Assembly: GCA_937870635.1 (NCBI GenBank) | Contig: CALMZP010000032.1 | Span: 1 to 64,000 of the forward strand | DNA: 64,000 nt | Direction of reading: 5' to 3' | DNA from: an uncultured Acidobacteriota bacterium | GTDB taxonomy: Bacteria > Acidobacteriota > Thermoanaerobaculia > Gp7-AA8 | Notes under the pieces: model-generated | Seen by the model: the letters and a program-made list of their open reading frames with translations, nothing else | What the model was told of the DNA's origin: nothing | The model's database searches: none | Made by a program: the position numbers and the translations under genes | Part shown: in pieces, positions 1 through 64,000 of the stretch | Layout of the letters: every line of letters starts with the position of its first letter | Position numbering within the stretch: position 1 is the first letter of the stretch

Positions 1-1
1 C

Positions 2-613
2 CAGATCCGGATCCTTCCCGGCGGCGAGCCGCGCCTGCTGACCGACATCGGGCGCGTCGACCCGACCAGCCTGGCGAGCTATCGCGAGCACTCCGGCTAC
101 GCGGCGCTCGAGCGCGCGGTCACCAGGCTCTCCCCCGAGGAGGTCATCCGCGAGGTCGAGGCCGCCGGGCTGCGCGGCCGCGGCGGCTCCGGCTTCCCGA
201 CCGCCGCGAAGTGGCGCGCCGCGCGCGACACGCCGGCCGAGCGCCGCATCGCCGTCGCGAACCTCATGGGCGCCGACCCGTCCTCGCTCGGGGACCGAGC
301 CCTGGCCGAGGGCAACCCGCACATCGTGCTCGAGGGGCTCCTGATCGCTGCCTACGCCATCGGCGCCTCCGAGGCGATCCTGGCGGTCCGGCGTGACTGG
401 ACCGATGCCATCGCCCGGCTCCGGACCGCGGTGGCAGAGGCGACCGACGCGCACTTCGCGGGCTACCTCCTCCTCGGCACTGACACGAGCATCCAGGTCC
501 GCGTGTGGGAGGGTTCCGGCGCCTACGTCGCCGGCGAGGAGACCGCGCTCCTCAACGCCCTCGACGGCGATCGCGGCATGCCGGCCATCCGCCCGCCGTA
601 CCCGTCCGCCCGC
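2..613 (+). CDS. NuoF/HoxF-like NADH-binding subunit, internal fragment
   Basis: The reading frame is open from the window edge and encodes the central part of the 51-kDa NADH-binding subunit of complex I or of a related hydrogenase or formate dehydrogenase diaphorase. The glycine-rich stretch GLRGRGGSGFPTAAKW, near codons 55-70, and GSGAYVAGEETALL, near codons 170-183, are the NADH/FMN-site signatures of the family. The match stops after RPPYP at about base 605-613, where the family normally continues into the FMN domain and a C-terminal 4Fe-4S domain. What follows is unrelated DNA read on the other strand by a lycopene cyclase gene. The gene is therefore broken at both ends: by the window on the left and by a rearrangement or chimeric join on the right. 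Confidence 0.75.
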
Positions 614-876
614 AGGAGGACGGAAGCGGTTAGGACGGTGCAAAGGAAAACGAGGATCGGATCGTTCAGCGGCACGCCGAGAAAGCGCGGTCCGGGGTCG
701 TTGTGACCCCATGCTCGCCAGTGCAGCAGGAAGTGGTCCCACGGGAAGAACATCACGGCAATGGCGGTCGCGGTTCGGAACACGGCAAAGAGTTCCTTAC
801 GCGAACGGATACACGTCGATGCGGTGATCGTTGCCAAGACCGCAACGCCGATGTTGAGCATCGAGTAGCGCGTCAT
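523..876 (-). CDS. Lycopene cyclase domain protein, second subunit (CrtYd-like)
   Basis: This is a small membrane protein of the heterodimeric lycopene cyclase family (CrtYc/CrtYd), which closes the ends of lycopene in carotenoid synthesis. It has about three hydrophobic segments. The motif region DHFLLHWRAWGH...FLGVPLNDPILVFL corresponds to the family pattern with a PLEE-like membrane motif, but here it reads PLND, so a usually acidic pair has changed. Its ATG overlaps the stop of the preceding subunit in an ATGA, which implies translational coupling. After about codon 88 (base 613) the frame runs into the antisense of the NuoF fragment, so the last about 28 residues are probably not native. 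Confidence 0.55.
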   Translation of the reverse strand: MTRYSMLNIGVAVLATITASTCIRSRKELFAVFRTATAIAVMFFPWDHFLLHWRAWGHNDPGPRFLGVPLNDPILVFLCTVLTASVLLRADGYGGRMAGMPRSPSRALRSAVSSPAT

Positions 877-1187
877 GACAGTTGGCCTCCCGCGATGGTG
901 CTTCGAAGCACTAGCCGCGTGATCACAGTGTGGCCGAAGAGCGCGAGCCATTCCTCGAGCGGAAGTCGTGCGATACGAATCGGAAGCGTTCCCTCCGCAG
1001 GGAAGTACCAGATGCCGGCAGAGAGGGCGATTTGATCGATGACGAACCAGGGGGCAAGAAGCGCTGCCGCGACGCCCCACAATCGACGAGACCGGAAGTC
1101 CTTCAGAGTGACCTCGGGCCACGCAAACGACACTACAGCTGCGAGCAACGCAAGATCGAAATACAGGTAATCGATGTTCACCGTCAT
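873..1187 (-). CDS. Lycopene cyclase domain protein, first subunit (CrtYc-like)
   Basis: This 104-residue membrane protein starts MTVNIDYLYFDL and contains the hallmark of lycopene cyclase domains, a hydrophobic helix followed by AGIWYFPAEGTLPIRIARLPLEEWLALF. The PLEEW motif carries the acidic residues thought to be needed for cyclisation. It overlaps the second subunit by four bases (ATGA at 873-876), as expected for a heterodimer made in equal amounts. No other carotenoid gene is present. The pair lies between a truncated NuoF gene and an integrase, so it is probably cargo of, or a neighbour within, an integrated element. Confidence 0.7.
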   Translation of the reverse strand: MTVNIDYLYFDLALLAAVVSFAWPEVTLKDFRSRRLWGVAAALLAPWFVIDQIALSAGIWYFPAEGTLPIRIARLPLEEWLALFGHTVITRLVLRSTIAGGQLS

Positions 1188-1199
1188 TTCCCACTTTGG

Positions 1200-1808
1200 C
1201 TAAACTGGGCAATCCACCGCCGCAACAAGTGCGGAGTGTCGCTGCCGATAGTTTGCCTCGACTTCCCGTTGATCTTCGGTCCCGTAGCAATCGAGAGTTG
1301 TTTTCACGCTGGCGTGGCCGAGGATCTTCTGAAGTGACTCGATCGATCCGCCACTCCTTTTCCAATTTCTGGCGAACGAATGACGAATCAGGTGCGGACC
1401 CACGCCTACGTAGCGCGGGTTTGGTGTGCAAACGCCGGCCTCTCGACCAACGCGCGTAACAATGTAGTTGATGTTTCGAAGCGACATCGGTCGGCCACCT
1501 CGCCCCTCAAAGACATACTCCGATGGATACCGCGCGGCGTGCGCCGCTAGCTTCTCCGCAACATGTCGGGGCACGAACACAACGCGTTGCTTGTTTCCCT
1601 TACCACGCCGTACGATGACGCGTTCCCGCTCGAGATCAATGTCGCCCTTCCGCAGCGAACGAAGCTCTGCTCTGCGCATGCCGGTGTACGCCAGGACCTC
1701 CACCATCAGCCGATCGCGCTCCGTTCTCGCCCGGTTGACGAGCTGCGCGAGCTCGGCGGGCGTGAGGTGGTATTCCGAGTTCCGCACTTGATACGTGACT
1801 GCTTCCAT
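1200..1808 (-). CDS. Tyrosine recombinase/integrase, catalytic domain only
   Basis: This is a phage-type integrase of about 202 residues. The catalytic set is visible: Arg in GMRRAELRSL, Lys in RRGKGNKQR, the HLIRHSF box, the second His in LGHASVKTT, and the nucleophilic Tyr in LDCYG. I start it at the ATG at 1808, which has a GAGGAGAG ribosome site, not at upstream codons. The usual SAM-like core-binding domain (about 90-100 residues) is absent, because the protein begins almost directly with LTPAEL. It may be a minimal recombinase or a truncated one. The gene lies about 500 bp from a partial initiator tRNA (2315-2364), the likely attachment site. Confidence 0.85.
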   Translation of the reverse strand: MEAVTYQVRNSEYHLTPAELAQLVNRARTERDRLMVEVLAYTGMRRAELRSLRKGDIDLERERVIVRRGKGNKQRVVFVPRHVAEKLAAHAARYPSEYVFEGRGGRPMSLRNINYIVTRVGREAGVCTPNPRYVGVGPHLIRHSFARNWKRSGGSIESLQKILGHASVKTTLDCYGTEDQREVEANYRQRHSALVAAVDCPV

Positions 1809-2123
1809 TCGACTCTCCTCTCGAACGATCATCGAGGAGAGAGATACCAAACGGGAACGTCAACGTCTCCGAGCTGATTCGGACCTCATGATGGGAGTGA
1901 CGCGGGGGCGACTTTCCCTACCTCCGCGTTCTCATGACGACTCGTCGTCGGTCTTACCGCTCGTTGATCCCTGAGGGCGAGAAAACCACCGAACGCGACC
2001 GAACACCACGTCCTCCTGACGAACCTGCGAAGTAGATCGCCGTAGCTTCGTGACGTGCGACGCTGAAGCCCACGTCTGACGGCACCGGAACTTTCCGGTG
2101 GTGGCATCTGCCGATGCGTTTCG

Positions 2124-2212
2124 GTGGCAAACGAGAGGTGCAATTTCCCTAAAAGACCCAAACGGTCAAAACCCGATTTTGCCACCGAGTTTGCCACTAA
2201 GCGGGTGGCAAA
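2124..2212. repeat. Four TTTGCCAC motifs in both orientations beside the att site
   Basis: The octamer TTTGCCAC occurs at 2178-2185 and 2190-2197, and its complement GTGGCAAA at 2124-2131 and 2205-2212. The last two facing copies form an 8-bp stem with a 7-nt loop. They lie between the integrase and the partial tRNA, about 100 bp from the att sequence. This is where arm-type integrase or excisionase sites would be expected. The function is inferred. Confidence 0.5.
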
Positions 2213-2314
2213 TAGACGAAAATCAACGATAATCAACGAAAGTCATCGTAGCCGCAACGACTTCATTCCATTCGCTTTTCGTCTCATCCAGCCTCATCCA
2301 GCAACTACTAATAA

Positions 2315-2364
<50 letters not shown>

Positions 2365-2467
2365 CTTCGACATCCATCGAGCGCCCCCGGCAGGCGTGGC
2401 GCAATTCGGCGCCGCGTAGTCAACTGGCGCTCGAGGTTCCTCGCCTGTCCTGGCATGATGGTCGGCC

Positions 2468-4477
2468 ATGACCCTTGCGCTTCCGACGTCCCGTAGCGGT
2501 GCTTCGCTACGTGCGTGGTACGCGAGTTCGATCGACGAATTTCTCGTCGCCCCTCCTGACCAGGTTCTCGGGCAGCTCACGCGCAACAGCACCTTCTCGG
2601 TGGAGACAACGCAGCGCGATGCCTGGCTCACCGAGATTCGCTTTCTCCGTGAACGACTGCGCGGCCTCGCCGGCGCGGTGATCCTCGAGTTCAGCATTCC
2701 CCGCATGGGCCGCCGCATCGACGCCGTCCTCCTCCTCGGCAACGTCGTATTCGCGGTCGAATTCAAAGTTGGCGCGACGAGCGTCGATGCGTCCGCGCTG
2801 GAACAGGTCTGGGACTACGCGCTCGACCTCAAGAACTTTCACGAGGCCAGTCACGCGCTGCCAATCGTGCCGATCGCGATCGCTACGGCCGCCCCTGAGG
2901 TGACCGGGATCGTTGTCGATCCCGATGCGGACGGCGTCTGCCGGCCGATTGCTGCGACGCCGGCGCTCTTTCGCTCGATCCTCGACGCGGCCGTGACGAA
3001 GTTCGCGGGCGGAGCGATTGACGCGCAGGGTTGGCTCATGTCGTCGTACAAACCGACCCCGACGATCGTCGAAGCGGCGCGTGCGCTCTACGCGCAGCAT
3101 TCGGTCGAGGACATTGCGCGGTACGACGCCGGCGCGGAGAACCTCCGTGTCACTTCGCAGCACATCGAGGACATCGTTGCAGACGCGAAAGCGAGCGGCC
3201 GCAAGGTCATCTGCTTCGTGACCGGCGTCCCCGGTGCGGGGAAGACACTCGTCGGCCTCAACGTCGCCACGCGGCGGCGCGAAGAGCATAAGAGCGACCC
3301 GGCTGTCTTTCTGTCAGGCAACGGTCCCCTCGTTGCCGTGCTGCGCGAGGCGCTGACACGAGACGAACAGGCGCGGCAACTCGCGCGGGGCGTACGTGCC
3401 CGGAAGGGGAAGATCGCGGACAGCGTCAAGCAGTTCATCCAGAACGTCCATCACTTCCGCGACGAGGCGATCAAGGATCCAAAGGCGCCCGTCGAGCACG
3501 TCGCGGTTTTCGATGAGGCCCAGCGCGCGTGGACGCGCGAGATGACTGCGAACTTCATGCGCCGGAAGAAGGGGATCGAAGGTTTCGATCAGTCGGAGCC
3601 GGAGTTCCTCATCTCGTATCTCGATCGGCACGATGACTGGGGCGTGGTCGTCTGCCTCGTTGGCGGCGGCCAGGAAATCAACACCGGCGAAGCGGGCATC
3701 GACTCCTGGCTCGATGCGGTGCGCTCATCGTTTCCGAAGTGGCGGATGCACATCTCCTCGCGACTGACCGATCACGAGTACTCGGCCGGGCACGCGCTCG
3801 ACTCGTTGCGCACACGACCGGAAACACTCTTTGATGACTGCCTGCACCTCGCCGTCTCCATGCGGTCGTTCCGCGCCGAGAATGTATCGGCTTTCGTGAA
3901 GGCGCTTCTCGATCGTGAGTTGCCGACTGCGCGGCGGACCTACGAGCAACTCGCCGAGCGCTATCCGCTCGTGATCACCCGCGACCTCGATGCAGCCAAA
4001 GAATGGGTACGCGATCACGCCCGCGGGTCGGAACGGTTTGGACTCGTCGCCTCATCGAAAGCCATGCGCCTGAAACCGCACGCGATCGACGTCCGCGTCG
4101 ACATCGAGCCTGTGCACTGGTTTCTGAACGATCGCGACGACATACGCTCGAGCTATTACCTCGAAGATGCTGCAACCGAGTTCCAGGTGCAGGGGCTCGA
4201 GCTCGACTGGACGTGCGTCACGTGGGACGGCGATCTTCGCCATCACGACCGCGGCTGGGGCTTCCACGACTTCCGCGGCAGCCGCTGGCAGAACGTCAAC
4301 AATCTCGACAACCAGCGCTATCTCCTCAACGCCTACCGCGTCCTTCTGACCCGCGCCCGCCAGGGCATGGTGATCTTCGTCCCTCGCGGCGATCGCCGCG
4401 ACGCCACCCGTCCGCCGGAGAACTACGACGGCACGTATGCTTTCCTGCGGGAAGCGGGTGTCGCTGAGGTTTCGTAG
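2468..4477 (+). CDS. DUF2075 helicase-like protein with N-terminal nuclease-like domain
   Basis: The product has 669 residues and two parts. Residues 1 to about 210 contain a D-(x12)-E-x-K pattern (Asp85, Glu98, Lys100 in IDAV...AVEFKVG), typical of PD-(D/E)XK restriction-type nucleases. Residues about 230-660 are a superfamily-1 helicase-like DUF2075 domain, with Walker A GVPGAGKT at 253-260 and a DEAQ Walker B at 349-352. A late motif near LNAYRVLLTRARQGMVIFVP resembles helicase motif VI. Such proteins occur in mobile and defence regions, and the gene sits just beyond an integrase att site. The upstream gap (2365-2467) holds no other gene. The biochemical role is not known to me; DNA or RNA degradation coupled to ATPase activity is an inference. 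Confidence 0.75.
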   Translation: MTLALPTSRSGASLRAWYASSIDEFLVAPPDQVLGQLTRNSTFSVETTQRDAWLTEIRFLRERLRGLAGAVILEFSIPRMGRRIDAVLLLGNVVFAVEFKVGATSVDASALEQVWDYALDLKNFHEASHALPIVPIAIATAAPEVTGIVVDPDADGVCRPIAATPALFRSILDAAVTKFAGGAIDAQGWLMSSYKPTPTIVEAARALYAQHSVEDIARYDAGAENLRVTSQHIEDIVADAKASGRKVICFVTGVPGAGKTLVGLNVATRRREEHKSDPAVFLSGNGPLVAVLREALTRDEQARQLARGVRARKGKIADSVKQFIQNVHHFRDEAIKDPKAPVEHVAVFDEAQRAWTREMTANFMRRKKGIEGFDQSEPEFLISYLDRHDDWGVVVCLVGGGQEINTGEAGIDSWLDAVRSSFPKWRMHISSRLTDHEYSAGHALDSLRTRPETLFDDCLHLAVSMRSFRAENVSAFVKALLDRELPTARRTYEQLAERYPLVITRDLDAAKEWVRDHARGSERFGLVASSKAMRLKPHAIDVRVDIEPVHWFLNDRDDIRSSYYLEDAATEFQVQGLELDWTCVTWDGDLRHHDRGWGFHDFRGSRWQNVNNLDNQRYLLNAYRVLLTRARQGMVIFVPRGDRRDATRPPENYDGTYAFLREAGVAEVS

Positions 4478-4567
4478 AGAGCCGTCGGGACGGCGCTTCT
4501 CGGGGTCCAAGTCAAAGCGCCGCCCCCGAACGCACCTGCCGTTGGTAGAGTGCGCGATGTGAGCGGA

Positions 4568-5023
4568 ATGAAGAAGGAAGTCGTCATCTACACCGACGGT
4601 GCGTGCAGCGGCAACCCTGGACCGGGAGGGTGGGGCGCCGTTCTCATGTACGGAAGCGCGGCGAAGGAAATCAGCGGCGGCGAGCGGGACACGACGAACA
4701 ACCGCATGGAGCTGATGGCGGCCATCCAGGCACTCGAGGCACTCAAGGAGCCGGTGCGCGTGCGGCTGCACACCGACAGCGCATACATCGTCAACTGCTT
4801 TCATCAGGGGTGGCACGAGCGCTGGCAGCGCAACGGGTGGCAGAATTCGAAGAAGGAGCCCGTCGAGAACCGCGATCTGTGGGAGCGCATCCTGGCACTG
4901 ACGAAGCGGCATCACGTCGAGTTCGTGAAGGTGAAAGGACACTCGGACGACCGGTGGAACAATCGCTGCGACGAGCTCGCCCGCGCCGCGGCCGCAGCAG
5001 CAAATGACAAGGCAGAAGGATGA
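4568..5023 (+). CDS. rnhA: Ribonuclease HI
   Basis: The enzyme degrades the RNA strand of RNA-DNA hybrids, for example R-loops and Okazaki primers. All catalytic residues fit E. coli numbering almost exactly: Asp10 ([16 protein letters not shown]), Glu48 (NNRMEL), Asp70 (HTDSAY), His125 (VKGHSDD) and Asp135. I choose the ATG at 4568, giving [11 protein letters not shown], which matches the usual N-terminus; an in-frame GTG at 4550 adds six residues without support. The basic handle around [13 protein letters not shown] is present. The C-terminal codons and the stop lie inside the first heptamer (AAGGATG) of a repeat array. Confidence 0.95.
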
Positions 5024-5218
5024 AGGATGAAGGATGAAGGATGCGACCTGACCCACTGTCATCCCGAGCGTGAGCGAGGGACCTGGGGGATGGGCGGCAC
5101 GAGGCATGATCTTCGAGCCCCCCACCCTCCAGATCCCTCGCTCACGCTCGGATGACACGGCCTTCATCCTTCATCCTTCTGGCTTCTCCCTTCCGCCTTC
5201 CAACTTCTGCCTTCTGCG
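5012..5218. repeat. Composite hairpin: heptamer arrays around a TCATCCCGAGCG palindrome
   Basis: From 5012 four copies of the 7-mer GATGAAG/AAGGATG run rightward. From 5161 to 5217 about eight degenerate 7-mers of the complementary type (CTTCATC, CTTCTGG, CTTCTCC and so on) follow. Inside them, 5058-5085 (GTCATCCCGAGCGTGAGCGA) pairs with 5130-5156. The whole unit can fold into one long imperfect hairpin. It fills the gap between rnhA and the PhyH gene and supplies the rnhA stop codon. Confidence 0.8.
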
Positions 5219-5252
5219 AGTGACCTTCCGACCTCCGGCTCGCAACGGCGTG

Positions 5253-6047
5253 ATGGCACAATCGCGTGTGATGAAGTCGTCATCGGGCACTCTTTCTGGA
5301 CCGACGGTCCGCGAACGGTTCGACCGCGATGGTTGGGCGCTCGTTCAGCGCTTCATCACACCACGAGAGTTCGAAGCCCTTCGCAGGGCGTCCGACGATC
5401 TGGCGCGGAAGGGTGCGCACCTCACCGCGGATGCCGAGATCGATGGCGCGCGCTATCAGGTGCAGACTGCGAGCGGCCGCCGCGGTGAAACGGCGATCGC
5501 TCCCGGCGCGCTGCGAAAGATCACGTTTGCGTCGTCCGGCAGCGTGGAAGTGGCCCTCCTCCGCAACGACCGGCGGGTCCTGAAGCTCGTGGAGTCGGTC
5601 GGCGTGACCTCGCCGCGCTGGATCGTCGATCAGATCAACCTGAAGGCGCCGAGGGTTGGCACCGGCTTTCCCTGGCATCAGGACACGGCGTTCGTCGCCT
5701 GGCAGCAGCGTGACGCGATCGCGAAATTCGGCGGCGCGAATCTGGTGATCGCCCTCGATCGCGCAGATGATGTGAACGGCGGGTTCGAGGTGCTCTCCGG
5801 CACCCACGTCAACGGCGCGGTTGACTTCGATTACGACACGTCCGACACCAATGCAGGGGTGTTCGACGAGAGCCGTCGAACGCTCATCCCGCTCGATCCC
5901 GGTGACGCGGTTGTCTTCCATCCGCACCTGGCTCACGGGTCCGGACCGAATCTCTCACCGCTTCCCCGCCGCCTCGTCGCACTCTGGTTCATCGGCGCGC
6001 CAGCCATCACTCCGCGTCGCCCGCCGCGCGATCCGGTTACCGGGTGA
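5253..6047 (+). CDS. Phytanoyl-CoA dioxygenase (PhyH) family protein
   Basis: This is an Fe(II)/2-oxoglutarate-dependent oxygenase of about 264 residues. The N-terminal DGWALVQRFITPREFEALR is the common PhyH opening. The iron ligands are probable at WHQDTAF (His-x-Asp) and at HLAHGSGPN (distal His), followed by a 2-oxoglutarate-binding Arg in PRRLVALWF. Upstream in-frame codons lie in the repeat and are not used here. Both the ATG at 5253 and the ATG at 5271 are possible starts. The substrate cannot be read from sequence; bacterial members act on small hydroxylated metabolites. The 274 bp after this gene show nothing recognisable. Confidence 0.8.
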   Translation: MAQSRVMKSSSGTLSGPTVRERFDRDGWALVQRFITPREFEALRRASDDLARKGAHLTADAEIDGARYQVQTASGRRGETAIAPGALRKITFASSGSVEVALLRNDRRVLKLVESVGVTSPRWIVDQINLKAPRVGTGFPWHQDTAFVAWQQRDAIAKFGGANLVIALDRADDVNGGFEVLSGTHVNGAVDFDYDTSDTNAGVFDESRRTLIPLDPGDAVVFHPHLAHGSGPNLSPLPRRLVALWFIGAPAITPRRPPRDPVTG

Positions 6048-6321
6048 GGTTGACGCATCGATCGTGGCGCAGACGTTCTTGCGAGCGGTGGGCATTGCTG
6101 CGTAACCCATCGGGAGCCCGCGGATCGAACCCGTCCTCCACCGTTGGAGAATTTGATGCAACTCTTTCAGCGAACGAGGGAAAATGAAGCCCCGGCGACC
6201 GGCGCCTCGTCCTGCGAGATTCTCCGGTCGGCAGGCGGCGTCTTCGTCTCGCGCGCGACGACGGTCGACATCGTTCGACGACGGGTTATCTGGACCGCGT
6301 CAAAGTGGTTGGCCGAGCGCA

Positions 6322-8712
6322 TCAGCGCTCGACCAGGCGCGCGTACGAGGCGAGGAGATCATCAGTCGAGTAGGGTTTCAGGAGGATTGCCACGTTCGAG
6401 TCCGCGGTCGCGGCAGGGGAAGTGACGTCGACGCCGGTCGACAGAATCACGGGCAGGGTCGGCCATTCCCGCCGGAGGCGGCTGAGGACTTCGAGCCCCG
6501 AGATATCCGGCAGGCCCACGTCGAGAACGACCGCATCCGGCTCGAAGCGTCTCACTGCCTCGACTGCGTGGTTTCCCTGCGACACGCGGTCGCAGGCAAT
6601 CCCGGCTGCTTCAAAGGCCGCGGCGAGACCGGTCGCTACGATGTCGTCGTCTTCGACAATCAGCAGACGGCCGGGCTTGATCGTGGCCGGCGGACGAGGT
6701 CGGGGCGGAGAATCGGCGGCGGCGCCGCTGCGCGGCAGAAAGATGTGAAAGGCCGTTCCCCGTCCGACCGAGCTCTCGACGAAGATCGATCCATGATGCT
6801 GAGTGACGATCTTGTGCACCAGAGCCAGCCCCAGTCCTGTGCCTCCGGAGCTGTGTTTCGTCGTGAAGAACGGCTCGAAGAGCGAGGTCAGGTTCTCAGC
6901 GGGTACGCCAGCCCCCGAGTCTTCGACGATGAGGCAGCAGAAGCGCGTGACATCCCCGACGGCGGCCGCGAATGGCGATTCTGCTCCGGCTGTCCGAAGA
7001 GAGATGCGAAACGTACCCGAGTCGGGCATCGCGTCGCGTGCGTTGGAAGCCAGGTTCAGCAACACCTGTGTCAGCTGCGACGCATCAGCCGTCGTCCATA
7101 CGGCTTCCCGCGGGGCGCTGATCTCGACGGAGACCTGATCGGAGAACACGGCGTTCACGTCGTCTGATATCTCCCGCAGCCACTGTGCGAGATCAACGGC
7201 CGAGAAGTCCGGCTGCTGCGCAGAGCCGTACAGCAGGATGTCGGACGTGACACGTTTTCCGCGGGCGATCGAGCGCTGAATCATCGCAACGGCCCGTTGG
7301 TCGTCGGCGCTGGATGGTCGTTTCGACAGCAGCTCCCCCGCTGTCTGGATTCCCATCAGCACGTTGTTGAACTCGTGCGCGACGGTCGCCGCGAGACGGC
7401 CGAGCCCGCTGATACGTCGCTCGTGTTCCAGCTGGCGTTCCAGAGATCTTCGACCCCGCATGTCGCGGGCGATCGAGACGAATCGATCGTTGCCGTTCTC
7501 GAGGAAATGCGCGAACGACAGCTCGACCGGAATCTCGGTGCCGTCCCGGTGCAGCGCGGGAAACTCCACGTTGCGCCACGAGATCGTCGGAGAGCGAGAG
7601 CGACAGAACCGCTCCACGCCCATCTTGTGCGGTGCGCGAAGACGCTGCGGGATCACCGACAGAAGGCTCTGTCCGGCCATCGTACCGCTCTCGTAGCCAA
7701 ACATCCGTTCCGCGGCGGGATTGGCGAAGAGAATGACGCTCTCGGCGTCAATCGTGATGATTGCATCCGAGGCCGTTTCGACGATGGCACGGTAGCGTTG
7801 CTCGGCATCGAGAAGCCTTTGCTCGGCTTTTGCCTCCTCAGTCACGTCTCGAAGCGTCCCGATGACGGCCGGGCGGCCATGGACGGTGGTGCGACCGCCG
7901 TCCACTTCGAAAATCCTGATGTCGTTGTTCGCCGTAATCCCGGTGAAGCGATGGCGCGACCGGGGACTGGCCCCGGACATGCGCTTCTCGATCTGATCGG
8001 CAACCGCCGCTTTCGACGTTTCGGCGACGACCTCGAGCGGATCCATCGCTCGCAACTCCTCCGCCGTGAAGCCGAACATCTCGGACATGGCTCGGTTCAC
8101 GAACTGGAAGTGGTTGTCCTGGATCATGTAGACGCCGACGGCCGCCTCTTCGGCCAGGACCTGGAAGAGCGCCAGCGACTCCAGCGCCTGCGCCTGCGCC
8201 TCGCGCGTGCGGGTGAGAGCGAGCTGCAGTTCCATCTCGTCGCCGGCGAGAGCCGCGAGATCGGCCAGCTTCTCGATCCCCTCGCTGTCGAGATCGCGAG
8301 GAACCCGATCGATGATCGAGAGTGTTCCCAGCGCGAAGCCATCAGGCGTGCGGATCGGCGCGCCAGCATAAAACCGGATCCGCGGCTCGCCCGTCACGAG
8401 AGGGTTTGTCGTGAACCGAGGGTCGAGGCGGGCGTCTGGCACGACCAGGACGTCGACTTCGCGAATGGCGTAGCTGCAGAAGGAGACTGCACGCACAGTT
8501 TGCTGCAAGTCGAGACCGAAGGTCGATTTGAACCATTGACGGTCGAGGTCGACAAGAGAAATCAGCGCGATCGGCGTTTCGAAAATCCAGGCCGCGAGCG
8601 TTGTGATTCGGTCGAACGCCGGATCAGCTGCCGTGTCCAGCAGACGATAGCGATGCAATGCCTTGAGACGTTCACCTTCATCAAGAGGGAACCGCGAAGG
8701 CGTCTGGGCCAT
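6322..8712 (-). CDS. Hybrid sensor histidine kinase: GAF-PAS-PAS-HisKA-HATPase-receiver
   Basis: This is a cytosolic sensor kinase of 796 residues without a clear membrane segment. A GAF domain covers about residues 15-165 and contains SFCSYAI and the RFYAGAPIRTPDGFALGTLSIID motif. Two PAS domains follow at about 190-300 and 310-420. The phosphoacceptor His is in VAHEFNNVLMGIQ, near residue 445. The ATPase shows LLNLASNARDAMPDSG (N box), EDSGAGVP and GGTGLGLALV. The C-terminal receiver has LLIVEDDD and the acceptor Asp in DAVVLDVGLPD. The start at 8712 (MAQTPSRFPLDEGERL) is the usual start of the GAF module. No separate response regulator is adjacent, so the output partner is unknown. Confidence 0.9.
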   Translation of the reverse strand: MAQTPSRFPLDEGERLKALHRYRLLDTAADPAFDRITTLAAWIFETPIALISLVDLDRQWFKSTFGLDLQQTVRAVSFCSYAIREVDVLVVPDARLDPRFTTNPLVTGEPRIRFYAGAPIRTPDGFALGTLSIIDRVPRDLDSEGIEKLADLAALAGDEMELQLALTRTREAQAQALESLALFQVLAEEAAVGVYMIQDNHFQFVNRAMSEMFGFTAEELRAMDPLEVVAETSKAAVADQIEKRMSGASPRSRHRFTGITANNDIRIFEVDGGRTTVHGRPAVIGTLRDVTEEAKAEQRLLDAEQRYRAIVETASDAIITIDAESVILFANPAAERMFGYESGTMAGQSLLSVIPQRLRAPHKMGVERFCRSRSPTISWRNVEFPALHRDGTEIPVELSFAHFLENGNDRFVSIARDMRGRRSLERQLEHERRISGLGRLAATVAHEFNNVLMGIQTAGELLSKRPSSADDQRAVAMIQRSIARGKRVTSDILLYGSAQQPDFSAVDLAQWLREISDDVNAVFSDQVSVEISAPREAVWTTADASQLTQVLLNLASNARDAMPDSGTFRISLRTAGAESPFAAAVGDVTRFCCLIVEDSGAGVPAENLTSLFEPFFTTKHSSGGTGLGLALVHKIVTQHHGSIFVESSVGRGTAFHIFLPRSGAAADSPPRPRPPATIKPGRLLIVEDDDIVATGLAAAFEAAGIACDRVSQGNHAVEAVRRFEPDAVVLDVGLPDISGLEVLSRLRREWPTLPVILSTGVDVTSPAATADSNVAILLKPYSTDDLLASYARLVER

Positions 8713-8808
8713 GGAATGTTTCGAGTCTACACCCGTGAACCCCTCGTCGCAGGACCCGGGGGTGGCGGATTCGGAGAAAGCCCAACAGACGCCGAAGGCT
8801 CGTCTCAA

Positions 8809-10017
8809 TCAGAGCTTCATCTCGATCCCGTAAACCTTCGCCCCCGCCTGCATCGCGGCACCGAGGGCGGAGCGCCGGAACCCCGGTCCGGCGAGCCACC
8901 ACTGCTCGAACATCACCTTCGACAGATGCCACGTCCGGCCGACGTTCCTGAGCTCGAGCTTCGGAGAGGGAGTGGCGAAGAAGTCGCCGAACGCGAAGCC
9001 GGCGAGATGCTCTCCCGCTTCGAGCATGCAGAATCCGTCGCCGCAGAATTCAGGAGCGGTCCCGCCGTTGATCTCAGCGGCGATCCGCCCCGCGAGCGCG
9101 AGTGCCTGCGCGTGTGCGAACACACCCGCTTTCGGCAGCATGAGCGGCGTATCGGGCTTCCAGGTTCCCGGAAGCTGGACGGCCGCGCAGTCGCCGATCG
9201 CAAAGATCGAAGGATCCTTTGTCACCAGCGTGCGCGGATCGACCGCGGCCCAGCCGGCGGCATTCGCCACGCCGGCCGTGCGGACGACGTCCGGTGGAAC
9301 ATGGCGAGGGATCGAGACGACCAGGTCTGCCTTCACCGGGTCTCGCCCTTCGAAGGCGAGAGCACCCTGCCCGGCTCCGCGCAGCACGTGATTCGGGTGA
9401 TAGCCGACACCGCGCTCCGCGAGCATCCCGGTCACCGCTTGTCCGAGCTCCGGCCCCGCGACCGGCATCGGCCGCGGCTCGGTCGTGTAGAGGTCGACCT
9501 GAGCGCTCACACCCTTCTGCCTCAGGTAATCACGGATCAGCATGGCTCCTTCCGCGGGCGCGCCGGGACACTTGTACGGAGTCGCTGTCACGACGATCGC
9601 CACGTTGCCGCCTCGAAACTCACGCAGGACGGAGTACAGCCGCTCGGCGCCGTCGAGCGTAAAGAACGTCTCGGAGCCGGCGAGGTCGAACCGCATCTCC
9701 GCCCCGCCGGCAAGCACCAGCCAGTCGTATGAGATCGCCTCGGTACCGGTGTGAACGACGCGCTCTTTCGCATCGATCTCCCGCGCCTCTCCGATGACCA
9801 GTTCCACACCGCTCCGAAGCAGGCGGCGCACAGGCCGTGTGATCGCATTCCGCTCTCTCTGGCCAACCATCAGCCAGAGGAATGAGGCGGCGAAGGCGTG
9901 CTCCGCCGTCCGCTCGATGACGATGATCCGGTGCCGCGGCGGGAGCGTCTCCCGAAGCTTGTTGGCGAGCATGATCCCGCCGATACCAGCCCCGACGATG
10001 ACAATGGTTTTGCTCAT
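8809..10017 (-). CDS. Sulfide:quinone reductase-like FAD/NAD(P) oxidoreductase
   Basis: This flavoprotein has 402 residues. The FAD-binding GAGIGG near residues 8-13 and the late IFAIGDCAAVQLP motif define the family. The PYKCPGAPAEGAMLIRDYL stretch is typical of sulfide:quinone reductase-like proteins and includes one redox Cys; a second Cys lies in the GDCA motif. It probably oxidises sulfide or another sulfur species and passes electrons to quinone. The ATG at 10017 follows a GGGGGAG ribosome site. It is the last gene of a four-gene operon with DsrE, a desaturase-like protein and an ArsR-rhodanese regulator, which supports a sulfur or persulfide role. An NADH dehydrogenase-like role is the alternative. 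Confidence 0.8.
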   Translation of the reverse strand: MSKTIVIVGAGIGGIMLANKLRETLPPRHRIIVIERTAEHAFAASFLWLMVGQRERNAITRPVRRLLRSGVELVIGEAREIDAKERVVHTGTEAISYDWLVLAGGAEMRFDLAGSETFFTLDGAERLYSVLREFRGGNVAIVVTATPYKCPGAPAEGAMLIRDYLRQKGVSAQVDLYTTEPRPMPVAGPELGQAVTGMLAERGVGYHPNHVLRGAGQGALAFEGRDPVKADLVVSIPRHVPPDVVRTAGVANAAGWAAVDPRTLVTKDPSIFAIGDCAAVQLPGTWKPDTPLMLPKAGVFAHAQALALAGRIAAEINGGTAPEFCGDGFCMLEAGEHLAGFAFGDFFATPSPKLELRNVGRTWHLSKVMFEQWWLAGPGFRRSALGAAMQAGAKVYGIEMKL

Positions 10018-10027
10018 CGGCTCCCCC

Positions 10028-10378
10028 TCAGAAAACGAGAACACGGTCGGCTTCCGTGGTCCATGACGCGAGTTGCTCCATGCTTCCGCGCGTGGCTCCG
10101 TCGGCGAGATCAGCGTCCGCGATCCCCCGTGCATCGATGCAGGAACCACAGACTGCGATCTCAGCCTTCCGCGCGACGAGACCTTTGAGCATGGATTCGA
10201 GGTTGTAGTAGCCGTTCGGAGTCTTCTGCCCACGCTTCGCGCATGAAGCTCCGTCGCCAATGAGGAACACCCGCACTTGTTCGCCCTCGCGCTTCGCGAG
10301 AGCGTAGGCCAGGCGCAGACCGTTGTAGCTTCGCTCGGTGCCGTACGGCGGATCGTTGAGGATGAACAGACTCTTCAT
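10028..10378 (-). CDS. DsrE family sulfur-carrier protein
   Basis: This is a 116-residue DsrE/DsrF-like protein (MKSLFILNDPPYGTERSYNGLRLA). Family members carry sulfur as persulfide on a conserved Cys. The candidate Cys lies in AEIAVCGSCIDARGI, and an extra Cys is in GASCAKRGQKTPNGYYNLE. The start ATG overlaps the stop of the upstream desaturase-like gene (ATGA), and the SQR-like gene follows 10 bp later. Together they suggest handling of reactive sulfur species. Confidence 0.85.
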   Translation of the reverse strand: MKSLFILNDPPYGTERSYNGLRLAYALAKREGEQVRVFLIGDGASCAKRGQKTPNGYYNLESMLKGLVARKAEIAVCGSCIDARGIADADLADGATRGSMEQLASWTTEADRVLVF

Positions 10379-11220
10379 GCAGCCCCCTGATGACTTCCGC
10401 TCCGTGCCGGATGGGGCGGCTCGTTCGCAATCCGGAACGGCAGCATCACCATCCACCGCAGCGTCTGAAGTGCTCCCTGCTGGTGATCTGGCATTCCGAT
10501 GACGGCCGGGGAGACCATCGACCGCGCGCGGTACGTTCCGAAGAGCCGATCCCACAGCGGGATGCTGAAGCCGAAGTTCGTGTCGCGGTCGGCACGCTCC
10601 ATCGAGTGGTGAATCGCGTGCATCGCCGGGGTGACCACGACCCAGCGCAGCGCGCGGTCGATCGCGTCAGGAAGCCGGACGTTCGCGTGATTGAAGAGCG
10701 AGGTCACGACCAGCAGCGTCTCGAAGAGCACGACGGCTGCTGCACTGGCGCCCAGCAGCGCCACCGCTGAGAGCTTGATCGCCATCGACAGCAGCAACTC
10801 GACCGGATGAAAGCGCGTCCCCAGAGTCACGTCGAAATCGACGTCCGCGTGATGCACCTCGTGAAACCGGAAAAACAATGGAACGGTATGAAAGAGAACG
10901 TGCTGACCGTAGATGACGAGGTCGAGTATGACGATCGACAGCACGATCTCGACGGCGGGGTTCCAGTTCACGAGATGCAGAAGGCCCACGCCGTACCGGT
11001 CAGCCCATAGCGCGGCCGACACGGCACCGATGGGAAAAACAACGCGCAGTACGGCTGTGTTGACGAGCGTGAGACCGAGGTTGTGGAGCCAGCGGCGCCG
11101 GCGAGCGACACGCAGCGGCCGTACTTCGAGAAACACCTCCGCCATCGCCATGGCGAGGAACACGGAAGCGAAGGCCGCGCCGCGGAACGCGGCCCCATGC
11201 GCCACGAGCCAGGCGCTCAT
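10375..11220 (-). CDS. Sterol desaturase/fatty-acid hydroxylase superfamily membrane protein
   Basis: This integral membrane protein of 281 residues belongs to the di-iron FA_hydroxylase superfamily. The three histidine boxes are visible as HVLFH, HEVHH and HAIHH, with further His in NHANVRLP. About four hydrophobic segments precede and separate them. It may hydroxylate or desaturate a lipid. The start at 11220 overlaps the stop of the ArsR-rhodanese gene (ATGA), and its own stop overlaps the DsrE start, so the unit is translationally coupled throughout. Why a lipid-modifying enzyme is coupled to sulfur genes is unclear. Confidence 0.85.
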   Translation of the reverse strand: MSAWLVAHGAAFRGAAFASVFLAMAMAEVFLEVRPLRVARRRRWLHNLGLTLVNTAVLRVVFPIGAVSAALWADRYGVGLLHLVNWNPAVEIVLSIVILDLVIYGQHVLFHTVPLFFRFHEVHHADVDFDVTLGTRFHPVELLLSMAIKLSAVALLGASAAAVVLFETLLVVTSLFNHANVRLPDAIDRALRWVVVTPAMHAIHHSMERADRDTNFGFSIPLWDRLFGTYRARSMVSPAVIGMPDHQQGALQTLRWMVMLPFRIANEPPHPARSGSHQGAA

Positions 11221-11897
11221 GAGCGTCGCGCGACGGGCTTGTCGCCCGTCACGACCTTCAGGCCCGCGGCCCGCCACTCGAGTACGCCGTCCTCGAGCCG
11301 GCGCGCGCGGAAGCCGCGCCGCGACAGCGTCCGCACGGCATCGGCGGAGAGCATGCAGTAGGGGCCGCGGCAGTAGGCGACGACTTCTTGTCCCTTGTTG
11401 AGCTCCTCGAGGCGAGCGGCGAGCTCGCCAGCGGGGACCGAGAGCGCGCCGGGCAGATGACCGGCCACGTACTCCTCGCGGGGCCGCACATCGATGAGGA
11501 TGGCGTCGCCGGAGCGAACGCGGGCCAGAAGGGTTCGCCGGTCGATCGCCTCGACGCCAGGAGCGGCGGAGAGCAGTTCCTTCCGCGCGCGCCGCAGTTC
11601 GGCGAGCTGCGACTCACCCACTTCGCGCAGGTGAACGAGCAACGCTCCGACCGCGTCGCTGGCGAGCCGGTAGGTGACATAGAGGCCGTGCTTTTCGGAT
11701 TCGACTAGGCGAGCCTGCCGCAGGACCTGAAGATGCTGCGACGCGTTGGCGATGGTCTGGGAGGTCGCATCGGCGAGTCGCTCCACCGTGCGTGGACCCT
11801 GCGCGAGGGCGTCGAGCATCTCGACCCGTTTGGGTGCGGAGAAAGCCTTGCCGAGGCGGGCCAGCTGTTCGTAGAGCGTTTCCTTTGGTCGAGCCAT
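11217..11897 (-). CDS. ArsR-type regulator fused to a rhodanese domain
   Basis: Residues about 1-95 form an ArsR winged helix (AFSAPKRVEMLDALAQGPRTVERLA...ANASQHLQVLRQARLVES). Residues about 120-220 form a rhodanese domain with the loop AYCRGPYCMLSADAV, whose two Cys can carry persulfide. The fusion is a known regulator type. It probably represses its own operon until sulfur stress modifies the rhodanese Cys. I start it at the ATG at 11897, nine bases after a -10-like box, so the transcript would be leaderless. An upstream in-frame ATG lies inside the promoter. It is the first gene of the operon. Confidence 0.9.
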   Translation of the reverse strand: MARPKETLYEQLARLGKAFSAPKRVEMLDALAQGPRTVERLADATSQTIANASQHLQVLRQARLVESEKHGLYVTYRLASDAVGALLVHLREVGESQLAELRRARKELLSAAPGVEAIDRRTLLARVRSGDAILIDVRPREEYVAGHLPGALSVPAGELAARLEELNKGQEVVAYCRGPYCMLSADAVRTLSRRGFRARRLEDGVLEWRAAGLKVVTGDKPVARRS

Positions 11898-11899
11898 GG

Positions 11900-11933
11900 A
11901 CACTAATCTAGTGTCGGCTTGATTAATAGTCAA
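11900..11933 (-). promoter_or_regulatory. Promoter with palindromic operator of the ArsR-rhodanese operon
   Basis: On the minus strand TTGACT (11933-11928) and TAGATT (11910-11905) are separated by exactly 17 bp, a sigma-70-like promoter. The -10 box lies within the perfect inverted repeat ACACTA-ATC-TAGTGT (11900-11914), the best operator candidate for the ArsR domain. The start codon is only 8 bases downstream of the -10 box. Confidence 0.65.
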
Positions 11934-11973
11934 GTGACTGATTGATTATGAGCCACCCTTCTTCCCGCGTAAC

Positions 11974-11998
11974 GTTCCGCCTTCGCGTTCGGCGGAAC
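11974..11998. terminator. Hairpin after vapC
   Basis: GTTCCGCC at 11974-11981 pairs perfectly with GGCGGAAC at 11991-11998 around a 9-nt loop. It lies between the vapC stop and the ArsR promoter and could end vapC transcription. There is no U-tract, so it is a weak terminator call. Confidence 0.35.
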
Positions 11999-12034
11999 GG
12001 TCGTCACAGCACCGGGCCGATCGGTCAACGCGCG

Positions 12035-12466
12035 TCAGCCGAGCGGGTTTCGGACGCGAAGGTGGCGGAATCGACCAAAGTCGCGATCCGCCGTCCACAG
12101 CTCGCGAATTCCGTGCTGCACACAAAGCGCGGCAATGCGCGCATCGTGGACCGCGGGTCCGGTCGTCTTCGACGCAACGAGCAGCTCGCGGAGCGAGTCC
12201 CAGGCGCCCGGCTGCTCCGACAGGAGATGGAGCCCCGGTGACTCCAGCCACGCATCGACCTGGTCGAGTGCCTTCGCCAGCGGCGTGGGCGGTGAAAAGA
12301 TCCGTGGGTGCGTGGTAATGGCCAGGAACTCGTGAATGCATGGCCACGGGATGGCCCATGGCGACGCGCCTTCCGCGAGATCGCGGATGACCTCGTACGC
12401 CTCGACGTGCCACGCCGAATCCTCCCGGTGCGCGTACACGAGAAGATTCGTGTCGACGGCAATCAT
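12035..12466 (-). CDS. vapC: VapC-type PIN-domain toxin
   Basis: This PIN-domain ribonuclease has 143 residues. The acidic active-site residues are visible: Asp in IAVDTNLLVYA, Glu in CIHEFLAI, Asp in VHDARIAALC and Asp in TADRDFGRF. VapC toxins cleave tRNA or rRNA when free of antitoxin. The ATG at 12466 overlaps the stop of the upstream antitoxin gene (ATGA), and the product starts MIAVDTN, the usual VapC start. Confidence 0.9.
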   Translation of the reverse strand: MIAVDTNLLVYAHREDSAWHVEAYEVIRDLAEGASPWAIPWPCIHEFLAITTHPRIFSPPTPLAKALDQVDAWLESPGLHLLSEQPGAWDSLRELLVASKTTGPAVHDARIAALCVQHGIRELWTADRDFGRFRHLRVRNPLG

Positions 12467-12714
12467 CCGCCACGCCCCTCGTAAATGAGCTCGCGCAACC
12501 GATGCCACTCCCCCGGGACGCCGGGCTGAAGGCCCTTCCCGCGAAAGGCCGCGCGCCGCAGGCGGAAACCTTTTCTCCTCCTGCGCTCGTCGAGCGACCG
12601 TCTGAGGCCCTCCTCGATCAGCTCGCGGAGTGTGCTCGACTCCCGCGACGCCACTCGCTTCGCCTCGTCGAGCAGCGCATCCGAGATCTCCACGGTGGTC
12701 TTCACGAGACCCAT
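12463..12714 (-). CDS. vapB: VapB-type ribbon-helix-helix antitoxin
   Basis: This antitoxin has 83 residues, with an N-terminal ribbon-helix-helix (GLVKTTVEISDALLDEAKRVASRESSTLRELIEEGLRRSL) that should bind DNA and a basic C-terminal tail that should wrap the VapC toxin. I use the ATG at 12714; a GTG at 12732 adds six residues. A short inverted repeat, ATAT-GGTA-ATAT (12713-12724), overlaps the start and could be an autoregulatory site. It precedes vapC with a 4-bp overlap. Confidence 0.85.
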   Translation of the reverse strand: MGLVKTTVEISDALLDEAKRVASRESSTLRELIEEGLRRSLDERRRRKGFRLRRAAFRGKGLQPGVPGEWHRLRELIYEGRGG

Positions 12715-12750
12715 ATTACCATATCGCTTCACCCAGCCCGCCCAGCACCC

Positions 12751-12982
12751 TCACCCGTCGCGCGCCAGATCCTCGTCGACGTCCGGAGTGAGCTCACGCG
12801 CGATCGTGAGGAGCGCTGCCGCAAGAGGAACCGCCACGAGCAGCCCCAGGAAACCGAAGAGAATCGAAGGCGCGGACCTCCCAGAGCACGAGCAGAACGA
12901 GGGCGAGTCCGGCGACGACCGCTGCTGCGCGAAGCGTCAGGAAAGTCCGAGAGCGGTTGTTGCCGGAGACATGGTTCGCCAT
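12751..12982 (-). pseudogene. Remnant of an AI-2E family transporter (internal deletion)
   Basis: An ATG at 12982 opens MANHVSGNNRSRTFLTLRAA followed by the first membrane helix (VVAGLALVLLVLWEVRA), as at the start of AI-2E (PerM-like) permeases. After about 37 codons the frame shifts, and the other frame reads PSILFGFLGLLVAVPLAAALL and ends shortly after at a TGA at 12751-12753, which is the classic C-terminus of the same family. The about 270 residues between them are gone. Both ends survive next to each other, so this is a deletion scar, not a functional gene. Confidence 0.75.
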
Positions 12983-13063
12983 TGAACTCGATTCAGGAGC
13001 AATGACGGTGCCTCTTGCCCGCACGAACAGGTGTGGGCACCGAAGTTGAATGGTGTCCCATTC

Positions 13064-13213
13064 ATGCCCAAGGCACTCTGGATCATCGTGGCGATCCTCG
13101 TCATCTTCTGGCTCGCCGGTTCGGTGATCGGCTTCCTCGGCGACATCATCCACGTCGTCCTGGTCGTTGCGATTGCGCTGGCGATTCTCGCCTTCGTCAA
13201 ACGGAAGGTCTGA
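13064..13213 (+). CDS. Small lmo0937/DUF5670-type membrane protein
   Basis: This 49-residue protein, MPKALWIIVAILVIFWLAGS then GFLGDIIHVVLVVAIALAIL, has two hydrophobic helices and a basic end (KRKV). It matches the small lmo0937/DUF5670 membrane protein pattern. The function is unknown. A second member of the same type is encoded in the integron cassette at 63267-63419. Confidence 0.7.
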   Translation: MPKALWIIVAILVIFWLAGSVIGFLGDIIHVVLVVAIALAILAFVKRKV

Positions 13214-13230
13214 CCGGCCGCTGATGGAGA

Positions 13231-13318
13231 CGTCATCCCGAGGCGCAAAGACGCCGAAGGACCTCGAGATGCGCATCGTGCAGAGCCTCACGTCCGGCGC
13301 AATAGGGATGACGGCGGC
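13231..13318. repeat. Dispersed palindrome ending in GTCATCCC/GGGATGAC
   Basis: GTCATCCCGAGGCGC begins near 13232 and GGGATGAC closes the unit near 13317. The inner sequence AAGACGCCGAAGGACCTCGA resembles, in reverse complement, bases about 16660-16720 and more weakly 40141-40180. It fills the gap between the small membrane protein and oxyR and may act as a bidirectional terminator. Confidence 0.6.
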
Positions 13319-13337
13319 GCAACTTTGCAGCCCGCGA

Positions 13338-14229
13338 TCAGAGATCGACGGCGCTTCGCAGCGTCGCGGCGATCGCTCGCAGCGCGTTGCGCAGCGGGGA
13401 GGTCTTTCGCCAGGCAAGCACGATCGTGCGATGCGGAGCAGGGTCGGCGAACCTGCGCAACTCCAGGCCTCGGCCTTCGACACTGACCGCCAGTTCCGGC
13501 AGGAGCGTGACCGCGCCGCCGGAGGCGACCATCTGTACGAGCGTGGGCAGACTCGTCGCCCGGAATTCGAGCTCGTGCGCGCGAGCCTTGGCGCAGATGG
13601 CCAGCGCCTGATCGCGAAAACAGTGTCCGTCCTCGAGCAGCAGAACATCCTCACCGCGCAGCGCTGCCGCGCGCAGCGGCCTCCGGTCCTGCATGAGCCG
13701 GTGCGTCCGCGCCGCCGCCAGAACGAAGCGGTCCTCGGCGATCACCGCGGCTTCGACCTCGCCGAGATGTGCTTCTCTGGCGACGAGCATAGCGTCGAGG
13801 GCCCCCGATTCGAGCTGCTCGGAAAGAGACGCGGTCTTCTCTTCCCTCCACAGCAGGCGCAGGCGTGGATACTGCCGGCGCAGCAGCGGCGCCACACGCG
13901 GAAGAAGATACGGCGAGACCGTTGGAATGATGCCGATGCGCATCGTGCCGGCGAAGGGGTCCGCCGCATGGCGCGCCGATGACTCGACATCGTCGGCGTG
14001 ATGGAGAAGGACGCGCGCGCGCGCGATCACGTCGCTGCCGTGACGCGTCAGGATGACGCGGCGCCGGTCCCGCTCGAAGAGCCGCACGCCGATGGCCTCC
14101 TCGAGTTGCGCCAGCTGCGCGGAGAGCGACGGCTGGGAGACGTTGCAGCGCTCCGCCGCCTTGCGGAAATTGAGCGTGTCCGCCACGGCCACGGCGTATT
14201 CGAGCTGGCGCAGGGAGAAGCGGTGACTC

Positions 14230-14231
<2 letters not shown>
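13338..14231 (-). CDS. oxyR: Hydrogen-peroxide sensor OxyR (LysR family)
   Basis: This LysR-type regulator has 297 residues. The N-terminal helix-turn-helix is LNFRKAAERCNVSQPSLSAQ. The redox pair is conserved: Cys204 and Cys213 in EDGHCFRDQALAIC have the same 9-residue spacing as Cys199/Cys208 of E. coli OxyR, so peroxide can form the activating disulfide. It is divergently transcribed from katG, and an ATAG-N7-CTAT operator overlaps its start codon, which suggests autoregulation together with control of katG. Confidence 0.93.
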
Positions 14232-16572
<2,341 letters not shown>

Positions 16573-16576
16573 GAGC

Positions 16577-16785
16577 GTGTCATTCCGAGCGAAACCTGGA
16601 TGCTCGCGGCGCTCGCTGTTCACGTCATCCTGAGCCGGCGAAGCGCGGGCGTTGGACCTCAGGTTACGCATCTTGAGGCCGTTCGGCGTCTTCGCGCCTC
16701 AGGGTGACGTGGCTCGTTTCTCCCTCGCAGGCACGTCGCGCTTCAGGAAGACCATTGGAGCGCGGGCGACCCCGCCCGCGCTCTG
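16577..16785. repeat. Dispersed palindromes after katG, including a GC-rich hairpin
   Basis: A GTCATTCCGAGCG start at about 16578, a CGTCATCCTGAG segment near 16623 and a complementary GCGCCTCAGGGTGACG near 16696-16711 form nested imperfect palindromes. At 16758-16768 GAGCGCGGGCG pairs perfectly with 16773-16783 around the loop ACCC; this last hairpin belongs to the GC-rich family found elsewhere in the window. No gene is seen here. Confidence 0.65.
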
Positions 16786-16804
16786 AGGCCGCACTCCAAA
16801 AACT

Positions 16805-16984
16805 CTAAAGCCCTCTTAACCGCACAGCCAGCAGCAGGAGCCCGAACCCGATGATCCAGGACCACTGCACGATGTTGCCGTCGAGCCTCACCACACCGAA
16901 CGTTCCAGCCAGGGCAACCACATAAAGTATTAAGCAGATGATCCAGGTGATCTCTTTGGGCGCTTTACCGCTCGATCCTCGCAT
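16805..16984 (-). CDS. Small two-helix membrane protein (59 residues)
   Basis: An ATG at 16984, with an ideal GGAGGAAG ribosome site, opens MRGSSGKAPKEITWIICLIL, continues with a hydrophobic helix and a short loop (VVRLDGNIVQW), then a second helix (WIIGFGLLLLAV) and a basic end (RLRGL). The product is too short for most gene finders. Similar two-helix proteins occur in environmental bacteria without a known function. The strong ribosome site and the amphipathic ends make it likely to be real. Between this gene and 17320 I see no other convincing gene. Confidence 0.65.
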   Translation of the reverse strand: MRGSSGKAPKEITWIICLILYVVALAGTFGVVRLDGNIVQWSWIIGFGLLLLAVRLRGL

Positions 16985-17320
16985 GCTTCCTCCAGACGCC
17001 AGAGCGTCGTGCGGTCACTGTACTCCTTCGCGCTCATCCGATCGTGGACGCCCGAATGATTTTCGGGGTACATCGGCGACATGGATGACCCCGTCAACTT
17101 AGCGATCGGCCTCGTCGGGGCGCTGATGGCGTTTGCGGGCATGACGCGTGGGTCTCGCGCGCGCATCGCACCGTCGTGACGATGGAGCGTTTCCATGTCT
17201 CCGAGAGCACCGAATCGTTGACAAGAGGCGCTGCAGCAGAGGACGGTTGACCACGAGTCGACCTCGTATGCGGCGCGGCCCTTGCTCTGGATCCAATGCA
17301 ATCACATGGAGGTGATCGAC

Positions 17321-17521
17321 ATGGCTTCAGGCAAAGAGCACCAGGACGAAGGGAAGCTCGATCAGGTAAAAGGCGCAGTCAAAGAAGGTTTCGGCGCGCT
17401 GACTGGCGACCGCAGCACGGAAGCCGAGGGAAAGCTCGATCGCGCGAAGGGCAAGCTTCAGGAAGAGTACGGAAAGATCAAATCCGACTTGACTGACGAG
17501 GATCCGAAACCGCGACCCTGA
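17321..17521 (+). CDS. CsbD family stress-response protein
   Basis: This hydrophilic protein of 66 residues contains two copies of the CsbD motif: EGKLDQVKGAVKEGFGALTGD and EGKLDRAKGKLQEEYGKIKSD. CsbD-like proteins are abundant in general stress, but their function is unclear. The ATG at 17321 has a GGAGGT site at 17309-17314; upstream in-frame ATGs lack one. The end of this gene overlaps the run-out of a truncated gene on the other strand. Confidence 0.88.
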   Translation: MASGKEHQDEGKLDQVKGAVKEGFGALTGDRSTEAEGKLDRAKGKLQEEYGKIKSDLTDEDPKPRP

Positions 17522-17783
17522 TCGCGAGTTGGAGAAATGCAACCACGGAGCACACGGAGGACAAAGAGAAGATCGCTGTGCACTCTGTGTCTCCGTGGTT
17601 AAACCGTCTGATCGGTCCGCGCTGACCAGGCGAGTTGTCGCAGCAGTGCGTGCCGCCGCATTCCTGGCAGGTACGCAGGTGGACCCAGCGCGATCCGATC
17701 TTGACGCATTCGTCGCGCTCGCGCTTGCGCGGCGGTTTCACGGTTTTGACTGCATCGATGTGGGCGCACCGCGAGCCGGCCAT
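17478..17783 (-). pseudogene. Truncated UBP-type zinc-finger protein
   Basis: From the ATG at 17783 the first 54 residues match small bacterial ZnF-UBP proteins: CAHID...ERDECVKIGSRWVHLRTCQECGGTHCCDNSP. The family normally continues with a His-rich half (HATxHFxxTxHPxxRSxE) that holds the remaining zinc ligands. Here the match stops at about 17622, and the frame runs through a repeat (17541-17600) to a stop at 17478. The second half was replaced by the repeat. It follows the YciI gene by 4 bp, probably in one transcript. Confidence 0.6.
17541..17600. repeat. Inverted repeat AACCACGGAG / CTCCGTGGTT
   Basis: A perfect 10-bp inverted repeat (17541-17550 and 17591-17600) has further partial pairing between CACACGGAGG and the CTCTGTGTCT part. 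The unit lies exactly where the zinc-finger gene loses its second half, so it may mark an insertion or recombination point. Confidence 0.55.
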
Positions 17784-17787
17784 GAAA

Positions 17788-18240
17788 CTACTCCCTCGGC
17801 TTCTCGATCTTCCGGTGGGTTTCGTGCACGGCCATCAGCGCGGCCGTCCCGTACCACGGCGTCAGCTCAGCCACGAAGACGCCCGCCTTCACGGCGGGAT
17901 CGAAAACGACCAGTTGCTCCGCCTCCGCGACTGTCGCCACATTGAAGATGTAGAGACCGCGATAAGCCTTGTCGTTCTTTCCGAACGGGCCGGCCACGGC
18001 GAGCTTGCCCTCATCTGCCAGGCGATTGATGTTCGCGAAATGTCCCGCGAAGATCTCCTTCCGCGCGTCTCCCTGAACCTCGGCGTCTTTCGGGCCGGTC
18101 TTGAGGATGCAGAAAACGTACTTCTTCATCCCCCGTTCGTCGGCGCCGAGTCTTTTCGCCAGATCCGCATCGAACTTTTCGGCAGCGGCGAGCGGAGTGG
18201 TGAGAGCGATGAGCACGAGGGCAAGGAAAAGAGCTTTCAT
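17788..18240 (-). CDS. Secreted YciI-like protein
   Basis: This protein has 150 residues, with a signal peptide (MKALFLALVLIALTTPLAAA) followed by a YciI/YCII domain (KYVFCILKTGPKD...FAGHFANINRLADEGKLAVAGPFG...GLYIFNVATVAEAEQLVVFDPAVKAGVF). YciI proteins are small dimeric alpha-beta-barrel proteins with a His-Asp pair; the role of exported ones is unknown. The start at 18240 is the first codon of the signal peptide, and longer in-frame starts have no support. It is followed by the truncated zinc-finger gene. Confidence 0.8.
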   Translation of the reverse strand: MKALFLALVLIALTTPLAAAEKFDADLAKRLGADERGMKKYVFCILKTGPKDAEVQGDARKEIFAGHFANINRLADEGKLAVAGPFGKNDKAYRGLYIFNVATVAEAEQLVVFDPAVKAGVFVAELTPWYGTAALMAVHETHRKIEKPRE

Positions 18241-18444
18241 GGTGAGCATCACTATACGCGGGCGCATCGCCTCCGTTTTGAGACGCCCTCCGAGCTGCCG
18301 CACTCCAACCTGTTCTCCCGATCCAGAGCGCCCCGACCGCCGGCGTGATAACCTTTTGCTCACCTTCTACAATCTGGTAACGGACGAACCTGCGAGCCAT
18401 CGCGCCGTAGGACGCGGCGCGATCCCGCAATGGAGAGCAAACCG

Positions 18445-19026
18445 ATGATCTTCCGAATCCTCGCGCTCAGCCTCGTCGTGGCCATCTCTCTCACTGCAGT
18501 TTCCGGCTGCACGAAAGCCGAATCGACGCCCCCTCCCACATCTGCCGCAACCACCACGCCCGCGCCCTCGCCATCCGCGACCACGCCGCCGGTAGCTGCC
18601 GCCTCGGCCGCACCGCCGGCCGGCGGTGCAGGATCGGCGATCGCCGTCGCCGAGGGCGAACAATCAGGTGTACGGGCCGAGGTGACCGAGCTTCGCCGCT
18701 CCTCCGGTGGCACGGTGAACCTCAAGTTCACGCTCATCAACGACTCGACCGAAAGCGTCGGTTTCGGCTACGACTTCGTGGAGAAGAACAAGGGATACGG
18801 CGATATCGGCGGCGTTCACCTCATCGATCAGAACGCGAAGAAAAAATACTTCGTCGCCCGCGACAGCGAAGGCAACTGCGTCTGCAGCCGCGACCAGAAG
18901 GACCTCCCGCCGGGACAGAGACGAAATCTGTGGGCGAAGTTCCCCGCGCCCCCGCCCGACGTGAAGACCATTTCGATCGTGATTCCCCGCTTCTCTCCTC
19001 TGGACGATGTTCCGCTGAGCGATTGA
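18445..19026 (+). CDS. Lipoprotein of unknown function
   Basis: The protein has about 193 residues. The N-terminus is a lipoprotein signal ending in the lipobox TAVSGC, followed by a long Pro/Ala/Thr linker (about residues 25-70) that spans the envelope. The globular part (GVRAEVTELRRSSGGTVNLKFTLINDSTESVGFGYDF) looks like a beta-sandwich of the kind that often precedes an OmpA-domain gene. I use the ATG at 18445; the ATG at 18430 is in frame. The next gene starts 9 bp downstream. Confidence 0.65.
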   Translation: MIFRILALSLVVAISLTAVSGCTKAESTPPPTSAATTTPAPSPSATTPPVAAASAAPPAGGAGSAIAVAEGEQSGVRAEVTELRRSSGGTVNLKFTLINDSTESVGFGYDFVEKNKGYGDIGGVHLIDQNAKKKYFVARDSEGNCVCSRDQKDLPPGQRRNLWAKFPAPPPDVKTISIVIPRFSPLDDVPLSD

Positions 19027-19035
19027 GGATCGGCC

Positions 19036-19557
19036 ATGGGCATCGGGATCGCGCTCCTGTCGCTGTTCCTCGCATCGCCGCCGCCGGAGGCGCCCGAGCA
19101 AGCGTATCGATTCAAGATTCTCGACATCATCTATCGAACCGAGACCATCGGCGGGAGGGTCGAGGACTTCCAGGTGCGGGAGAGCGCGATCGACATCCGC
19201 CTCGAATTGAACGCCGACGTGCTGTTCGAGTTCGACAAAGCGGAGCTCCTGCCGGATGCCGAGCCGGTGCTGCAGAAGGCGGCGGCGTACCTCGAGCAGG
19301 AAACAAAGAGCGCCATCCGCATCGAAGGTCACACCGATTCGAAGGGCGATGAGGCGTACAACATGCGCCTCTCGCTGCAGCGGGCGGAGGCCGTCCGCCG
19401 CTGGCTGCGCGAACGCGGCGGAATCGATCCCTCCCGGATGAGCGCCAGCGGCCTCGGCGAAAAAAATCCCGTGACGCCGAACAGCAGACCCGACGGCTCC
19501 GACGATCCGGAAGGGCGCCGGCGAAACCGGCGCGTGGAGATCGTCATCAGGAAATAG
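19036..19557 (+). CDS. OmpA-family peptidoglycan-binding protein
   Basis: This exported protein has 173 residues: a short signal, then an OmpA C-terminal domain (LFEFDKAELLPDAEPVLQKAAAYLE...RIEGHTDSKGDEAYNMRLSLQRAEAVRRWL). The residues that bind diaminopimelate (Asp and Arg in GHTDS and LSLQRAEAV) are present. There is no beta-barrel, so it is periplasmic or lipoprotein-associated and anchors the envelope to peptidoglycan. It probably works with the preceding lipoprotein; the two genes are 9 bp apart. Confidence 0.88.
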   Translation: MGIGIALLSLFLASPPPEAPEQAYRFKILDIIYRTETIGGRVEDFQVRESAIDIRLELNADVLFEFDKAELLPDAEPVLQKAAAYLEQETKSAIRIEGHTDSKGDEAYNMRLSLQRAEAVRRWLRERGGIDPSRMSASGLGEKNPVTPNSRPDGSDDPEGRRRNRRVEIVIRK

Positions 19558-19561
19558 GACG

Positions 19562-19756
19562 ATGCGCATCCCGCGGCCACCATTGATTCTGCTGGCGCTC
19601 TTCGCTTTCCTGGCGGGCACTCTCTCCGCGAGCGTGATCGTTCTCAAGGACGGGTCGCGCGTTACAGCGGATGCCAGGGGAGAGTCGATTGGCCAGACCC
19701 TCCAGGACATGAAGCCGGAAGACGGCAGAACGGGGACGTCCGGCGCGGGAAGCTGA
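19562..19756 (+). CDS. Small exported protein
   Basis: This is a 64-residue product with an N-terminal signal (PRPPLILLALFAFLAGTLSAS) and a short VIVLKDGSRVTADARGE segment. The latter resembles the first strand pair of longer exported proteins, so it may be shortened. It follows the OmpA gene by 4 bp, and its stop overlaps the next start. I do not recognise a family. Confidence 0.45.
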   Translation: MRIPRPPLILLALFAFLAGTLSASVIVLKDGSRVTADARGESIGQTLQDMKPEDGRTGTSGAGS

Positions 19757-20001
19757 TGAAGAACAGGCGCGAGAATCTGAGCACCCTCGTCACTCTTTTT
19801 GTCCTCCCGTGGGCAATCTATGGATGGGTCGCTCTGACCGGAACCACGTGTCATGTGAGCCGCTACGGGCGAAGGCAGGAGATCCGCGTAGCGAGCGCGG
19901 AAGATCTCTCGACTGCCTTCATGGCCGCGCTGTACACGAGCCTCGCCGTGGCTGTGACGGCGCTGTTGTTCTGGCTGAAGGAGCGGCGCCGCCGGCATTG
20001 A
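19756..20001 (+). CDS. Small membrane protein with two helices
   Basis: The protein has 81 residues: a first hydrophobic segment (TLVTLFVLPWAIYGWVAL), a periplasmic loop with a single Cys, a second helix (AALYTSLAVAVTALLFWL) and a basic end. It overlaps the preceding small gene by one base (TGATG) and closes the lipoprotein-OmpA group. The function is unknown. Confidence 0.5.
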   Translation: MKNRRENLSTLVTLFVLPWAIYGWVALTGTTCHVSRYGRRQEIRVASAEDLSTAFMAALYTSLAVAVTALLFWLKERRRRH

Positions 20002-20050
20002 GCTCGACCTCCTGATCGAGAGCGCGTATACTCCGGTTACGGAGTGCTGA

Positions 20051-20488
20051 TTGGGACTGCGCGCGGACTACCCGGCGACCCGCTACGAGGCGTCGCCTCC
20101 CGTGGACCTGACATCGAAGGCCGAGCGAACGCGCCTGAGCCCGTCGGCCGTGCGCGCGTTCTTCAACATCGCCGCCCGGTGGGGCATCCGTGACGAGGAT
20201 GCCCGGGCGCTCCTGGGTGGCATGTCGAACGGACCGTACTACGAGATGAAAAAGAATCCCGATCGTGTGCTCGACACGGACCGGCTGCTCCGCATCTCGT
20301 ATCTCATCGGCATCTTCAAAGCGCTGAACATCCTCTATTCGAGAAGGCTCGCCGACGCGTGGATCAGCCTGCCGAACAGCAACCGGATCTTCGCCGGACA
20401 GACACCGCTCGCCTTCATGATGAAAGGAGGCGTGCCGGCCATGCAGACGGTCCGGCGGCTTCTCGACGCGCGGCGCGGCGGCCGATGA
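20051..20488 (+). CDS. Xre/MbcA/ParS-type antitoxin (DUF2384)
   Basis: This antitoxin of the Xre-RES class has 145 residues. Helix-turn-helix-like SPSAVRAFFNIAARWGIRDEDARALLGGMS is followed by the DUF2384 part (RLLRISYLIGIFKALNILYSRRLADAWISLPNSNRIFAGQTPLAFMMKGG), whose end enters the toxin active site in known complexes. Its stop overlaps the toxin start in an ATGA. It should repress its own operon. Confidence 0.9.
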   Translation: MGLRADYPATRYEASPPVDLTSKAERTRLSPSAVRAFFNIAARWGIRDEDARALLGGMSNGPYYEMKKNPDRVLDTDRLLRISYLIGIFKALNILYSRRLADAWISLPNSNRIFAGQTPLAFMMKGGVPAMQTVRRLLDARRGGR

Positions 20489-21168
20489 TCCTTCCCGCCG
20501 TCCGGCTGATCCGGCAGAACGACACGCATCGCCTCATCCCCTCCCAGTACGGTGAGGGGGGTGACAGCGTGCTCGCGCAGATCGCCGGCGATGACGCACA
20601 CCTCCAGGATCTCTTCAAACTCGATGACGCGACGAACGACCGGCTCCTCGCCGAGAACGATCGCGTCCTCGGCATCGGCATTCATGAGCTGGTGTTCGGC
20701 GTCCCCTCGTTTCGCATTGTCAATGCCGCGTTCTGCCATCCCCATCCTCTCGGCAGCCGCTTCAATGGTCCCGATCGCGGGGCCTGGTACGCGGCCTTCG
20801 AGCTCGAGACGTCGCAGGCGGAGATCGCCTTTCACAAGTGGACCGAGCTGGCAGAGGTCGGATGGACCGAGGAGGAGCTGACGTATGACGACTACCTCGC
20901 CGATTTCAGCGCCGGCTTTCATGACATCCGCCGCGACAAACGCTTCGCCCGCGCCCTGGCGCCGGACAGTTACGTCGCTTCCCAGGAACTTGCCGAGGAG
21001 CTGATGAAAGCGGGATCACTCGGAGTGGTTTACCCGAGCGTGCGCCGCCCGCGCGGTACGTGTGTGGCCTGCTTCCGCCCCGCGCTCGTGATGAACGTGA
21101 GAAAAGGAAAAACGTACCGCTTCCGCTGGCAGGGGGAGCCGAAGCCGGCCGTGTCGGTCGTGCGGTAG
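20485..21168 (+). CDS. RES-domain toxin
   Basis: The product has 227 residues and carries the RES fold. Arg, Glu and Ser signature residues appear in the region RFNGPDRGAWYAAFELETSQAEIAFHK and in GVVYPSVRRPRG. Characterised RES toxins hydrolyse NAD+ and stop growth until the Xre antitoxin is restored. I use the ATG at 20485, which overlaps the antitoxin stop; a longer frame to 20359 lies inside the antitoxin gene. With VapBC and the cassette-borne pairs this is one of several stability modules in the window. Confidence 0.9.
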   Translation: MILPAVRLIRQNDTHRLIPSQYGEGGDSVLAQIAGDDAHLQDLFKLDDATNDRLLAENDRVLGIGIHELVFGVPSFRIVNAAFCHPHPLGSRFNGPDRGAWYAAFELETSQAEIAFHKWTELAEVGWTEEELTYDDYLADFSAGFHDIRRDKRFARALAPDSYVASQELAEELMKAGSLGVVYPSVRRPRGTCVACFRPALVMNVRKGKTYRFRWQGEPKPAVSVVR

Positions 21169-21232
21169 TTGGAGTCCGGCCAATAACCGCCCATGGCACT
21201 GCCCTCGCACGCGAGCGCATGAGGAGGCATCA

Positions 21233-21730
21233 ATGGCAACCATCAAAGGATACGACGCATCGCAACGCGAACAGACCAACAAGCTTCTCAGGGATCTCGG
21301 AGCGGACGACGTCGTGATCGAGAGCGTGGCCTACCGCATCGACGACGAATATGTGCAGGGCGTCGTTTCCAGGCTTCGCGCCTTTGCCGAAGCCAATCCC
21401 CGGATCGTCCTTGGCGCCCTGTCGGCGCTGATCGCCGGCGGCGCAGTCGTGGCCGGACGGGCCGTCGTGAAAAAGAAGAAGGCGACGCGCGCGAAGGCGG
21501 CTGCGGCGAAATCGACTGCGGCGAAGACCGGCAGCAAATCGACGAAGCGGCGCATGTCGTCGAAGCGAACAATGATCGAGCCGAATCCGGGCGACAAACG
21601 CTACATCCGCCGCGATGCCAAAGGCCGCATCAAGGAAAGCGACGACGTCGGCCGCTCGCTCGCCGCCGATCAGCGCCGCCCTTCCAGGACTCGCACGAAG
21701 TCGGGCCAGGGCGACAAGGGCGATCGATAA
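21233..21730 (+). CDS. Lys/Ala-rich hypothetical protein with basic tail
   Basis: This 165-residue protein has a GAGGAGG ribosome site. Residues 1-55 are a mixed domain, about 56-78 a hydrophobic segment (RIVLGALSALIAGGAVVAGRAVV), and about 80-110 a Lys/Ala stretch like histone-H1 tails. The end PNPGDKRYIRRDAKGRIKESDDVGRSLAADQRR...GQGDKGD is a conserved motif in many small bacterial proteins of unknown function. It may link membrane and DNA, but this is conjecture. Confidence 0.6.
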   Translation: MATIKGYDASQREQTNKLLRDLGADDVVIESVAYRIDDEYVQGVVSRLRAFAEANPRIVLGALSALIAGGAVVAGRAVVKKKKATRAKAAAAKSTAAKTGSKSTKRRMSSKRTMIEPNPGDKRYIRRDAKGRIKESDDVGRSLAADQRRPSRTRTKSGQGDKGDR

Positions 21731-21753
21731 CGATCGCGCGACGCCCCCGCCGG

Positions 21754-21768
21754 TATAATCATTTCGTG
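21754..21768 (+). promoter_or_regulatory. Perfect TATAAT box directly before a GTG start
   Basis: TATAAT occupies 21754-21759 and the GTG start of the next gene is at 21766, so transcription should begin at or next to the start codon (leaderless). No clear -35 box is seen at 17 bp. Confidence 0.5.
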
Positions 21769-21975
21769 CAGCGCGTCGAGAGGAAGCAGGTGCGCGTCCG
21801 GAAAAGGACGCTGGAAGACTCCGAGACATCGAATGACGTCAGGGATCTGACGCCCGGCCGCCGCGTGGAGATGGTCTGGCAGCTCACAAGGGATGCCTGG
21901 ACGTTCAAGGATGGGCGATGGGATGAACCGCGACTTCGCCGAGATGTTGGACGCGTTGTCGGTCGCCGGAGCTGA
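21766..21975 (+). CDS. Small partner protein of a nucleotidyltransferase
   Basis: This 69-residue basic protein contains RDLTPGRRVEMVWQLTRDAWTFKDGRWDEPRLRRDVGRVV. The pattern 'LTP..R..M.W.LT..AW.FK......RL.R.V.R' is one I know from small genes that directly precede nucleotidyltransferases of the same type. It overlaps the next gene by about 50 bp. It is possibly the antitoxin of a nucleotidyltransferase toxin; this is an inference. Confidence 0.55.
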   Translation: MQRVERKQVRVRKRTLEDSETSNDVRDLTPGRRVEMVWQLTRDAWTFKDGRWDEPRLRRDVGRVVGRRS

Positions 21976-22363
21976 CTTCCTCATCGTTGGAGCGCATGCC
22001 CTCGCCGCGCATGGCCGCCCCCGCGCGACCGGCGATCTTGATCTCTGGATACGGCCGACTGCCGAAAATGCGGCGAAGGTCTGGCAGGCGCTCGTCAGGT
22101 TCGGCGCGCCGCTCGACGAGCTCCGCGTCGACGATCTCGCCACCGCGGGAATCGTCTTTCAGATCGGAATCGTGCCGGCGCGGATCGATCTCCTGACGTC
22201 ACTGACCGGTCTCGACTTCGATGATGCGTGGTCTCGCCGCGAGACGTTCGAGGTGACGGGACGCGCACTCCCGTTCCTGTCTCGCGAGGACCTGATCCGC
22301 AACAAGAAAGCAGTGGGAAGGCCTCGGGATCTCGCCGACGTCGACGATCTCCAGCGCGGCTGA
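21923..22363 (+). CDS. Nucleotidyltransferase (DUF6036-like)
   Basis: This nucleotidyltransferase of the beta-polymerase fold has about 146 residues: FLIVGAHALAAHGRPRATGDLDLWI contains the second active-site motif (Asp-Leu-Asp), and IGIVPARIDLLTS carries the third Asp. Length and sequence fit toxin-like or tRNA-modifying nucleotidyltransferases found in small operons. The ATG at 21923 overlaps the previous gene; an in-frame start at 21893 is possible. Confidence 0.75.
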   Translation: MNRDFAEMLDALSVAGADFLIVGAHALAAHGRPRATGDLDLWIRPTAENAAKVWQALVRFGAPLDELRVDDLATAGIVFQIGIVPARIDLLTSLTGLDFDDAWSRRETFEVTGRALPFLSREDLIRNKKAVGRPRDLADVDDLQRG

Positions 22364-22378
22364 GACCTCCTTCGCGCG

Positions 22379-25300
22379 TCAGGTCGCTTCCATCACCAGA
22401 TCCCGCAACCGCTCGGCCGCGTGTTCCGCGGCGGGGCCGATGAGCACGTGCACGCGATCCGGCGACGGCCGGGCCATGCCGCGAAGGCCGAGAGCGAGAA
22501 TGGCGCTCTCATCGATCGCGTTTCCGTCTGCAACCTGCACGCGCAGGCGGCTCGACGCGACGGCCTCGACCTCGCGCACATTCCCGCTGCCGCCCAGCGC
22601 GGCGAGGAGCCCGGCGATCACCGACTCTTCAACCTGCGCAACCTGACGTGGCGCCGGCTTCAGCCGGCGATCGTCCTCTGGTGATTTCGCAGCACCCGTG
22701 CGCACCAGCGTCCGGATCTCGTCGGCAACCTGGTCGGCGATCGGACCGAGAACCACCTGCAGCGCGTTCTCGGACATCCTCACCGTCGCGCGCGCGCCGA
22801 GGCGTTTGAGCGCGGCTTCATCGACCGCGTCCTGCCTGGCCACCATCAGGCGCAGACGCGTCGCGCACGCATCGACGGAAGTGAGATTCGCGGCGCCGCC
22901 CAGGGCGTCAACGAATGCCGTCGCGCGCGGCGTCCCGCTCGCGGGAACGAGTGCCTCGACGTCCTCCTCCCCTTTCTCGCGTCCGGGAGTCTCGAGCTTC
23001 AACGCGACGGTGGCGGCGCGGAACACGACGTAATAGACGGCGAAGTACACCGCGCCCACCGGCAGAAGCCACAACGCTCGCGTCGACAGGCCGTAGTTGA
23101 GCACATAGTCGATGAATCCCGCGGAGAATCCGAAGCCGAGCCGGACGCCGAGAACATCCATCACGACGAGTGCGACGCCGGTGAGAAGCGCGTGCAGGCC
23201 GTAGAGCACCGGCGCGAGGAACATGAAGGAAAACTCGATCGGCTCGGTGATCCCGGTGAGAAACGACGTGAACGCGATCGAGGCGAGCATGCCCGACACG
23301 GCCTTGCGCCGCTCCGGCCGCGCCGTGTGATACATGGCCAGGCAGGCCGCGGGCAGGCCGAACATCATCACCGGGAAGAAGCCTGCCATGAACGCGCCCG
23401 CCGTCGGGTCGCCCTTGAAGAAGCGGTTGAGATCACCGGTGACTCCGTTGTATTCGCCGAGGAGCTGCCAGGCGACGTTGTTGAGAATGTGATGGAGGCC
23501 GGTAACGATGAGCAGGCGATTGAGCACACCATAGATGAAGAGGCCGACCTCACCCGAGCGGACGACCGACTCACTGATCACACTCATGCCACGAGACAGG
23601 ATCGGGAAACCGTAGCCGAACAGAAACCCCATCGGCAGCGCCACCAGGCCGCTGATGATCGGAACGAAGCGGCGTCCGGCGAAGAATCCGAGATAGCTCG
23701 GCAGCTGGATGGTGTGATATCGGTTGTAGAGCATCCCGCCGGCGATCCCGGAAACGATGCCCGCCGGAACGCTCAGCCGGGCGAGCTGCCGCGCCTTGTT
23801 TGCAGCCGCTGCGAGCGCGGCCGCCTGTCCGGAGAGACCCGCCACCGCCGCCGGTTCCACCTCGATGATCACCTTCGCCGCCTCGGTCGTCACGAAATAG
23901 CAGACGAGAGCCGCGAGTCCGGCCGCGCCGTGATTCTCACGGGCGAGGCCGACTGCGACACCGACCGCGAAGAGCAGCCCGAGGTGAGAGAAGATCGCGT
24001 CGCCGGCCGCGGCGATCGGGGGACCGATGGGTGCCAGGAACGGCACGAGGCCGATCACGTCCGGCTGGCCGAGACGCAGCAGAAGAGCGGCCACCGGCAG
24101 GACAGCGATCGGCAGCATGAGTGCGCGCCCCAGCTGCTGCGCTCCATTCAGAAGTCGCCTCATCGATTCATCCTTTCGCGGGCGGGGTCGCCCGCGCTCC
24201 ACGGGCGGGGTCGCCCGCGCTCCACGGGCGGGATCGCCGGGGGCTCCACGAGCGGGATCGCCGGGGGCTCCACGGGGATCGCGTACGAGCGTCCGCACAT
24301 CGGCGGCGGACTGCGAGGCCAGCGCGCGCTCCGCGAGCGCGTGACAATCGTCGAGACGCACGGTGCGAAGCGCTGCTTTGATCTCAGGAATCATCGACGG
24401 CACAGCGGACAGCTCGTTGACGCCGAGGCCGACGAGAAGCGCCGCGGCGCCGGGATCGGAGGCGAGCCCACCGCAGACAGCTACGGAGCGCCCGGCGGCG
24501 CGACCCGCGCTTGCGGCCGCATGAATGAGATGCAGCACGGCGGGATGCATCGCATCGAACTGCGCCGCAAGCTCGGGCTGGCCGCGATCGATCGCCAGCG
24601 TGTATTGAGCGAGGTCGTTCGTGCCGACTGAAAAGAAGTCCGCGACCGCAGCGAGCGATGAGGCCGTGAGGGCAGCGGCTGGAGTCTCGATCATTACGCC
24701 GAGCGGCGGAACTTTGCAGCCGAGATCGCGGCACAGCTCATCGAGGATCGAGCGCACGCTCTCGACTTCGGCGCGGTCGGTGACCATCGGCAGCAGGATG
24801 CGGCATGCCGAGAGCGGTCTGACGGAGAGAATCGCGCGGAGCTGCGCGCGCAGAATCTCGGGACGCCACAAGCCGGCGCGGATGCCGCGCACGCCGAGCG
24901 CCGGATTCTCGGCGCGCGGCAGCGGAAAATACCGCAGAGGCTTGTCGCTTCCCGCATCGAGCGTACGGATCACCACGGGGCGGCCGCCGAACGCCGCCAC
25001 GATCTTCTGACACGCATCCGTCTGCTCTTCGACGGTGGGCGGCGTCCCGCGATCGAGGAAGAGGAATTCGGTGCGAAGCAGGCCGCAGCCTTCCGCGCCG
25101 CGCTCGAGCGCGTCGGGCACCTCGTCCGCTGCCGATACATTGGCAAAGACTTCGATGCGCTCGCCGCTGGCCAGAAGGCATTCGGCTCGGGCCGCAGCTT
25201 CCGCCGCCTCTCTCCGCGCCCGCCGCCGGATCACTTCCTCCTCGGCCGACGCGAAGGTCGCCTCGGTCGGAGCGATGTGCAGCAGTCCCTCCTCGGCGTC

Positions 25301-26749
25301 GAGGACAAGCGGTGTTCCCTCGGCAATACCGAGGATCTCCGGTCCCGCGGCAACGAGCGCGGGAAGGTTCATCGCCGCTGCGAGCAGCGCGACATGCGAA
25401 GTCGGCCCGCCCGCGACCGTGCAGAAACCTGCGATGCGTCCCGCCGGAACTGCCGCGAGCTGCGACAGGAGGATCTCCTGCCCGACAAGGATCGAACCGG
25501 CCGGTGGATCGAACGAAGGCGATTCACCCGCGAGCGCGCGGAGCACCTGCCTCGAGAGATCGCGAAGATCGTCGGCGCGCTCGGCCATCCGCGCGTCTCC
25601 GAGATCGAGCAGAAGTGACATGTTTCCACTGACCGCGTTGCGCCACGCGTAACCCGCGCTCTTCCCTTTTGCGATCGAATCGCGCGCGGTCTGCAGCAGC
25701 TCCGGGTCGTCGAGAAGGGCAAGGTGCGCTTCGAGCACTTCGACGGCGAAGCCTTTCGAAGTCGCACGCAGCCGTTCCAGCTCGCCGCGGACGACGCCGC
25801 GAGCCCGGTCGAGCTCAGCGACCTCACGGGCGACGCCGCTGCCCGTTTCATCGAGCACCGGCTCGGCGCTGGCGATCATCGCGGCCTTGCCGGCCGCGAA
25901 TCCGCGACTGGCGATCACGCCGCGCACCGTGCCTCGCGGCCCGATCTTCGGGGACGGCGCAATTACGGTGGGTGACGGGGCGGCGACCTCCGGCTGCCCG
26001 GGCGCGTCGAGCGCGCCTTCGAGCGCCGCCAGGGCCGCTGCGCCATCACGGCCCGTGGCAATGAGCTCGATCTCGTCGCCACGGCGCACCCCGAGCTGCA
26101 TCCAGGCGATGGCGCTGCGGGCATTCACCGTACGACCGTGTGCGAGCGCTCGCACATCGGCGTCGAGGCCGGCAAGCGAGCGCACGAGGAGCGCCGCGGG
26201 TCGCGCATGAATGCCATGCTCGTACGGAACGCGCACGTTTCTGCGCAGCTCAGCGCGCGGCGCGGCGGGTGACGCAGTCACTGCGTGATCGAGAGCGCGG
26301 AGCTCCATGAGGAAATCGCCCGCGCGCAGCGTCTTCTGCCGCGTGCGCCGCGTGATCGCGAACTTCTCCCCTTCCACCACGACGATGGGAGTGAGGAGGC
26401 TCAGGACGCGTCGAGCGATCGCGTCGAGGTCGAACGTGATCAGAGGATCGCCGGCTTTGACCTTCCGGCCCCTTTCGACGTGCACCTTGAAGCCTTCGCC
26501 GCCGAGGTCGACGGTGTTGCAGCCGACGTGCAGCAGGATGTCGGCGCCGTTGTGCGCGCGCACGACGACTGCGTGCCTCGCCGCCGCGACGGTGACCACT
26601 TCGCCGTCGCACGGCGCGCGAAGGACGGATTCAGTCGGATCGAGGGCCACTCCATCGCCCAAGATCTTTCCGGAGAATACGGGATCGGGAACCTCTTCGA
26701 GCGGGGTGCTCCAGCCCCCCATCGGTGCGATGAGGACAAGATTCGCCAT
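22379..26749 (-). CDS. Fused phosphotransferase system: EIIA-HPr-EI-EIIC-EIIB-EIIB'
   Basis: This single ORF of 1456 codons carries almost all parts of a GlcNAc/glucose-type PTS. EIIA has His59 and His74 (ILLHVG). HPr has His181 (HGIHARPAA). Enzyme I has its active His at 452 (GGPTSHVALL). EIIC starts at Met863 (MRRLLNGAQQLGRALMLPIAVLP, as in NagE) and contains LPSYLGFFAGRRFVPIISG. EIIB has its Cys near 1294 (DACATRLRL). A second EIIB-like domain reads EAVASSRLRV and lacks the Cys. Between EI and EIIC about 40 residues are encoded by tandem palindromic repeats (24178-24283). EIIC has its own ATG (24163) and an AAGGATG site, so two proteins may still be made. Confidence 0.88.
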   Translation of the reverse strand: MANLVLIAPMGGWSTPLEEVPDPVFSGKILGDGVALDPTESVLRAPCDGEVVTVAAARHAVVVRAHNGADILLHVGCNTVDLGGEGFKVHVERGRKVKAGDPLITFDLDAIARRVLSLLTPIVVVEGEKFAITRRTRQKTLRAGDFLMELRALDHAVTASPAAPRAELRRNVRVPYEHGIHARPAALLVRSLAGLDADVRALAHGRTVNARSAIAWMQLGVRRGDEIELIATGRDGAAALAALEGALDAPGQPEVAAPSPTVIAPSPKIGPRGTVRGVIASRGFAAGKAAMIASAEPVLDETGSGVAREVAELDRARGVVRGELERLRATSKGFAVEVLEAHLALLDDPELLQTARDSIAKGKSAGYAWRNAVSGNMSLLLDLGDARMAERADDLRDLSRQVLRALAGESPSFDPPAGSILVGQEILLSQLAAVPAGRIAGFCTVAGGPTSHVALLAAAMNLPALVAAGPEILGIAEGTPLVLDAEEGLLHIAPTEATFASAEEEVIRRRARREAAEAAARAECLLASGERIEVFANVSAADEVPDALERGAEGCGLLRTEFLFLDRGTPPTVEEQTDACQKIVAAFGGRPVVIRTLDAGSDKPLRYFPLPRAENPALGVRGIRAGLWRPEILRAQLRAILSVRPLSACRILLPMVTDRAEVESVRSILDELCRDLGCKVPPLGVMIETPAAALTASSLAAVADFFSVGTNDLAQYTLAIDRGQPELAAQFDAMHPAVLHLIHAAASAGRAAGRSVAVCGGLASDPGAAALLVGLGVNELSAVPSMIPEIKAALRTVRLDDCHALAERALASQSAADVRTLVRDPRGAPGDPARGAPGDPARGARATPPVERGRPRPRKDESMRRLLNGAQQLGRALMLPIAVLPVAALLLRLGQPDVIGLVPFLAPIGPPIAAAGDAIFSHLGLLFAVGVAVGLARENHGAAGLAALVCYFVTTEAAKVIIEVEPAAVAGLSGQAAALAAAANKARQLARLSVPAGIVSGIAGGMLYNRYHTIQLPSYLGFFAGRRFVPIISGLVALPMGFLFGYGFPILSRGMSVISESVVRSGEVGLFIYGVLNRLLIVTGLHHILNNVAWQLLGEYNGVTGDLNRFFKGDPTAGAFMAGFFPVMMFGLPAACLAMYHTARPERRKAVSGMLASIAFTSFLTGITEPIEFSFMFLAPVLYGLHALLTGVALVVMDVLGVRLGFGFSAGFIDYVLNYGLSTRALWLLPVGAVYFAVYYVVFRAATVALKLETPGREKGEEDVEALVPASGTPRATAFVDALGGAANLTSVDACATRLRLMVARQDAVDEAALKRLGARATVRMSENALQVVLGPIADQVADEIRTLVRTGAAKSPEDDRRLKPAPRQVAQVEESVIAGLLAALGGSGNVREVEAVASSRLRVQVADGNAIDESAILALGLRGMARPSPDRVHVLIGPAAEHAAERLRDLVMEAT
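24178..24283. repeat. Tandem GC-rich palindrome array inside the PTS gene
   Basis: Four units of 23, 23, 24 and 24 bp, of the form GGGCGGG-A/G-TCGCCCGCGCTCCAC, run from 24180 to 24273, followed by part of a fifth. Each unit is itself a short palindrome. Read on the minus strand they encode the linker with the repeated GAPGDPAR. They lie exactly at the EI/EIIC border and have probably removed the EI stop codon. Confidence 0.8.
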
Positions 26750-26972
26750 GGTGCGCGGATCTTACCTTCGAGGAGGGCGAGAAGGAGAGGACCGCGACAC
26801 GGTCGAGAGTGATCAGTCAGACCTCAGAACCATCGGGGGTCTCGCACGTCGCTGCCGCGCACGCGCGGGCGGATTCCGCGAGCCGATTTCATCGCCCCGC
26901 ACAAAGCCTCGTCGTACGCGATCGCAATCGACCCTTCCGGAAAATTGAGATGGACCACGATCAGCACTCCAC

Positions 26973-27656
26973 TCACACCGCGGGCGCGTTCGCGATGACG
27001 ATCTTCCGCGCGGGCCGCCTTCGCACTCTCCACATCCAATAGAACATCGTGACGAGCACCGCCAGCACCGGCGGCGCGAGCAGACCCGGAACGCGGATCG
27101 CCTCGGGTATCACCTTCGCCTGCCCGAGGAAGAACGACAACGCCGCAATGAAGAGTGCGAAACACATCCTCCACAGATGACGTCCGAGTCGCGCGGCGCC
27201 ATCGAGTGTCCCCGAACGCATCATCCGGATGTCGCCGGCGGCCGCGAGCAGTCCGACGCCGCCGAACATGACGAACGGAAACGCCGGCATCCCGTTCCTG
27301 CTCCCGCCATTGGCAACCGCCTCGGCCGCGAAGATCAGGTCCGTCACCCCGACCGCCAGGGCCACGAGTGTGGCGCTGACGTTGATCCAGCGGGCAACCG
27401 GCGGGCGGAGGGTGAGCAGCCCGGTGATCACCAGATAAGCGGTCAGGAGCGACGCCGGGACATTGATCGCCGGCGCAACTCCGCGCGACGCCGAGATCGC
27501 GAACCCGGCGAAGCACATCACGAGCATCGTGTAGACGAAGATCATGCCCGCTTTGCGATGAGCCGTCTGCCCCTTCGCAGCGCAGAGCGCCACATAACCG
27601 GAGATCAGCGCGCCCGAGCCCGCAATGATGTGGATAGCCAGCGTCGTCGTTGCCAT
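26973..27656 (-). CDS. DUF2306-like membrane protein
   Basis: This membrane protein has 227 residues and about six to seven helices. The start HIIAGSGALISGYVALCAAKGQTAHRKAGMIFVYTML carries the DUF2306 pattern, with a conserved first-helix His and the HRKAG loop. The role is unknown. The 220 bp between this gene and the PTS gene hold only a doubtful 47-codon minus-strand frame (26824-26967). Confidence 0.65.
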   Translation of the reverse strand: MATTTLAIHIIAGSGALISGYVALCAAKGQTAHRKAGMIFVYTMLVMCFAGFAISASRGVAPAINVPASLLTAYLVITGLLTLRPPVARWINVSATLVALAVGVTDLIFAAEAVANGGSRNGMPAFPFVMFGGVGLLAAAGDIRMMRSGTLDGAARLGRHLWRMCFALFIAALSFFLGQAKVIPEAIRVPGLLAPPVLAVLVTMFYWMWRVRRRPARKIVIANAPAV

Positions 27657-27724
27657 GGCATCACTTCCTGTAAAGCTCTTTCATGAACTCCGGCTCGCTC
27701 GTCGGAGGATCATTTCTGAAAAAA

Positions 27725-28627
27725 CTAGATGGGTTCGCGGTTCCGGCGCAGGTGCACCGCGGCGGCCAGAAAGACTGCCGCTGCGATCAGGCCGGCCCAG
27801 AGACCTGGTGCGCCGATGAATTTCAGAGGGCTGAGTTGCGAGAAGCCTTTGATGTCGCCGCGCGTGCCGTTCACAAAAGCTTCGGACATCGCTCCGATGA
27901 ACCGATAACGGAGCAGGTGCCCGAACCAGGAGGTGCTCAGCACTATCCGTTCGAGGGCGACGAGCACGAGCGGCGGGAGAACGGCCCAGAGAAGCGGAGC
28001 GCGCCGCACCCAGGCCGAGACCAGAATCAGCCAGGCGTAAATCGGAGCAAACCAGAGGGAGTGCACGACCAGACCGTAGATCATGATCACGAACCCGCCG
28101 AGGAAGCCGAACTCCTGGTACAAGGCGGCGGGGTTCTGGTCGTTGGCGATCAGGAATGGCGTGGCCACGATCATCATCACGATCTGCGTTGCCACGCTCA
28201 GCACGAATGCAATCGCCGGCAGAACCAGTGTTGGAATGGCCGCTTTCGAAAGAACCGTCGTGCGATCGGAAACGGGAAGCGATTTCCAGAAGAGGATTGA
28301 TCGGTCCCGCCGCTCTCCGTACAGCGCATCGATCGCATAGAAGAATCCGATGAGGAACGACGCCAGCATGATCGGCGCAGGAGCCATGCTGAAGGGATGA
28401 AGGAGCCATGAATCGGGCCGCCCCGTCGATTCGATCCGGTGGATCCGTCCGAGGAGGTTGACGAGAGAGCCCAGGAGAACGAAGGCGGTGACGATCACCG
28501 GTGCGATGAAGACGAAACGGTTCTCCATCAGCTCGCGGCGCAGGGACCAGTAGAGAGGTCGCGGCTCGGTCATCGGAGGAGCGGCGACCGCGCCCGAGTC
28601 GAGAGGGAAATCGGTATTCGAGGTCAT
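27725..28627 (-). CDS. ABC transporter permease (YtrC/D-like)
   Basis: This permease has 300 residues and about six helices. A cytoplasmic stretch DALYGERRDRSILFWKSLPVSDRTTVLSKA is typical of ABC-2-type permeases of antibiotic or envelope-stress exporters (Ytr/Bcr class). The start overlaps the stop of the ATPase gene (ATGA). Substrate unknown. Together with the GntR regulator it forms a three-gene operon transcribed leftward. Confidence 0.82.
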   Translation of the reverse strand: MTSNTDFPLDSGAVAAPPMTEPRPLYWSLRRELMENRFVFIAPVIVTAFVLLGSLVNLLGRIHRIESTGRPDSWLLHPFSMAPAPIMLASFLIGFFYAIDALYGERRDRSILFWKSLPVSDRTTVLSKAAIPTLVLPAIAFVLSVATQIVMMIVATPFLIANDQNPAALYQEFGFLGGFVIMIYGLVVHSLWFAPIYAWLILVSAWVRRAPLLWAVLPPLVLVALERIVLSTSWFGHLLRYRFIGAMSEAFVNGTRGDIKGFSQLSPLKFIGAPGLWAGLIAAAVFLAAAVHLRRNREPI

Positions 28628-29496
28628 CGCGAGGTTCCTTGCGTGCCGGCGTTTCCGCCGATCACCGCCACAAAGAGGTCGGCAACCCGCGGCGTCCTCA
28701 CGTCGCCGAGAGCGGCGAGCTGATCGCGGTCGGCGCGGTCGAACAGCAGGATGCTCCGGCCGAATACCTGCCGTTCATGGATCGGCCCCAGGCTTCGCGC
28801 GTCGCCGATCGCATCCGGCCGGACCATGACTTCGAGATAGCGCGCCTCGACTTCCTCCATCGTCAGCTGGAGCACGATGCGACCGCGGTCGATGAACATC
28901 AGATCGGTGAGGACGTCCTGGATCTCCTCGACCTGATGAGTCGCGACCACGATCGTCCGCGCACGGTCGAAATAGTCATTGAGAAGCGAGTCGTAGAACT
29001 GCTTCCGAACGAGAAGGTCGAGGCCGAGCGTCGGCTCATCGAGCACGAGGAGCCTCGCGTCGATGGCCATCACGACGGCGAGGTGAAGCTGCGTGACCAT
29101 TCCCTTGGACAGCTCCCGCACGCGACTTCTGGTTTTGATGCTGGTCTTCGCGAGAAAGGCGTCGGCCCTGGCGCGATCGAATCGGGGATGAACGCCGGCC
29201 ACGTACTCGAGCAGATCCGCGACACGGATCCAGCGCGGCAGAACGGCGACATCGGCGATGAACGCGACATCGCGCATGAGGTGCTCGCGCTGCGTCCACG
29301 GGTCGCGGCCGAGAACGGTCAACTCCCCCTGATAAGGAATGAGGCCCAGGATGGCGTTGATCGCCGTCGTCTTGCCCGCCCCGTTCGGACCGATGAGGCC
29401 GACGACGCGGCCCTCCTCGACGTTGACGTCGAGACCATCGAGAGCGACGGTCGGGCCGAACGTCTTGCGAAGACCGCGCGCTTCTATCGAGGCCAT
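28624..29496 (-). CDS. ABC transporter ATP-binding protein
   Basis: This ATPase has 290 residues. Walker A is GPNGAGKTT. The signature region is RELSKGMVTQLHLAV, where the usual LSGGQ is LSKGM, common in this exporter class. Walker B is LLVLDEPTLGLD, with the switch His in VVATHQVEEI. It pairs with the downstream permease, and the upstream YtrA-type GntR gene probably controls the unit. Confidence 0.92.
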   Translation of the reverse strand: MASIEARGLRKTFGPTVALDGLDVNVEEGRVVGLIGPNGAGKTTAINAILGLIPYQGELTVLGRDPWTQREHLMRDVAFIADVAVLPRWIRVADLLEYVAGVHPRFDRARADAFLAKTSIKTRSRVRELSKGMVTQLHLAVVMAIDARLLVLDEPTLGLDLLVRKQFYDSLLNDYFDRARTIVVATHQVEEIQDVLTDLMFIDRGRIVLQLTMEEVEARYLEVMVRPDAIGDARSLGPIHERQVFGRSILLFDRADRDQLAALGDVRTPRVADLFVAVIGGNAGTQGTSR

Positions 29497-29503
29497 GCCT
29501 GCA

Positions 29504-29920
29504 TCACTCCTTCTCCGAACGCGGGCGAGGTCGCCCGCGCTCCACCTCCGAACGCGGGCGAGGCCGCTCGCGCTCCACTGCCAGCAATTCGGCCGGTGTC
29601 AGACCGAGACGCCTGATGGTTTCGGCGATGCGAGGCCATTGCTCGGCGAGAAACTTCTGTCGTTCGGCGCCCAACAGCAGCTCGCGCGCGCCCTCCCGCA
29701 CGAACATGCCCAGACCTCGCCTCTTCTCGACGAGTTGCTCGTCGACGAGCTGCTGATAGCCCTTCAGGACCGTGATCGGGTTGACGCGAAAGTCCGCCGC
29801 GACGGTGCGGACGGACGGGAGTGGATCGCCTTCCTTGAGTGCGCCGTCGAGAATGAGTGCGACGACACGGTCTCGGAGCTGCCGGTAGATGGGCTGACTG
29901 TCGTTCCACTCGGTATCCAT
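29504..29920 (-). CDS. GntR-family regulator, YtrA type, with repeat-encoded tail
   Basis: This regulator has 138 residues: winged helix (PIYRQLRDRVVALILDGALKEGDPLPSVRTVAADFRVNPITVLKGYQQLVDEQLVEKRRGLGMFV) plus a short dimerisation helix, as in YtrA proteins that repress ABC operons. The last about 24 residues are two copies of an 11-residue repeat (ERPRPRSEVERGRPRPRSE) encoded by a tandem 33-bp repeat (29513-29578) and are unlikely to be native. A 20-bp palindrome lies 11 bp upstream of the start. The ATPase gene follows after 7 bp. Confidence 0.88.
   Translation of the reverse strand: MDTEWNDSQPIYRQLRDRVVALILDGALKEGDPLPSVRTVAADFRVNPITVLKGYQQLVDEQLVEKRRGLGMFVREGARELLLGAERQKFLAEQWPRIAETIRRLGLTPAELLAVERERPRPRSEVERGRPRPRSEKE
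29513..29578. repeat. Two 33-bp direct repeats in the 3' end of the GntR gene
   Basis: The units 29513-29545 and 29546-29578 differ at two bases. Each contains the GC-rich palindrome GCGGGCGAGG-T/C-CGC-C/T-CGCGC. Because 33 is a multiple of three, the frame is kept and an 11-residue peptide is duplicated. Confidence 0.85.
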
Positions 29921-29930
29921 CCTGATCTTG

Positions 29931-29950
29931 TGTTGTAGTTAACTATAACA
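29931..29950 (-). promoter_or_regulatory. 20-bp palindromic operator of the GntR-ABC operon
   Basis: TGTTGTAGTT (29931-29940) and AACTATAACA (29941-29950) are complementary except for one base. On the minus strand it contains TATAGT, a -10-like box, 11 bp before the GntR start. YtrA-type repressors bind such sites, so autorepression is likely. Confidence 0.65.
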
Positions 29951-30033
29951 CCATCTCAGACACAAGAGGTTTTTGTGGAGCCGCGGGCGATTCCGCACGC
30001 CAGACGAGCATTCCTGGAAACAAAGTTGTTTAT

Positions 30034-30181
30034 CCACCCGCCCTTCCACCGTGACGCCACCCGCCGCTCCCGCCGTAACTCCCGCCTCCCCCGCCGGTGC
30101 TGAGACGGCGCGTTACGGTGGTTGGGTGGGCGGCGTCACGGTGGAAGGGGCGGGCGGCGTCACGGTGGAGCGGGCGGGTGG
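30034..30181. repeat. GTGACGCC array A (symmetrical)
   Basis: Left arm copies of CCGTGACGCC with CCACCCGCCCTT spacers face right arm copies of GGCGTCACGGTGGA-N-GGGCGGG (about 24-bp period, three units ending at 30181). The centre has CCGTAACT and GTTACGG facing each other, with a divergent middle. Just upstream, at 29975-30001, lies half of the GC-rich palindrome. It is the first of four such arrays and precedes the CHRD-like gene. Confidence 0.75.
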
Positions 30182-30263
30182 AAAACTGACAATCCCTTCT
30201 CCTCTTCCTGCACGCGGGTGCCGCCTGCCTGTTACAGGCTTCGGAACTCGACAGGAGGAGATC

Positions 30264-30491
30264 ATGAGGAAACACCTTTTCGTTTTCCGCTGCGTGGCCC
30301 TGCTCGCGGCCACAGCCGCGGCTCAGTCGTACACCGCCGTCATGACCGGAGGCGCGGAGGTACCGAATCCCGGCGATGCCGACGGTACCGGTGTCGCGCT
30401 GATCACCATTGACGGGACCACTGTCCGTTACTCGATCGTGACGCAGAATATTCTCGAATCGGCGGACATCAATCGGGTCGGCAGCGCGTAA
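30264..30491 (+). CDS. Truncated CHRD-domain-like exported protein
   Basis: A GAGGAG site precedes the ATG at 30264. A signal peptide (HLFVFRCVALLAATAAAQ) is followed by YTAVMTGGAEVPNPGDADGTGVALITIDGTTVRYSIVTQNIL, which is the first half of a CHRD domain. Such domains normally continue with an A-H-I-H-x-G segment and about 60 more residues. Here the frame ends after ADINRVGSA, so it is probably a decayed gene. The 170 bp after it show nothing recognisable. Confidence 0.5.
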   Translation: MRKHLFVFRCVALLAATAAAQSYTAVMTGGAEVPNPGDADGTGVALITIDGTTVRYSIVTQNILESADINRVGSA

Positions 30492-30662
30492 CCGCAGCGG
30501 GGGCTGCCGTGGCCCCAGTGGGTCGCCCGACGTCCATGCGGCATTACCCGTCGCATGCTGATTCACCGCACAGTCCGCACGCCATGCTTCCTCGATGAGA
30601 AAGGTGTTGCTCGAAACGGGGAAAGCCGCGCGGTAGCGGCGATCACTTCCGCCCGTGACCAC

Positions 30663-31367
30663 TCATCGAACCGATTGCGCCGCGCCCTCGGTGAGCACCT
30701 CCGCGATCCGGCGTGCAGTTTCCTGATACGCCTCCCCTGCCGGATGGAACGAATCCTTCCTGCTGAGGCGCTCCGGCCGGTCGACGATGTCGGACAGGCG
30801 GACGATCGATACGAGCGGATCCTCGATGAATCGCGCTGTCAGCGCTGCGTCCCATATCGCCACGAGCGGTTCGAGGAATGCTGATGCTCGTTCGTTCGCG
30901 ACCGGGGCGTAGGCGCCGAGGATGAGGATCCGGCTTTTCTGATTGACGCGGCGCACTTCGCCGACGATCGCCTCGATGTTCGCAAGCACTTCATCGGCGA
31001 TGACGAGTGGCGATCGCATCGGCTGTTCACCGAGCAGTGTGGAGCGAAGGTCGTTGGCTCCGATCGAGATGACGATCGCGTCCGCTCGCGCGATCGCGGC
31101 ACGAGCTGCAGGCTTCCGCAGCTCCGCCGCCAGGTCGCTCGTCGTTGCGCCGGTCACGCCGAGGTTGGTCGTGACGATCGACTTGACTCCGCGGCTGCGG
31201 AGCTCAGGCTCGATCCTGCCGCCGATTCCCTTCCCGGTTTCGTCTCCCGCACCAAACGCGAGCGAGTCGCCGAGGAGAGTCACATGCATCTCGCCGGGAG
31301 CGCTGTAAGCGGGGACCACCAGAGCGAGCAGGACAGTAAGGACGGCGATACGACGGGGCGTTGTCAT
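30663..31367 (-). CDS. Exported SGNH/GDSL hydrolase
   Basis: This protein has 234 residues and a signal peptide (RIAVLTVLLALVVPAYSA). Block I is LLGDSLAFGAG (nucleophile Ser), block III is ISIGANDLRS, and block V is DSFHPAGEAY (Asp and His of the triad). It is an esterase or lipase acting in the periplasm; the substrate is unknown. It ends near the CHRD fragment and starts at array B. Confidence 0.88.
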   Translation of the reverse strand: MTTPRRIAVLTVLLALVVPAYSAPGEMHVTLLGDSLAFGAGDETGKGIGGRIEPELRSRGVKSIVTTNLGVTGATTSDLAAELRKPAARAAIARADAIVISIGANDLRSTLLGEQPMRSPLVIADEVLANIEAIVGEVRRVNQKSRILILGAYAPVANERASAFLEPLVAIWDAALTARFIEDPLVSIVRLSDIVDRPERLSRKDSFHPAGEAYQETARRIAEVLTEGAAQSVR

Positions 31368-31408
31368 TGATGAACGAAACCGATGCGTGGCGGTTCGCCT
31401 TCCCCCAT

Positions 31409-31603
31409 TCCGCCGTGACGCCGCCCACCCATCCCAACCGTGAGGCCAACCGCCCGTCCCACCGTGACGCCGCCATCCACCCAGCCGTGACGGGGGGCGC
31501 AGTTACGGCGGTCGGGAGGGTGGGCGGCGTCACGGTGGAAAGGGTGGTCGCCGTCACGGCGGAGAGGGCGGGTGGCGTCACGGGGGCGTGAGTGGGTGGC
31601 GAA
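31409..31603. repeat. GTGACGCC array B (symmetrical)
   Basis: Left copies of CCGTGACGCC (about 31412, 31463, 31486) and right copies of GGCGTCACGG and variants (about 31526, 31550, 31573) flank a core CCGTGAC-GGGGGGCGCA-GTTACGG (about 31485-31508). It lies directly upstream of the TPR-kinase gene and downstream of the SGNH start, so it occupies the shared promoter region. Confidence 0.75.
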
Positions 31604-31628
31604 GGCGTATAGTTTCCCTGCCCCTTTC

Positions 31629-34600
31629 ATGTCGGACGAACGCGCCTTGACGGAGAAGCTGCCCACGGGTGGCGATGGTGAGACTGTTGCGAAAATTCGT
31701 GTCTCCGCCGCCTGTCCCCTCGCCACCGGTACTCAGCTGGGCCGCTATCGCGTGCTGCGTCCACTCGGCGCGGGGGGAATGGGCGAGGTCTACGTCGCCG
31801 AAGACGCACGTCTGGGTCGCCAGGTCGCGGTGAAAGTCATACGAGGGTCGTCGCCGCTGACGCCGCAGGCGCGGGCGCGATTCGAGCAGGAAGCGCGGGC
31901 GGCGTCAGCGCTTTCGCATCCGAACATCATCACCATCTTCGACATCGGCGACGCGAACGAACAGCCATTCATCGTCATGGAGCTCCTCGACGGACGGTCG
32001 CTTCGCGAGCGATTGAGAGATGAGCTCTCCGTTGCGGATCTTTTCCGGCTCGCCACGCAGATCGCGGACGCGCTCTCGACGAGTCACGAACGCGGCATCG
32101 TCCATCGCGACCTCAAGCCGGAGAACGTCTTCATCACCAGCGAAGGAAACGCGAAGATTCTCGATTTCGGCGTCGCACGGATCCGGCAGAACGCCGTCGA
32201 CGAAGACCGCGCCACGGACGAACGGCTGACGCTCCAGGGCTCGGCCATCGGCACGATCGGATACATGGCGCCTGAGGTGATCGCCGGCCAGCCCGCGGAT
32301 TTTCGCTCCGACATCTTCTCGTTCGGCGCGATGCTCTACGAGATGGCGGCCGGGCGGCGTGCATTCAGAGGGTCGAGCCCGATGGACATTCTCGCGGCGA
32401 GTCTTCGGGAGGAACCTCCTTCGCTGTCGACGTTGCGCCCCGATCTGCCCTCCGCCCTTTCCGCGATCGTCGAAACGTCGATGCGGAAAGATCCGGCTGG
32501 GCGATGGGCGTCGACGCGCGCCTTGCGCGATGAACTCGCCGCGCTGGCTGCGTCGACGCAAAGCGGCTCGAGGCCCACACAGAAAACACGGGCGCTGCCG
32601 CGTTTCGAGTTTCCAGTGCTCGGACGCGAGGCGGAGCTCGCCGCGATCCGCTCGATGATCATCGACGAGCGGGCCAGGCTGGTCACGCTCACCGGCGCGG
32701 GCGGCAGCGGCAAGACCCGCCTCGCGCTGACGGCGGCCGAGCGGCTCTTCGAGTGGTTCGCCGCCCGTGTGTTTTTCGTTCCGTTGGCGTCGGTGACGGA
32801 TCCTGAGCTCGTCGGTGCGGCTATCGCGCAGGCGGTCGGTGCAACGGATCCGTCACGCGCGCCTCTTCCGGCGGTGATTGCGAACCTCCGCTCGACGGAA
32901 ACCCGGTCGCTGCTCGTCATCGACAACTTCGAGCAGGTCATTGACGCCGCGCCGATCCTCTCCGAGCTTCTCACCGACTGCTCCGAGCTCACGATTCTCG
33001 TGACGAGCCGCGAGATCCTGCACCTCTACGCAGAACGCAACATCCCCGTACAGCCTCTTCCACTTCCGAGGCAGGCCGGCGCGAGCGCGGCGGACGCGAT
33101 GGCAAGTCCGGCGGTCACGCTGTTCATTCAGCGCGCGAAGGCCGTCAATCCCACCGTGCCGCTCGACGACGCGAACGTCGCCGCGATCGCGGAGATCTGC
33201 CGCCGCCTGGATGGTCTCCCGCTCGCGATCGAGCTGGCGGCCGCGCGCACGCGACTGATGACTCCGCGGGCCATGCTCGCGCGCATCGGTGAGAGCCTGA
33301 AGCTGCTCACCGGCGGCGCGCGCGATCTGCCCGGGCGGCATCAGACACTTCGACGCACGCTCGACTGGAGCTATGAGCTCCTTTCTTCCGCCGAACAGGC
33401 GCTCATACGCAGGCTCTCCGTATTTGCGGGCAGCTTCACGCTCGAACAGGCGGAAGCCGTCGCCGATCCGTTCGGACAGCTCGACATCGGCATCGAGGAC
33501 GGCATCGGCTCACTCGTCGACAAGAGTCTTCTCGTGCGGAAAGGTGAGGACGACGGCGAACCCCGTTTTGCCATGCTCGGCATGGTTCGCGATTACGCCG
33601 CCGAGCGGCTCGCCGCGAGCGGTGAAGAGCACGACTCCCGCAAAGCGCACGCCGCGTACTACCTCGTCCTCGCCGAAGAGGGAGCGCAGACTGGATCCGG
33701 GCAGAACGCCGTCTGGCTCTCGCGGCTTGGCCGCGAACACGACAATCTGCGCGCCGCGCTTGAATGGACGACCGCGGCGGCGATGGCTGAGTGGGGGCTG
33801 CGCATCGCCGTCGGCATCTTCCCGTTCTGGGAACGGAGCGAACATCTGTCCGAAGGGCGCAAACGCCTCGACGCTCTGCTCGCCCTTCCGGCGACCGGGC
33901 TCGAGGTTCTGCGAGCCAGGGCCTCGTTCGCCACATCTGTTCTGGCCTGCATCCAGAACGATTACGACGTCGCGACGGCGCGGGCCGAGGAGAGTCTGGC
34001 GTTCTATCGCGCTCTCGACGATCGCGGCGGCATCGCCGTCACCTGCAACTGCCTCGGCGTCATCGCGACGGAGACCCGTCAGCTCGAAATGGCGGTGCGC
34101 AGCCTCGAGGAGTCGCTATCCGTCTGGAAGGCGATCGGAGACGAAGCGAGCTACGCCCGATCTCTCACCAATCTCGCGAGAGTTCGAAGGCTCCAGGGCG
34201 ACCATGCCGCCGCCAGCGCGATGTACATTGAGACCGAGTCGGTCTTTCGGCGAATCAACGACAGGACCAGCGCGACATGGGCGCTCAATCATCGAGGCGA
34301 CGTGGCACGCGAGCTGGGAGATCTCGAGGAAGCCTCCGCCCACTACTCTTCAGCGCTTCGCGCCTTTCGTGAGCTCGGAGATTCCTGGGGGATCGCAACG
34401 TCTCTGGCCGACATCGGAAATCTCGCGCGCAGGAAGGGACTGGACGACGATGCCGCGGCCGCGTACCGCGAATCGCTCGAGCACTTCGGCCGCCTCGGAC
34501 ACACGCGCGGCATCGCGCGCGTGCTGGAAGCGATGGCCGTCCTCGCTGCTGATCGCGGTCAGTACGAGGAATCGCTGACCCTCGCCGGATCAGCATCGCG

Positions 34601-34781
34601 CATCCGCGACGTGATCGGCGCCCCTCTTCCTGCTGACGAGCTTGCGGAGCTCGACCGCGAACTGGAGCGGGCTCGCACCGCGCTCGCCGTCGAAGGCGCA
34701 CGTCAGCCGTATCAATGCGGTCGCTGCATGGGCGTCGGCGAAGCGATCGCTTACGCCCTCGCCACTACTACTGCGCGTTGA
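31629..34781 (+). CDS. Ser/Thr protein kinase with STAND-type ATPase and TPR tail
   Basis: This signalling protein has 1050 residues. The kinase domain spans about 35-300: P-loop LGAGGMGEVY, Lys in VAVKV, catalytic HRDLKPEN near residue 158, and LDFGVA. A signal-transduction NTPase follows at about 340-620 (TGAGGSGKT near 355-363; LLVIDNFEQV as Walker B; a helical LPLAIELAAARTR segment as in LuxR/AfsR-type regulators). TPR repeats cover about 690-1000. There is no membrane helix. It probably integrates a signal by oligomerisation and phosphorylates partners. I use the ATG at 31629, because upstream codons lie in array B. Its end overlaps the convergent DUF4242 gene by 14 bp. Confidence 0.92.
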   Translation: MSDERALTEKLPTGGDGETVAKIRVSAACPLATGTQLGRYRVLRPLGAGGMGEVYVAEDARLGRQVAVKVIRGSSPLTPQARARFEQEARAASALSHPNIITIFDIGDANEQPFIVMELLDGRSLRERLRDELSVADLFRLATQIADALSTSHERGIVHRDLKPENVFITSEGNAKILDFGVARIRQNAVDEDRATDERLTLQGSAIGTIGYMAPEVIAGQPADFRSDIFSFGAMLYEMAAGRRAFRGSSPMDILAASLREEPPSLSTLRPDLPSALSAIVETSMRKDPAGRWASTRALRDELAALAASTQSGSRPTQKTRALPRFEFPVLGREAELAAIRSMIIDERARLVTLTGAGGSGKTRLALTAAERLFEWFAARVFFVPLASVTDPELVGAAIAQAVGATDPSRAPLPAVIANLRSTETRSLLVIDNFEQVIDAAPILSELLTDCSELTILVTSREILHLYAERNIPVQPLPLPRQAGASAADAMASPAVTLFIQRAKAVNPTVPLDDANVAAIAEICRRLDGLPLAIELAAARTRLMTPRAMLARIGESLKLLTGGARDLPGRHQTLRRTLDWSYELLSSAEQALIRRLSVFAGSFTLEQAEAVADPFGQLDIGIEDGIGSLVDKSLLVRKGEDDGEPRFAMLGMVRDYAAERLAASGEEHDSRKAHAAYYLVLAEEGAQTGSGQNAVWLSRLGREHDNLRAALEWTTAAAMAEWGLRIAVGIFPFWERSEHLSEGRKRLDALLALPATGLEVLRARASFATSVLACIQNDYDVATARAEESLAFYRALDDRGGIAVTCNCLGVIATETRQLEMAVRSLEESLSVWKAIGDEASYARSLTNLARVRRLQGDHAAASAMYIETESVFRRINDRTSATWALNHRGDVARELGDLEEASAHYSSALRAFRELGDSWGIATSLADIGNLARRKGLDDDAAAAYRESLEHFGRLGHTRGIARVLEAMAVLAADRGQYEESLTLAGSASRIRDVIGAPLPADELAELDRELERARTALAVEGARQPYQCGRCMGVGEAIAYALATTTAR

Positions 34782-35037
34782 CGGGATCGAGCAGCCGGCG
34801 AACCGCCGAGATCCTGTTGGCAGGAAGCCCGACCTTCTCCGCGTGCCTTCTGATCGTCGCCTCGTCCGGAGCGATGTAGACGCAGTAGACCTTGTCGTCG
34901 GTGACGAAGCTGTGGAGCCACTGGATGCTCGATCCGAGCTCTTCGAGGACGGCGATCGATCGAAGAGAGACGTCGCGCAACTGCTCTTCCGTCAGCGCAC
35001 CGGCATTCGGAATCTCACGTTCGATCACGTATTTCAT
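34768..35037 (-). CDS. DUF4242 family small protein
   Basis: This protein has 89 residues (MKYVIEREIPNAGALTEEQLRDVSLRSIAVLEELGSSIQWLHSFVTDDKVYCVYIAPDEATIRRHAEKVGLPANRI). It is a ferredoxin-like-fold DUF4242 protein; one characterised relative binds nickel. The function here is unknown. The true start is the ATG at 35037; longer frames run through array C. It is convergent with, and overlaps, the kinase gene. Confidence 0.85.
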   Translation of the reverse strand: MKYVIEREIPNAGALTEEQLRDVSLRSIAVLEELGSSIQWLHSFVTDDKVYCVYIAPDEATIRRHAEKVGLPANRISAVRRLLDPVNAQ

Positions 35038-35058
35038 CGCCACCCGATGATACCCCGA

Positions 35059-35224
35059 CTGTGACGCCACCCGCCCTGCCCACCGTGACGCCCGCCATCC
35101 GCCCACCCGTGACGGGGGTGCAGTTACGGCGGCCGGGGGGACGGCGTCACGGCGGTGAGGGCGGACGGCGTCACGTGCGGTCGGTCGGCGGGCGTCACGG
35201 TGGGCAGGGCGGGTGGCGTCACCC
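35059..35224. repeat. GTGACGCC array C (symmetrical)
   Basis: GTGACGCCACCCGCC (from about 35061) and a second copy near 35083 face right copies of GGCGTCACGG at about 35142, 35167, 35190 and 35214. The core CCGTGACGGGGGTGCA-GTTACGG (about 35107-35129) is identical, apart from orientation, to the core of array D. It lies between the DUF4242 start and the second kinase start. Confidence 0.78.
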
Positions 35225-35245
35225 GTGTCAGAATCACGCTTTCTC

Positions 35246-37876
35246 ATGATCAACGCAGGCTCACGGCTGGGGCCGTACGAGATCGTCTCGCCGATTGGCG
35301 CGGGCGGCATGGGCGAGGTGTGGAAAGCTCGCGACACGCGTCTCAATCGGTCGGTGGCGATCAAAGTCCTTCCGGCCGAGCTTGCTGGCGACGCCCATCT
35401 CCGTCTCCGCTTCGAGCGCGAGGCGAAAGCGATCTCGCAACTCGAGCATCCTCACATCTGCCGCCTCTACGACGTCGGCGAATCGGGCCCGATCTCCTAT
35501 CTGGTCATGGAGCTGCTCGACGGAGAATCACTCGCCGAACGCCTGGCCAGAGGCCCGCTGCCGCTCAACGACGTGCTCCGCTTCGGTGCGGAGATCGCCG
35601 GCGCACTCGATCGCGCGCATCGCGCCGGCATCGTTCACCGCGATCTGAAGCCAGGCAACATCATGATCACGCGCTCGGGCGCGAAGCTTCTCGACTTCGG
35701 ACTCGCCGCGACGGTGGCTCCGATCGGCGGCAACGATGCGACCGTACAGAAACCGCTGACCGCGGAAGGAACGATCGTCGGCACCTTTCAGTACATGGCG
35801 CCGGAGCAGCTCAACGGCGCAGAAGCCGACGCGCGCAGCGACATCTTCGCCCTCGGCGCAGTGCTCTACGAGATGGCAACCGGCAGACGCGCATTCGAAG
35901 GCAAGACGAAGGCGAGTCTCATCGCCTCGATCCTCGATCGCGATCCGGCGCCGATCTCGAACATCCAGCCGCTGACTCCGCCGCTGTTCGAACGAGTGGT
36001 GGCGACGTGCCTCGAAAAGGATCCCGAGGCTCGATGGCAGAACGCGCACGACGTGCGCCGCCAGCTCGAGTGGATTCGCGACGGCGTCGCGTCGGTCCCG
36101 GCTGGCGAAGTGCCGCGGAAGCGCCACTCAACTGCATGGATTGCGGCGATCGCGCTTGCTGTGACAGCAGCCGGCGCCGGCGGTTATCTCTTGAGCAGGG
36201 CCACCACACCGGCTCCGAAGAGAGTCGTGTCGGCGATCGCGTCCCCTCCGGATGCCCGCTTCGTAGTCACCGGCGATTCAGCGGGCCCCGTGGTGCTCTC
36301 GCCGGATGGGCGTTGGGCGGCCTTCGTCGCCGGTACCGCCGGCGCATACGACTTGTGGATTCAGTCGCTGGAGAGCGGCGTGAACAGGCGCCTGCCCGGG
36401 ACCGCTCGCGCGATGTTTCCCTTCTGGAGTCCCGACAGCCGCTCCCTCGGCTTCTTTGCTGATGGGAGAGTGTTGACGATCGACATCGACGGTTCGGCGC
36501 CGCGCGAGATTGCCAATGCACCCGACGGACGCGGCGGCACGTGGACTCGCAGCGGCGACATCATCTTCAGCCCACAGACGCAGGCCGGATTGTTCAGCGT
36601 CCCCGCGGCTGGCGGAGAGGCGAAGGCAATCACCACTCCGAAGGCGCCGCATTCGACGCATCGATGGCCCGCCGTTCTGCCCGATGGCGACTCCTTCGTG
36701 TTCCTCGCCGCTTCGCACGGCAATCCAAATGCTTCCGAGACGGCGATCATGATCGCGGACACGGACGGCGGCAACTCACGGCAGCTGATGCCGTCGACCG
36801 GCAATGCCATCCCCTTTCGCAACTATCTTCTTTTTGCGCGCGGCGATCATCTCGTCGCACAGCGGCTGGAAAATCGCACCCTGACCGGGCCGGTGACGCG
36901 GATCTGGGGGCGAACGCTTTACGACCCCGGAACCTGGCGCACGATCTTTTCGGTCTCGTCGACGGGCCTGCTGGCCACGTATCCCGCGGGTCAGACGCGC
37001 GGTGCGCGCCTGATGAGCATCGGTCGCGACGGCACGCAGACGGACATCGCCGCTCCTGCGATTTACCGCGACGTTGCCGTCTCACCCGACGGCAGCAAGC
37101 TCGCGCTCACGATCGGCGATCCGAACAGCGTCCTCTACGTGCAGGATCTGACGCGGCGGGTTCGGTCTCGTTTCACGCTGCTCAATTCAGTAGGCTACCC
37201 GTGCTGGACTCCTGACGGCCGCTTCATCACCTTCAGCGCGCTGAAGCAGAGCGGCGGTTTCGACCTTCTCATCAAGCCCGTGGATGGCAGCGCCGCGGAG
37301 CGCGTTCTGGCCAGCACGTCCTTTCCCATGCAATCGACGGCCGTCGATCCGCGACGTGGCCTCGTTCTGTACAACGCTCTCGATCCTCGCAGCCCCGGCG
37401 GTTCCGACATCATGGCGGTACCCCTCGTGGGAGGCGCGCCGATTACGATCCTCGGCGGTCCGGGCCAGCAGACGAGCGGCACCATCTCGCCGGACGGGCG
37501 ATGGCTCGCGTTCGTCGAAATCAATGCGTCAGGCCGCGCGGCATTCATCACGACCTACCCGAATCCAGGTCCGAAATGGCAACTCGGGGAGGACTCGGCG
37601 TACTGGGTCTGGTGGGTCGGCGCTGGAAACGAATTGCGATACCTGACCGGTAACGGCGATGTGAAGTCGGTAGCCCTGACGTTCGAGGGCGGCGCCGTTC
37701 AGTTCAGCGCTCCCCGGCTCGAGTTTCGAGTCAACGTCAATACGAATCGCCGCGGCCTGTCGTCGAGCATGGATGGCAGCCTCGTCGTCGCGGCGCAGAT
37801 CGCGAGCGAAAGTCACGGGCCGGCGACGCTGGTGACGAATTTCGACACCGCCTTGACCCGCCCACCCTTCCCGTGA
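35246..37876 (+). CDS. Ser/Thr protein kinase with membrane anchor and beta-propeller sensor
   Basis: This protein has 876 residues. The kinase domain covers about 8-270: GAGGMGEVWKA, VAIKVL, HRDLKPGN near residue 131, LDFGLA. One membrane helix lies at about 294-316 (AWIAAIALAVTAAGAGGYLL). The rest is a TolB/WD40-like propeller outside the membrane with repeated LSPDGRWAAF, WSPDSRSLGF, WTPDGRFITF and ISPDGRWLAF motifs. This is the common transmembrane kinase type of Acidobacteriota. I use the ATG at 35246. The last codons (RPPFP) and the stop lie in the first unit of array D. Confidence 0.93.
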   Translation: MINAGSRLGPYEIVSPIGAGGMGEVWKARDTRLNRSVAIKVLPAELAGDAHLRLRFEREAKAISQLEHPHICRLYDVGESGPISYLVMELLDGESLAERLARGPLPLNDVLRFGAEIAGALDRAHRAGIVHRDLKPGNIMITRSGAKLLDFGLAATVAPIGGNDATVQKPLTAEGTIVGTFQYMAPEQLNGAEADARSDIFALGAVLYEMATGRRAFEGKTKASLIASILDRDPAPISNIQPLTPPLFERVVATCLEKDPEARWQNAHDVRRQLEWIRDGVASVPAGEVPRKRHSTAWIAAIALAVTAAGAGGYLLSRATTPAPKRVVSAIASPPDARFVVTGDSAGPVVLSPDGRWAAFVAGTAGAYDLWIQSLESGVNRRLPGTARAMFPFWSPDSRSLGFFADGRVLTIDIDGSAPREIANAPDGRGGTWTRSGDIIFSPQTQAGLFSVPAAGGEAKAITTPKAPHSTHRWPAVLPDGDSFVFLAASHGNPNASETAIMIADTDGGNSRQLMPSTGNAIPFRNYLLFARGDHLVAQRLENRTLTGPVTRIWGRTLYDPGTWRTIFSVSSTGLLATYPAGQTRGARLMSIGRDGTQTDIAAPAIYRDVAVSPDGSKLALTIGDPNSVLYVQDLTRRVRSRFTLLNSVGYPCWTPDGRFITFSALKQSGGFDLLIKPVDGSAAERVLASTSFPMQSTAVDPRRGLVLYNALDPRSPGGSDIMAVPLVGGAPITILGGPGQQTSGTISPDGRWLAFVEINASGRAAFITTYPNPGPKWQLGEDSAYWVWWVGAGNELRYLTGNGDVKSVALTFEGGAVQFSAPRLEFRVNVNTNRRGLSSSMDGSLVVAAQIASESHGPATLVTNFDTALTRPPFP

Positions 37877-38048
37877 CGCCGCCCGCCCATCCACCGTTTC
37901 GCCACCCACCCACGCCCCCGTGACGCCGGCCACCCCGGCCACCGTAACTGCACCCCCGTCACGGGGCGGATGGCCGGCGTCACGGTGGGAAGGGTGGACG
38001 GAGTCAAGGCGGCGTGGGTGGGTGGCGTCACGGCGGCAGGGTGGGTGG
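37858..38048. repeat. GTGACGCC array D (symmetrical, reversed core)
   Basis: Left copies of CCGTGACGCC begin at about 37870 and 37918. The core, CCGTAACTGCACCCCCGTCACGG in two halves (about 37942-37964), is the reverse complement of the array C core. Right copies of GGCGTCACGG follow at about 37976 and 38024. The first unit gives the stop codon of the kinase, and the array ends 40 bp before the TonB receptor start. Confidence 0.78.
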
Positions 38049-38087
38049 CCGTCGAAACCTTTCGTATCCGTCTACGAATATCGTCGT

Positions 38088-40130
38088 ATGTCGAAACGAC
38101 CGCGTACCCTCCCTCTTCTGGTTCTCCTCTGCCTCGTCTTTCCGCTCTCCGCGCAAACTCCTCCGGTCGATGGTCCGCGGACCTACGTGCCGGCGGACTT
38201 TGCTCAGTTCGCGCCGCGCACGGCGCTGGACATGCTCAACCGCGTCCCCGGATTCGGGATCAAGGAAGAAAATCAGGAACGGGGACTGGGTGAAGCGAGC
38301 GGCAACGTCCTGATCAACGGGCAGCGCATCTCCGCGAAGTCGAACGACGTGGTCACGGAGCTCAGCCGCATCCCGGCACAGAACGTCGAGCGCATCGAGA
38401 TCGTCGATGCGGCCACGCTCGACGTGCCGGGCCTCTCCGGCCAGGTCGCGAACGTGATCGTCCGGTCGACAGGCATCGGTGGACAGTGGGCCTATCGCCC
38501 CGAATTCCGCTCCTACTACACCGACCCGCTCTTCACGCGTTTCGAAGTCTCGGTCAGCGGGACGAAGGGTCCCGTGCAGTACACGCTCGGTCTCGACAAC
38601 CGCGGGAACCGCAGCGGCGCCGGCGGACCGACCTGGGTTTACAACCCGGCGGGCGAGCTCATCGAAGCGCGCGATGAAAAGTGGCGCGGCAATGCCGACC
38701 AGCCCCGCCTCAGCGGACGATTCGTCATCGACGGCCCGGGCTCGTCGAAGGGCAACGTCAATCTTCTGTACGGGCGGCTGTACTTCGACTATCTCGAGAC
38801 CGGAACGCGCACCAGCGTGAGCGGCGTCGAGCGCGAGCGCGAAGTGCGGGTCGACGAGCACGGTCAGAATTACGAGGTCGCGGGCGACTACGAATTCGGG
38901 CTCGGCCCGGGACGGATAAAGTTCATCGGTGTCGGACGGGGATCCCGTTTTCCGAACGAGACGAACGTCATCACGCGCTTCTCCGACGATTCTCCGGTCG
39001 AGGCCGACCGCTTCACGCAGGTCGGCGATGAGCGTGAGCTGATCGCACGGTCGGAGTATCGATGGACTTCGAACGGCGCGGAGTGGCAGATGTCAGCCGA
39101 AGGCGCGTTCAACAGCCTCGACAACATCTCGCGGCTTTTCGAGGTGCGGGAGGATGGGCAGCTCATAGAGGTGGATCTTCCGGGCGGCATCGCGAACGTG
39201 GAAGAGGATCGCTACGAAGTGATGGGAAGCTACGGCCGTCCGCTTTCCTCCAGCGTGACCATGAAGCTCTCCGCGGGTGGAGAGTATTCGCAGCTCGCAC
39301 AGGTCGGCGCTGGCGGTACGACGCGAACGTTTTACCGGCCGAAAGGCGAGCTGTCCGCGGCGTGGAAGGTCTCCCCCCGCACGGATTTCAACATCAAGCT
39401 CGCGCGCCGCATCGGCCAGCTGAACTTCTTCGATTTTCTGGCGTCGGTCGATCTGCAGGACGACCAGGAGCGGGCGGCCAATCCCGACCTGGTTCCCGAG
39501 CAAAGCTGGGACCTCGACCTCGAAGGCGTCCGCAACCTCGGCACCCTCGGATCGACGACACTGCGGCTGTACGCGCGGCTGATCGACGACATCATTGATT
39601 ACATCCCCATCGGCGAGACGGGCCAGGCGCCCGGCAATCTTGATCACGCCACGGTCTACGGAATCGAGTCGCGCAGTACGCTCAACCTCGACCGGTACGG
39701 ATGGACCGGCGCGCGCCTCGACGTCGAAGCGCAGCTGCAGGAGAGCGCCGTCGAGGATCCGCTGACCGGCAAGACGCGCGACATCAGCAACAGCCTTCTG
39801 CGGTGGGGCAGCATTGCCCTGCGTCACGACGTTCCGAACTCCGCCTGGGCCTGGGGCGCCGGGGCTTCCGGTCAATACAACGCGCTCAACTACCGTCTCA
39901 CGGAAGTGGGAAGGCAGTGGGAGGGGCCGGTGTGGGGCAATGTCTACCTCGAGCACAAGGACGTCCACGGCCTGACCGTGCGCGCCGGGATCAACAATCT
40001 CTTTGCCGCCGACAGCGTCTGGGACCGGACGGTCTATGAAGGACGCCGGACCGGCGCGGTGTCCTACATCGAAGAGCGCGACCGCCAGATCGGTCCGATC
40101 TTCACGTTCTCGGTGCGCGGGAAGTTTTAG
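38088..40130 (+). CDS. TonB-dependent receptor-like outer-membrane protein
   Basis: This protein has 680 residues: signal peptide (LPLLVLLCLVFPLSAQ), plug domain at about 35-125 (TALDMLNRVPGFGIKE...VLINGQRISAKS...VERIEIVDA), then a beta-barrel rich in alternating aromatic residues and ending in Phe (FTFSVRGKF). No TonB box is obvious. It imports or surface-binds a ligand that cannot be predicted. I start at the ATG at 38088, the first codon of a good signal peptide; upstream codons lie in array D. Confidence 0.88.
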   Translation: MSKRPRTLPLLVLLCLVFPLSAQTPPVDGPRTYVPADFAQFAPRTALDMLNRVPGFGIKEENQERGLGEASGNVLINGQRISAKSNDVVTELSRIPAQNVERIEIVDAATLDVPGLSGQVANVIVRSTGIGGQWAYRPEFRSYYTDPLFTRFEVSVSGTKGPVQYTLGLDNRGNRSGAGGPTWVYNPAGELIEARDEKWRGNADQPRLSGRFVIDGPGSSKGNVNLLYGRLYFDYLETGTRTSVSGVEREREVRVDEHGQNYEVAGDYEFGLGPGRIKFIGVGRGSRFPNETNVITRFSDDSPVEADRFTQVGDERELIARSEYRWTSNGAEWQMSAEGAFNSLDNISRLFEVREDGQLIEVDLPGGIANVEEDRYEVMGSYGRPLSSSVTMKLSAGGEYSQLAQVGAGGTTRTFYRPKGELSAAWKVSPRTDFNIKLARRIGQLNFFDFLASVDLQDDQERAANPDLVPEQSWDLDLEGVRNLGTLGSTTLRLYARLIDDIIDYIPIGETGQAPGNLDHATVYGIESRSTLNLDRYGWTGARLDVEAQLQESAVEDPLTGKTRDISNSLLRWGSIALRHDVPNSAWAWGAGASGQYNALNYRLTEVGRQWEGPVWGNVYLEHKDVHGLTVRAGINNLFAADSVWDRTVYEGRRTGAVSYIEERDRQIGPIFTFSVRGKF

Positions 40131-40136
40131 CCCCCG

Positions 40137-40174
40137 GGGTGCTCAAGATGCGAAGATCGCGTAGCTTGAGACCC
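40137..40174. terminator. Hairpin after the TonB receptor gene
   Basis: GGGT-G-CTCAAG (40137-40147) pairs with CTTGAG-ACCC (40165-40174) around a 17-nt loop with one bulged base. It follows the receptor stop by a few bases and resembles part of the repeat at 13231-13318 (AAGATGCGAAGA). Confidence 0.45.
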
Positions 40175-40236
40175 TTCGCCGAGGAAGTCCGACGATACCG
40201 AGTTGCATGAGGTAACCCCTGCGAGGCGCATATCCC

Positions 40237-41100
40237 TCAACTGGCCGTCGGAGAATTCTCACTTCGCGTGCCGCGCGCATACACATGTGTGAACTCCAGT
40301 CCGAAGAAGAAGATCTGCGCGGACCAGTAGGACCACAGGAGCACGACCACGATGGAGCCGGCCGCCCCGAACGTGGAGCCGACAGCGGCTTTGCCGAGGT
40401 AGAAGCCGAGTGCGAATTTGCCGATGACGAAGAGGAAAGCGGTCACGGCGGCACCCAGGACGACATCGCGCCACGTCACGCGTGCGCGCGGCAGATAGCG
40501 GAACACGGCGGCAAAAATGGCGGTCAGTACGAGCATCGATACGAAAAGGCTCAGCGTGTGCCAGAGCCATTCAGCACCGAGAAGGCGGGTTCCGGCGTAG
40601 CGGCCGGTGGCGGCGATCACCGCATCGGCCACCACCGACAGAAGGATGACGACGACCACGCCGAGAACGAGAAGTGCGGACCTGACTCTCTTCTCGATCA
40701 CGGCCACCGTCGACGGATCTCCGCTCTTCCTCTCCCGCCAGATCGTGCGCAGCGCATCGTCGATCTGCCGGTAGACGCCCGACAGTCCGAAGTAAAGACT
40801 CGTGACTCCGAAAATCGTTGCGATCCAGCCCACGGGCCGCGATGCGGCGTCGCTGACCATCGCGGCGATGGCCAGAGCCGGCGCGGTGCCGATACTGCTG
40901 CCGACGCGTCCGATGATCTCGCGCTCGGCCTGGTCGCGGCCGAGCATCGACCCGGCGATGGCAATCGCGAAGAGCAGGATCGGCACGACCGAGAACACGA
41001 TGTAGAACGCCAGGGCCGCACCGAACCGCGAAGCGTTGTGCCGCTCGAACTCCGCATACGTCTTCCGGATCGCAACCCCCAGCCCCGGCCGCTCCGACAT
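40237..41100 (-). CDS. YihY/BrkB family membrane protein
   Basis: This integral membrane protein has 287 residues and six predicted helices. It starts IRKTYAEFERHNASRFGAALAFYIVFSVVPILL and contains FGVTSLYFGLSGVYRQIDDALRTIWR and a FRYLPRARVTWRDVVLGAAVTAFLF loop, all typical of YihY/UPF0761. The function is not settled. It starts 4 bp after the exosortase-associated gene on the same strand and may share its transcript. Confidence 0.9.
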   Translation of the reverse strand: MSERPGLGVAIRKTYAEFERHNASRFGAALAFYIVFSVVPILLFAIAIAGSMLGRDQAEREIIGRVGSSIGTAPALAIAAMVSDAASRPVGWIATIFGVTSLYFGLSGVYRQIDDALRTIWRERKSGDPSTVAVIEKRVRSALLVLGVVVVILLSVVADAVIAATGRYAGTRLLGAEWLWHTLSLFVSMLVLTAIFAAVFRYLPRARVTWRDVVLGAAVTAFLFVIGKFALGFYLGKAAVGSTFGAAGSIVVVLLWSYWSAQIFFFGLEFTHVYARGTRSENSPTAS

Positions 41101-41103
41101 CGT

Positions 41104-41718
41104 TCAGGCCCGGCTGCGACCGGCTCTCGATCCGTCCAGCGGCGCGGAGGCTGGAGGCCGGAACAGCCACCAGAGCGCGAAGCCTGCGCCAAACACACCG
41201 ATCACCGTGTAGAAGTGCGCTCCCCCACCCCAGAAGTTCCGGGCGAAGGCACCATAGTTCGCCTCACTCCAGGGACCGAGGCGCAACGCGTAGATCGACT
41301 GGACGTTCGTCACGACGGCGGCGACGTGCACCAGGACGAGCGAAAGGCTGGCCAGGAGCAACCCCAGCATGTTTCGATCACTGAACGGCTTTCGGTTCAC
41401 GGCGAACAGTGTCGTCAGCAGGATGATGTTGAAGGTCAGATCCATGAGAGCCAGCCCCGGGCGCGGCGCACCGATCGGAAAATCCGATCGCTCGATCGTC
41501 AGCTCGCTTCCCTTCGGGATGAGACGCGTTACTGACGGTTTCTCCGCGACTCGCACCAGCGGCTCGCTGAGCGACGCCAGAAGGCGCGCATAGGGCGAAG
41601 AGAGCGCGAACCAGAGAGCGAGACCGGCGAGAAAGCCCGTCGCGCCCTTAGCGAGTGGCGACCAGAGGTTTTTCCGCAAACTTGAAGCTCCAGAGAACGA
41701 ACATCGAGATGGCCGCAA
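41104..41718 (-). CDS. Exosortase H-associated membrane protein
   Basis: This protein has up to 204 residues and four helices, with a periplasmic segment after the first (VRVAEKPSVTRLIPKGSELTIERSDFPIGAPRPGLALMDLTFNIILL). Proteins of this kind stand next to exosortase H genes. The ATG at 41718 overlaps the exosortase gene by 71 bp; a TTG at 41679 would reduce this to 32 bp and begins closer to the first helix. It probably forms a complex with the exosortase. Confidence 0.65.
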   Translation of the reverse strand: MRPSRCSFSGASSLRKNLWSPLAKGATGFLAGLALWFALSSPYARLLASLSEPLVRVAEKPSVTRLIPKGSELTIERSDFPIGAPRPGLALMDLTFNIILLTTLFAVNRKPFSDRNMLGLLLASLSLVLVHVAAVVTNVQSIYALRLGPWSEANYGAFARNFWGGGAHFYTVIGVFGAGFALWWLFRPPASAPLDGSRAGRSRA

Positions 41719-42181
41719 GGATGATCAGCGACTGCCACACGGCGACGTGAAAGATCTCGAAGATCCGGCGTTGATACGCGCCCAGCCAGAACAGCGAGCT
41801 GAGGCGAACGACGTTGATCAGCTGAATGGCGATGCTGGCCGCAAGCAGCCCGGTCAGCCGGGAGCGCAGCGTGGCCGGAAACGCGATGATCGCTGAACAG
41901 AGAAGGATGATCGCCTCGATCCCGTTGCAGCCATTGCGGACATCGATCGCGAAGCGCGGCGAATGGATCACCGTCCCGGCCGTCTCGATTCCACCGTCAC
42001 TCATCCGCAGCACGGCGCCGGATGCCTTCGCCACCAGCTCCGTGAATGGAACGATGACGCGGTCGTTCACGGGGTTCAGCGCCACGATGACGTAGAGCAC
42101 GATCATCGCGGCGCCGAACTTCGCGACGAAGATGAAGCGGGGGGCGAGCCCCCGCGTAACGCGAGTCTCGCGGGATCGCAT
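41648..42181 (-). CDS. xrtH: Exosortase H
   Basis: This integral membrane transpeptidase-like protease has 177 residues. The catalytic Cys lies in VRNGCNGIEAIILL, the essential Arg in INVVRLSSLFW and the His in IFEIFHVAVWQ, as in exosortases. It cleaves C-terminal sorting signals of exported proteins. Directly upstream (4 bp) is a DUF3494 protein with a matching C-terminal signal, so the two form a one-enzyme, one-substrate unit. Confidence 0.88.
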   Translation of the reverse strand: MRSRETRVTRGLAPRFIFVAKFGAAMIVLYVIVALNPVNDRVIVPFTELVAKASGAVLRMSDGGIETAGTVIHSPRFAIDVRNGCNGIEAIILLCSAIIAFPATLRSRLTGLLAASIAIQLINVVRLSSLFWLGAYQRRIFEIFHVAVWQSLIILAAISMFVLWSFKFAEKPLVATR

Positions 42182-42185
42182 CGTG

Positions 42186-43316
42186 TCAGAACCTGCTCAT
42201 GACGAAGAGACCAGCTCCGGCAAGGAGAACGAAGAGCACCGTCAACCCGACGAAATCCAGCGCCGGAACGTTGACCGGTATGACCGGCCCGGCAGCGCCG
42301 ACGATGATGGAGTACGCGCGGGTGCCTGGGCAGCCGGTCGCCGTGTCCGTCGCCGTGATGGTGAAGTTCGACGTCCCGTTCGTAGTGGGGATCCCGGAGA
42401 TCCCGCCCGTCGCCGGATTCAGGGTCAGACCCGCCGGCAGAGTTCCAGCTGTCACCAGGAATGTGTAAGGTCCGGTACCGCCGCTTGCGGTAATCGTTGC
42501 GTTGTACGCAATGCCGACGGTTCCGTCCTGCAGCAGGACCGGATTCAGCGTGATCACCGGGCAGACCACGCCGGGTGGCACGGCGCATCCGCCGATCGTA
42601 TTGCCGCCGCCACCCGCCATCGTCACCGCGCCGGTCGCTCCCGTTCCGGCCAGGAGCTTGCCGCTCACGTTGGCCCCATCACCCACGGTGATGCTGGCGT
42701 CCGCGATGACGATCCCTCGGAAGGTCACACCGTTCAGCACCGCGGAGGTGCCGACGCGCCAGTACACATTGCAGGGATCAGCGGTGCCGATCACGTTGGA
42801 GAGAACGTTTGCAGTCAGCGCGCTGTCCACCTGAAAAACGAAGACTCCCGGACCATTGAGCGTGAGCGTTCCACCCGCGGCGAGGTCAGCAGCACCGCCC
42901 GCGAACGAGTAAATGCCAGACGTGAGCACCGCCCCATTGAGCTGGGCGGCCAGCACGGTGCCCGGCCCCTGAGCGGCCAGAAAGTTGTAGGCGGCAATGG
43001 CGTCCGTGTGCGCCTGCTGCACGATCAGGTCGTTTGTCAGGTGGAGCGCAAATGGCGGCAGGACGCTGGACGGCGGGAAGTTCGTAATCGAGGCTGTCGG
43101 AGAAGAGCCAACGTCGCCGTTGACCGTGGTGCCCAAGCCGGTCGAACCGGTCACGCCGGAGTTTCCGAGGACGGAGAATCGAGCGGTCATGCCGGCGGGC
43201 GGAGCTACCTGCCCAAACGCCGCGGATGGTGCAATAGCAGAGATCGCCAATGCGAGGACGGACAGCGCAATGAGGGCGAGGCTTCGCGGATGGGCGTACA
43301 GTGGGTTCGTGCGCAT
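42186..43316 (-). CDS. DUF3494 (ice-binding-like) surface protein with sorting signal
   Basis: This protein has 376 residues: signal peptide (LALIALSVLALAISAIAPSAAFG), DUF3494 beta-solenoid at about 45-230 (VLGNSGVTGSTGLGTTVNGDVG...NGVTFRGIVIADASITVGDGANVSGKLLA), an Ig-like putative domain at about 250-340 (TLPAGLTLNPATGGISGIPTTNGTSNFTITATD), and a C-terminal VPALDFVGL, helix and SRF end. The last part has the layout of an IPTLxxWG-CTERM sorting signal, with Trp replaced by Val. DUF3494 proteins bind ice or act as adhesins. It is the presumed substrate of the adjacent exosortase H. Confidence 0.88.
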   Translation of the reverse strand: MRTNPLYAHPRSLALIALSVLALAISAIAPSAAFGQVAPPAGMTARFSVLGNSGVTGSTGLGTTVNGDVGSSPTASITNFPPSSVLPPFALHLTNDLIVQQAHTDAIAAYNFLAAQGPGTVLAAQLNGAVLTSGIYSFAGGAADLAAGGTLTLNGPGVFVFQVDSALTANVLSNVIGTADPCNVYWRVGTSAVLNGVTFRGIVIADASITVGDGANVSGKLLAGTGATGAVTMAGGGGNTIGGCAVPPGVVCPVITLNPVLLQDGTVGIAYNATITASGGTGPYTFLVTAGTLPAGLTLNPATGGISGIPTTNGTSNFTITATDTATGCPGTRAYSIIVGAAGPVIPVNVPALDFVGLTVLFVLLAGAGLFVMSRF

Positions 43317-43394
43317 GGGCGCGATGCTACTGACGGCCTGCCACACTGTCTGTTCAATACAGCACACTTATGAATGGTGGTATTTTTTGAAAGC

Positions 43395-44054
43395 ATGAAG
43401 AAAAACGGACGAACGACCGCAACGTTTGATCCAGAGCTGTTCCTCAAGGAGACCGGAATCGGAAGAACCGTCGTCGACCTCAAGAAGAACACCGTCATCT
43501 TCGCGCAGGGAGACCAGGCCGACGCGGTGTACTACATCCAGAAGGGAACCGTGAAGCTCACGGTCGTCTCGCCACGAGGGAAAGAAGCAACGCTTTCGCT
43601 GATGCCCGCGGGCAATTTCATCGGTGAGCAGTGCGTCGCGGCGGGAGAAAGGACCCGCACCATCACCGCCACCGCAATCGTCCGCACCTCGGCGCTCCGC
43701 ATCGAAAAGAGCGAGATGATTCGCGTCCTGCACCAGGAGCACGCCTTCGCCGATGTCTTTGTCTCCTTCCTGCTGGCCCGCAACGCGCGCATCCAGGAAG
43801 ATCTCGTCGATCAGCTTTTCAACTCGAGTGAGAAACGGCTGGCCCGCGTCCTCCTGCTGCTCGCGCATTTCGGAAAGGACAAGCCGGAGGCCGTCGTTCC
43901 GAAGATCAGCCAGGAAGTGCTGGCCGAGATGATCGGCACCACCCGCTCGCGCGTGAACTTCTTCATGAACCGGTTCCGCAAGCTGGGCTTCATCGAGTAC
44001 AACGGCGGACTGCACGTGCACAGTTCGCTGCTCAACGTCATTCTCCACGAATAG
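43395..44054 (+). CDS. Crp/Fnr-family regulator
   Basis: This regulator has 219 residues. The cyclic-nucleotide-binding-type domain is at about 15-130 (VIFAQGDQADAVYYIQKGTVKLTVVSPRGKEATLSLMPAGNFIGEQCVAAGE) and the winged helix at about 150-215 (KISQEVLAEMIGTTRSRVNFFMNRFRKLGFIEYNGGLHV). No Fnr Cys cluster is present. It is divergent from the exosortase substrate gene, with about 80 bp between them, and may control that locus. The ATG at 43395 fits better than 43374. A CTGT-N9-ACAG palindrome lies near 43344-43360. Confidence 0.88.
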   Translation: MKKNGRTTATFDPELFLKETGIGRTVVDLKKNTVIFAQGDQADAVYYIQKGTVKLTVVSPRGKEATLSLMPAGNFIGEQCVAAGERTRTITATAIVRTSALRIEKSEMIRVLHQEHAFADVFVSFLLARNARIQEDLVDQLFNSSEKRLARVLLLLAHFGKDKPEAVVPKISQEVLAEMIGTTRSRVNFFMNRFRKLGFIEYNGGLHVHSSLLNVILHE

Positions 44055-44065
44055 AACGACGTCAC

Positions 44066-44088
44066 GGGCGGGATCGCCCGCGGCTCCA
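44066..44088. repeat. GC-rich palindrome between convergent genes
   Basis: GGGCGGGATCGCCCGCGGCTCC, in two halves, lies between the Crp stop and the end of the next gene. It is a member of the GC-rich family and could serve as a shared terminator. Confidence 0.6.
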
Positions 44089-44865
44089 TTAACCCAGGAT
44101 CTCTGCGAGCCCGCGCTGCCTGGCTTCCTGCAGCGCTCTGGTCAGGTCCGTCACTTCTCGATCCGACGCGGAGAGCGAGGCACGCAACTGCGACTCGTAC
44201 TGACGGCTCGCTTCGAGGCGGCGCGTGAGACGATCGAGCGACGCGGACAGCGTCGCGGCCACCGCGCGATTCTCCGCGAGCGATCGCGCCGTCCTGCTGC
44301 GGCTGGCCAGGAGAAGCTGCTGATCGGCCAGTGGCAGCTCCGCGCTGAAGTCGTACTGAAAATCATCGACCGCCTGCTGCTGCTCCGCGATCTTCGCCGT
44401 GAGGGGCTCCAGCTCGCGGCGGCAGGACTCGACCTGGAGCTCGAGATCGTCGCTGGCCTTCGACGCCGCGGCCACCTCTTCGTGCATCTTCCCGATGTCC
44501 TCCCGCAGCGTTTCGTGCAGAACGCGCACGGCGTCCTCCCGCACCTTCAACCTCTCCACTGCTGATGCAGTCTGATCGCGAAGCCTCTCGGTCATGTCCC
44601 TGACCTGCTGATCGTTCTCGTACCAGTCCGCGAACCGGACCGGACTCATGGCTGCTCCCGACGCCTTCTCACGCGGATCGAGGGTGGCGTAGGCCGCGTA
44701 GCCGTGCGCCGTGGTGTACCCGAAGTATGCCCACGCCACCGCGTCACAGAACGCGATTGAAAGAATGTTGACCGCCGCCAGAAGAAGCCACGTCTCTGTG
44801 ACGCCGTTGACGAGCTGATTCCCGTACGGCTTGAGCGTAAAGAGCCGGGAGAGAGTCCTGAGCAT
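44089..44865 (-). CDS. Membrane-anchored coiled-coil protein
   Basis: This protein has 258 residues. One hydrophobic segment lies near the N-terminus (TWLLLAAVNILSIAFCDAVAWAYFGY). From about residue 85 on it is a long coiled coil rich in Glu, Arg, Gln and Leu (RDMTERLRDQTASAVERLKVREDAVRVLHETLREDIGKMHEEVAAA). I do not recognise a family. The layout suggests a structural or scaffold role at the inner membrane. Confidence 0.6.
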   Translation of the reverse strand: MLRTLSRLFTLKPYGNQLVNGVTETWLLLAAVNILSIAFCDAVAWAYFGYTTAHGYAAYATLDPREKASGAAMSPVRFADWYENDQQVRDMTERLRDQTASAVERLKVREDAVRVLHETLREDIGKMHEEVAAASKASDDLELQVESCRRELEPLTAKIAEQQQAVDDFQYDFSAELPLADQQLLLASRSRTARSLAENRAVAATLSASLDRLTRRLEASRQYESQLRASLSASDREVTDLTRALQEARQRGLAEILG

Positions 44866-44910
44866 GTAAAGGCATTACGTTCGGGAGAGGGTTTGGTGGA
44901 CACCGAAACC

Positions 44911-45105
44911 TCATCCCGAGCGCAGCGAGGGATCTCCGGAAGCACCGTCATTCAACATTCAACATTGAACATTCAACATTGCCGTTTCTGTGGACAAAGA
45001 CCGAAATGTTGAATGTTCAATGCTCAATGTTGAATGTTGAATGTTGAATGACGGTGGGGACGTCCCTGCCCGTGGTACCGGAGATCCCTCGCTTCGCTCG
45101 GGATG
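44911..45105. repeat. Composite hairpin: TCATCCCGAGCG arms outside, heptamer arms inside
   Basis: TCATCCCGAGCGCAGCGAGG at 44911-44930 pairs with 45082-45105. Inside, the 7-mer ATTCAAC is repeated about four times (44949-44981) and faces about six copies of GTTGAAT (45005-45052). The loop is about 23 bases. The order of the two parts is reversed relative to the units at 5012 and 49223. Confidence 0.8.
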
Positions 45106-45158
45106 TACACCACGCCCCCCCTCCCCGCGTATTACCCGGCGAAGGAGATCGCAGCCCC

Positions 45159-46064
45159 ATGACTTTCACTCGTACAGCCCTGATCCTGAGCCTGGCCATC
45201 AGTCTCGCCGCCGCCACCGCCTCGGCCCAGGAAACCGCCACAGCCCCCGTAGTCACCACATCCACCTCGCCGGCTCCGGCCACGGCGACCGCCGCGCCGG
45301 CCCAGGCCGAGGAGTCCGCGAGCGACCGCGAGCAGATCTCCGCCGACTTCAACGCGATCATCAACCGCCACCCAGAGAAGCTCGAGCGAGTCCTCGCCAA
45401 CGAGCCGATGCTGCTCCTCAACGACTCATTCCTCGCAGGCTATCCCGACCTCGCCGCGTTCGTCGCCGAGCACCCGGAGATCCGTCGGAACCCTCATTAC
45501 TACACGCGCAACTTCCAGCAGGCCGTCATTCACCGTGAGGACCCGGCTGAAGAAGCCGTCGAGGCGATGATCATCATGGCCACGTTCGCTCTCATCGCCT
45601 TCGCCCTGGCCTGGCTGGTCCGGACGATCATCGAGCAGAAGCGCTGGAACCGCCTTTCCCGCCAGCAGACCGAGGTGCATAACAAGATCCTGGATCGGTT
45701 CAGCTCGAGTGAGGAGCTGCTCGCCTACATCAAGACCCCGGCGGGCACGAAATTCCTCGAGTCCGCGCCGATTCCGCTGCACGCGGAACGCGCCCCTTCG
45801 ACCAGCCCATACAGCCGGATCCTCTGGTCCATCCAGGTCGGCGTGGTCATCGCGGCCGGCGGCCTGGGCATGCTCCTCGTGGGTGTCAGACACGGCGGCT
45901 CTCCGGGCAGCGGGTTCTTCGCGCTCGGCGCCATCGCCTTCTGCGTCGGCGGCGGGTTCATCGCCTCGGCCCTCATCTCGCTCTTCCTCACGCGCCGCCT
46001 CTCCGCGTGGGACGACCGGGGAGCCGCCGAAAATCGACTCAACGACTCGGGACTGGTGAGATGA
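45159..46064 (+). CDS. Membrane protein of an ECF sigma operon
   Basis: This protein has 301 residues: signal peptide (LILSLAISLAAATASAQ), Ala/Thr/Pro linker, a periplasmic part with IINRHPEKLERVLANEPMLLLNDSFLAGYPDLAAFVAEHPEIRRNP, a helix (AMIIMATFALIAFALAWLVRTII), a cytoplasmic part, and two more helices at the C-terminus. It overlaps the sigma factor start by 4 bp (ATGA). Its position suggests a sensor or regulator in the sigma/anti-sigma circuit. I start it at 45159, with GAAGGAG at 45141-45147. Confidence 0.65.
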   Translation: MTFTRTALILSLAISLAAATASAQETATAPVVTTSTSPAPATATAAPAQAEESASDREQISADFNAIINRHPEKLERVLANEPMLLLNDSFLAGYPDLAAFVAEHPEIRRNPHYYTRNFQQAVIHREDPAEEAVEAMIIMATFALIAFALAWLVRTIIEQKRWNRLSRQQTEVHNKILDRFSSSEELLAYIKTPAGTKFLESAPIPLHAERAPSTSPYSRILWSIQVGVVIAAGGLGMLLVGVRHGGSPGSGFFALGAIAFCVGGGFIASALISLFLTRRLSAWDDRGAAENRLNDSGLVR

Positions 46065-46651
46065 TCGACACGATGAGCCTTTCCCTCGTGATGGGAACCG
46101 GGGCGGTGCCGTCGAGCCGCGAGCTCGACGGCACCGCCGCGTTGATGAGCGAAGACGAGTTCCGGGCGTTTTACGAACGGACCGCGCGCCCGCTCTGGTC
46201 CTACCTCTCCCGCATTACGGGCGACCGTCAGCAGGCTGATGATCTCGTTCAGGAAGCGTTCTATCGTTTCTACCGCGCCGGTGCCCGTCACGAAAATGAA
46301 GCGCATCGCCGCAACTCGCTGTTCCAGATCGCAACGAACCTCGTGCGCGATGCGGCGCGGCGGCGCAAGGGTGTCGAAGAGGTCGCGATCGACGACGATC
46401 CTCTGGTCGGATTCGTTCCGCAGAGCGAGGCACCGAGTCCCGAGCGCGATACCGCCGTGCGGACCGATGTTGCACGAGCGATGCAGAAACTCGAGGCCTC
46501 GCAGCGCGAACTTATCTGGCTTGCGTACGCTCAGGGTGCCTCACACGAAGAAATCGCCTCCGTCCTCGGCGTACGCGCGATCAGTGTGCGCACGCTGTTG
46601 TTCCGCGCGCGGAAGAAGCTGGCCGTGCTGCTCGAAGGGAAAGAACAATGA
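46061..46651 (+). CDS. ECF RNA polymerase sigma factor
   Basis: This sigma-70 family factor has 196 residues. Region 2 is ARPLWSYLSRITGDRQQADDLVQEAFYRFYR and region 4 is RELIWLAYAQGASHEEIASVLGVRAISVRTLLFRARKKL. Both ends overlap neighbours by ATGA (the membrane protein before, the anti-sigma after), so the three are coupled. The target promoters are unknown. Confidence 0.92.
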   Translation: MIDTMSLSLVMGTGAVPSSRELDGTAALMSEDEFRAFYERTARPLWSYLSRITGDRQQADDLVQEAFYRFYRAGARHENEAHRRNSLFQIATNLVRDAARRRKGVEEVAIDDDPLVGFVPQSEAPSPERDTAVRTDVARAMQKLEASQRELIWLAYAQGASHEEIASVLGVRAISVRTLLFRARKKLAVLLEGKEQ

Positions 46652-47097
46652 GCGCCGTCCGCTGCCCTCTCGAAGACGAACTGCTCGACGCCCTCGGGCG
46701 TGGCTACGTCAACGCGGAGCTCGCGGCGCACGTCGCCGGATGCTCCTCCTGCAGTGAACTGCAGCTCGTTGCGGGCGCGCTCCTCTATGAGCACGCAACC
46801 GCGGTGAGCGAAGCGCCGATGCCGACCGCCGGAACGGTGTGGTGGAGAATGCAGATCCGTCATCGCCATGAAGTCCAGGCCGCGGCGCGGCGATCGCTGT
46901 TCGTCGGGCAGGCTGCCACGCTGGTGATCTCGCTGATCCTGGTCGGCGCATTCTTCGGTGTGGAGCTGACGGTCGGACTACGCGAGATCGTCGCGGCTGT
47001 CCGGCTCAGCACACCGTTGATGGTGACCGTCGGCGCATGGCTGCTCCTCCTCCTGGTCGCGCCGATCGCGGGTTACGTGGCGATTCGACAGAAATAG
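46648..47097 (+). CDS. Anti-sigma factor with zinc-binding ZAS motif
   Basis: This protein has 149 residues. The N-terminus holds an H-x3-C-x2-C motif (AAHVAGCSSCSEL), as in ZAS anti-sigma factors. Two membrane helices follow (VGQAATLVISLILVGAFFGVEL and LMVTVGAWLLLLLVAPIAGYV). It should hold the preceding sigma factor at the membrane until a signal, perhaps redox, releases it. Confidence 0.85.
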   Translation: MSAVRCPLEDELLDALGRGYVNAELAAHVAGCSSCSELQLVAGALLYEHATAVSEAPMPTAGTVWWRMQIRHRHEVQAAARRSLFVGQAATLVISLILVGAFFGVELTVGLREIVAAVRLSTPLMVTVGAWLLLLLVAPIAGYVAIRQK

Positions 47098-47138
47098 ACT
47101 TATAGTCGCCGGTACATCGAACATTCAGGAGGGATCCC

Positions 47139-47252
47139 ATGAACCGACATGGTCAGGCTCTGTCCGCGTGTGTCCTCGTCCTCCTCGTCGCGATCCCGGC
47201 CGCTGCCGACTGCAAGCCCGTCGTCGCTGGTCCTCCCCGCACCAAGCACTAA
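47139..47252 (+). CDS. Very small exported peptide (37 residues)
   Basis: A strong CAGGAGGG site precedes ATG, then a Sec-type signal (ALSACVLVLLVAIPAAAD) and a short tail CKPVVAGPPRTKH. The end overlaps the AGCAC-type heptamer repeat, so the original protein may have been longer. No family is recognised. Confidence 0.4.
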   Translation: MNRHGQALSACVLVLLVAIPAAADCKPVVAGPPRTKH

Positions 47253-47337
47253 GCACATGCAGGAGTGACCGTACGCACGCGGTGATGTGCCGGACGCGCG
47301 ATCCAATGCCCGTTTTGCTTCAGGAAACGGGAGGGTC

Positions 47338-49218
47338 ATGAGTCGAGTTCTTCTCACCAGTGTCTGCCGTCCGCTCGGCGAACGGTATGGCGATGCGCCC
47401 AGCGTCGGTTACGAGCTTCTCTTCGGTCAGGTCACGAGGAACCAGGGACTTTTCAGCCCGCGCGCCACGCACGTGCAGTTCGGGCTCGAGTACATCGCCG
47501 AGAACCTCCAGGCGCCCGCGATCGTGCTGCACTATCCGAGCAAGCGGGAGCTGATCCGCGAGCTCGAGAACGAACCTGATTTCGTCGGAGTCTCGTTCAT
47601 CCTTTCGACATTCCATCGGATGAAAGAGGTCGTCTCTCTCATCCGGAAGCACTCACCCGCATCGCACATCGTCCTCGGCGGATACGGAACCGTTCTGTCG
47701 GACGAAGAACTGAAGCCGTGGTCGGATTCCATCTGCCGCGAAGAAGGGGCCGCATTCATGCAGCGTCTCCTCGGCGAAGACGTGCGGCCGCAGCGGCATC
47801 CGGTCGTGGTGAGCCGTCTTCGAGTATTCGGCCGCGAGGCCTCGCGCACGGGGATGGTGTTCGGCGGGCTGGGCTGCCCCAATGGGTGCGACTTCTGCTG
47901 CACGTCGCACTTTTTCAAACGCAAGCACATCCGCCTGCTCGACACCGGCGCTGATCTCTATCGCGTGATCGAGCGGTATCAGCAGATCGAGACCGGGATG
48001 TCCGTGGTGATCCTGGACGAGGATTTTCTGCTCAATCGAAAGAGGGCGATGCAACTCCGCGACTGCGTGGTGGAGGGTGGCCGTGCGGTCTCGATCTTCG
48101 CGTTCGCGAGCATCAAGGCCATCAGCCAGTACACCGTCACGGAGATTCTCGAGATGGGGATCGACGGCCTGTGGATCGGATACGAAGGGACGCGCTCGGG
48201 GTATGCCAAGCAGGCGGGCCGGCCGGTGGACGAGCTGTTTCGCGAGCTGCGCGCCCACGGGATCAGCGTGCTGGCGTCGATGATCGTCGGCCTTCCCTAT
48301 CAGACGCCGGAGATCATCGAAGAGGAGTTACAGGGCCTTCTCGATCTTCATCCCGTGCTCTCGCAGTTCCTCATCTACGGCCCGACTCCGGGCACGCCGT
48401 TCTACGAACAGATCATGAGTGAAGGACGGCTGCACCGGGAGCTGGTCGACGATCGCGAGAAGTACTACCGCAACTGCACGGGCTTCCGGGCGATGGTTCA
48501 CCATCCGACGATGACCGCGGCGCAGATCGAAGCATCGCAGGCACACTGCTTCGAGGAAGATCTGCGGCGGCTGGGGCCTTCGATGTTCCGTTCGATCGAG
48601 ACGTGGCTCAATGGATATGAGCGTCTCGCGGATTCGGACAATCCGACGCTGCGCCTGAAGCGGGAGCGCTTCGCGTCAGAGATCCGGAGCGCCTATCCGG
48701 TGTTCCTTGCCGGCAAGGTGCTGGCAGGTGGCGCGGACACTCGCCGCCGTCTGGCGGAGCTCGAGCGCAGGGTCCACGCGGCGATCGGCGCGCCCACGAT
48801 GAGCGAGCGCCTCTCGTCGGTTGCGGCCGTCGGTCTCGCCGCGTGGACGGGCATCACGCTGCGTCTCGGGCTCTTTCAGCATCCGAAGCTCATCAGGCGT
48901 ACGTTCCGTCTTCCCGACGAGTCGCTGCCCGCGCGCATGTGGCGGAGGCTGAGCGGGGAGGATGAAAGCGGGCATCGTGTCGAGGTGGAGCTTCGTTCCG
49001 AATCGACAGTGTGGGTTTCCGTTGCCGGAAAGCTGAGCGTCGAAGGCGCAGAGCGGCTGGCCGCCGATCTGGTGAGGAATCTCCGGAGGCGCAAGGAGCG
49101 CCTGGTGCTCGACCTCGAGCGGCTCGTGCAGACGGAGACCGAAGCGCTGGAACGAATGGCGGAAGAGCTGCGGACCTACTCGGATCGAGTGAACATTCTG
49201 TCGCCCCTGGCGGTGTGA
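47338..49218 (+). CDS. B12-binding-type radical SAM protein
   Basis: This protein has 626 residues. An N-terminal cobalamin-binding-like part (HYPSKRELIRELENEPDFVGVSFILSTFHRMKEVVSLIR...HIVLGGYG) precedes the radical SAM domain with CPNGCDFC (C-x3-C-x2-C) near residue 180 and GSD-like strands. A C-terminal part of about 120 residues (VSVAGKLSVEGAERLAADLVRNLRRRKERLVLDLERLVQT) resembles a STAS-like fold. The ATG at 47338 has a GGGAGGG site. It may modify lipids or cofactors; the substrate is unknown. Confidence 0.85.
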   Translation: MSRVLLTSVCRPLGERYGDAPSVGYELLFGQVTRNQGLFSPRATHVQFGLEYIAENLQAPAIVLHYPSKRELIRELENEPDFVGVSFILSTFHRMKEVVSLIRKHSPASHIVLGGYGTVLSDEELKPWSDSICREEGAAFMQRLLGEDVRPQRHPVVVSRLRVFGREASRTGMVFGGLGCPNGCDFCCTSHFFKRKHIRLLDTGADLYRVIERYQQIETGMSVVILDEDFLLNRKRAMQLRDCVVEGGRAVSIFAFASIKAISQYTVTEILEMGIDGLWIGYEGTRSGYAKQAGRPVDELFRELRAHGISVLASMIVGLPYQTPEIIEEELQGLLDLHPVLSQFLIYGPTPGTPFYEQIMSEGRLHRELVDDREKYYRNCTGFRAMVHHPTMTAAQIEASQAHCFEEDLRRLGPSMFRSIETWLNGYERLADSDNPTLRLKRERFASEIRSAYPVFLAGKVLAGGADTRRRLAELERRVHAAIGAPTMSERLSSVAAVGLAAWTGITLRLGLFQHPKLIRRTFRLPDESLPARMWRRLSGEDESGHRVEVELRSESTVWVSVAGKLSVEGAERLAADLVRNLRRRKERLVLDLERLVQTETEALERMAEELRTYSDRVNILSPLAV

Positions 49219-49222
49219 TTCG

Positions 49223-49406
49223 GGGTGCTGAGTGCTTGGTGCTGCGTAGCCAGTGCTGTCATCCCGAGCGTAGCGAGGGATCTGGGGGAGCGGGGGCGCG
49301 AGGCCTGATTTTCGCGCCCCCTTCACGCCCAGGTCCTCGCTACGCAGGGATGACAGTGTTCCCCAGCACGCAGTACCCAGCACGCAGCACCAAGCACCAA
49401 GCACAT
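49223..49406. repeat. Composite hairpin: heptamer arms outside, TCATCCCGAGCG arms inside
   Basis: Heptamers of the type GTGCTGA/GTGCTTG (about five, 49225-49258) face CAGCACG/CAGCACC (about six, 49362-49403). Inside, GTCATCCCGAGCGTAGCGAG (49259-49278) pairs with the GTCCTCGCTACGCAGGGATGAC region. A further inner arm pairs GGGGGCGCGA with TCGCGCCCCC. Confidence 0.82.
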
Positions 49407-49422
49407 AGGTACAATCCGCACC

Positions 49423-51108
49423 ATGAAAAGACTTCTGGGCGTCGCACTCGTTCTCGCTTGCAGCATTCCTGTTCTCGCTCAGCGGAAGGCGCCGTTCTCC
49501 GTCGTCGAGGCAACGATTCCCGAGATGCAGGAAGCGTTGCGCAGCGGACGCGTGACGTCGCGCGAGCTGGTCACGCAGTCGCTCATACGTATTGCGATGT
49601 ATGAGGATCAGCTCAACGCGGTGATGACCGTGAACCGGAAGGCGCTCGAGGAGGCCGACCGCCTCGACCGCGAGCGCGCGGCAGGCAAAGTGCGCGGGCC
49701 GCTGCACGGGATTCCCGTCGCCCTGAAGGACAACATCAACACGACCGACATGCCGACGACCGGCGGCGCGCTGGCGTTTGCCGGGCTCCTTCCGCCCTAC
49801 GACGCAACGGTCACGAAGAATTTGCGCGAGGGCGGCGCGATCATCCTCGCCAAGACGGGGATGACCGAGCTGGCGAACTGGATTTCATCGCGTCCGATGC
49901 CGACCAACTACAACTCGATGCACGGCTACGCGTTCAACCCGTACGACGCGCGGCGCGATCCGCGGGAAGCGACGCGCGACGGCCGTCCGGTACTGGCAAC
50001 GGGCGGCTCGAGCTCCGGTGTGGGTACCGCGGTCAGCTTCTGGGCCGGCAACGTCGGCACCGAAACCTCCGGGTCGATCCTGAGCCCGTCGAACCAGAAC
50101 ATGCTGGCCGGCATCAAACCGACCGTGGGGCGCGTGAGCCGTTACGGCGTCATTCCCATTACTGCCGATCAGGACACACCCGGCCCGATGGCCCGTACGG
50201 TGAAGGATGCCGCGATCGTGCTCGGCGTGCTCGAGGGATCGTCGCCCGACCCGAACGATCCGGCCACGTCGAAGTGCATGCCTCCGCCGAACCGCGACTA
50301 CACCGTCTATCTGAGGAAGGATGGACTCAAAGGCGCGCGGATCGGCATCCCCCGCGCCTTCTATTACGACAAGTTCACGCCTCCCGGTGCCGACCGGCCC
50401 CGCGGCGGACTCAATGACGACCAGCTCAAGTCGATGAACGAGGCCATCGCCGTGATGAAGGCGCAGGGGGCGACGATCGTCGATCCGGCCAACATCCCCA
50501 GCGTGATCGACACGAACCCCGACAACAACTATCTCCTCTGGGGCATCTGCACGACGATGGATGACCTGAAGGAGCGGAAGTGCTCGATCGACTTCGCGTA
50601 CGGAATGGAGCGTGACTTCAACGCGTGGCTCAAGTCGCTGGGCGATGCGGCTCCGGTGAAGACGCTCGCCGAACTGCGCGAGTGGAACGAGGAGCACGAG
50701 AAGATGGGCACGCTGAAGTATGGCCAGGGGATCCTCGACTTCTCGAGCGCGATGGACCAGGAGATCTTCAAGGCCCGTTACGAAGCCGACCGCGCCCGCG
50801 ACATCTATCTCGCCGGAACGCACGGCATCGACGCAGTGATGAAGAAAGAGAAGCTCGATGCCCTCATCTTCCCCGCGGGCTTCGGCGCGGCCATCGGCGC
50901 ACGGCCGGGATATCCGACGGTGATCGTTCCGTACGGCATGGTTCCGAACGCGCCGACGCCGGCGTTCCCGGAGTCATTCAAGGCAAAGCCTGCGCCTTTC
51001 GGTGTCAGCTTCACGGGCATGGCCTGCAGCGAGCCGGCGCTGCTCAAGCTCGCTTACGCCTTCGAGCAGGCCACGAAGAAGAGGGTGCCGCCGCCTGATT
51101 TTCCGTAG
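49423..51108 (+). CDS. Exported amidase (amidase-signature family)
   Basis: This protein has 561 residues and a signal peptide (LLGVALVLACSIPVLAQ). The Ser-cisSer-Lys triad is visible: Lys in IPVALKDNINT, cis-Ser in ATGGSSSGVG and nucleophile in GTETSGSILSPS. It hydrolyses an amide in the periplasm; relatives include bacterial glutamyl amidotransferase-A-like and peptide amidases. It ends at a perfect 51-bp inverted repeat whose first base is the last base of the stop codon. Confidence 0.9.
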   Translation: MKRLLGVALVLACSIPVLAQRKAPFSVVEATIPEMQEALRSGRVTSRELVTQSLIRIAMYEDQLNAVMTVNRKALEEADRLDRERAAGKVRGPLHGIPVALKDNINTTDMPTTGGALAFAGLLPPYDATVTKNLREGGAIILAKTGMTELANWISSRPMPTNYNSMHGYAFNPYDARRDPREATRDGRPVLATGGSSSGVGTAVSFWAGNVGTETSGSILSPSNQNMLAGIKPTVGRVSRYGVIPITADQDTPGPMARTVKDAAIVLGVLEGSSPDPNDPATSKCMPPPNRDYTVYLRKDGLKGARIGIPRAFYYDKFTPPGADRPRGGLNDDQLKSMNEAIAVMKAQGATIVDPANIPSVIDTNPDNNYLLWGICTTMDDLKERKCSIDFAYGMERDFNAWLKSLGDAAPVKTLAELREWNEEHEKMGTLKYGQGILDFSSAMDQEIFKARYEADRARDIYLAGTHGIDAVMKKEKLDALIFPAGFGAAIGARPGYPTVIVPYGMVPNAPTPAFPESFKAKPAPFGVSFTGMACSEPALLKLAYAFEQATKKRVPPPDFP

Positions 51109-51237
51109 GCTGTTTTGAGGGTCACGTCTGCACTTGGCACTTTCTCTCCGGTGAGTAGAGAGCGGGAGGTTGGCCCGGTGGGCTTACTACTCACCGGAGA
51201 GAAAGTGCCAAGTGCAGACGTGACCCTCAAAACAGCC
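51108..51237. repeat. Perfect 51-bp inverted repeat with 28-nt loop
   Basis: Bases 51108-51158 and 51187-51237 are perfectly complementary; the loop is 51159-51186. The arms contain GGGTCACGTCTG and CACTTTCTCTCCGG. A second hairpin with an equally long loop and a related motif is at 54100-54201. No transposase is present. Confidence 0.95.
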
Positions 51238-51245
51238 CACTGGCA

Positions 51246-51280
51246 ACTTTGTTGCACAAAGTACTTCGTGGCGATACTAT
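51246..51280 (+). promoter_or_regulatory. Promoter and operator of the regulator operon
   Basis: TTGCAC (51252-51257) and TACTAT (51275-51280) are 17 bp apart. Over them lies ACTTT-N7-AAAGTACTT (51246-51266), shared with 52253-52273. Transcription from here would begin at about 51287-51288, exactly at a GTG codon, and the ATG at 51279 would lie in the -10 box. Confidence 0.6.
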
Positions 51281-51287
51281 GGAACCT

Positions 51288-51881
51288 GTGAGCAGCCCCG
51301 CACCCGATTCGATTCACGAGCGCGCGATCGCCGACCTCCGCTATATCCGATCGGCCGTCGAGAACGCGGGCTCCTTCACGGCGGTGTCGGGTGTCGGCGG
51401 CGTTGCCCTGGGTGCGGTCGGACTGGTGGCGGCGATGATCGCTGCCACCGAGACCAGCACTCCCAGCCGCTGGCTCACCGTGTGGCTCATCGCCGCCGTC
51501 GTGGCGTGCGCGATCGGAGCCGCGGCGATGGCCCGCAAGGCCCGTCGGGCCGGCGCGTCGCTCGTTTCCGCTCCGGCCCGGCGATTCGCTCTGGCCTTCT
51601 TTCCCGCGATCGGCGCGGCCGCCATGCTGACCGCAGCGCTGGTCGGCCACGGGTTGTTCGATGTGCTCCCGGGGTTGTGGCTACTGCTGTATGGAGTCGC
51701 CGTATCGGCCGGCGGCGCGCTTTCCGTCCGCGTCGTTCCGTTCATGGGCGTGGGACTCCTGGTCATCGGAGCGCTGGCTCTCTTCGTTCCGTTCCAGACG
51801 GCGAACCTTCTCCTGGGGATCGGTTTCGGTGTCGTGCAGATCGCAGGAGGCGTTGTCATCATGAGGAGGTATGGTGGCTAA
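51288..51881 (+). CDS. Membrane protein encoded with a winged-helix regulator
   Basis: This protein has 197 residues: a short hydrophilic start (SIHERAIADLRYIRSAVENAGSF), then about six helices in three pairs (VGGVALGAVGLVAAMIAA and following). It overlaps the next gene, a small regulator, by 11 bp. The pair of a membrane protein with this start and an HTH gene is a recurrent arrangement. I favour the leaderless GTG at 51288; the ATG at 51279 is in frame. Confidence 0.65.
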   Translation: MSSPAPDSIHERAIADLRYIRSAVENAGSFTAVSGVGGVALGAVGLVAAMIAATETSTPSRWLTVWLIAAVVACAIGAAAMARKARRAGASLVSAPARRFALAFFPAIGAAAMLTAALVGHGLFDVLPGLWLLLYGVAVSAGGALSVRVVPFMGVGLLVIGALALFVPFQTANLLLGIGFGVVQIAGGVVIMRRYGG

Positions 51882-52236
51882 ACCGCTCAAGAAAACTGGA
51901 ACTGTCGACGCCAGGCCGCGTCCGCACAACCGAACCGGCGATTCGACCCGCGAGCTCGACCGGCTCATCCATGAGCGCCTGCGTCTGGGCATCGTTTCCG
52001 CGCTGGCGGTCAACGAATCGCTCTCCTTCACCGATCTCCGGACCATGCTGGACACGACGGATGGCAACCTGAGCGTCCACGCGCGGAAGCTGGAGGAGGC
52101 GGGGTACATCCACTGTGCGAAGACCTTCGAAGGGCGGCTGCCTCGCACGGCCTACAAGCTCACCGCGACGGGACGCAAAGCGCTGGAGCGTTATCTCAAT
52201 CACATGGAGGCGCTGATCCATGCCATGCGCCGCTGA
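51871..52236 (+). CDS. Winged-helix transcriptional regulator
   Basis: This regulator has 121 residues: ERLRLGIVSALAVNESLSFTDLRTMLDTTDGNLSVHARKLEEAGYIHCAKTFEGRLPRTAYKLTATGRKALERYL is a MarR/ArsR-like winged helix (HTH_34/HTH_27 type). A GAGGAGG site precedes the ATG. The shared ACTTT-N7-AAAGTACTT element at its own promoter and at the start of the next gene is its most likely binding site. Confidence 0.82.
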   Translation: MVAKPLKKTGTVDARPRPHNRTGDSTRELDRLIHERLRLGIVSALAVNESLSFTDLRTMLDTTDGNLSVHARKLEEAGYIHCAKTFEGRLPRTAYKLTATGRKALERYLNHMEALIHAMRR

Positions 52237-52252
52237 TTTTTTTTGCGAGGTT

Positions 52253-52273
52253 ACTTTATGACACAAAGTACTT
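52253..52273 (+). promoter_or_regulatory. Second copy of the ACTTT-N7-AAAGTACTT element
   Basis: ACTTT at 52253-52257, seven bases, AAAGT at 52265-52269 and ACTT after it repeat the element at 51246-51266 almost base for base. It overlaps the uppS-like start codon (52258), so a bound protein could control this gene too. Confidence 0.55.
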
Positions 52274-53001
52274 TCCACGTAGCAATCATCATGGACGGCA
52301 ACGGCCGCTGGGCCACTGAGCGCGGCCTCTCCCGCACCGCCGGCCATCGCGCCGGCGCCGATGCCGTCCGCCGCATCGTCGAAGCCGCACCGGCCGCAGG
52401 CATCGACCTTCTCACTCTGTACGCATTCTCCTCCGACAACTGGAAACGGCCCCCCTTGGAGGTCGAAGCGCTGATGTCACTCTTTCAGCGTTTCCTCTCC
52501 GCAGAAACGGCGCGCTGCGTCGAATCGGGTGTCCGCCTGAACATCATCGGCCGGCGCGACCGCCTCACACCCACCCTGGTCCGTCTCATCGAATCCGCTG
52601 AAGACGCGACGCGGCACTGCGAGCGGCTGCGGCTGCGCATTGCCATCGATTACTCGTCGCGCGACGCCATCGCCCGCGCCACGTGCACACTCTGCTCCGA
52701 GGACGAGAGTAGTGGAGCCGCGGGCGATCACGCCCGCCGTTTCCGCCAGCGCCTCTCCCTCGCCATCAACGCCGACAGCACCGTCGAAGACGTTGATCTT
52801 CTCATCCGCACGGGCCGCGAGAAGCGCCTCAGCGACTTTCTCCTGTTCGAGGCCGCCTATGCGGAGCTGCATTTCAGCGACCGCCTCTGGCCCGACTTTG
52901 CCGGTGACGATCTGATGCTTGCCATCGACGAGTTCCACCGGCGCGATCGCCGTTTCGGCCTGGTCCAGCCGGCGATGGAAAGCATCCCGTGTACGACATA
53001 A
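52258..53001 (+). CDS. uppS: Cis-prenyltransferase (UppS-like)
   Basis: This prenyl diphosphate synthase has 247 residues. [13 protein letters not shown] carries the catalytic Asp, [10 protein letters not shown] the substrate loop, and [29 protein letters not shown] the C-terminal motif. It makes a long cis-polyprenyl diphosphate. The partner gene encodes a geranylgeranyl-reductase-like enzyme, so the pair may make a reduced polyprenol or lipid. Residues about 152-162 ([11 protein letters not shown]) are encoded by a GC-rich palindrome (52713-52738) inserted in frame. GAGG precedes the ATG by 7 bases. Confidence 0.85.
52713..52738. repeat. GC-rich palindrome inside the uppS-like gene
   Basis: TGGAGCCGCGGGCGATCACG, followed by CCCGCC, matches the palindromes near 44066 and 58922. 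It lies in a loop region of the UppS fold and adds about nine in-frame codons. Confidence 0.75.
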
Positions 53002-54200
53002 CGGTCGTCGGCGCCGGCCTCGCCGGACTGCAGGTCGCACGGCTCGCTGCGCGCGGTGGCGCAGCGGTCCTTCTGGTCGACGCGCGTCGCAGCGTCACGG
53101 AGTGCGTGCGCACCACGGGGATCTTCGTCCGCCGTACCTTCGACGACTACCCCTCACTCCTCCCATTCCTCGGCTCTCCCATCCGTTCCATCGGCATTCA
53201 CTCTCCTGCCGGCCGGTCGATCGGACTCGTGAGCGATCGCGACGAGTTCCGCGTCGGAAGAATGAAACCGCTGTACGAGGCAATCTTGCAGCAGGCCATC
53301 GCCGCCGGCGTCGAGTGGCGGCCGAACACGACTTACGCTTCGCTGCGCGCCTCACGGGGACATTCCGAGGTCGTCTTTCGAGACGGCAGCGAGGTGAAGA
53401 CGCGGTTCGTCGTCGCCGCCGACGGTTCCCGCTCCCGCGTCGCCCGCGACCTCGGCCTCGACCAGAACAGCGAATGGATCACAGGTGTGGAAAGCGTGTT
53501 TCCATCCGAGTCGAGGGGCGTTCCGCGCTTCGACTGCTGGATCGATCGACGCGTGGCTCCCGGCTACCTTGCCTGGATGGTCGACGACGGCGAGGACATG
53601 CATGTCGGCGTCGGCGGTGATCGCGCACGTTTCGATCCGTCGGCGGCGCTGGAGGCATTCGAGCGGCGCATGCGAAAGGAAGGGCGGCTCGCGGCGCGGA
53701 GTCCGATCGAACGCCGCGGCGGATTGATCCCGGTCAACGGTGTTCTGCGGCGGATCGCCAACGCGCGGGGACTGCTCGTCGGCGATGCGGCCGGCGCCGT
53801 CTCCCCTTTGACAGCTGGCGGACTCGATGCGTGCATGCGCCTTTCCTCTCACGCGGCTTCCGTCCTCCTGGATGCCTTGCGGGACGGGGTGGCGCTGGAT
53901 CGCTACGATGGTTGTGCGTTCCGCAGCCGCTTCGCATCGCGGCTGGCCATGCGCCAGCTGTTCAACCTGGCCACACAGTCACGCGCGTTGATCGAGATCG
54001 GATTTGCCGTCGGCGGAACTGCCGTCGCGCGACGGCTCGTCCGCCACGTTTTCTTCGGCCGCGGATCCTTTCCCGATCCCGCTCAGCCTCGCAGGAAGTG
54101 TCATGGTGTCAGGTCTGGAAAAACAACTTTTCTTCCGATACCGGGTGACAAACCGGACACTGTTGGAAGAAAAGTTGTTTTTCCAGACCTGACACCATGA
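52989..54200 (+). CDS. Geranylgeranyl-reductase-like FAD oxidoreductase
   Basis: This flavoprotein has 403 residues: FAD motif [28 protein letters not shown], then [36 protein letters not shown] and [25 protein letters not shown]. Members reduce isoprenoid chains or act as monooxygenases. The GTG start lies 13 bp inside uppS, so the two are coupled. The last about 33 residues are encoded by a perfect inverted repeat (54100-54201) and are probably not native. Confidence 0.82.
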
Positions 54201-54201
54201 C
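54100..54201. repeat. Perfect 37-bp inverted repeat with 28-nt loop
   Basis: Bases 54100-54136 and 54165-54201 are perfectly complementary; the loop is 54137-54164. The arms contain GTGTCAGGTCTG and CAACTTTTCTTCCG, related to GGGTCACGTCTG and CACTTTCTCTCCGG of the hairpin at 51108. It sits between two convergent genes and overlaps the end of the first. Confidence 0.95.
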
Positions 54202-54205
54202 GCGG

Positions 54206-56653
54206 TCAGATCGGCGGACCGGCCGGAATGGGTGGCGCCGCGGGAGCGACGAATGGCGCGGCCGGGCGATTCAGGAATCGCTCGATCATCGCCACGACGG
54301 ACCGGCGGTCAGCGGCTTCGACATCGGTCGAAGGCCGCGCCTTCAGCTGGCGCGACAGATCCGACAGCGCCTGCTCGTATTGAGCCCGAACCGAGGCATC
54401 CGTCGCCGGATCGGCGGCGACTTCAATCAGTTTGCCGGCGGCTACGGATCGCACCGCTCGACGCAGCGCGCGATGCGATTCGGGCTCACTCACATCCGCC
54501 ACGACGACATCGACCACACTCCTCGTCACCTCGGCCAGCGCGGGATTGCGCGCGTCTTCCGCGTGAAAGCGGAGCAGGCGCGCCGCTCGTGCAGGATGCA
54601 GAAGGGCGTTGACTGTCACCGCCGCCGCGCCACGCGCTGCTGCAATTGGATCGAACAGCGCGCCAGTCGCGCGGTCGAACCTCTCCGCCGTGCCGCCCTC
54701 GAACCCGTCCGCAACGGGAGGGATGAGATCGATGATCCGCTGCGGAATCGCGAGAAACGCCGGCTCGATCGTCTCGAGCGCCGCCTTCAGCGCTTCCCTC
54801 TGCCGCGCGGGAGCCACGACTTCTCGCACCGGCTGAGGAACGATCTCCGTCGCCACTCCCTCGCGCACGGCATACGTGAACATGACACCGCCGAGAGATT
54901 TGACGGCGGCCTCGAGCTGGTATCGGTGGTGGAGATACAGGGGAAGCAGAATCGGCTCGAGCTCCGAGAGAGGTGCTCCCGGTCTCAGGTTTGCGACACC
55001 GAACGAGTCGAGTGCGATCTTTCTCACTTCCATCTCGTGACGGAGCATCGCGATCGGATCACTGCCGTTGTCCCAGACGGAACCGAGGGGATGAGGGGCG
55101 CCGACGTCGCGGGAGTGCTCGTCCGAGACGAAGAGCATTCCGTGCGCAACGCCTTCGCGGATGATGCGAGCCAGTTCTGCTTCCTCATTCGCAGAAGGCG
55201 GAAACTGGCTGTATCCGTATCGAACCGCGAACATGTCGAACTCCCCGATCCCTTCGTCGTACGCCTCGGAGAAGTTGAGACGGCCATCGCGGATCAGAAT
55301 CATGGGTGCGGGATAGTCCATCACCGATGCGCGGTCGTAGGTGCTCGCCGCCATGTTGTGCGCGATTCCGAGGGTGTGGCCGACCTCGTGCGCGGCGAGC
55401 TGACGGATGCGCGCGAGCGCAAGCTTCGTAGGCGACACCGATTTGTCGAGCGTTGCCAGGACTTCCGGGTTCGGACCTTCGTACGGAGGAATGAGTCCCG
55501 CGCCGAGCATCACATCCTGGCGGATGCGCAGTGAACCCAGCGAGACGTTCCCCTTGATGATTTCGCCGGTGCGCGGATCGACGACAGCCGCACCGTACGA
55601 CCAGCCGCGTGTCGACCGATGCACCCAGTTGATGACGTTGTAGCGGATGTCCATCGGATCGACGTTCTCCGGCAGGATCCGCACCTCATAGGCATTCCGG
55701 AACCCGGCTTTCTCGAACGCCTCCTTCCACCAGCTGGCCCCTTCGACCAGTGCCGAACGGATGGGCTCCGGCGCGCCGTGATCGACGTAATAGATGATGG
55801 GCTCGACGACATCGGACACCGGCGCCGCCGGATCTTTCTTCTGGAGACGATGCCTGGATATGAATCTCTTCTCGAGCGGCCCGGGGAACGGACTGGCGTA
55901 GTCGTACACCTCGATGCCAAAAAAGCCCGCGCGAGGATCGAGTCGTCGCGGCTCGTAACCCGGCCGCGGCAGCTCGACGAACGAATGGTGCTGTCGGACA
56001 GTCACGACCTCGGGCGTGGGCGTGACGGAGCTGACGAGCGACCCCGGGCGATCGTTCGTCACCAGCGTGATCGTCGCTTCCACCTCGGTATTTTCGGGGA
56101 ACGATTTCGTCCGTGGCAGGTAGATCGCGCTGCGCTTCGGATCGACGCTGTACGAACCCTGCTTCGCATCGCGAAGCCGCGCGGCCACACCGTGTGCGTC
56201 GCGCAGGAAGAACTCGGTCGCGTCGACGATCGGCCCTCCCGCCGATTCCCTCTCGACGGGGAAGGACCAGAGGATCGACGAGGCGAACGACTCTTCCACG
56301 GCCCGCCGCTCACCGGCCGAGCCGTTCACGGTCCTGAAACGGAGGTTCGGCTGCACCATGAGGACTCGCGGTCCGCGCCGCTCGAAGCGGACGAGGTGCG
56401 TCGAGCCGAGCTGCCCGCGATCGAGACCAAGTGGATTCGATCCGACGCCGGAGGCCAGCGAGACCTGGTAGATCAACTCATGGTCGAGGCGGGGAATCTC
56501 CAGGAGGAGCTTTCCTTCGCCGTCGTTCCAGTGGAGTGGAAGGAAGCCGGGCATCGACTTCTCCCCGTTTCGACCCGGTTCCGCTTTCGGCGCCGGGGTC
56601 GCCGATGCGCAGGCAAGAGTGAGCGTGACGAGAAGGGCTGTCAGGATCCGCAT
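54206..56653 (-). CDS. Zinc-dependent metalloprotease of the DUF5117/DUF4953 type (lipoprotein)
   Basis: This protein has 815 residues. The lipobox LTLAC lies near residue 15. The metzincin motif HEVGHTLGIAHNM is near residue 421, followed by the Met-turn region (ASVMDYPAP). An N-terminal beta-rich DUF5117 part precedes it and a helical C-terminal DUF4953 part follows, rich in Pro at the end. Such large proteases are multiplied in Acidobacteriota and Bacteroidota and are thought to degrade external protein. It converges on the hairpin at 54100. Confidence 0.9.
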   Translation of the reverse strand: MRILTALLVTLTLACASATPAPKAEPGRNGEKSMPGFLPLHWNDGEGKLLLEIPRLDHELIYQVSLASGVGSNPLGLDRGQLGSTHLVRFERRGPRVLMVQPNLRFRTVNGSAGERRAVEESFASSILWSFPVERESAGGPIVDATEFFLRDAHGVAARLRDAKQGSYSVDPKRSAIYLPRTKSFPENTEVEATITLVTNDRPGSLVSSVTPTPEVVTVRQHHSFVELPRPGYEPRRLDPRAGFFGIEVYDYASPFPGPLEKRFISRHRLQKKDPAAPVSDVVEPIIYYVDHGAPEPIRSALVEGASWWKEAFEKAGFRNAYEVRILPENVDPMDIRYNVINWVHRSTRGWSYGAAVVDPRTGEIIKGNVSLGSLRIRQDVMLGAGLIPPYEGPNPEVLATLDKSVSPTKLALARIRQLAAHEVGHTLGIAHNMAASTYDRASVMDYPAPMILIRDGRLNFSEAYDEGIGEFDMFAVRYGYSQFPPSANEEAELARIIREGVAHGMLFVSDEHSRDVGAPHPLGSVWDNGSDPIAMLRHEMEVRKIALDSFGVANLRPGAPLSELEPILLPLYLHHRYQLEAAVKSLGGVMFTYAVREGVATEIVPQPVREVVAPARQREALKAALETIEPAFLAIPQRIIDLIPPVADGFEGGTAERFDRATGALFDPIAAARGAAAVTVNALLHPARAARLLRFHAEDARNPALAEVTRSVVDVVVADVSEPESHRALRRAVRSVAAGKLIEVAADPATDASVRAQYEQALSDLSRQLKARPSTDVEAADRRSVVAMIERFLNRPAAPFVAPAAPPIPAGPPI

Positions 56654-56711
56654 GACGGCCGATCTTAAAGGCACCGTCGTGCCGTGACCACTTGAAATAC
56701 AGTGGCGGGCG

Positions 56712-57443
56712 ATGTCGCTCCTTGCGCTGTCCCTCGCCGCGCTCATCGGCCTGTCGCTCGGCCTGCTCGGCGGCGGCGGGTCGACGCTCGCCGTTCCGAT
56801 CCTCGTCTACGTCGGCGGCATGGACGCGAAGCCCGCCATCGCCACGAGCCTGCTCGTGGTGGGAACCACGAGCTTCATCGGCGCCATTCGCCACTGGCGC
56901 CACGCGAACGTCGAGCTTCGCACGGCGATCCTGTTCGGATTGATCTCGATGGCCGGCTCCTACGCGGGCGGCAGGCTGGCCTCTCATCTGTCGGATACCT
57001 TTCAGCTCGTTCTGTTCGCTGTCGTGATGCTGGTCGTCGCGGTCTCGATGTTCCGCTCGGGAACCGGCGAACGTCCGAGCACGAGGCTTCCGCTCGTTGC
57101 GCTCGCCGCAGCGACGGTGGGTGTCCTGACAGGCATCGCGGGCGTGGGCGGTGGGTTTCTGATCGTCCCCGCTCTCGTACTGTTCGCGGGCGTTCCGATG
57201 GCGCGTGCCATCGGCACATCGCTCGTCGTCATCGCCATGAACTCGGCCGCGGGCTTCGCCGCATACTCGGGAACCGTGCGGCTCGACTGGGTCTACACAG
57301 CGCTCTTCACCGGACTGGCCATCGCCGGCGTGCTCGTCGGGTCATCGCTCGCCCGTACGTTTTCGCCGATCCTGCTGAAGCGCGTCTTCGCAACCTTCCT
57401 GATCGGAGTGGCCACCTTCATGCTCGTCCACGCGGCGCTCTAG
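56712..57443 (+). CDS. TauE/SafE-family membrane transporter
   Basis: This protein has 243 residues and about eight helices in two similar halves. LSLGLLGGGGSTLAVPILVYVGGMDAKPAIATSL and VGVLTGIAGVGGGFLIVPALVLFAGVPMARAIGTSL are the two family repeats. Members export sulfite, sulfoacetate or other anions. The substrate is not predictable. Divergent from the metalloprotease; its stop overlaps that of the convergent EamA gene. Confidence 0.9.
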   Translation: MSLLALSLAALIGLSLGLLGGGGSTLAVPILVYVGGMDAKPAIATSLLVVGTTSFIGAIRHWRHANVELRTAILFGLISMAGSYAGGRLASHLSDTFQLVLFAVVMLVVAVSMFRSGTGERPSTRLPLVALAAATVGVLTGIAGVGGGFLIVPALVLFAGVPMARAIGTSLVVIAMNSAAGFAAYSGTVRLDWVYTALFTGLAIAGVLVGSSLARTFSPILLKRVFATFLIGVATFMLVHAAL

Positions 57444-58363
57444 TGATCCCTCACCGACTCCACGGCCTGCAGCTCCTCAGGGTGCGCCGATGCCGGAGAG
57501 CGCCGCACGAGCCGCGGATAGATCAGGACGAGGCCGAGGATGATGGCGACGCCCGCGTAGAAGCGGGAGTTGAGGTCGTGGTGTTCGCCGAGAAGGAGCG
57601 TGGCGAGGATGATCGCGTAGACCGGTTCGAGGTTGACGGCCAGCTGCGCGGCAAACGCCGAGAGTTGTCGCAGCGCAACCAGCGCCAGCGTGAACGGGAT
57701 GATCGTGCATCCGATCGCCAGAGCCAGAAGATAGATGGCGTCGCGCGTCCCCGGAATTATGAATCCGGTATCGCTTCCCGGCAGCAGCGCTGTGACGATC
57801 GTGAGGAGCAGAGCGCCGGCCGTCAGCTCGATCGCGGTCACCGCGATCGGATCGGCGCGGTCGACGAGAAGCTTGTTCCATGTCCCGAAGATCGCCACGA
57901 GAAACGCGGACAACGCGCCCACAGCGATTCCGAGTCGCATCCCGGCGGGCACCCCGCCGACCACGAGGATGACGCCCGGAATCATGGCGGCGCCGAGGAG
58001 AACTTCGCGAACGTCGAAGCGGCGCTTGATGATCACCGGCTCGATGAATGCCAGGAACACCGGCCCCAGCGCCATGCATGTCGCGCCGACCGAGGCGTTG
58101 GAGAGTTTGATGGAGCCGTAAAACGTCAGCCAGTGCAGTGAGACGATCACGCCCGCGCCGGCATACGCGGCGATGAGCTTCACCGGCATCGCGCGCACCG
58201 ACCGCCAGACCCGCGGCACCATCGCCAGGATGACCGAGACGAGGATCATGCGCCACCACACGAGCGGCAGCGCGGGGAGCGTGATCAGTTTGCCGAAGAC
58301 CGCGGTGAATCCCCAGAGCACGACGCAGATGTGAATCTGCACATGAGCATTGCGCGGAGTCAT
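57440..58363 (-). CDS. EamA/DMT-family transporter
   Basis: This protein has 307 residues and ten helices in two EamA domains (HICVVLWGFTAVFGKLITLP...LGPVFLAFIEPVII; VALRQLSAFAAQLAVNLEPVYAIILATLLLGE). Drug/metabolite exporters of this group carry amino acids or nucleotides. It starts where the Smr gene ends. Confidence 0.88.
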   Translation of the reverse strand: MTPRNAHVQIHICVVLWGFTAVFGKLITLPALPLVWWRMILVSVILAMVPRVWRSVRAMPVKLIAAYAGAGVIVSLHWLTFYGSIKLSNASVGATCMALGPVFLAFIEPVIIKRRFDVREVLLGAAMIPGVILVVGGVPAGMRLGIAVGALSAFLVAIFGTWNKLLVDRADPIAVTAIELTAGALLLTIVTALLPGSDTGFIIPGTRDAIYLLALAIGCTIIPFTLALVALRQLSAFAAQLAVNLEPVYAIILATLLLGEHHDLNSRFYAGVAIILGLVLIYPRLVRRSPASAHPEELQAVESVRDH

Positions 58364-58818
58364 CAGAGCTCGACGATCGTCACACCCGGATTCCGGGGAT
58401 CGAGGCGATACCTGCGCACGGAAGATATCTTCTCGAGCAGCGCGTGGAGCGCGGCCTTGATCTTCCCCCCGCTGCGACCATGGATGAAGTGGACTTCGTG
58501 GTTTCCGGCCAGGAGCGCGCCGTTCAGGAGCTCGCCCACCGCCTCCATCGCCTCGGCGACGGTCTTCCCGTGCAGATCGAAGGATGCACGTTCGGCGCGT
58601 GGCCCGTCGTCCTCCTTGGGAGGCCGTGGAGCCGTCGCCGATCTCGCCCGCGCGCCTTTCCGCGGGGTTTCCTGAAGGGTCAGCTGATCACCGGTCGTCA
58701 CGAGCGCGCGACCCTTCAGCTCGACGAGATACCGCCCCCCGTTCCGAACCTCGCGCACGGTTCCCTTCCCGAGACCTGCAACGTGAACGAGATCGCCTGG
58801 AGCGAACGGCATCTGCAC
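58363..58818 (-). CDS. Small MutS-related (Smr) domain protein
   Basis: This protein has 151 residues. Residues 1-50 resemble the KOW-like end of MutS2 (PFAPGDLVHVAGLGKGTVREVRNGGRYLVEL). The Smr domain follows (SFDLHGKTVAEAMEAVGELL...VHFIHGRSGGKIKAALHALL), with the LDLHG-like and HGxG motifs of Smr nucleases. So it looks like the tail of MutS2 as a separate gene. It could rescue stalled ribosomes or cleave branched DNA. Confidence 0.85.
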   Translation of the reverse strand: MQMPFAPGDLVHVAGLGKGTVREVRNGGRYLVELKGRALVTTGDQLTLQETPRKGARARSATAPRPPKEDDGPRAERASFDLHGKTVAEAMEAVGELLNGALLAGNHEVHFIHGRSGGKIKAALHALLEKISSVRRYRLDPRNPGVTIVEL

Positions 58819-58848
58819 ATCATGCCATCCGGAGTCCGATAGGGATCA

Positions 58849-58990
58849 CGCGGGCGAGGTCGCCCGCGCTCCACGTCCCGCGCGAATTGTGCTCCTCGAC
58901 GAACTCATGCCGCGATACGACTTGGAGCCGCGGGCGATCCCGCCCGCGGGTCTTGATTCGCATTCCGCGGGCAAGATTGCCCGCGGCTCC
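58849..58990. repeat. Three GC-rich palindromes
   Basis: Units at about 58849-58874, 58922-58950 and 58965-58990. The last two are themselves inverted to each other (GGAGCCGCGGGC and GCCCGCGGCTCC), forming a larger hairpin with a 15-nt centre. They fill the gap before the stop codon of the next gene. Confidence 0.8.
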
Positions 58991-58992
58991 AT

Positions 58993-59997
58993 TTACCTCG
59001 CCAGCCCCCGTCCGATCGCTGCCAGCATCGCCACCCTCTCTCCGAGGGGCGCGAAACGTGGATCGTCCGTCTGGCCGCGCACGAACCGCGCGTAGATCTG
59101 CTGAATCACGACGGCCAGCTTGAATACCGCGAACACCTCGTAAACGGCGATCTCGCTGCTCTCGCATCCGTAGCGCGCCAGGATCTCTTCTCGAGTGAAC
59201 CACCCTGGCAAACCAGTGACTTCCGGCAGAGCGTGGACCCAGTAACAGAGAAGGATCCCGACATCGACGAGGGGATCGCCGATTGCGCTCATCTCCCAGT
59301 CGAACACTCCGACGAGGCGCGATGGATCCGCGGGATCGAGCATCACGTTGTCCAGCTTGTAATCGCCGTGCACGAGCGCGGGCCGCGGCGGGTCGTCGGG
59401 GATGCGCTCATCGAGCCATCGCGCCAGCCACTCCATGTCGGGAACCTCGCTCGTTTTCGAACCGTGCCAGCGCTCGGTCCAGCCGCGAATCTGCCGTGCC
59501 ACGAATCCGGCGGGGCGGCCGAGGGTGTCGAGACTGTGAGCGGCGATGTCGATCGCGTGAAGATTCGACAGCGTGCCGACGACGCCCGCACTGACCCGCG
59601 CCCGCATCGCTTCATCGAAGCCCCGCGGCTCCTCGGTTCGTATCACGAGGCCGCGGCGTCGCTCCATCACGTAAAACACCGACCCGATGATGCTCGTGTC
59701 CTCGCACAGCAGATACGGTTTCGGCGCCAGCGGAAAGTGCGGATGCACGGCCGTGAGCACTCGATATTCGCGCGCCATGTCGTGCGCGCGCGGCGGCACC
59801 GGGCCGAACGGCGGACGCCGCAGGACCAGCTCGGAGTTGCCGAAGCGGATGTCGTAGGTGAGGTTCGAATGTCCGCCGGGAAACTGCGCGACGGTCATCT
59901 CACCATCGAGCTTCAGCTCGCGGCGCAGGTAGTCCGCGAGCTTTTCCCAATCGAGCTGCTCGCTTGCGCGGACCGGCCGGGTGTCCTCCGCGCTCAC
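58993..59997 (-). CDS. APH-type kinase-like protein of the ACAD10/11 group
   Basis: This protein has 334 residues. The P-loop-like [23 protein letters not shown], the Brenner-like motif [15 protein letters not shown] and [11 protein letters not shown] are the active-site motifs. In mitochondria and many bacteria this fold is paired with an acyl-CoA dehydrogenase for 4-hydroxyacid degradation. The GTG start overlaps the stop of the next gene (GTGA), so it is translated together with it. Confidence 0.9.
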
Positions 59998-61154
59998 CGC
60001 TTCCCCTTGATCACGTTGCGCGCGATGACCATCCGGTGCACCTCTGACGGCCCGTCGTAAATGCGGAACGCTCGCGCCTCGCGATAGAAATGCTCGAGCG
60101 GTGTGTCGCCGGAGACGCCGAGGGCTCCGCACATCTGCACCGCTCGATCGATGATGCGATTCACCGCCTCGGCCACGAACACCTTGCAGATCGACGATTC
60201 GTGCCGGATCTCACTCCCCTGCTCGTGAGCCCAGGCGGCCTGCATCACCATCAGTCGCGACGCGTGGAGCTCGATTTCCGAGTCGGCGATCATCCACTGC
60301 ACGGATTGATGTTCGGTGAGCTTCTTCCCGAATGCTTCGCGCTGTTTCGCGTAATCGGTGGCGATGTCGATCGCGCGCCGCGCGATTCCCATCCAGCGCA
60401 TGCAGTGCGTCAGCCGCGCGGGTCCCAAGCGGACCAGCGCAAGCCGGAAGCCGTCGCCCACTTTGCCGACGATCGCCGAATCGGGAACGCGGACGTTGGT
60501 GAATTCGACCTCACCGTGTCCGCCGATGCCGTGCTCGCCCATCACCGGTACGTTGCGCACGAAACGGTAGCCCGGGGTATCGGTCGGAACGAGGAACATC
60601 GTCGCGCGATGATGGCGATCGGCATCCGGATCCGTCACCGCGATCGTCACCGCGAACGCTGCGCCCTCGGCGCCGGTCGCGAACCACTTCAGGCCGTTGA
60701 TCTCCCATCCTCCGTCGACGCGCGTCGCGCGCGTCGTCATCATCGTTGGATCGGATCCGGCGCCCGGTGCGGGCTCGGTCATCGCGAAGCAGGAGCGGAT
60801 CTTTCCTTCGACGAGCGGCCGCAGCCATCGCTCGCGCTGCTCATCGGTCGCCTGATGCGCGAGAAGCTCCATGTTGCCTTCGTCCGGCGCGGAGCAGTGC
60901 AACGCGACGGGCCCGAGAAAACTGCGGCCGGCCTGCTCGAAGAGCACGCACATGGCGATAGTGCCGAGGCCGAGGCCGCCGTATTCGCGGGGAAGCTGGG
61001 GGCCGAAGATGCCGGCGCGGCGCGCCTTGCCGCGCAGCTCGGCGACGAGCTCGGGCGTGAACGGTTTCGATTCCGCGGGGATGACTTCGTTGCGCACGAA
61101 CGCGGCGACGCGATCGCGGAGGTCGATGAGCTGCGGATCGAGATCGAAGTTCAT
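59994..61154 (-). CDS. Acyl-CoA dehydrogenase (ACAD10/11-like)
   Basis: This flavoenzyme has 386 residues: ITD motifs [19 protein letters not shown] and [12 protein letters not shown], and a late [31 protein letters not shown] typical of ACAD10/11. The Glu base is expected near the motif [12 protein letters not shown]. It starts at 61154 (MNFDLDPQ), just after the heptamer repeat. Operon with the APH-like gene. Confidence 0.92.
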
Positions 61155-61156
61155 TT

Positions 61157-61269
61157 TGGACCGTGCTGGACCTTGGACCTTGGACCTTGGATTTTGGATT
61201 TTGGATTTTGGATTTTGCTTAGGTCTCGGATCATGCCATCCCCAGGTCCAAGGTCCAAGGTCCAAGGTC
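61157..61269. repeat. Heptamer hairpin TTGGACC/GGTCCAA
   Basis: Heptamers TTGGACC (three, from about 61167) and TTGGATT (four, to about 61217) run left of the loop. AAGGTCC heptamers (three, 61244-61268) run back. The loop is about 25 bases. The unit lies directly upstream of the acyl-CoA dehydrogenase start and cuts the ExbD remnant. Confidence 0.8.
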
Positions 61270-61391
61270 GCCCGGTGGTAGTCCAGGCGGATAAGAGCGT
61301 TCCGTATGGTGACCTGGCTGTGCTGCTCGGCCTGTGTCGTGACGCGGGATTCACGAACGTGGGACTGGCGGCGCAGCGCCGCGAACCTTGA
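61269..61391 (+). pseudogene. C-terminal remnant of an ExbD/TolR-like protein
   Basis: The frame reads RPVVVQADKSVPYGDLAVLL, then GLCRDAGFTNVGLAAQRREP and a stop at 61391. This is the typical C-terminus of ExbD/TolR proteins. Its start, membrane helix and first 80 residues are absent; the heptamer repeat lies at the break. A functional product is unlikely. Confidence 0.65.
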
Positions 61392-61471
61392 ATGCCGCCG
61401 GCGCGCGAACCTGTTGCCTGGAGATCGGGTGGTGCCGCGTTTGACAGACTGGGTGCGCCGAGGGACCTCGG

Positions 61472-61765
61472 ATGATGCTGAGGACGAGGCTGACACTGAT
61501 GCCGGGGGCAAATGGGACGAAGAGTCTGGTGGAGCGATATGGGGAGCGCCTCGTGTGTGTGCGCTACCGGTATAGGGAACCGATCTACCAGCAAGCGCGC
61601 GTGGTTGCTCGGCGGCTGATCGAGCAGGAGCGTTCCGGCGATGTCCGCTTGACCGCGTCGATAAGCGCGGAGGCCAAGTTGGTGGGACAGGCAGATGAAC
61701 GTTCGGGAAGCCTCCGCCAGATACTGGAGATCACACACAACTTCCAGAATCAACGAGTCGCCTAA
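61472..61765 (+). CDS. Small hypothetical protein before the first attC
   Basis: This product has 97 residues. The first part, LTLMPGANGTKSLVERYGERLVCVRYRYRE, resembles a small conserved family with a GTK-LV-KYG-RLVCVRYRYD pattern. The rest (QARVVARRLIEQERSGDVRL...) differs from what I know of that family, so the end may be frameshifted. The stop codon lies in the R'' box of the first attC site. It may be the first cassette; a GTTTGAC near 61449 would be a degenerate R' box. Confidence 0.4.
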   Translation: MMLRTRLTLMPGANGTKSLVERYGERLVCVRYRYREPIYQQARVVARRLIEQERSGDVRLTASISAEAKLVGQADERSGSLRQILEITHNFQNQRVA

Positions 61766-61862
61766 CTCGCGATTGCAGCGGACTGCGGCCCGCCACGACG
61801 TTTAGAATAGAGCCACGCTCTGCGCGGCGGGCCGAAACCGCTGAACCGCAGGGACGTTAGAC
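61760..61862 (+). other. Integron attC site 1
   Basis: R'' GCCTAAC (61760-61766) and R' GTTAGAC (61856-61862) fit RYYYAAC and GTTRRRY. Between them TGCAGCGG and CTGCGGCCCGCC face GGCGGGCCG and CCGCTGAACCGC, so the bottom strand folds into the imperfect hairpin that integrases recognise. Length 103 bp, equal to attC 2. Confidence 0.85.
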
Positions 61863-61881
61863 GCATGGAGAATGCAGTCCC

Positions 61882-62241
61882 GTGAGACCGAAGGAAGTGG
61901 TCCGGACGTGGGTTGACGCGTTCAATCGCGGTGACGCAGATGCTCTCGCCCGGCTCTACGCGGACAATGCCATCAACCATCAGGTCGCGGAGGCGCCGGT
62001 CGAAGGAAAGGCGCGGATCCGGGAGATGTTTGGAAAGGAGTTCGCGCAGGCGAAAATGGTGTGCGTGGTCGAAAATCTCTTTGAGGATGGCGAATGGGCA
62101 ATTCTCGAATGGAGTGATCCGCTGGGCTTGAGAGGCTGCGGCTTCTTTCAGGTGCGTGGCTCGCTCATTCAGTTTCAGCGCGGCTACTGGGACAAACTCT
62201 CATTTCTACGAATGCATCGTCTGCCGCTGCCGCGAGAATGA
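61882..62241 (+). CDS. SnoaL-like cassette protein
   Basis: This protein has 119 residues and the NTF2/SnoaL fold (VRTWVDAFNRGDADALARLYADNAINHQVAEAPVEGKARIREMFGKEFAQAKMVCVVENLFEDGEWAILEWSDP). It is a small-molecule-binding or isomerase-like protein without a clear catalytic signature. GTG start 20 bp after the attC 1 core; it ends 24 bp before attC 2, so it is a typical single-gene cassette without its own promoter. Confidence 0.8.
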   Translation: MRPKEVVRTWVDAFNRGDADALARLYADNAINHQVAEAPVEGKARIREMFGKEFAQAKMVCVVENLFEDGEWAILEWSDPLGLRGCGFFQVRGSLIQFQRGYWDKLSFLRMHRLPLPRE

Positions 62242-62264
62242 GTTACACGGTGGGGGCAACATGC

Positions 62265-62367
62265 GTCTAACTCAACGCTGCAGCCGATGCCAACCCGCGC
62301 CGCGTGGGTCGTAGTTTGCTACTCTTCCGCGTGCGGGTTGGTGCGGCTGAGTGCTGATCCGTTAGAC
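62265..62367 (+). other. Integron attC site 2
   Basis: R'' GTCTAAC (62265-62271) and R' GTTAGAC (62361-62367). Inside, GCAGCCGATGCCAACCCGC faces GCGGGTTGGTGCGGCTGAGT with few mismatches. Length 103 bp. Confidence 0.88.
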
Positions 62368-62425
62368 AGTCGCAAAATCCACTCGTCGTAGAGCGGTTCC
62401 GTCTCGATGCTACGATCGAGCGCAG

Positions 62426-62665
62426 ATGAGCCCCACAGTTTTTCGCGACGGTCAATTTCGGTTCTACTTTAACTCGCGCGAAGAAGACCGAATACACGCA
62501 CACGTCGAGTCGCCTGACGGTCAGTTGAAGGTGTGGCTTGAGCCTCGCATCGAACTGGCGCAGAATCACGGCGTACCGGAGCGCGATGTCACCAAAATTC
62601 TCCGCATCCTCGAAGAACGACATGGCGAAATCGAAAAACGCTGGCGCGAACATCACCGACGCTGA
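62426..62665 (+). CDS. DUF4160 cassette protein
   Basis: This protein has 79 residues (SPTVFRDGQFRFYFNSREEDRIHAHVESPDGQLKVWLEPRIELAQNHGVPERDVTKILRILEERHGEIEKRWREHH). It is a DUF4160 protein. DUF4160 and DUF2442 genes usually stand together and are suspected to form a toxin-antitoxin pair. It overlaps the next gene by 44 bp. Confidence 0.85.
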   Translation: MSPTVFRDGQFRFYFNSREEDRIHAHVESPDGQLKVWLEPRIELAQNHGVPERDVTKILRILEERHGEIEKRWREHHRR

Positions 62666-62906
62666 AGTCACCAGCATTTCTCGTCATGGTTTCTGGCTCT
62701 ATTTGGCCGGCCGAGAGCTCTTCGTCGACTTTCGGGAATTCCCATGGTTTGCCGAGGCGTCGGTTAAGCAGATCGTGAATGTTCGCTGGTCGCCGCCCGA
62801 TCAACTTCATTGGCCTGATCTCGACATCGATTTGTCTGTTGAGTCGATCGAGCATCCCGAGAAGTTCCCGTTGTTTTTCGATCCTTCGCGTAGCGACGCT
62901 GTCTAA
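62622..62906 (+). CDS. DUF2442 cassette protein
   Basis: This protein has 94 residues. ITDAEVTSISRHGFWLYLAGRELFVDFREFPWFAEASVKQIVNVRWSPPDQLHWPDLDIDLSVESIEHPEKFPLFF is the DUF2442 domain. The stop lies in the R'' box of attC 3 (62901-62907), as is common for cassette genes. Partner of the preceding DUF4160. Confidence 0.85.
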   Translation: MAKSKNAGANITDAEVTSISRHGFWLYLAGRELFVDFREFPWFAEASVKQIVNVRWSPPDQLHWPDLDIDLSVESIEHPEKFPLFFDPSRSDAV

Positions 62907-63107
62907 CTTCACGCAGCAGCTGTCGCGGCCCGGCGTAGCGCCTGCCATCTGACCCTCCCAGTGTTCGGGCAAGCTAAGATGGAGCACGACTTCGGCACGC
63001 GGAACTGGCCGCGCAGCTGAGCCCAGACGGCAACCGCTGCCACGTGAGTCCCAAGTGCGTTACTCTTCCGCGCGCGGTTGCCGCGGCTGAGCGGCAAACC
63101 GTTGGAC
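62901..63107 (+). other. Integron attC region 3 (double or extended)
   Basis: R'' GTCTAAC (62901-62907) and R' GTTGGAC (63101-63107) are 207 bp apart, twice the usual length. The 3' half (GGCAACCGCTGCC facing GCGGTTGCCGCGG) is a good attC half. A degenerate CGCGGAAC near 62998 may be its own R'' box. So two attC sites with a gene-free cassette, or one after deletion, are possible. No gene is seen from 62907 to 63266. Confidence 0.6.
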
Positions 63108-63196
63108 GGCGAGGTCGAAATTCTGAAGACCGCTCAGGCTGTATGGCGGAGAACAGCGGCCCCGGTTGGCGCCGGTGATCGCCAAATCCGTTGGAC
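63108..63196 (+). other. Partial attC with R' box
   Basis: GTTGGAC at 63190-63196 follows CCGGTTGGCGCCGGTGATCG. It looks like the 3' part of another attC whose R'' half is lost. The interval from the preceding R' is only 89 bp and has no gene. Confidence 0.45.
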
Positions 63197-63266
63197 GGGC
63201 GGAATGAGAGTTCTTAGCCAACGAGAAGTCGGTTAGGAACAGCGAAGCGCGGAGCTGGAGGTTAAT

Positions 63267-63419
63267 GTGCTCGAACTACTCATCGTTGTTCTATTGGTTC
63301 TTTGGCTTGTTGGATTCTTTGGACCGGCGCGCATACCTCGAATCCCACGGACGGGGAATCTGATTCACATATTGCTCGTGATCATCCTTGTCCTCATCAT
63401 CGTCAGGTTACTCACTTAA
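63267..63419 (+). CDS. Small lmo0937-type membrane protein in a cassette
   Basis: This protein has 50 residues: VLELLIVVLLVLWLVGFFG, RIPRIPRTGNLIHI and LLVIILVLIIVRLLT, with two helices. It resembles the chromosomal protein at 13064-13213 in layout. GGAGG precedes the GTG by 5 bases. Lower GC than its neighbours and many rare codons fit a cassette of foreign origin. Confidence 0.65.
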   Translation: MLELLIVVLLVLWLVGFFGPARIPRIPRTGNLIHILLVIILVLIIVRLLT

Positions 63420-63507
63420 TCATTTGCCGTGAGTCTCAGACCTGAAGCGGGATCGAGGAATCCGTCTCACGCATGATCGGCCGCGCGCCACACCGAATTG
63501 CCGCGCC

Positions 63508-63609
63508 ATCCAACCTTGCGCTGCACCGGACGTGAACCGCTGCCACATTTGCCGCAGGTTTATACTTCAGTGCGCGCGGTTCACGCCGGTGAGCGCTGGG
63601 CCGTTGGGC
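63508..63609 (+). other. Integron attC site 5
   Basis: R'' ATCCAAC (63508-63514) and R' GTTGGGC (63603-63609). Inside, GCGCTGCACCGGACGTGAACC faces the GGTTCACGCCGGTGAGCGC region, nearly perfect. Length 102 bp. From 63420 to 63664 there is no gene. Confidence 0.85.
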
Positions 63610-63664
63610 TGACCGAAGAGAGCGCAGAATCGGGTCTGCGTCTTCCCGGTTGTAGGATGACGTC

Positions 63665-63894
63665 ATGACTAAGCGGTACGCGAGCTCTACGAGAAGGCTT
63701 CCCAGCTTTCGGAAAACGACCGGGCGGAACTCGCCGTTCTTCTCCTAGAAACACTTCAGGAGCCTGGCGTTCCAGGAGTGGAGCAGGCATGGGCGAACGA
63801 CATCGAACGTCGCCTTGCTGATTATCGCGCCGGCCGGGTCCGCACGATTTCGTGGCAGGAGCTCCGTTCGCAGCGGCATCGCTCGAGCCGCTGA
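63665..63894 (+). pseudogene. Addiction-module antitoxin with a one-base frameshift
   Basis: The frame that ends at 63894 reads VRELYEKASQLSENDRAELAVLLLETLQEPGVPGVEQAWANDIERRLADYRAGRVRTISWQELRSQ, the TIGR02574-like addiction module component. It has no start codon, because a TAA stands just upstream. The ATG at 63665 (ATGACTAAG) would join it if one G were added after AAG. So a single-base deletion after codon 3 has broken it, or this is a sequencing error. Confidence 0.7.
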
Positions 63895-64000
63895 TGCTTC
63901 CATTGCAGTTCTTTGAGAAAGCAAGCCAAGAAATCGAGCACGAGCGGAGCTACTACCGCCAGCGCAGCATCACCGCCGAAACTGCATTTCTTCGCGAGCT
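63894..64000 (+). CDS. ParE/RelE-type toxin, N-terminal part
   Basis: The ATG overlaps the antitoxin stop (TGATG). The 35 codons to the window edge read MLPLQFFEKASQEIEHERSY then YRQRSITAETAFLREL, the start of a ParE/RelE-fold toxin. The gene is cut by the window. If intact, a broken antitoxin beside it would be unusual. Confidence 0.7.
   Translation, partial: MLPLQFFEKASQEIEHERSYYRQRSITAETAFLRE

Follow-up and report, generated by a model that had tools for sequence, protein, structure and literature searches.

Two families of dispersed, near-perfect hairpins share their ends with RAYT genes in a soil acidobacterium

INTRODUCTION

TIRtrons carry a gene for a REP-associated tyrosine transposase (RAYT; here TIRYT) between long terminal inverted repeats (TIRs), and the associated repeat families, made of the same TIR in single and dimeric form, are known from bacteria, Koribacter and other Acidobacteria among them (Di Nocera et al. 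2013, PMC3733652). In REPINs, two inverted repeats form one long hairpin; these elements are dispersed outside genes, are linked to RAYTs, and have already been noted to show compensatory changes on both sides (Bertels & Rainey 2011, PMC3116915). TnpA_REP subclass 2.1, which combines an HUH-Y core, a C-terminal DnaA-like helix-turn-helix and flanking TIRs, has been equated with RAYT group 1 and probably also with the TIRYTs of PMC3733652; the same survey did not find REP-like sequences near genes for this subclass (PMC6006769). REPs are known to occur close to stop codons, and those within 15 nt of a stop were reported to stall ribosomes (PMC12306157). Template switching, in which reverse-complement copying creates and keeps perfect stems, is an established route, documented for RNA genes by ancestral reconstruction (PMC8794818).

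Here, we describe two hairpins in a 64,000-nt stretch of DNA (the window) from the MAG of a soil acidobacterium (4.52 Mb in 171 contigs). We consider it very probable that they are non-autonomous elements of a RAYT system of the TIRtron/TIRYT branch (TnpA_REP subclass 2.1); they add a further case to a type of element already known and are not a new class of system. As in TIRtrons, a RAYT gene lies between long terminal inverted repeats that also occur as repeat families; unlike those described so far, the hairpins are near-perfect palindromes that reach 116 bp and have loops as short as 0 nt, the dimers of one family are all homodimeric, and each of the two families has its own RAYT. The REPIN design of a single long hairpin is shared, but the hairpins lack the GTAG tag and the small palindrome inside each repeat, and their RAYT is of the DnaA-C type (subclass 2.1, group 1) and not the REPIN-bearing type. 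What sets them apart is that the two halves are identical within a copy while copies differ from each other, giving unusually perfect, homodimeric palindromes. They connect near-perfect hairpins, dispersed as families, with DnaA-C-type RAYTs, a branch for which the broad survey reported no REP-like repeats; the presence of two families together with transposase-bearing copies in one genome makes a natural data set on how mobile palindromes keep their arms identical.

RESULTS

A window-wide search returned two hairpins, B and A, as the longest perfect ones of the window. They and the adjacent genes are arranged as follows.

49423 to 51108, forward strand: amidase-like ORF; its stop codon abuts hairpin B
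51108 to 51237, no strand: family B hairpin element of TIR/REPIN type, very probably non-autonomous; 51-bp perfect arms; 16 complete copies in the fetched DNA; ends of a cognate RAYT
51108 to 51158, forward strand: left arm of B, with foot TGTTTTGAGGGTCACGTCTGCACTTGGCACTTTCTCTCC; it starts on the final G of the amidase ORF's TAG stop
51159 to 51186, no strand: loop of B, 28 nt, copy-specific
51187 to 51237, reverse strand: right arm of B, matching the left arm perfectly in inverted orientation
52989 to 54200, forward strand: FAD-dependent oxidoreductase-like ORF (named by eye); hairpin A encodes its last ~34 codons and its stop
54100 to 54201, no strand: family A hairpin element; 37-bp perfect arms; 31 complete copies in the fetched DNA and 76 motif sites in the genome
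54100 to 54136, forward strand: left arm of A, GTCATGGTGTCAGGTCTGGAAAAACAACTTTTCTTCC
54137 to 54164, no strand: loop of A, 28 nt; inner stem diverged
54165 to 54201, reverse strand: right arm of A, a perfect inverted copy; the TGA of the upstream ORF (54198 to 54200) lies inside it
54206 to 56746, reverse strand: metalloprotease-like ORF (named by eye), convergent, ending beside hairpin A

The preliminary description had reported arms of 51 and 37 bp without a mismatch and 28-nt loops at both sites, one hairpin starting in a stop codon and the other extending the end of a gene. These coordinates were re-derived exactly, hairpin B beginning on the G of the TAG at 51106 to 51108 and the ORF at 52989 to 54200 spanning A. 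All remaining perfect hairpins in the window have arms of at most 23 bp, and the longest perfect arms in Markov shuffles of the window (n = 3) reached only 11 to 13 bp. Folded as single-stranded DNA, the elements at 51108 and 54100 gave z-scores of -18.6 and -14.0, respectively, while single arms folded no better than shuffled sequence and gave no significant fold. Two motifs had also been proposed as common to both hairpins; GnGTCAnGTCTG does occur in both, but CAnCTTTnCTnCCG matches weakly, and in the first hairpin (CACTTTCTCTCCG) only if an indel is allowed.

A genome search for paired motifs had been suggested, and paired-hairpin searches recovered many such hairpins, which separate into two families. 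Family A (foot GTGTCAGGTCTG; GTCAGGTCTGGAAAAACAACTTTTCTTCC and variants), with the window member at 54100, occupies about 40 loci, of which 31 are complete, and family B (foot GGGTCACGTCTG; GTCACGTCTGCACTTSGCACTTTCTC), with the member at 51108, has 16 complete copies; all 47 complete copies have unique flanks on both sides. Perfect arms measure 21 to 58 bp in A and 35 to 54 bp in B. The pattern GTGTCANGTCTG was found at 39 forward and 37 reverse sites, compared to none for the reversed control pattern; these motif counts cover the whole genome, whereas the hairpin statistics refer to 1.14 Mb of the 4.52 Mb, mainly around motif sites. The view that the two window hairpins are related but diverged thus has to be replaced by one of two families with separate cognate RAYTs and separate inner stems, in which the foot alone is held in common. 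Nor is the loop constant. Its length ranges from 0 to 67 nt in the complete A copies and from 1 to 38 nt in the complete B copies, and a perfect-arm loop of exactly 28 nt occurs in two and one of them, respectively, so the 28 nt common to both window hairpins is a coincidence. Such wide variation, which had been named beforehand as grounds for refutation, refutes a constant loop but not the element class. No Rfam family matched the hairpins at threshold; the sub-threshold matches were microRNA-precursor models alone, which fit any long stem.

The hairpins had been likened to RAYT/IS200-type REP or non-autonomous elements, with no transposase in the window and a Y1 transposase carrying the same motif at its ends predicted elsewhere, and the searches supported this reading. 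The genome contains three Y1 transposase genes, on contigs C157, C170, and C139, all outside the window, and cognate RAYTs were found for both families. The C157 gene is bordered by GTCATGGTGTCAGGTCTGGAAAAACAACTTTTCTTCC at its left and inverted GTCATGGTGTCAGGTCTGGACATTGGACATTTCTTCC at its right, i.e., by family A arms, and the two ends of this element differ from each other. Family B arms (GAGGGTCACGTCTGCACTTCGCACTTTCTCCAC and inverted TGTTTTGAGGGTCACGTCTGCACTTCGCACTTTCT) flank the C170 gene, and copies of a third palindrome, CGGGCGANCTCGCCCGCG, lie on both sides of the C139 gene. Pattern and pair searches find the TIRs of transposase genes as dispersed repeats in the genome. The Pfam Y1_Tnp model matched above its cut-off; NCBIfam REP_Tyr_transpos matched all three genes, those of C157 and C170 below the cut-off (67.2 and 72.6 bits for P0001 and P0002, against 80). 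An HUH motif (NHVH/NHYH) is present at residue 59, and Y119 lies within YxxLNPVR. A profile of the A/B-type family matched TnpA_REP 4er8 in the N-terminal part (E = 5.5e-5) and the DnaA domain IV helix-turn-helix (1l8q, 2hcb) in the C-terminal part, at positions 224 to 313 (E = 3.5e-4). Bac_DnaA_C was matched by 3 of 23 family members, and P0001 and P0002 searched alone gave no match to a Pfam helix-turn-helix. The predicted architecture, an HUH-Y core with a DnaA-like helix-turn-helix, is that of TnpA_REP subclass 2.1.

Both window copies lie at the ends of genes, and this position recurs in the genome. According to gene calls made with a simple hexamer-based scorer, of the 39 sides of A hairpins that face a stop codon, 23 lie at most 6 nt from it, compared to 4.6% expected under uniform intergenic placement and 19.6% with one random place per gap. 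The hairpins are placed 1 to 6 nt past stop codons, in many cases between convergent genes. The window copies fit this pattern, with B overlapping a TAG stop by one base and A contributing the end of an ORF. Amidase orthologues in the family end at the identical residue, which indicates that the insertion of hairpin B did not truncate the gene.

We then compared arms within and between copies. Over 38 aligned sites, A arms differ by 0.0195 within a copy and by 0.121 between copies (about sixfold), and over 30 aligned sites B arms show a divergence of 0 within a copy versus 0.015 between copies. Uncorrected inheritance would leave the arms of a copy at least as different as those of related copies; with moderate confidence, we therefore infer from this pattern that one arm was copied from the other, and more than once. 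Changes private to one copy and present in both of its arms number two in A (L054 and L070; 38 sites) and two in B (the window copy and L080; 38 sites), where independent hits would give about 0.003 in each family. These private double changes are few in number. Mismatches are concentrated in the inner stem, with 49 of 248 cells versus 23 of 1,178 in the outer stem for A, and 11 of 128 versus 0 of 480 for B. All 31 complete A hairpins are homodimers or lie one to two changes from one, and none of them joins the two different ends of the C157 element. An origin of the A hairpins by simple internal deletion of the RAYT element was rejected on these grounds, since its ends differ and no hairpin joins them. 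The arm-identity data would fit alike if palindromes formed de novo, if the arms were corrected whenever an element transposed, or if selection acted on structure.

A scan of named genomes with the amidase gave Acidobacteriota MAGs as the nearest named relatives of the host, led by "gp7 AA8" at 76% protein identity, the highest value reached. RAYTs of the A/B kind are present in 37 of 81 genomes, and most of the 22 related RAYT genes examined have GGGGTCA-type inverted repeats at both ends. The motif GGGGWSAS, found in the majority of known TIRtron cases, is exact in many of these related RAYT ends and differs at one position from both the A (GGTGTCAG) and the B (AGGGTCAC) sequence. Hairpins with the foot pattern were found in 3 of 80 related genomes (G001, G004, and G060); they have feet GGGGTCAGGTCTG with exact GGGGWSAS, other inner stems and perfect arms of 23 to 44 bp. 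The relatives showed neither an empty site nor a fresh insertion: in 17 genomes of the family, the orthologues of the amidase and of the metalloprotease sit in other gene orders, and for two hairpins of G004 the flanks from the sister species G013 and G017 fail to align across the site.

DISCUSSION

Each hairpin is built from a single terminal repeat, present twice in inverted orientation, and has no gene of its own. A RAYT encoded at another locus and bordered by the same ends would bind the foot (GTGTCAGGTCTG in A, GGGTCACGTCTG in B) of the folded, single-stranded form and move the element, with insertion directly past stop codons. Mobility is inferred from the copy number and the unique flanks, and the C157 and C170 RAYTs are the putative mobilizing enzymes. 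One arm would template the other, most likely during replication or repair of the folded single strand, by template switching or snap-back synthesis, so that the two arms of a copy remain the same even as lineages diverge. The templating known from PMC8794818 concerns RNA genes, whereas here it would act in mobile repeats.

Another possible source of the perfect arms is a recent burst in which a small number of perfect masters were copied, without any templating between arms. Several copies do have one arm type in common, GAAAAACAACT being found in both arms of 13 A copies; against this, no fewer than eight perfect arm types are found side by side, some of them in both arms of a single copy and nowhere else, mismatches cluster in the inner stem where simple decay would spread them evenly, and not one A hairpin pairs one end of the autonomous copy with its other, different end. 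We regard such a burst as an unlikely, but not negligible, source of the arm identity. Fold-back artefacts of assembly or of chimeric reads, arising from self-folded library molecules, would likewise yield perfect arms of up to 58 bp and loops of 0 to 4 nt, and the genome is a MAG. Such an origin is nonetheless extremely improbable, given 47 complete copies with a family sequence in common and unique flanks on both sides, arm mismatches in older copies, RAYT genes with matching ends, and relatives in other genera with the same design. Also against it, several contigs end inside hairpins, and the flank at the end of C124 matches that of C171, as does the flank of C141 that of C167.

Alternatively, the hairpins might be structural RNA signals (terminators, 3'-end stabilizers or hairpins that stall ribosomes) that selection maintains at gene ends, with a RAYT link that is only historical. 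Their location just past stops and often between convergent genes, the reported stalling by REPs at such distances, and the far better preservation of the outer than of the inner stem would all agree with this. However, a mobile element is needed first to account for the copy number with unique flanks, the common foot, and the identity with transposase-gene ends. Moreover, the hairpins reach the threshold of no Rfam family, a U-tract is absent after them, and selection on RNA pairing needs no conservation of the full foot sequence. We consider RNA signals very unlikely as the primary explanation; a secondary RNA role is possible for hairpins that are RAYT-associated mobile elements.

Some trace of how these elements are made may lie in their flanks, from which a conserved GTAG is absent and in which, as far as the listed ones were inspected by eye, no target-site duplication is obvious. 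In 14 of the 31 A copies, the palindrome extends 3 to 6 copy-specific bases past the conserved GTC[A/C]TGGTG. The mean extension of A copies is 2.0 bp, compared to 0.80 bp in permuted flanks, the highest permuted mean being 1.55 bp (n = 5,000). Tentatively, fold-back copying of one end together with a few bases of target flank could make or renew the RAYT-driven hairpins of this branch, which, if true, would account for the identical arms, the missing left/right heterodimers, and the copy-specific palindromic extensions. A portion of the extension may travel with the element, since L040 and L085, which have a rare arm type in common, also have GGTT in common. For the remainder, either fold-back copying of flank or a bias toward palindromic target sites would be a sufficient explanation.

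A third RAYT gene and its palindrome family

A third gene for a Y1-type REP-associated tyrosine transposase (RAYT) lies on contig C139 of the source genome (locus L086, 6620-7162). Its 180-aa product scores above the NCBIfam cut-off (REP_Tyr_transpos model), and palindromes of a third family, CGGGCGANCTCGCCCGCG, flank the gene on both sides. This family gave 110 pattern matches, both strands together, in the 1.14 Mb of DNA fetched mainly around motif sites, a count in which one site can appear up to twice because the pattern is near-palindromic.

Surroundings of family A and B hairpins

Additional copies of GTCATGG were observed immediately outside several hairpins (L055, L056, L067, L034, and L050) of family A, the family of the window hairpin at 54100-54201. 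Across 62 flanks of family A hairpins, CATGG, CCTGG, or CATGT was seen 7 times versus about 2 expected. These extra copies may reflect a target preference or tandem remnants. At L082 (C110, 9990-10115), half a family A foot (TGACACCATGAC) immediately adjoins an inserted family B hairpin, i.e., a family B element adjoins a remnant of a family A element.

Other inverted repeats

Further repeats lie in the window, as follows.

16763, 24177, 29520, 58849, and 58931: CGGGCGANCTCGCCCGCG family, five among the matches listed
5064-5151, 44912-45105, and 49263: dispersed inverted repeat CCCGAGCG(N)AGCGAGGGA (39 matches in the 1.14 Mb)
30028-30186, 31404-31568, 35055-35222, and 37878-38049: GTGACGCC-type repeats, clustered in both orientations and forming large imperfect hairpins
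61167-61269: array of seven-base units

At this last site and many other loci, such arrays are followed closely by inverted copies, giving long hairpins that are distributed genome-wide. Their units are GATTTTG, CGACCTT, GGACCTT, and AATGTTG/AACATTC; GATTTTGGATTTTGG by itself gave 120 matches in the 1.14 Mb, and no link between these arrays and a transposase was found. Among related genomes, G004 and G013, of one genus, carry a repeat of ~210 bp with inverted arms (L243, about 930-1140), of which G013 holds dozens of copies.
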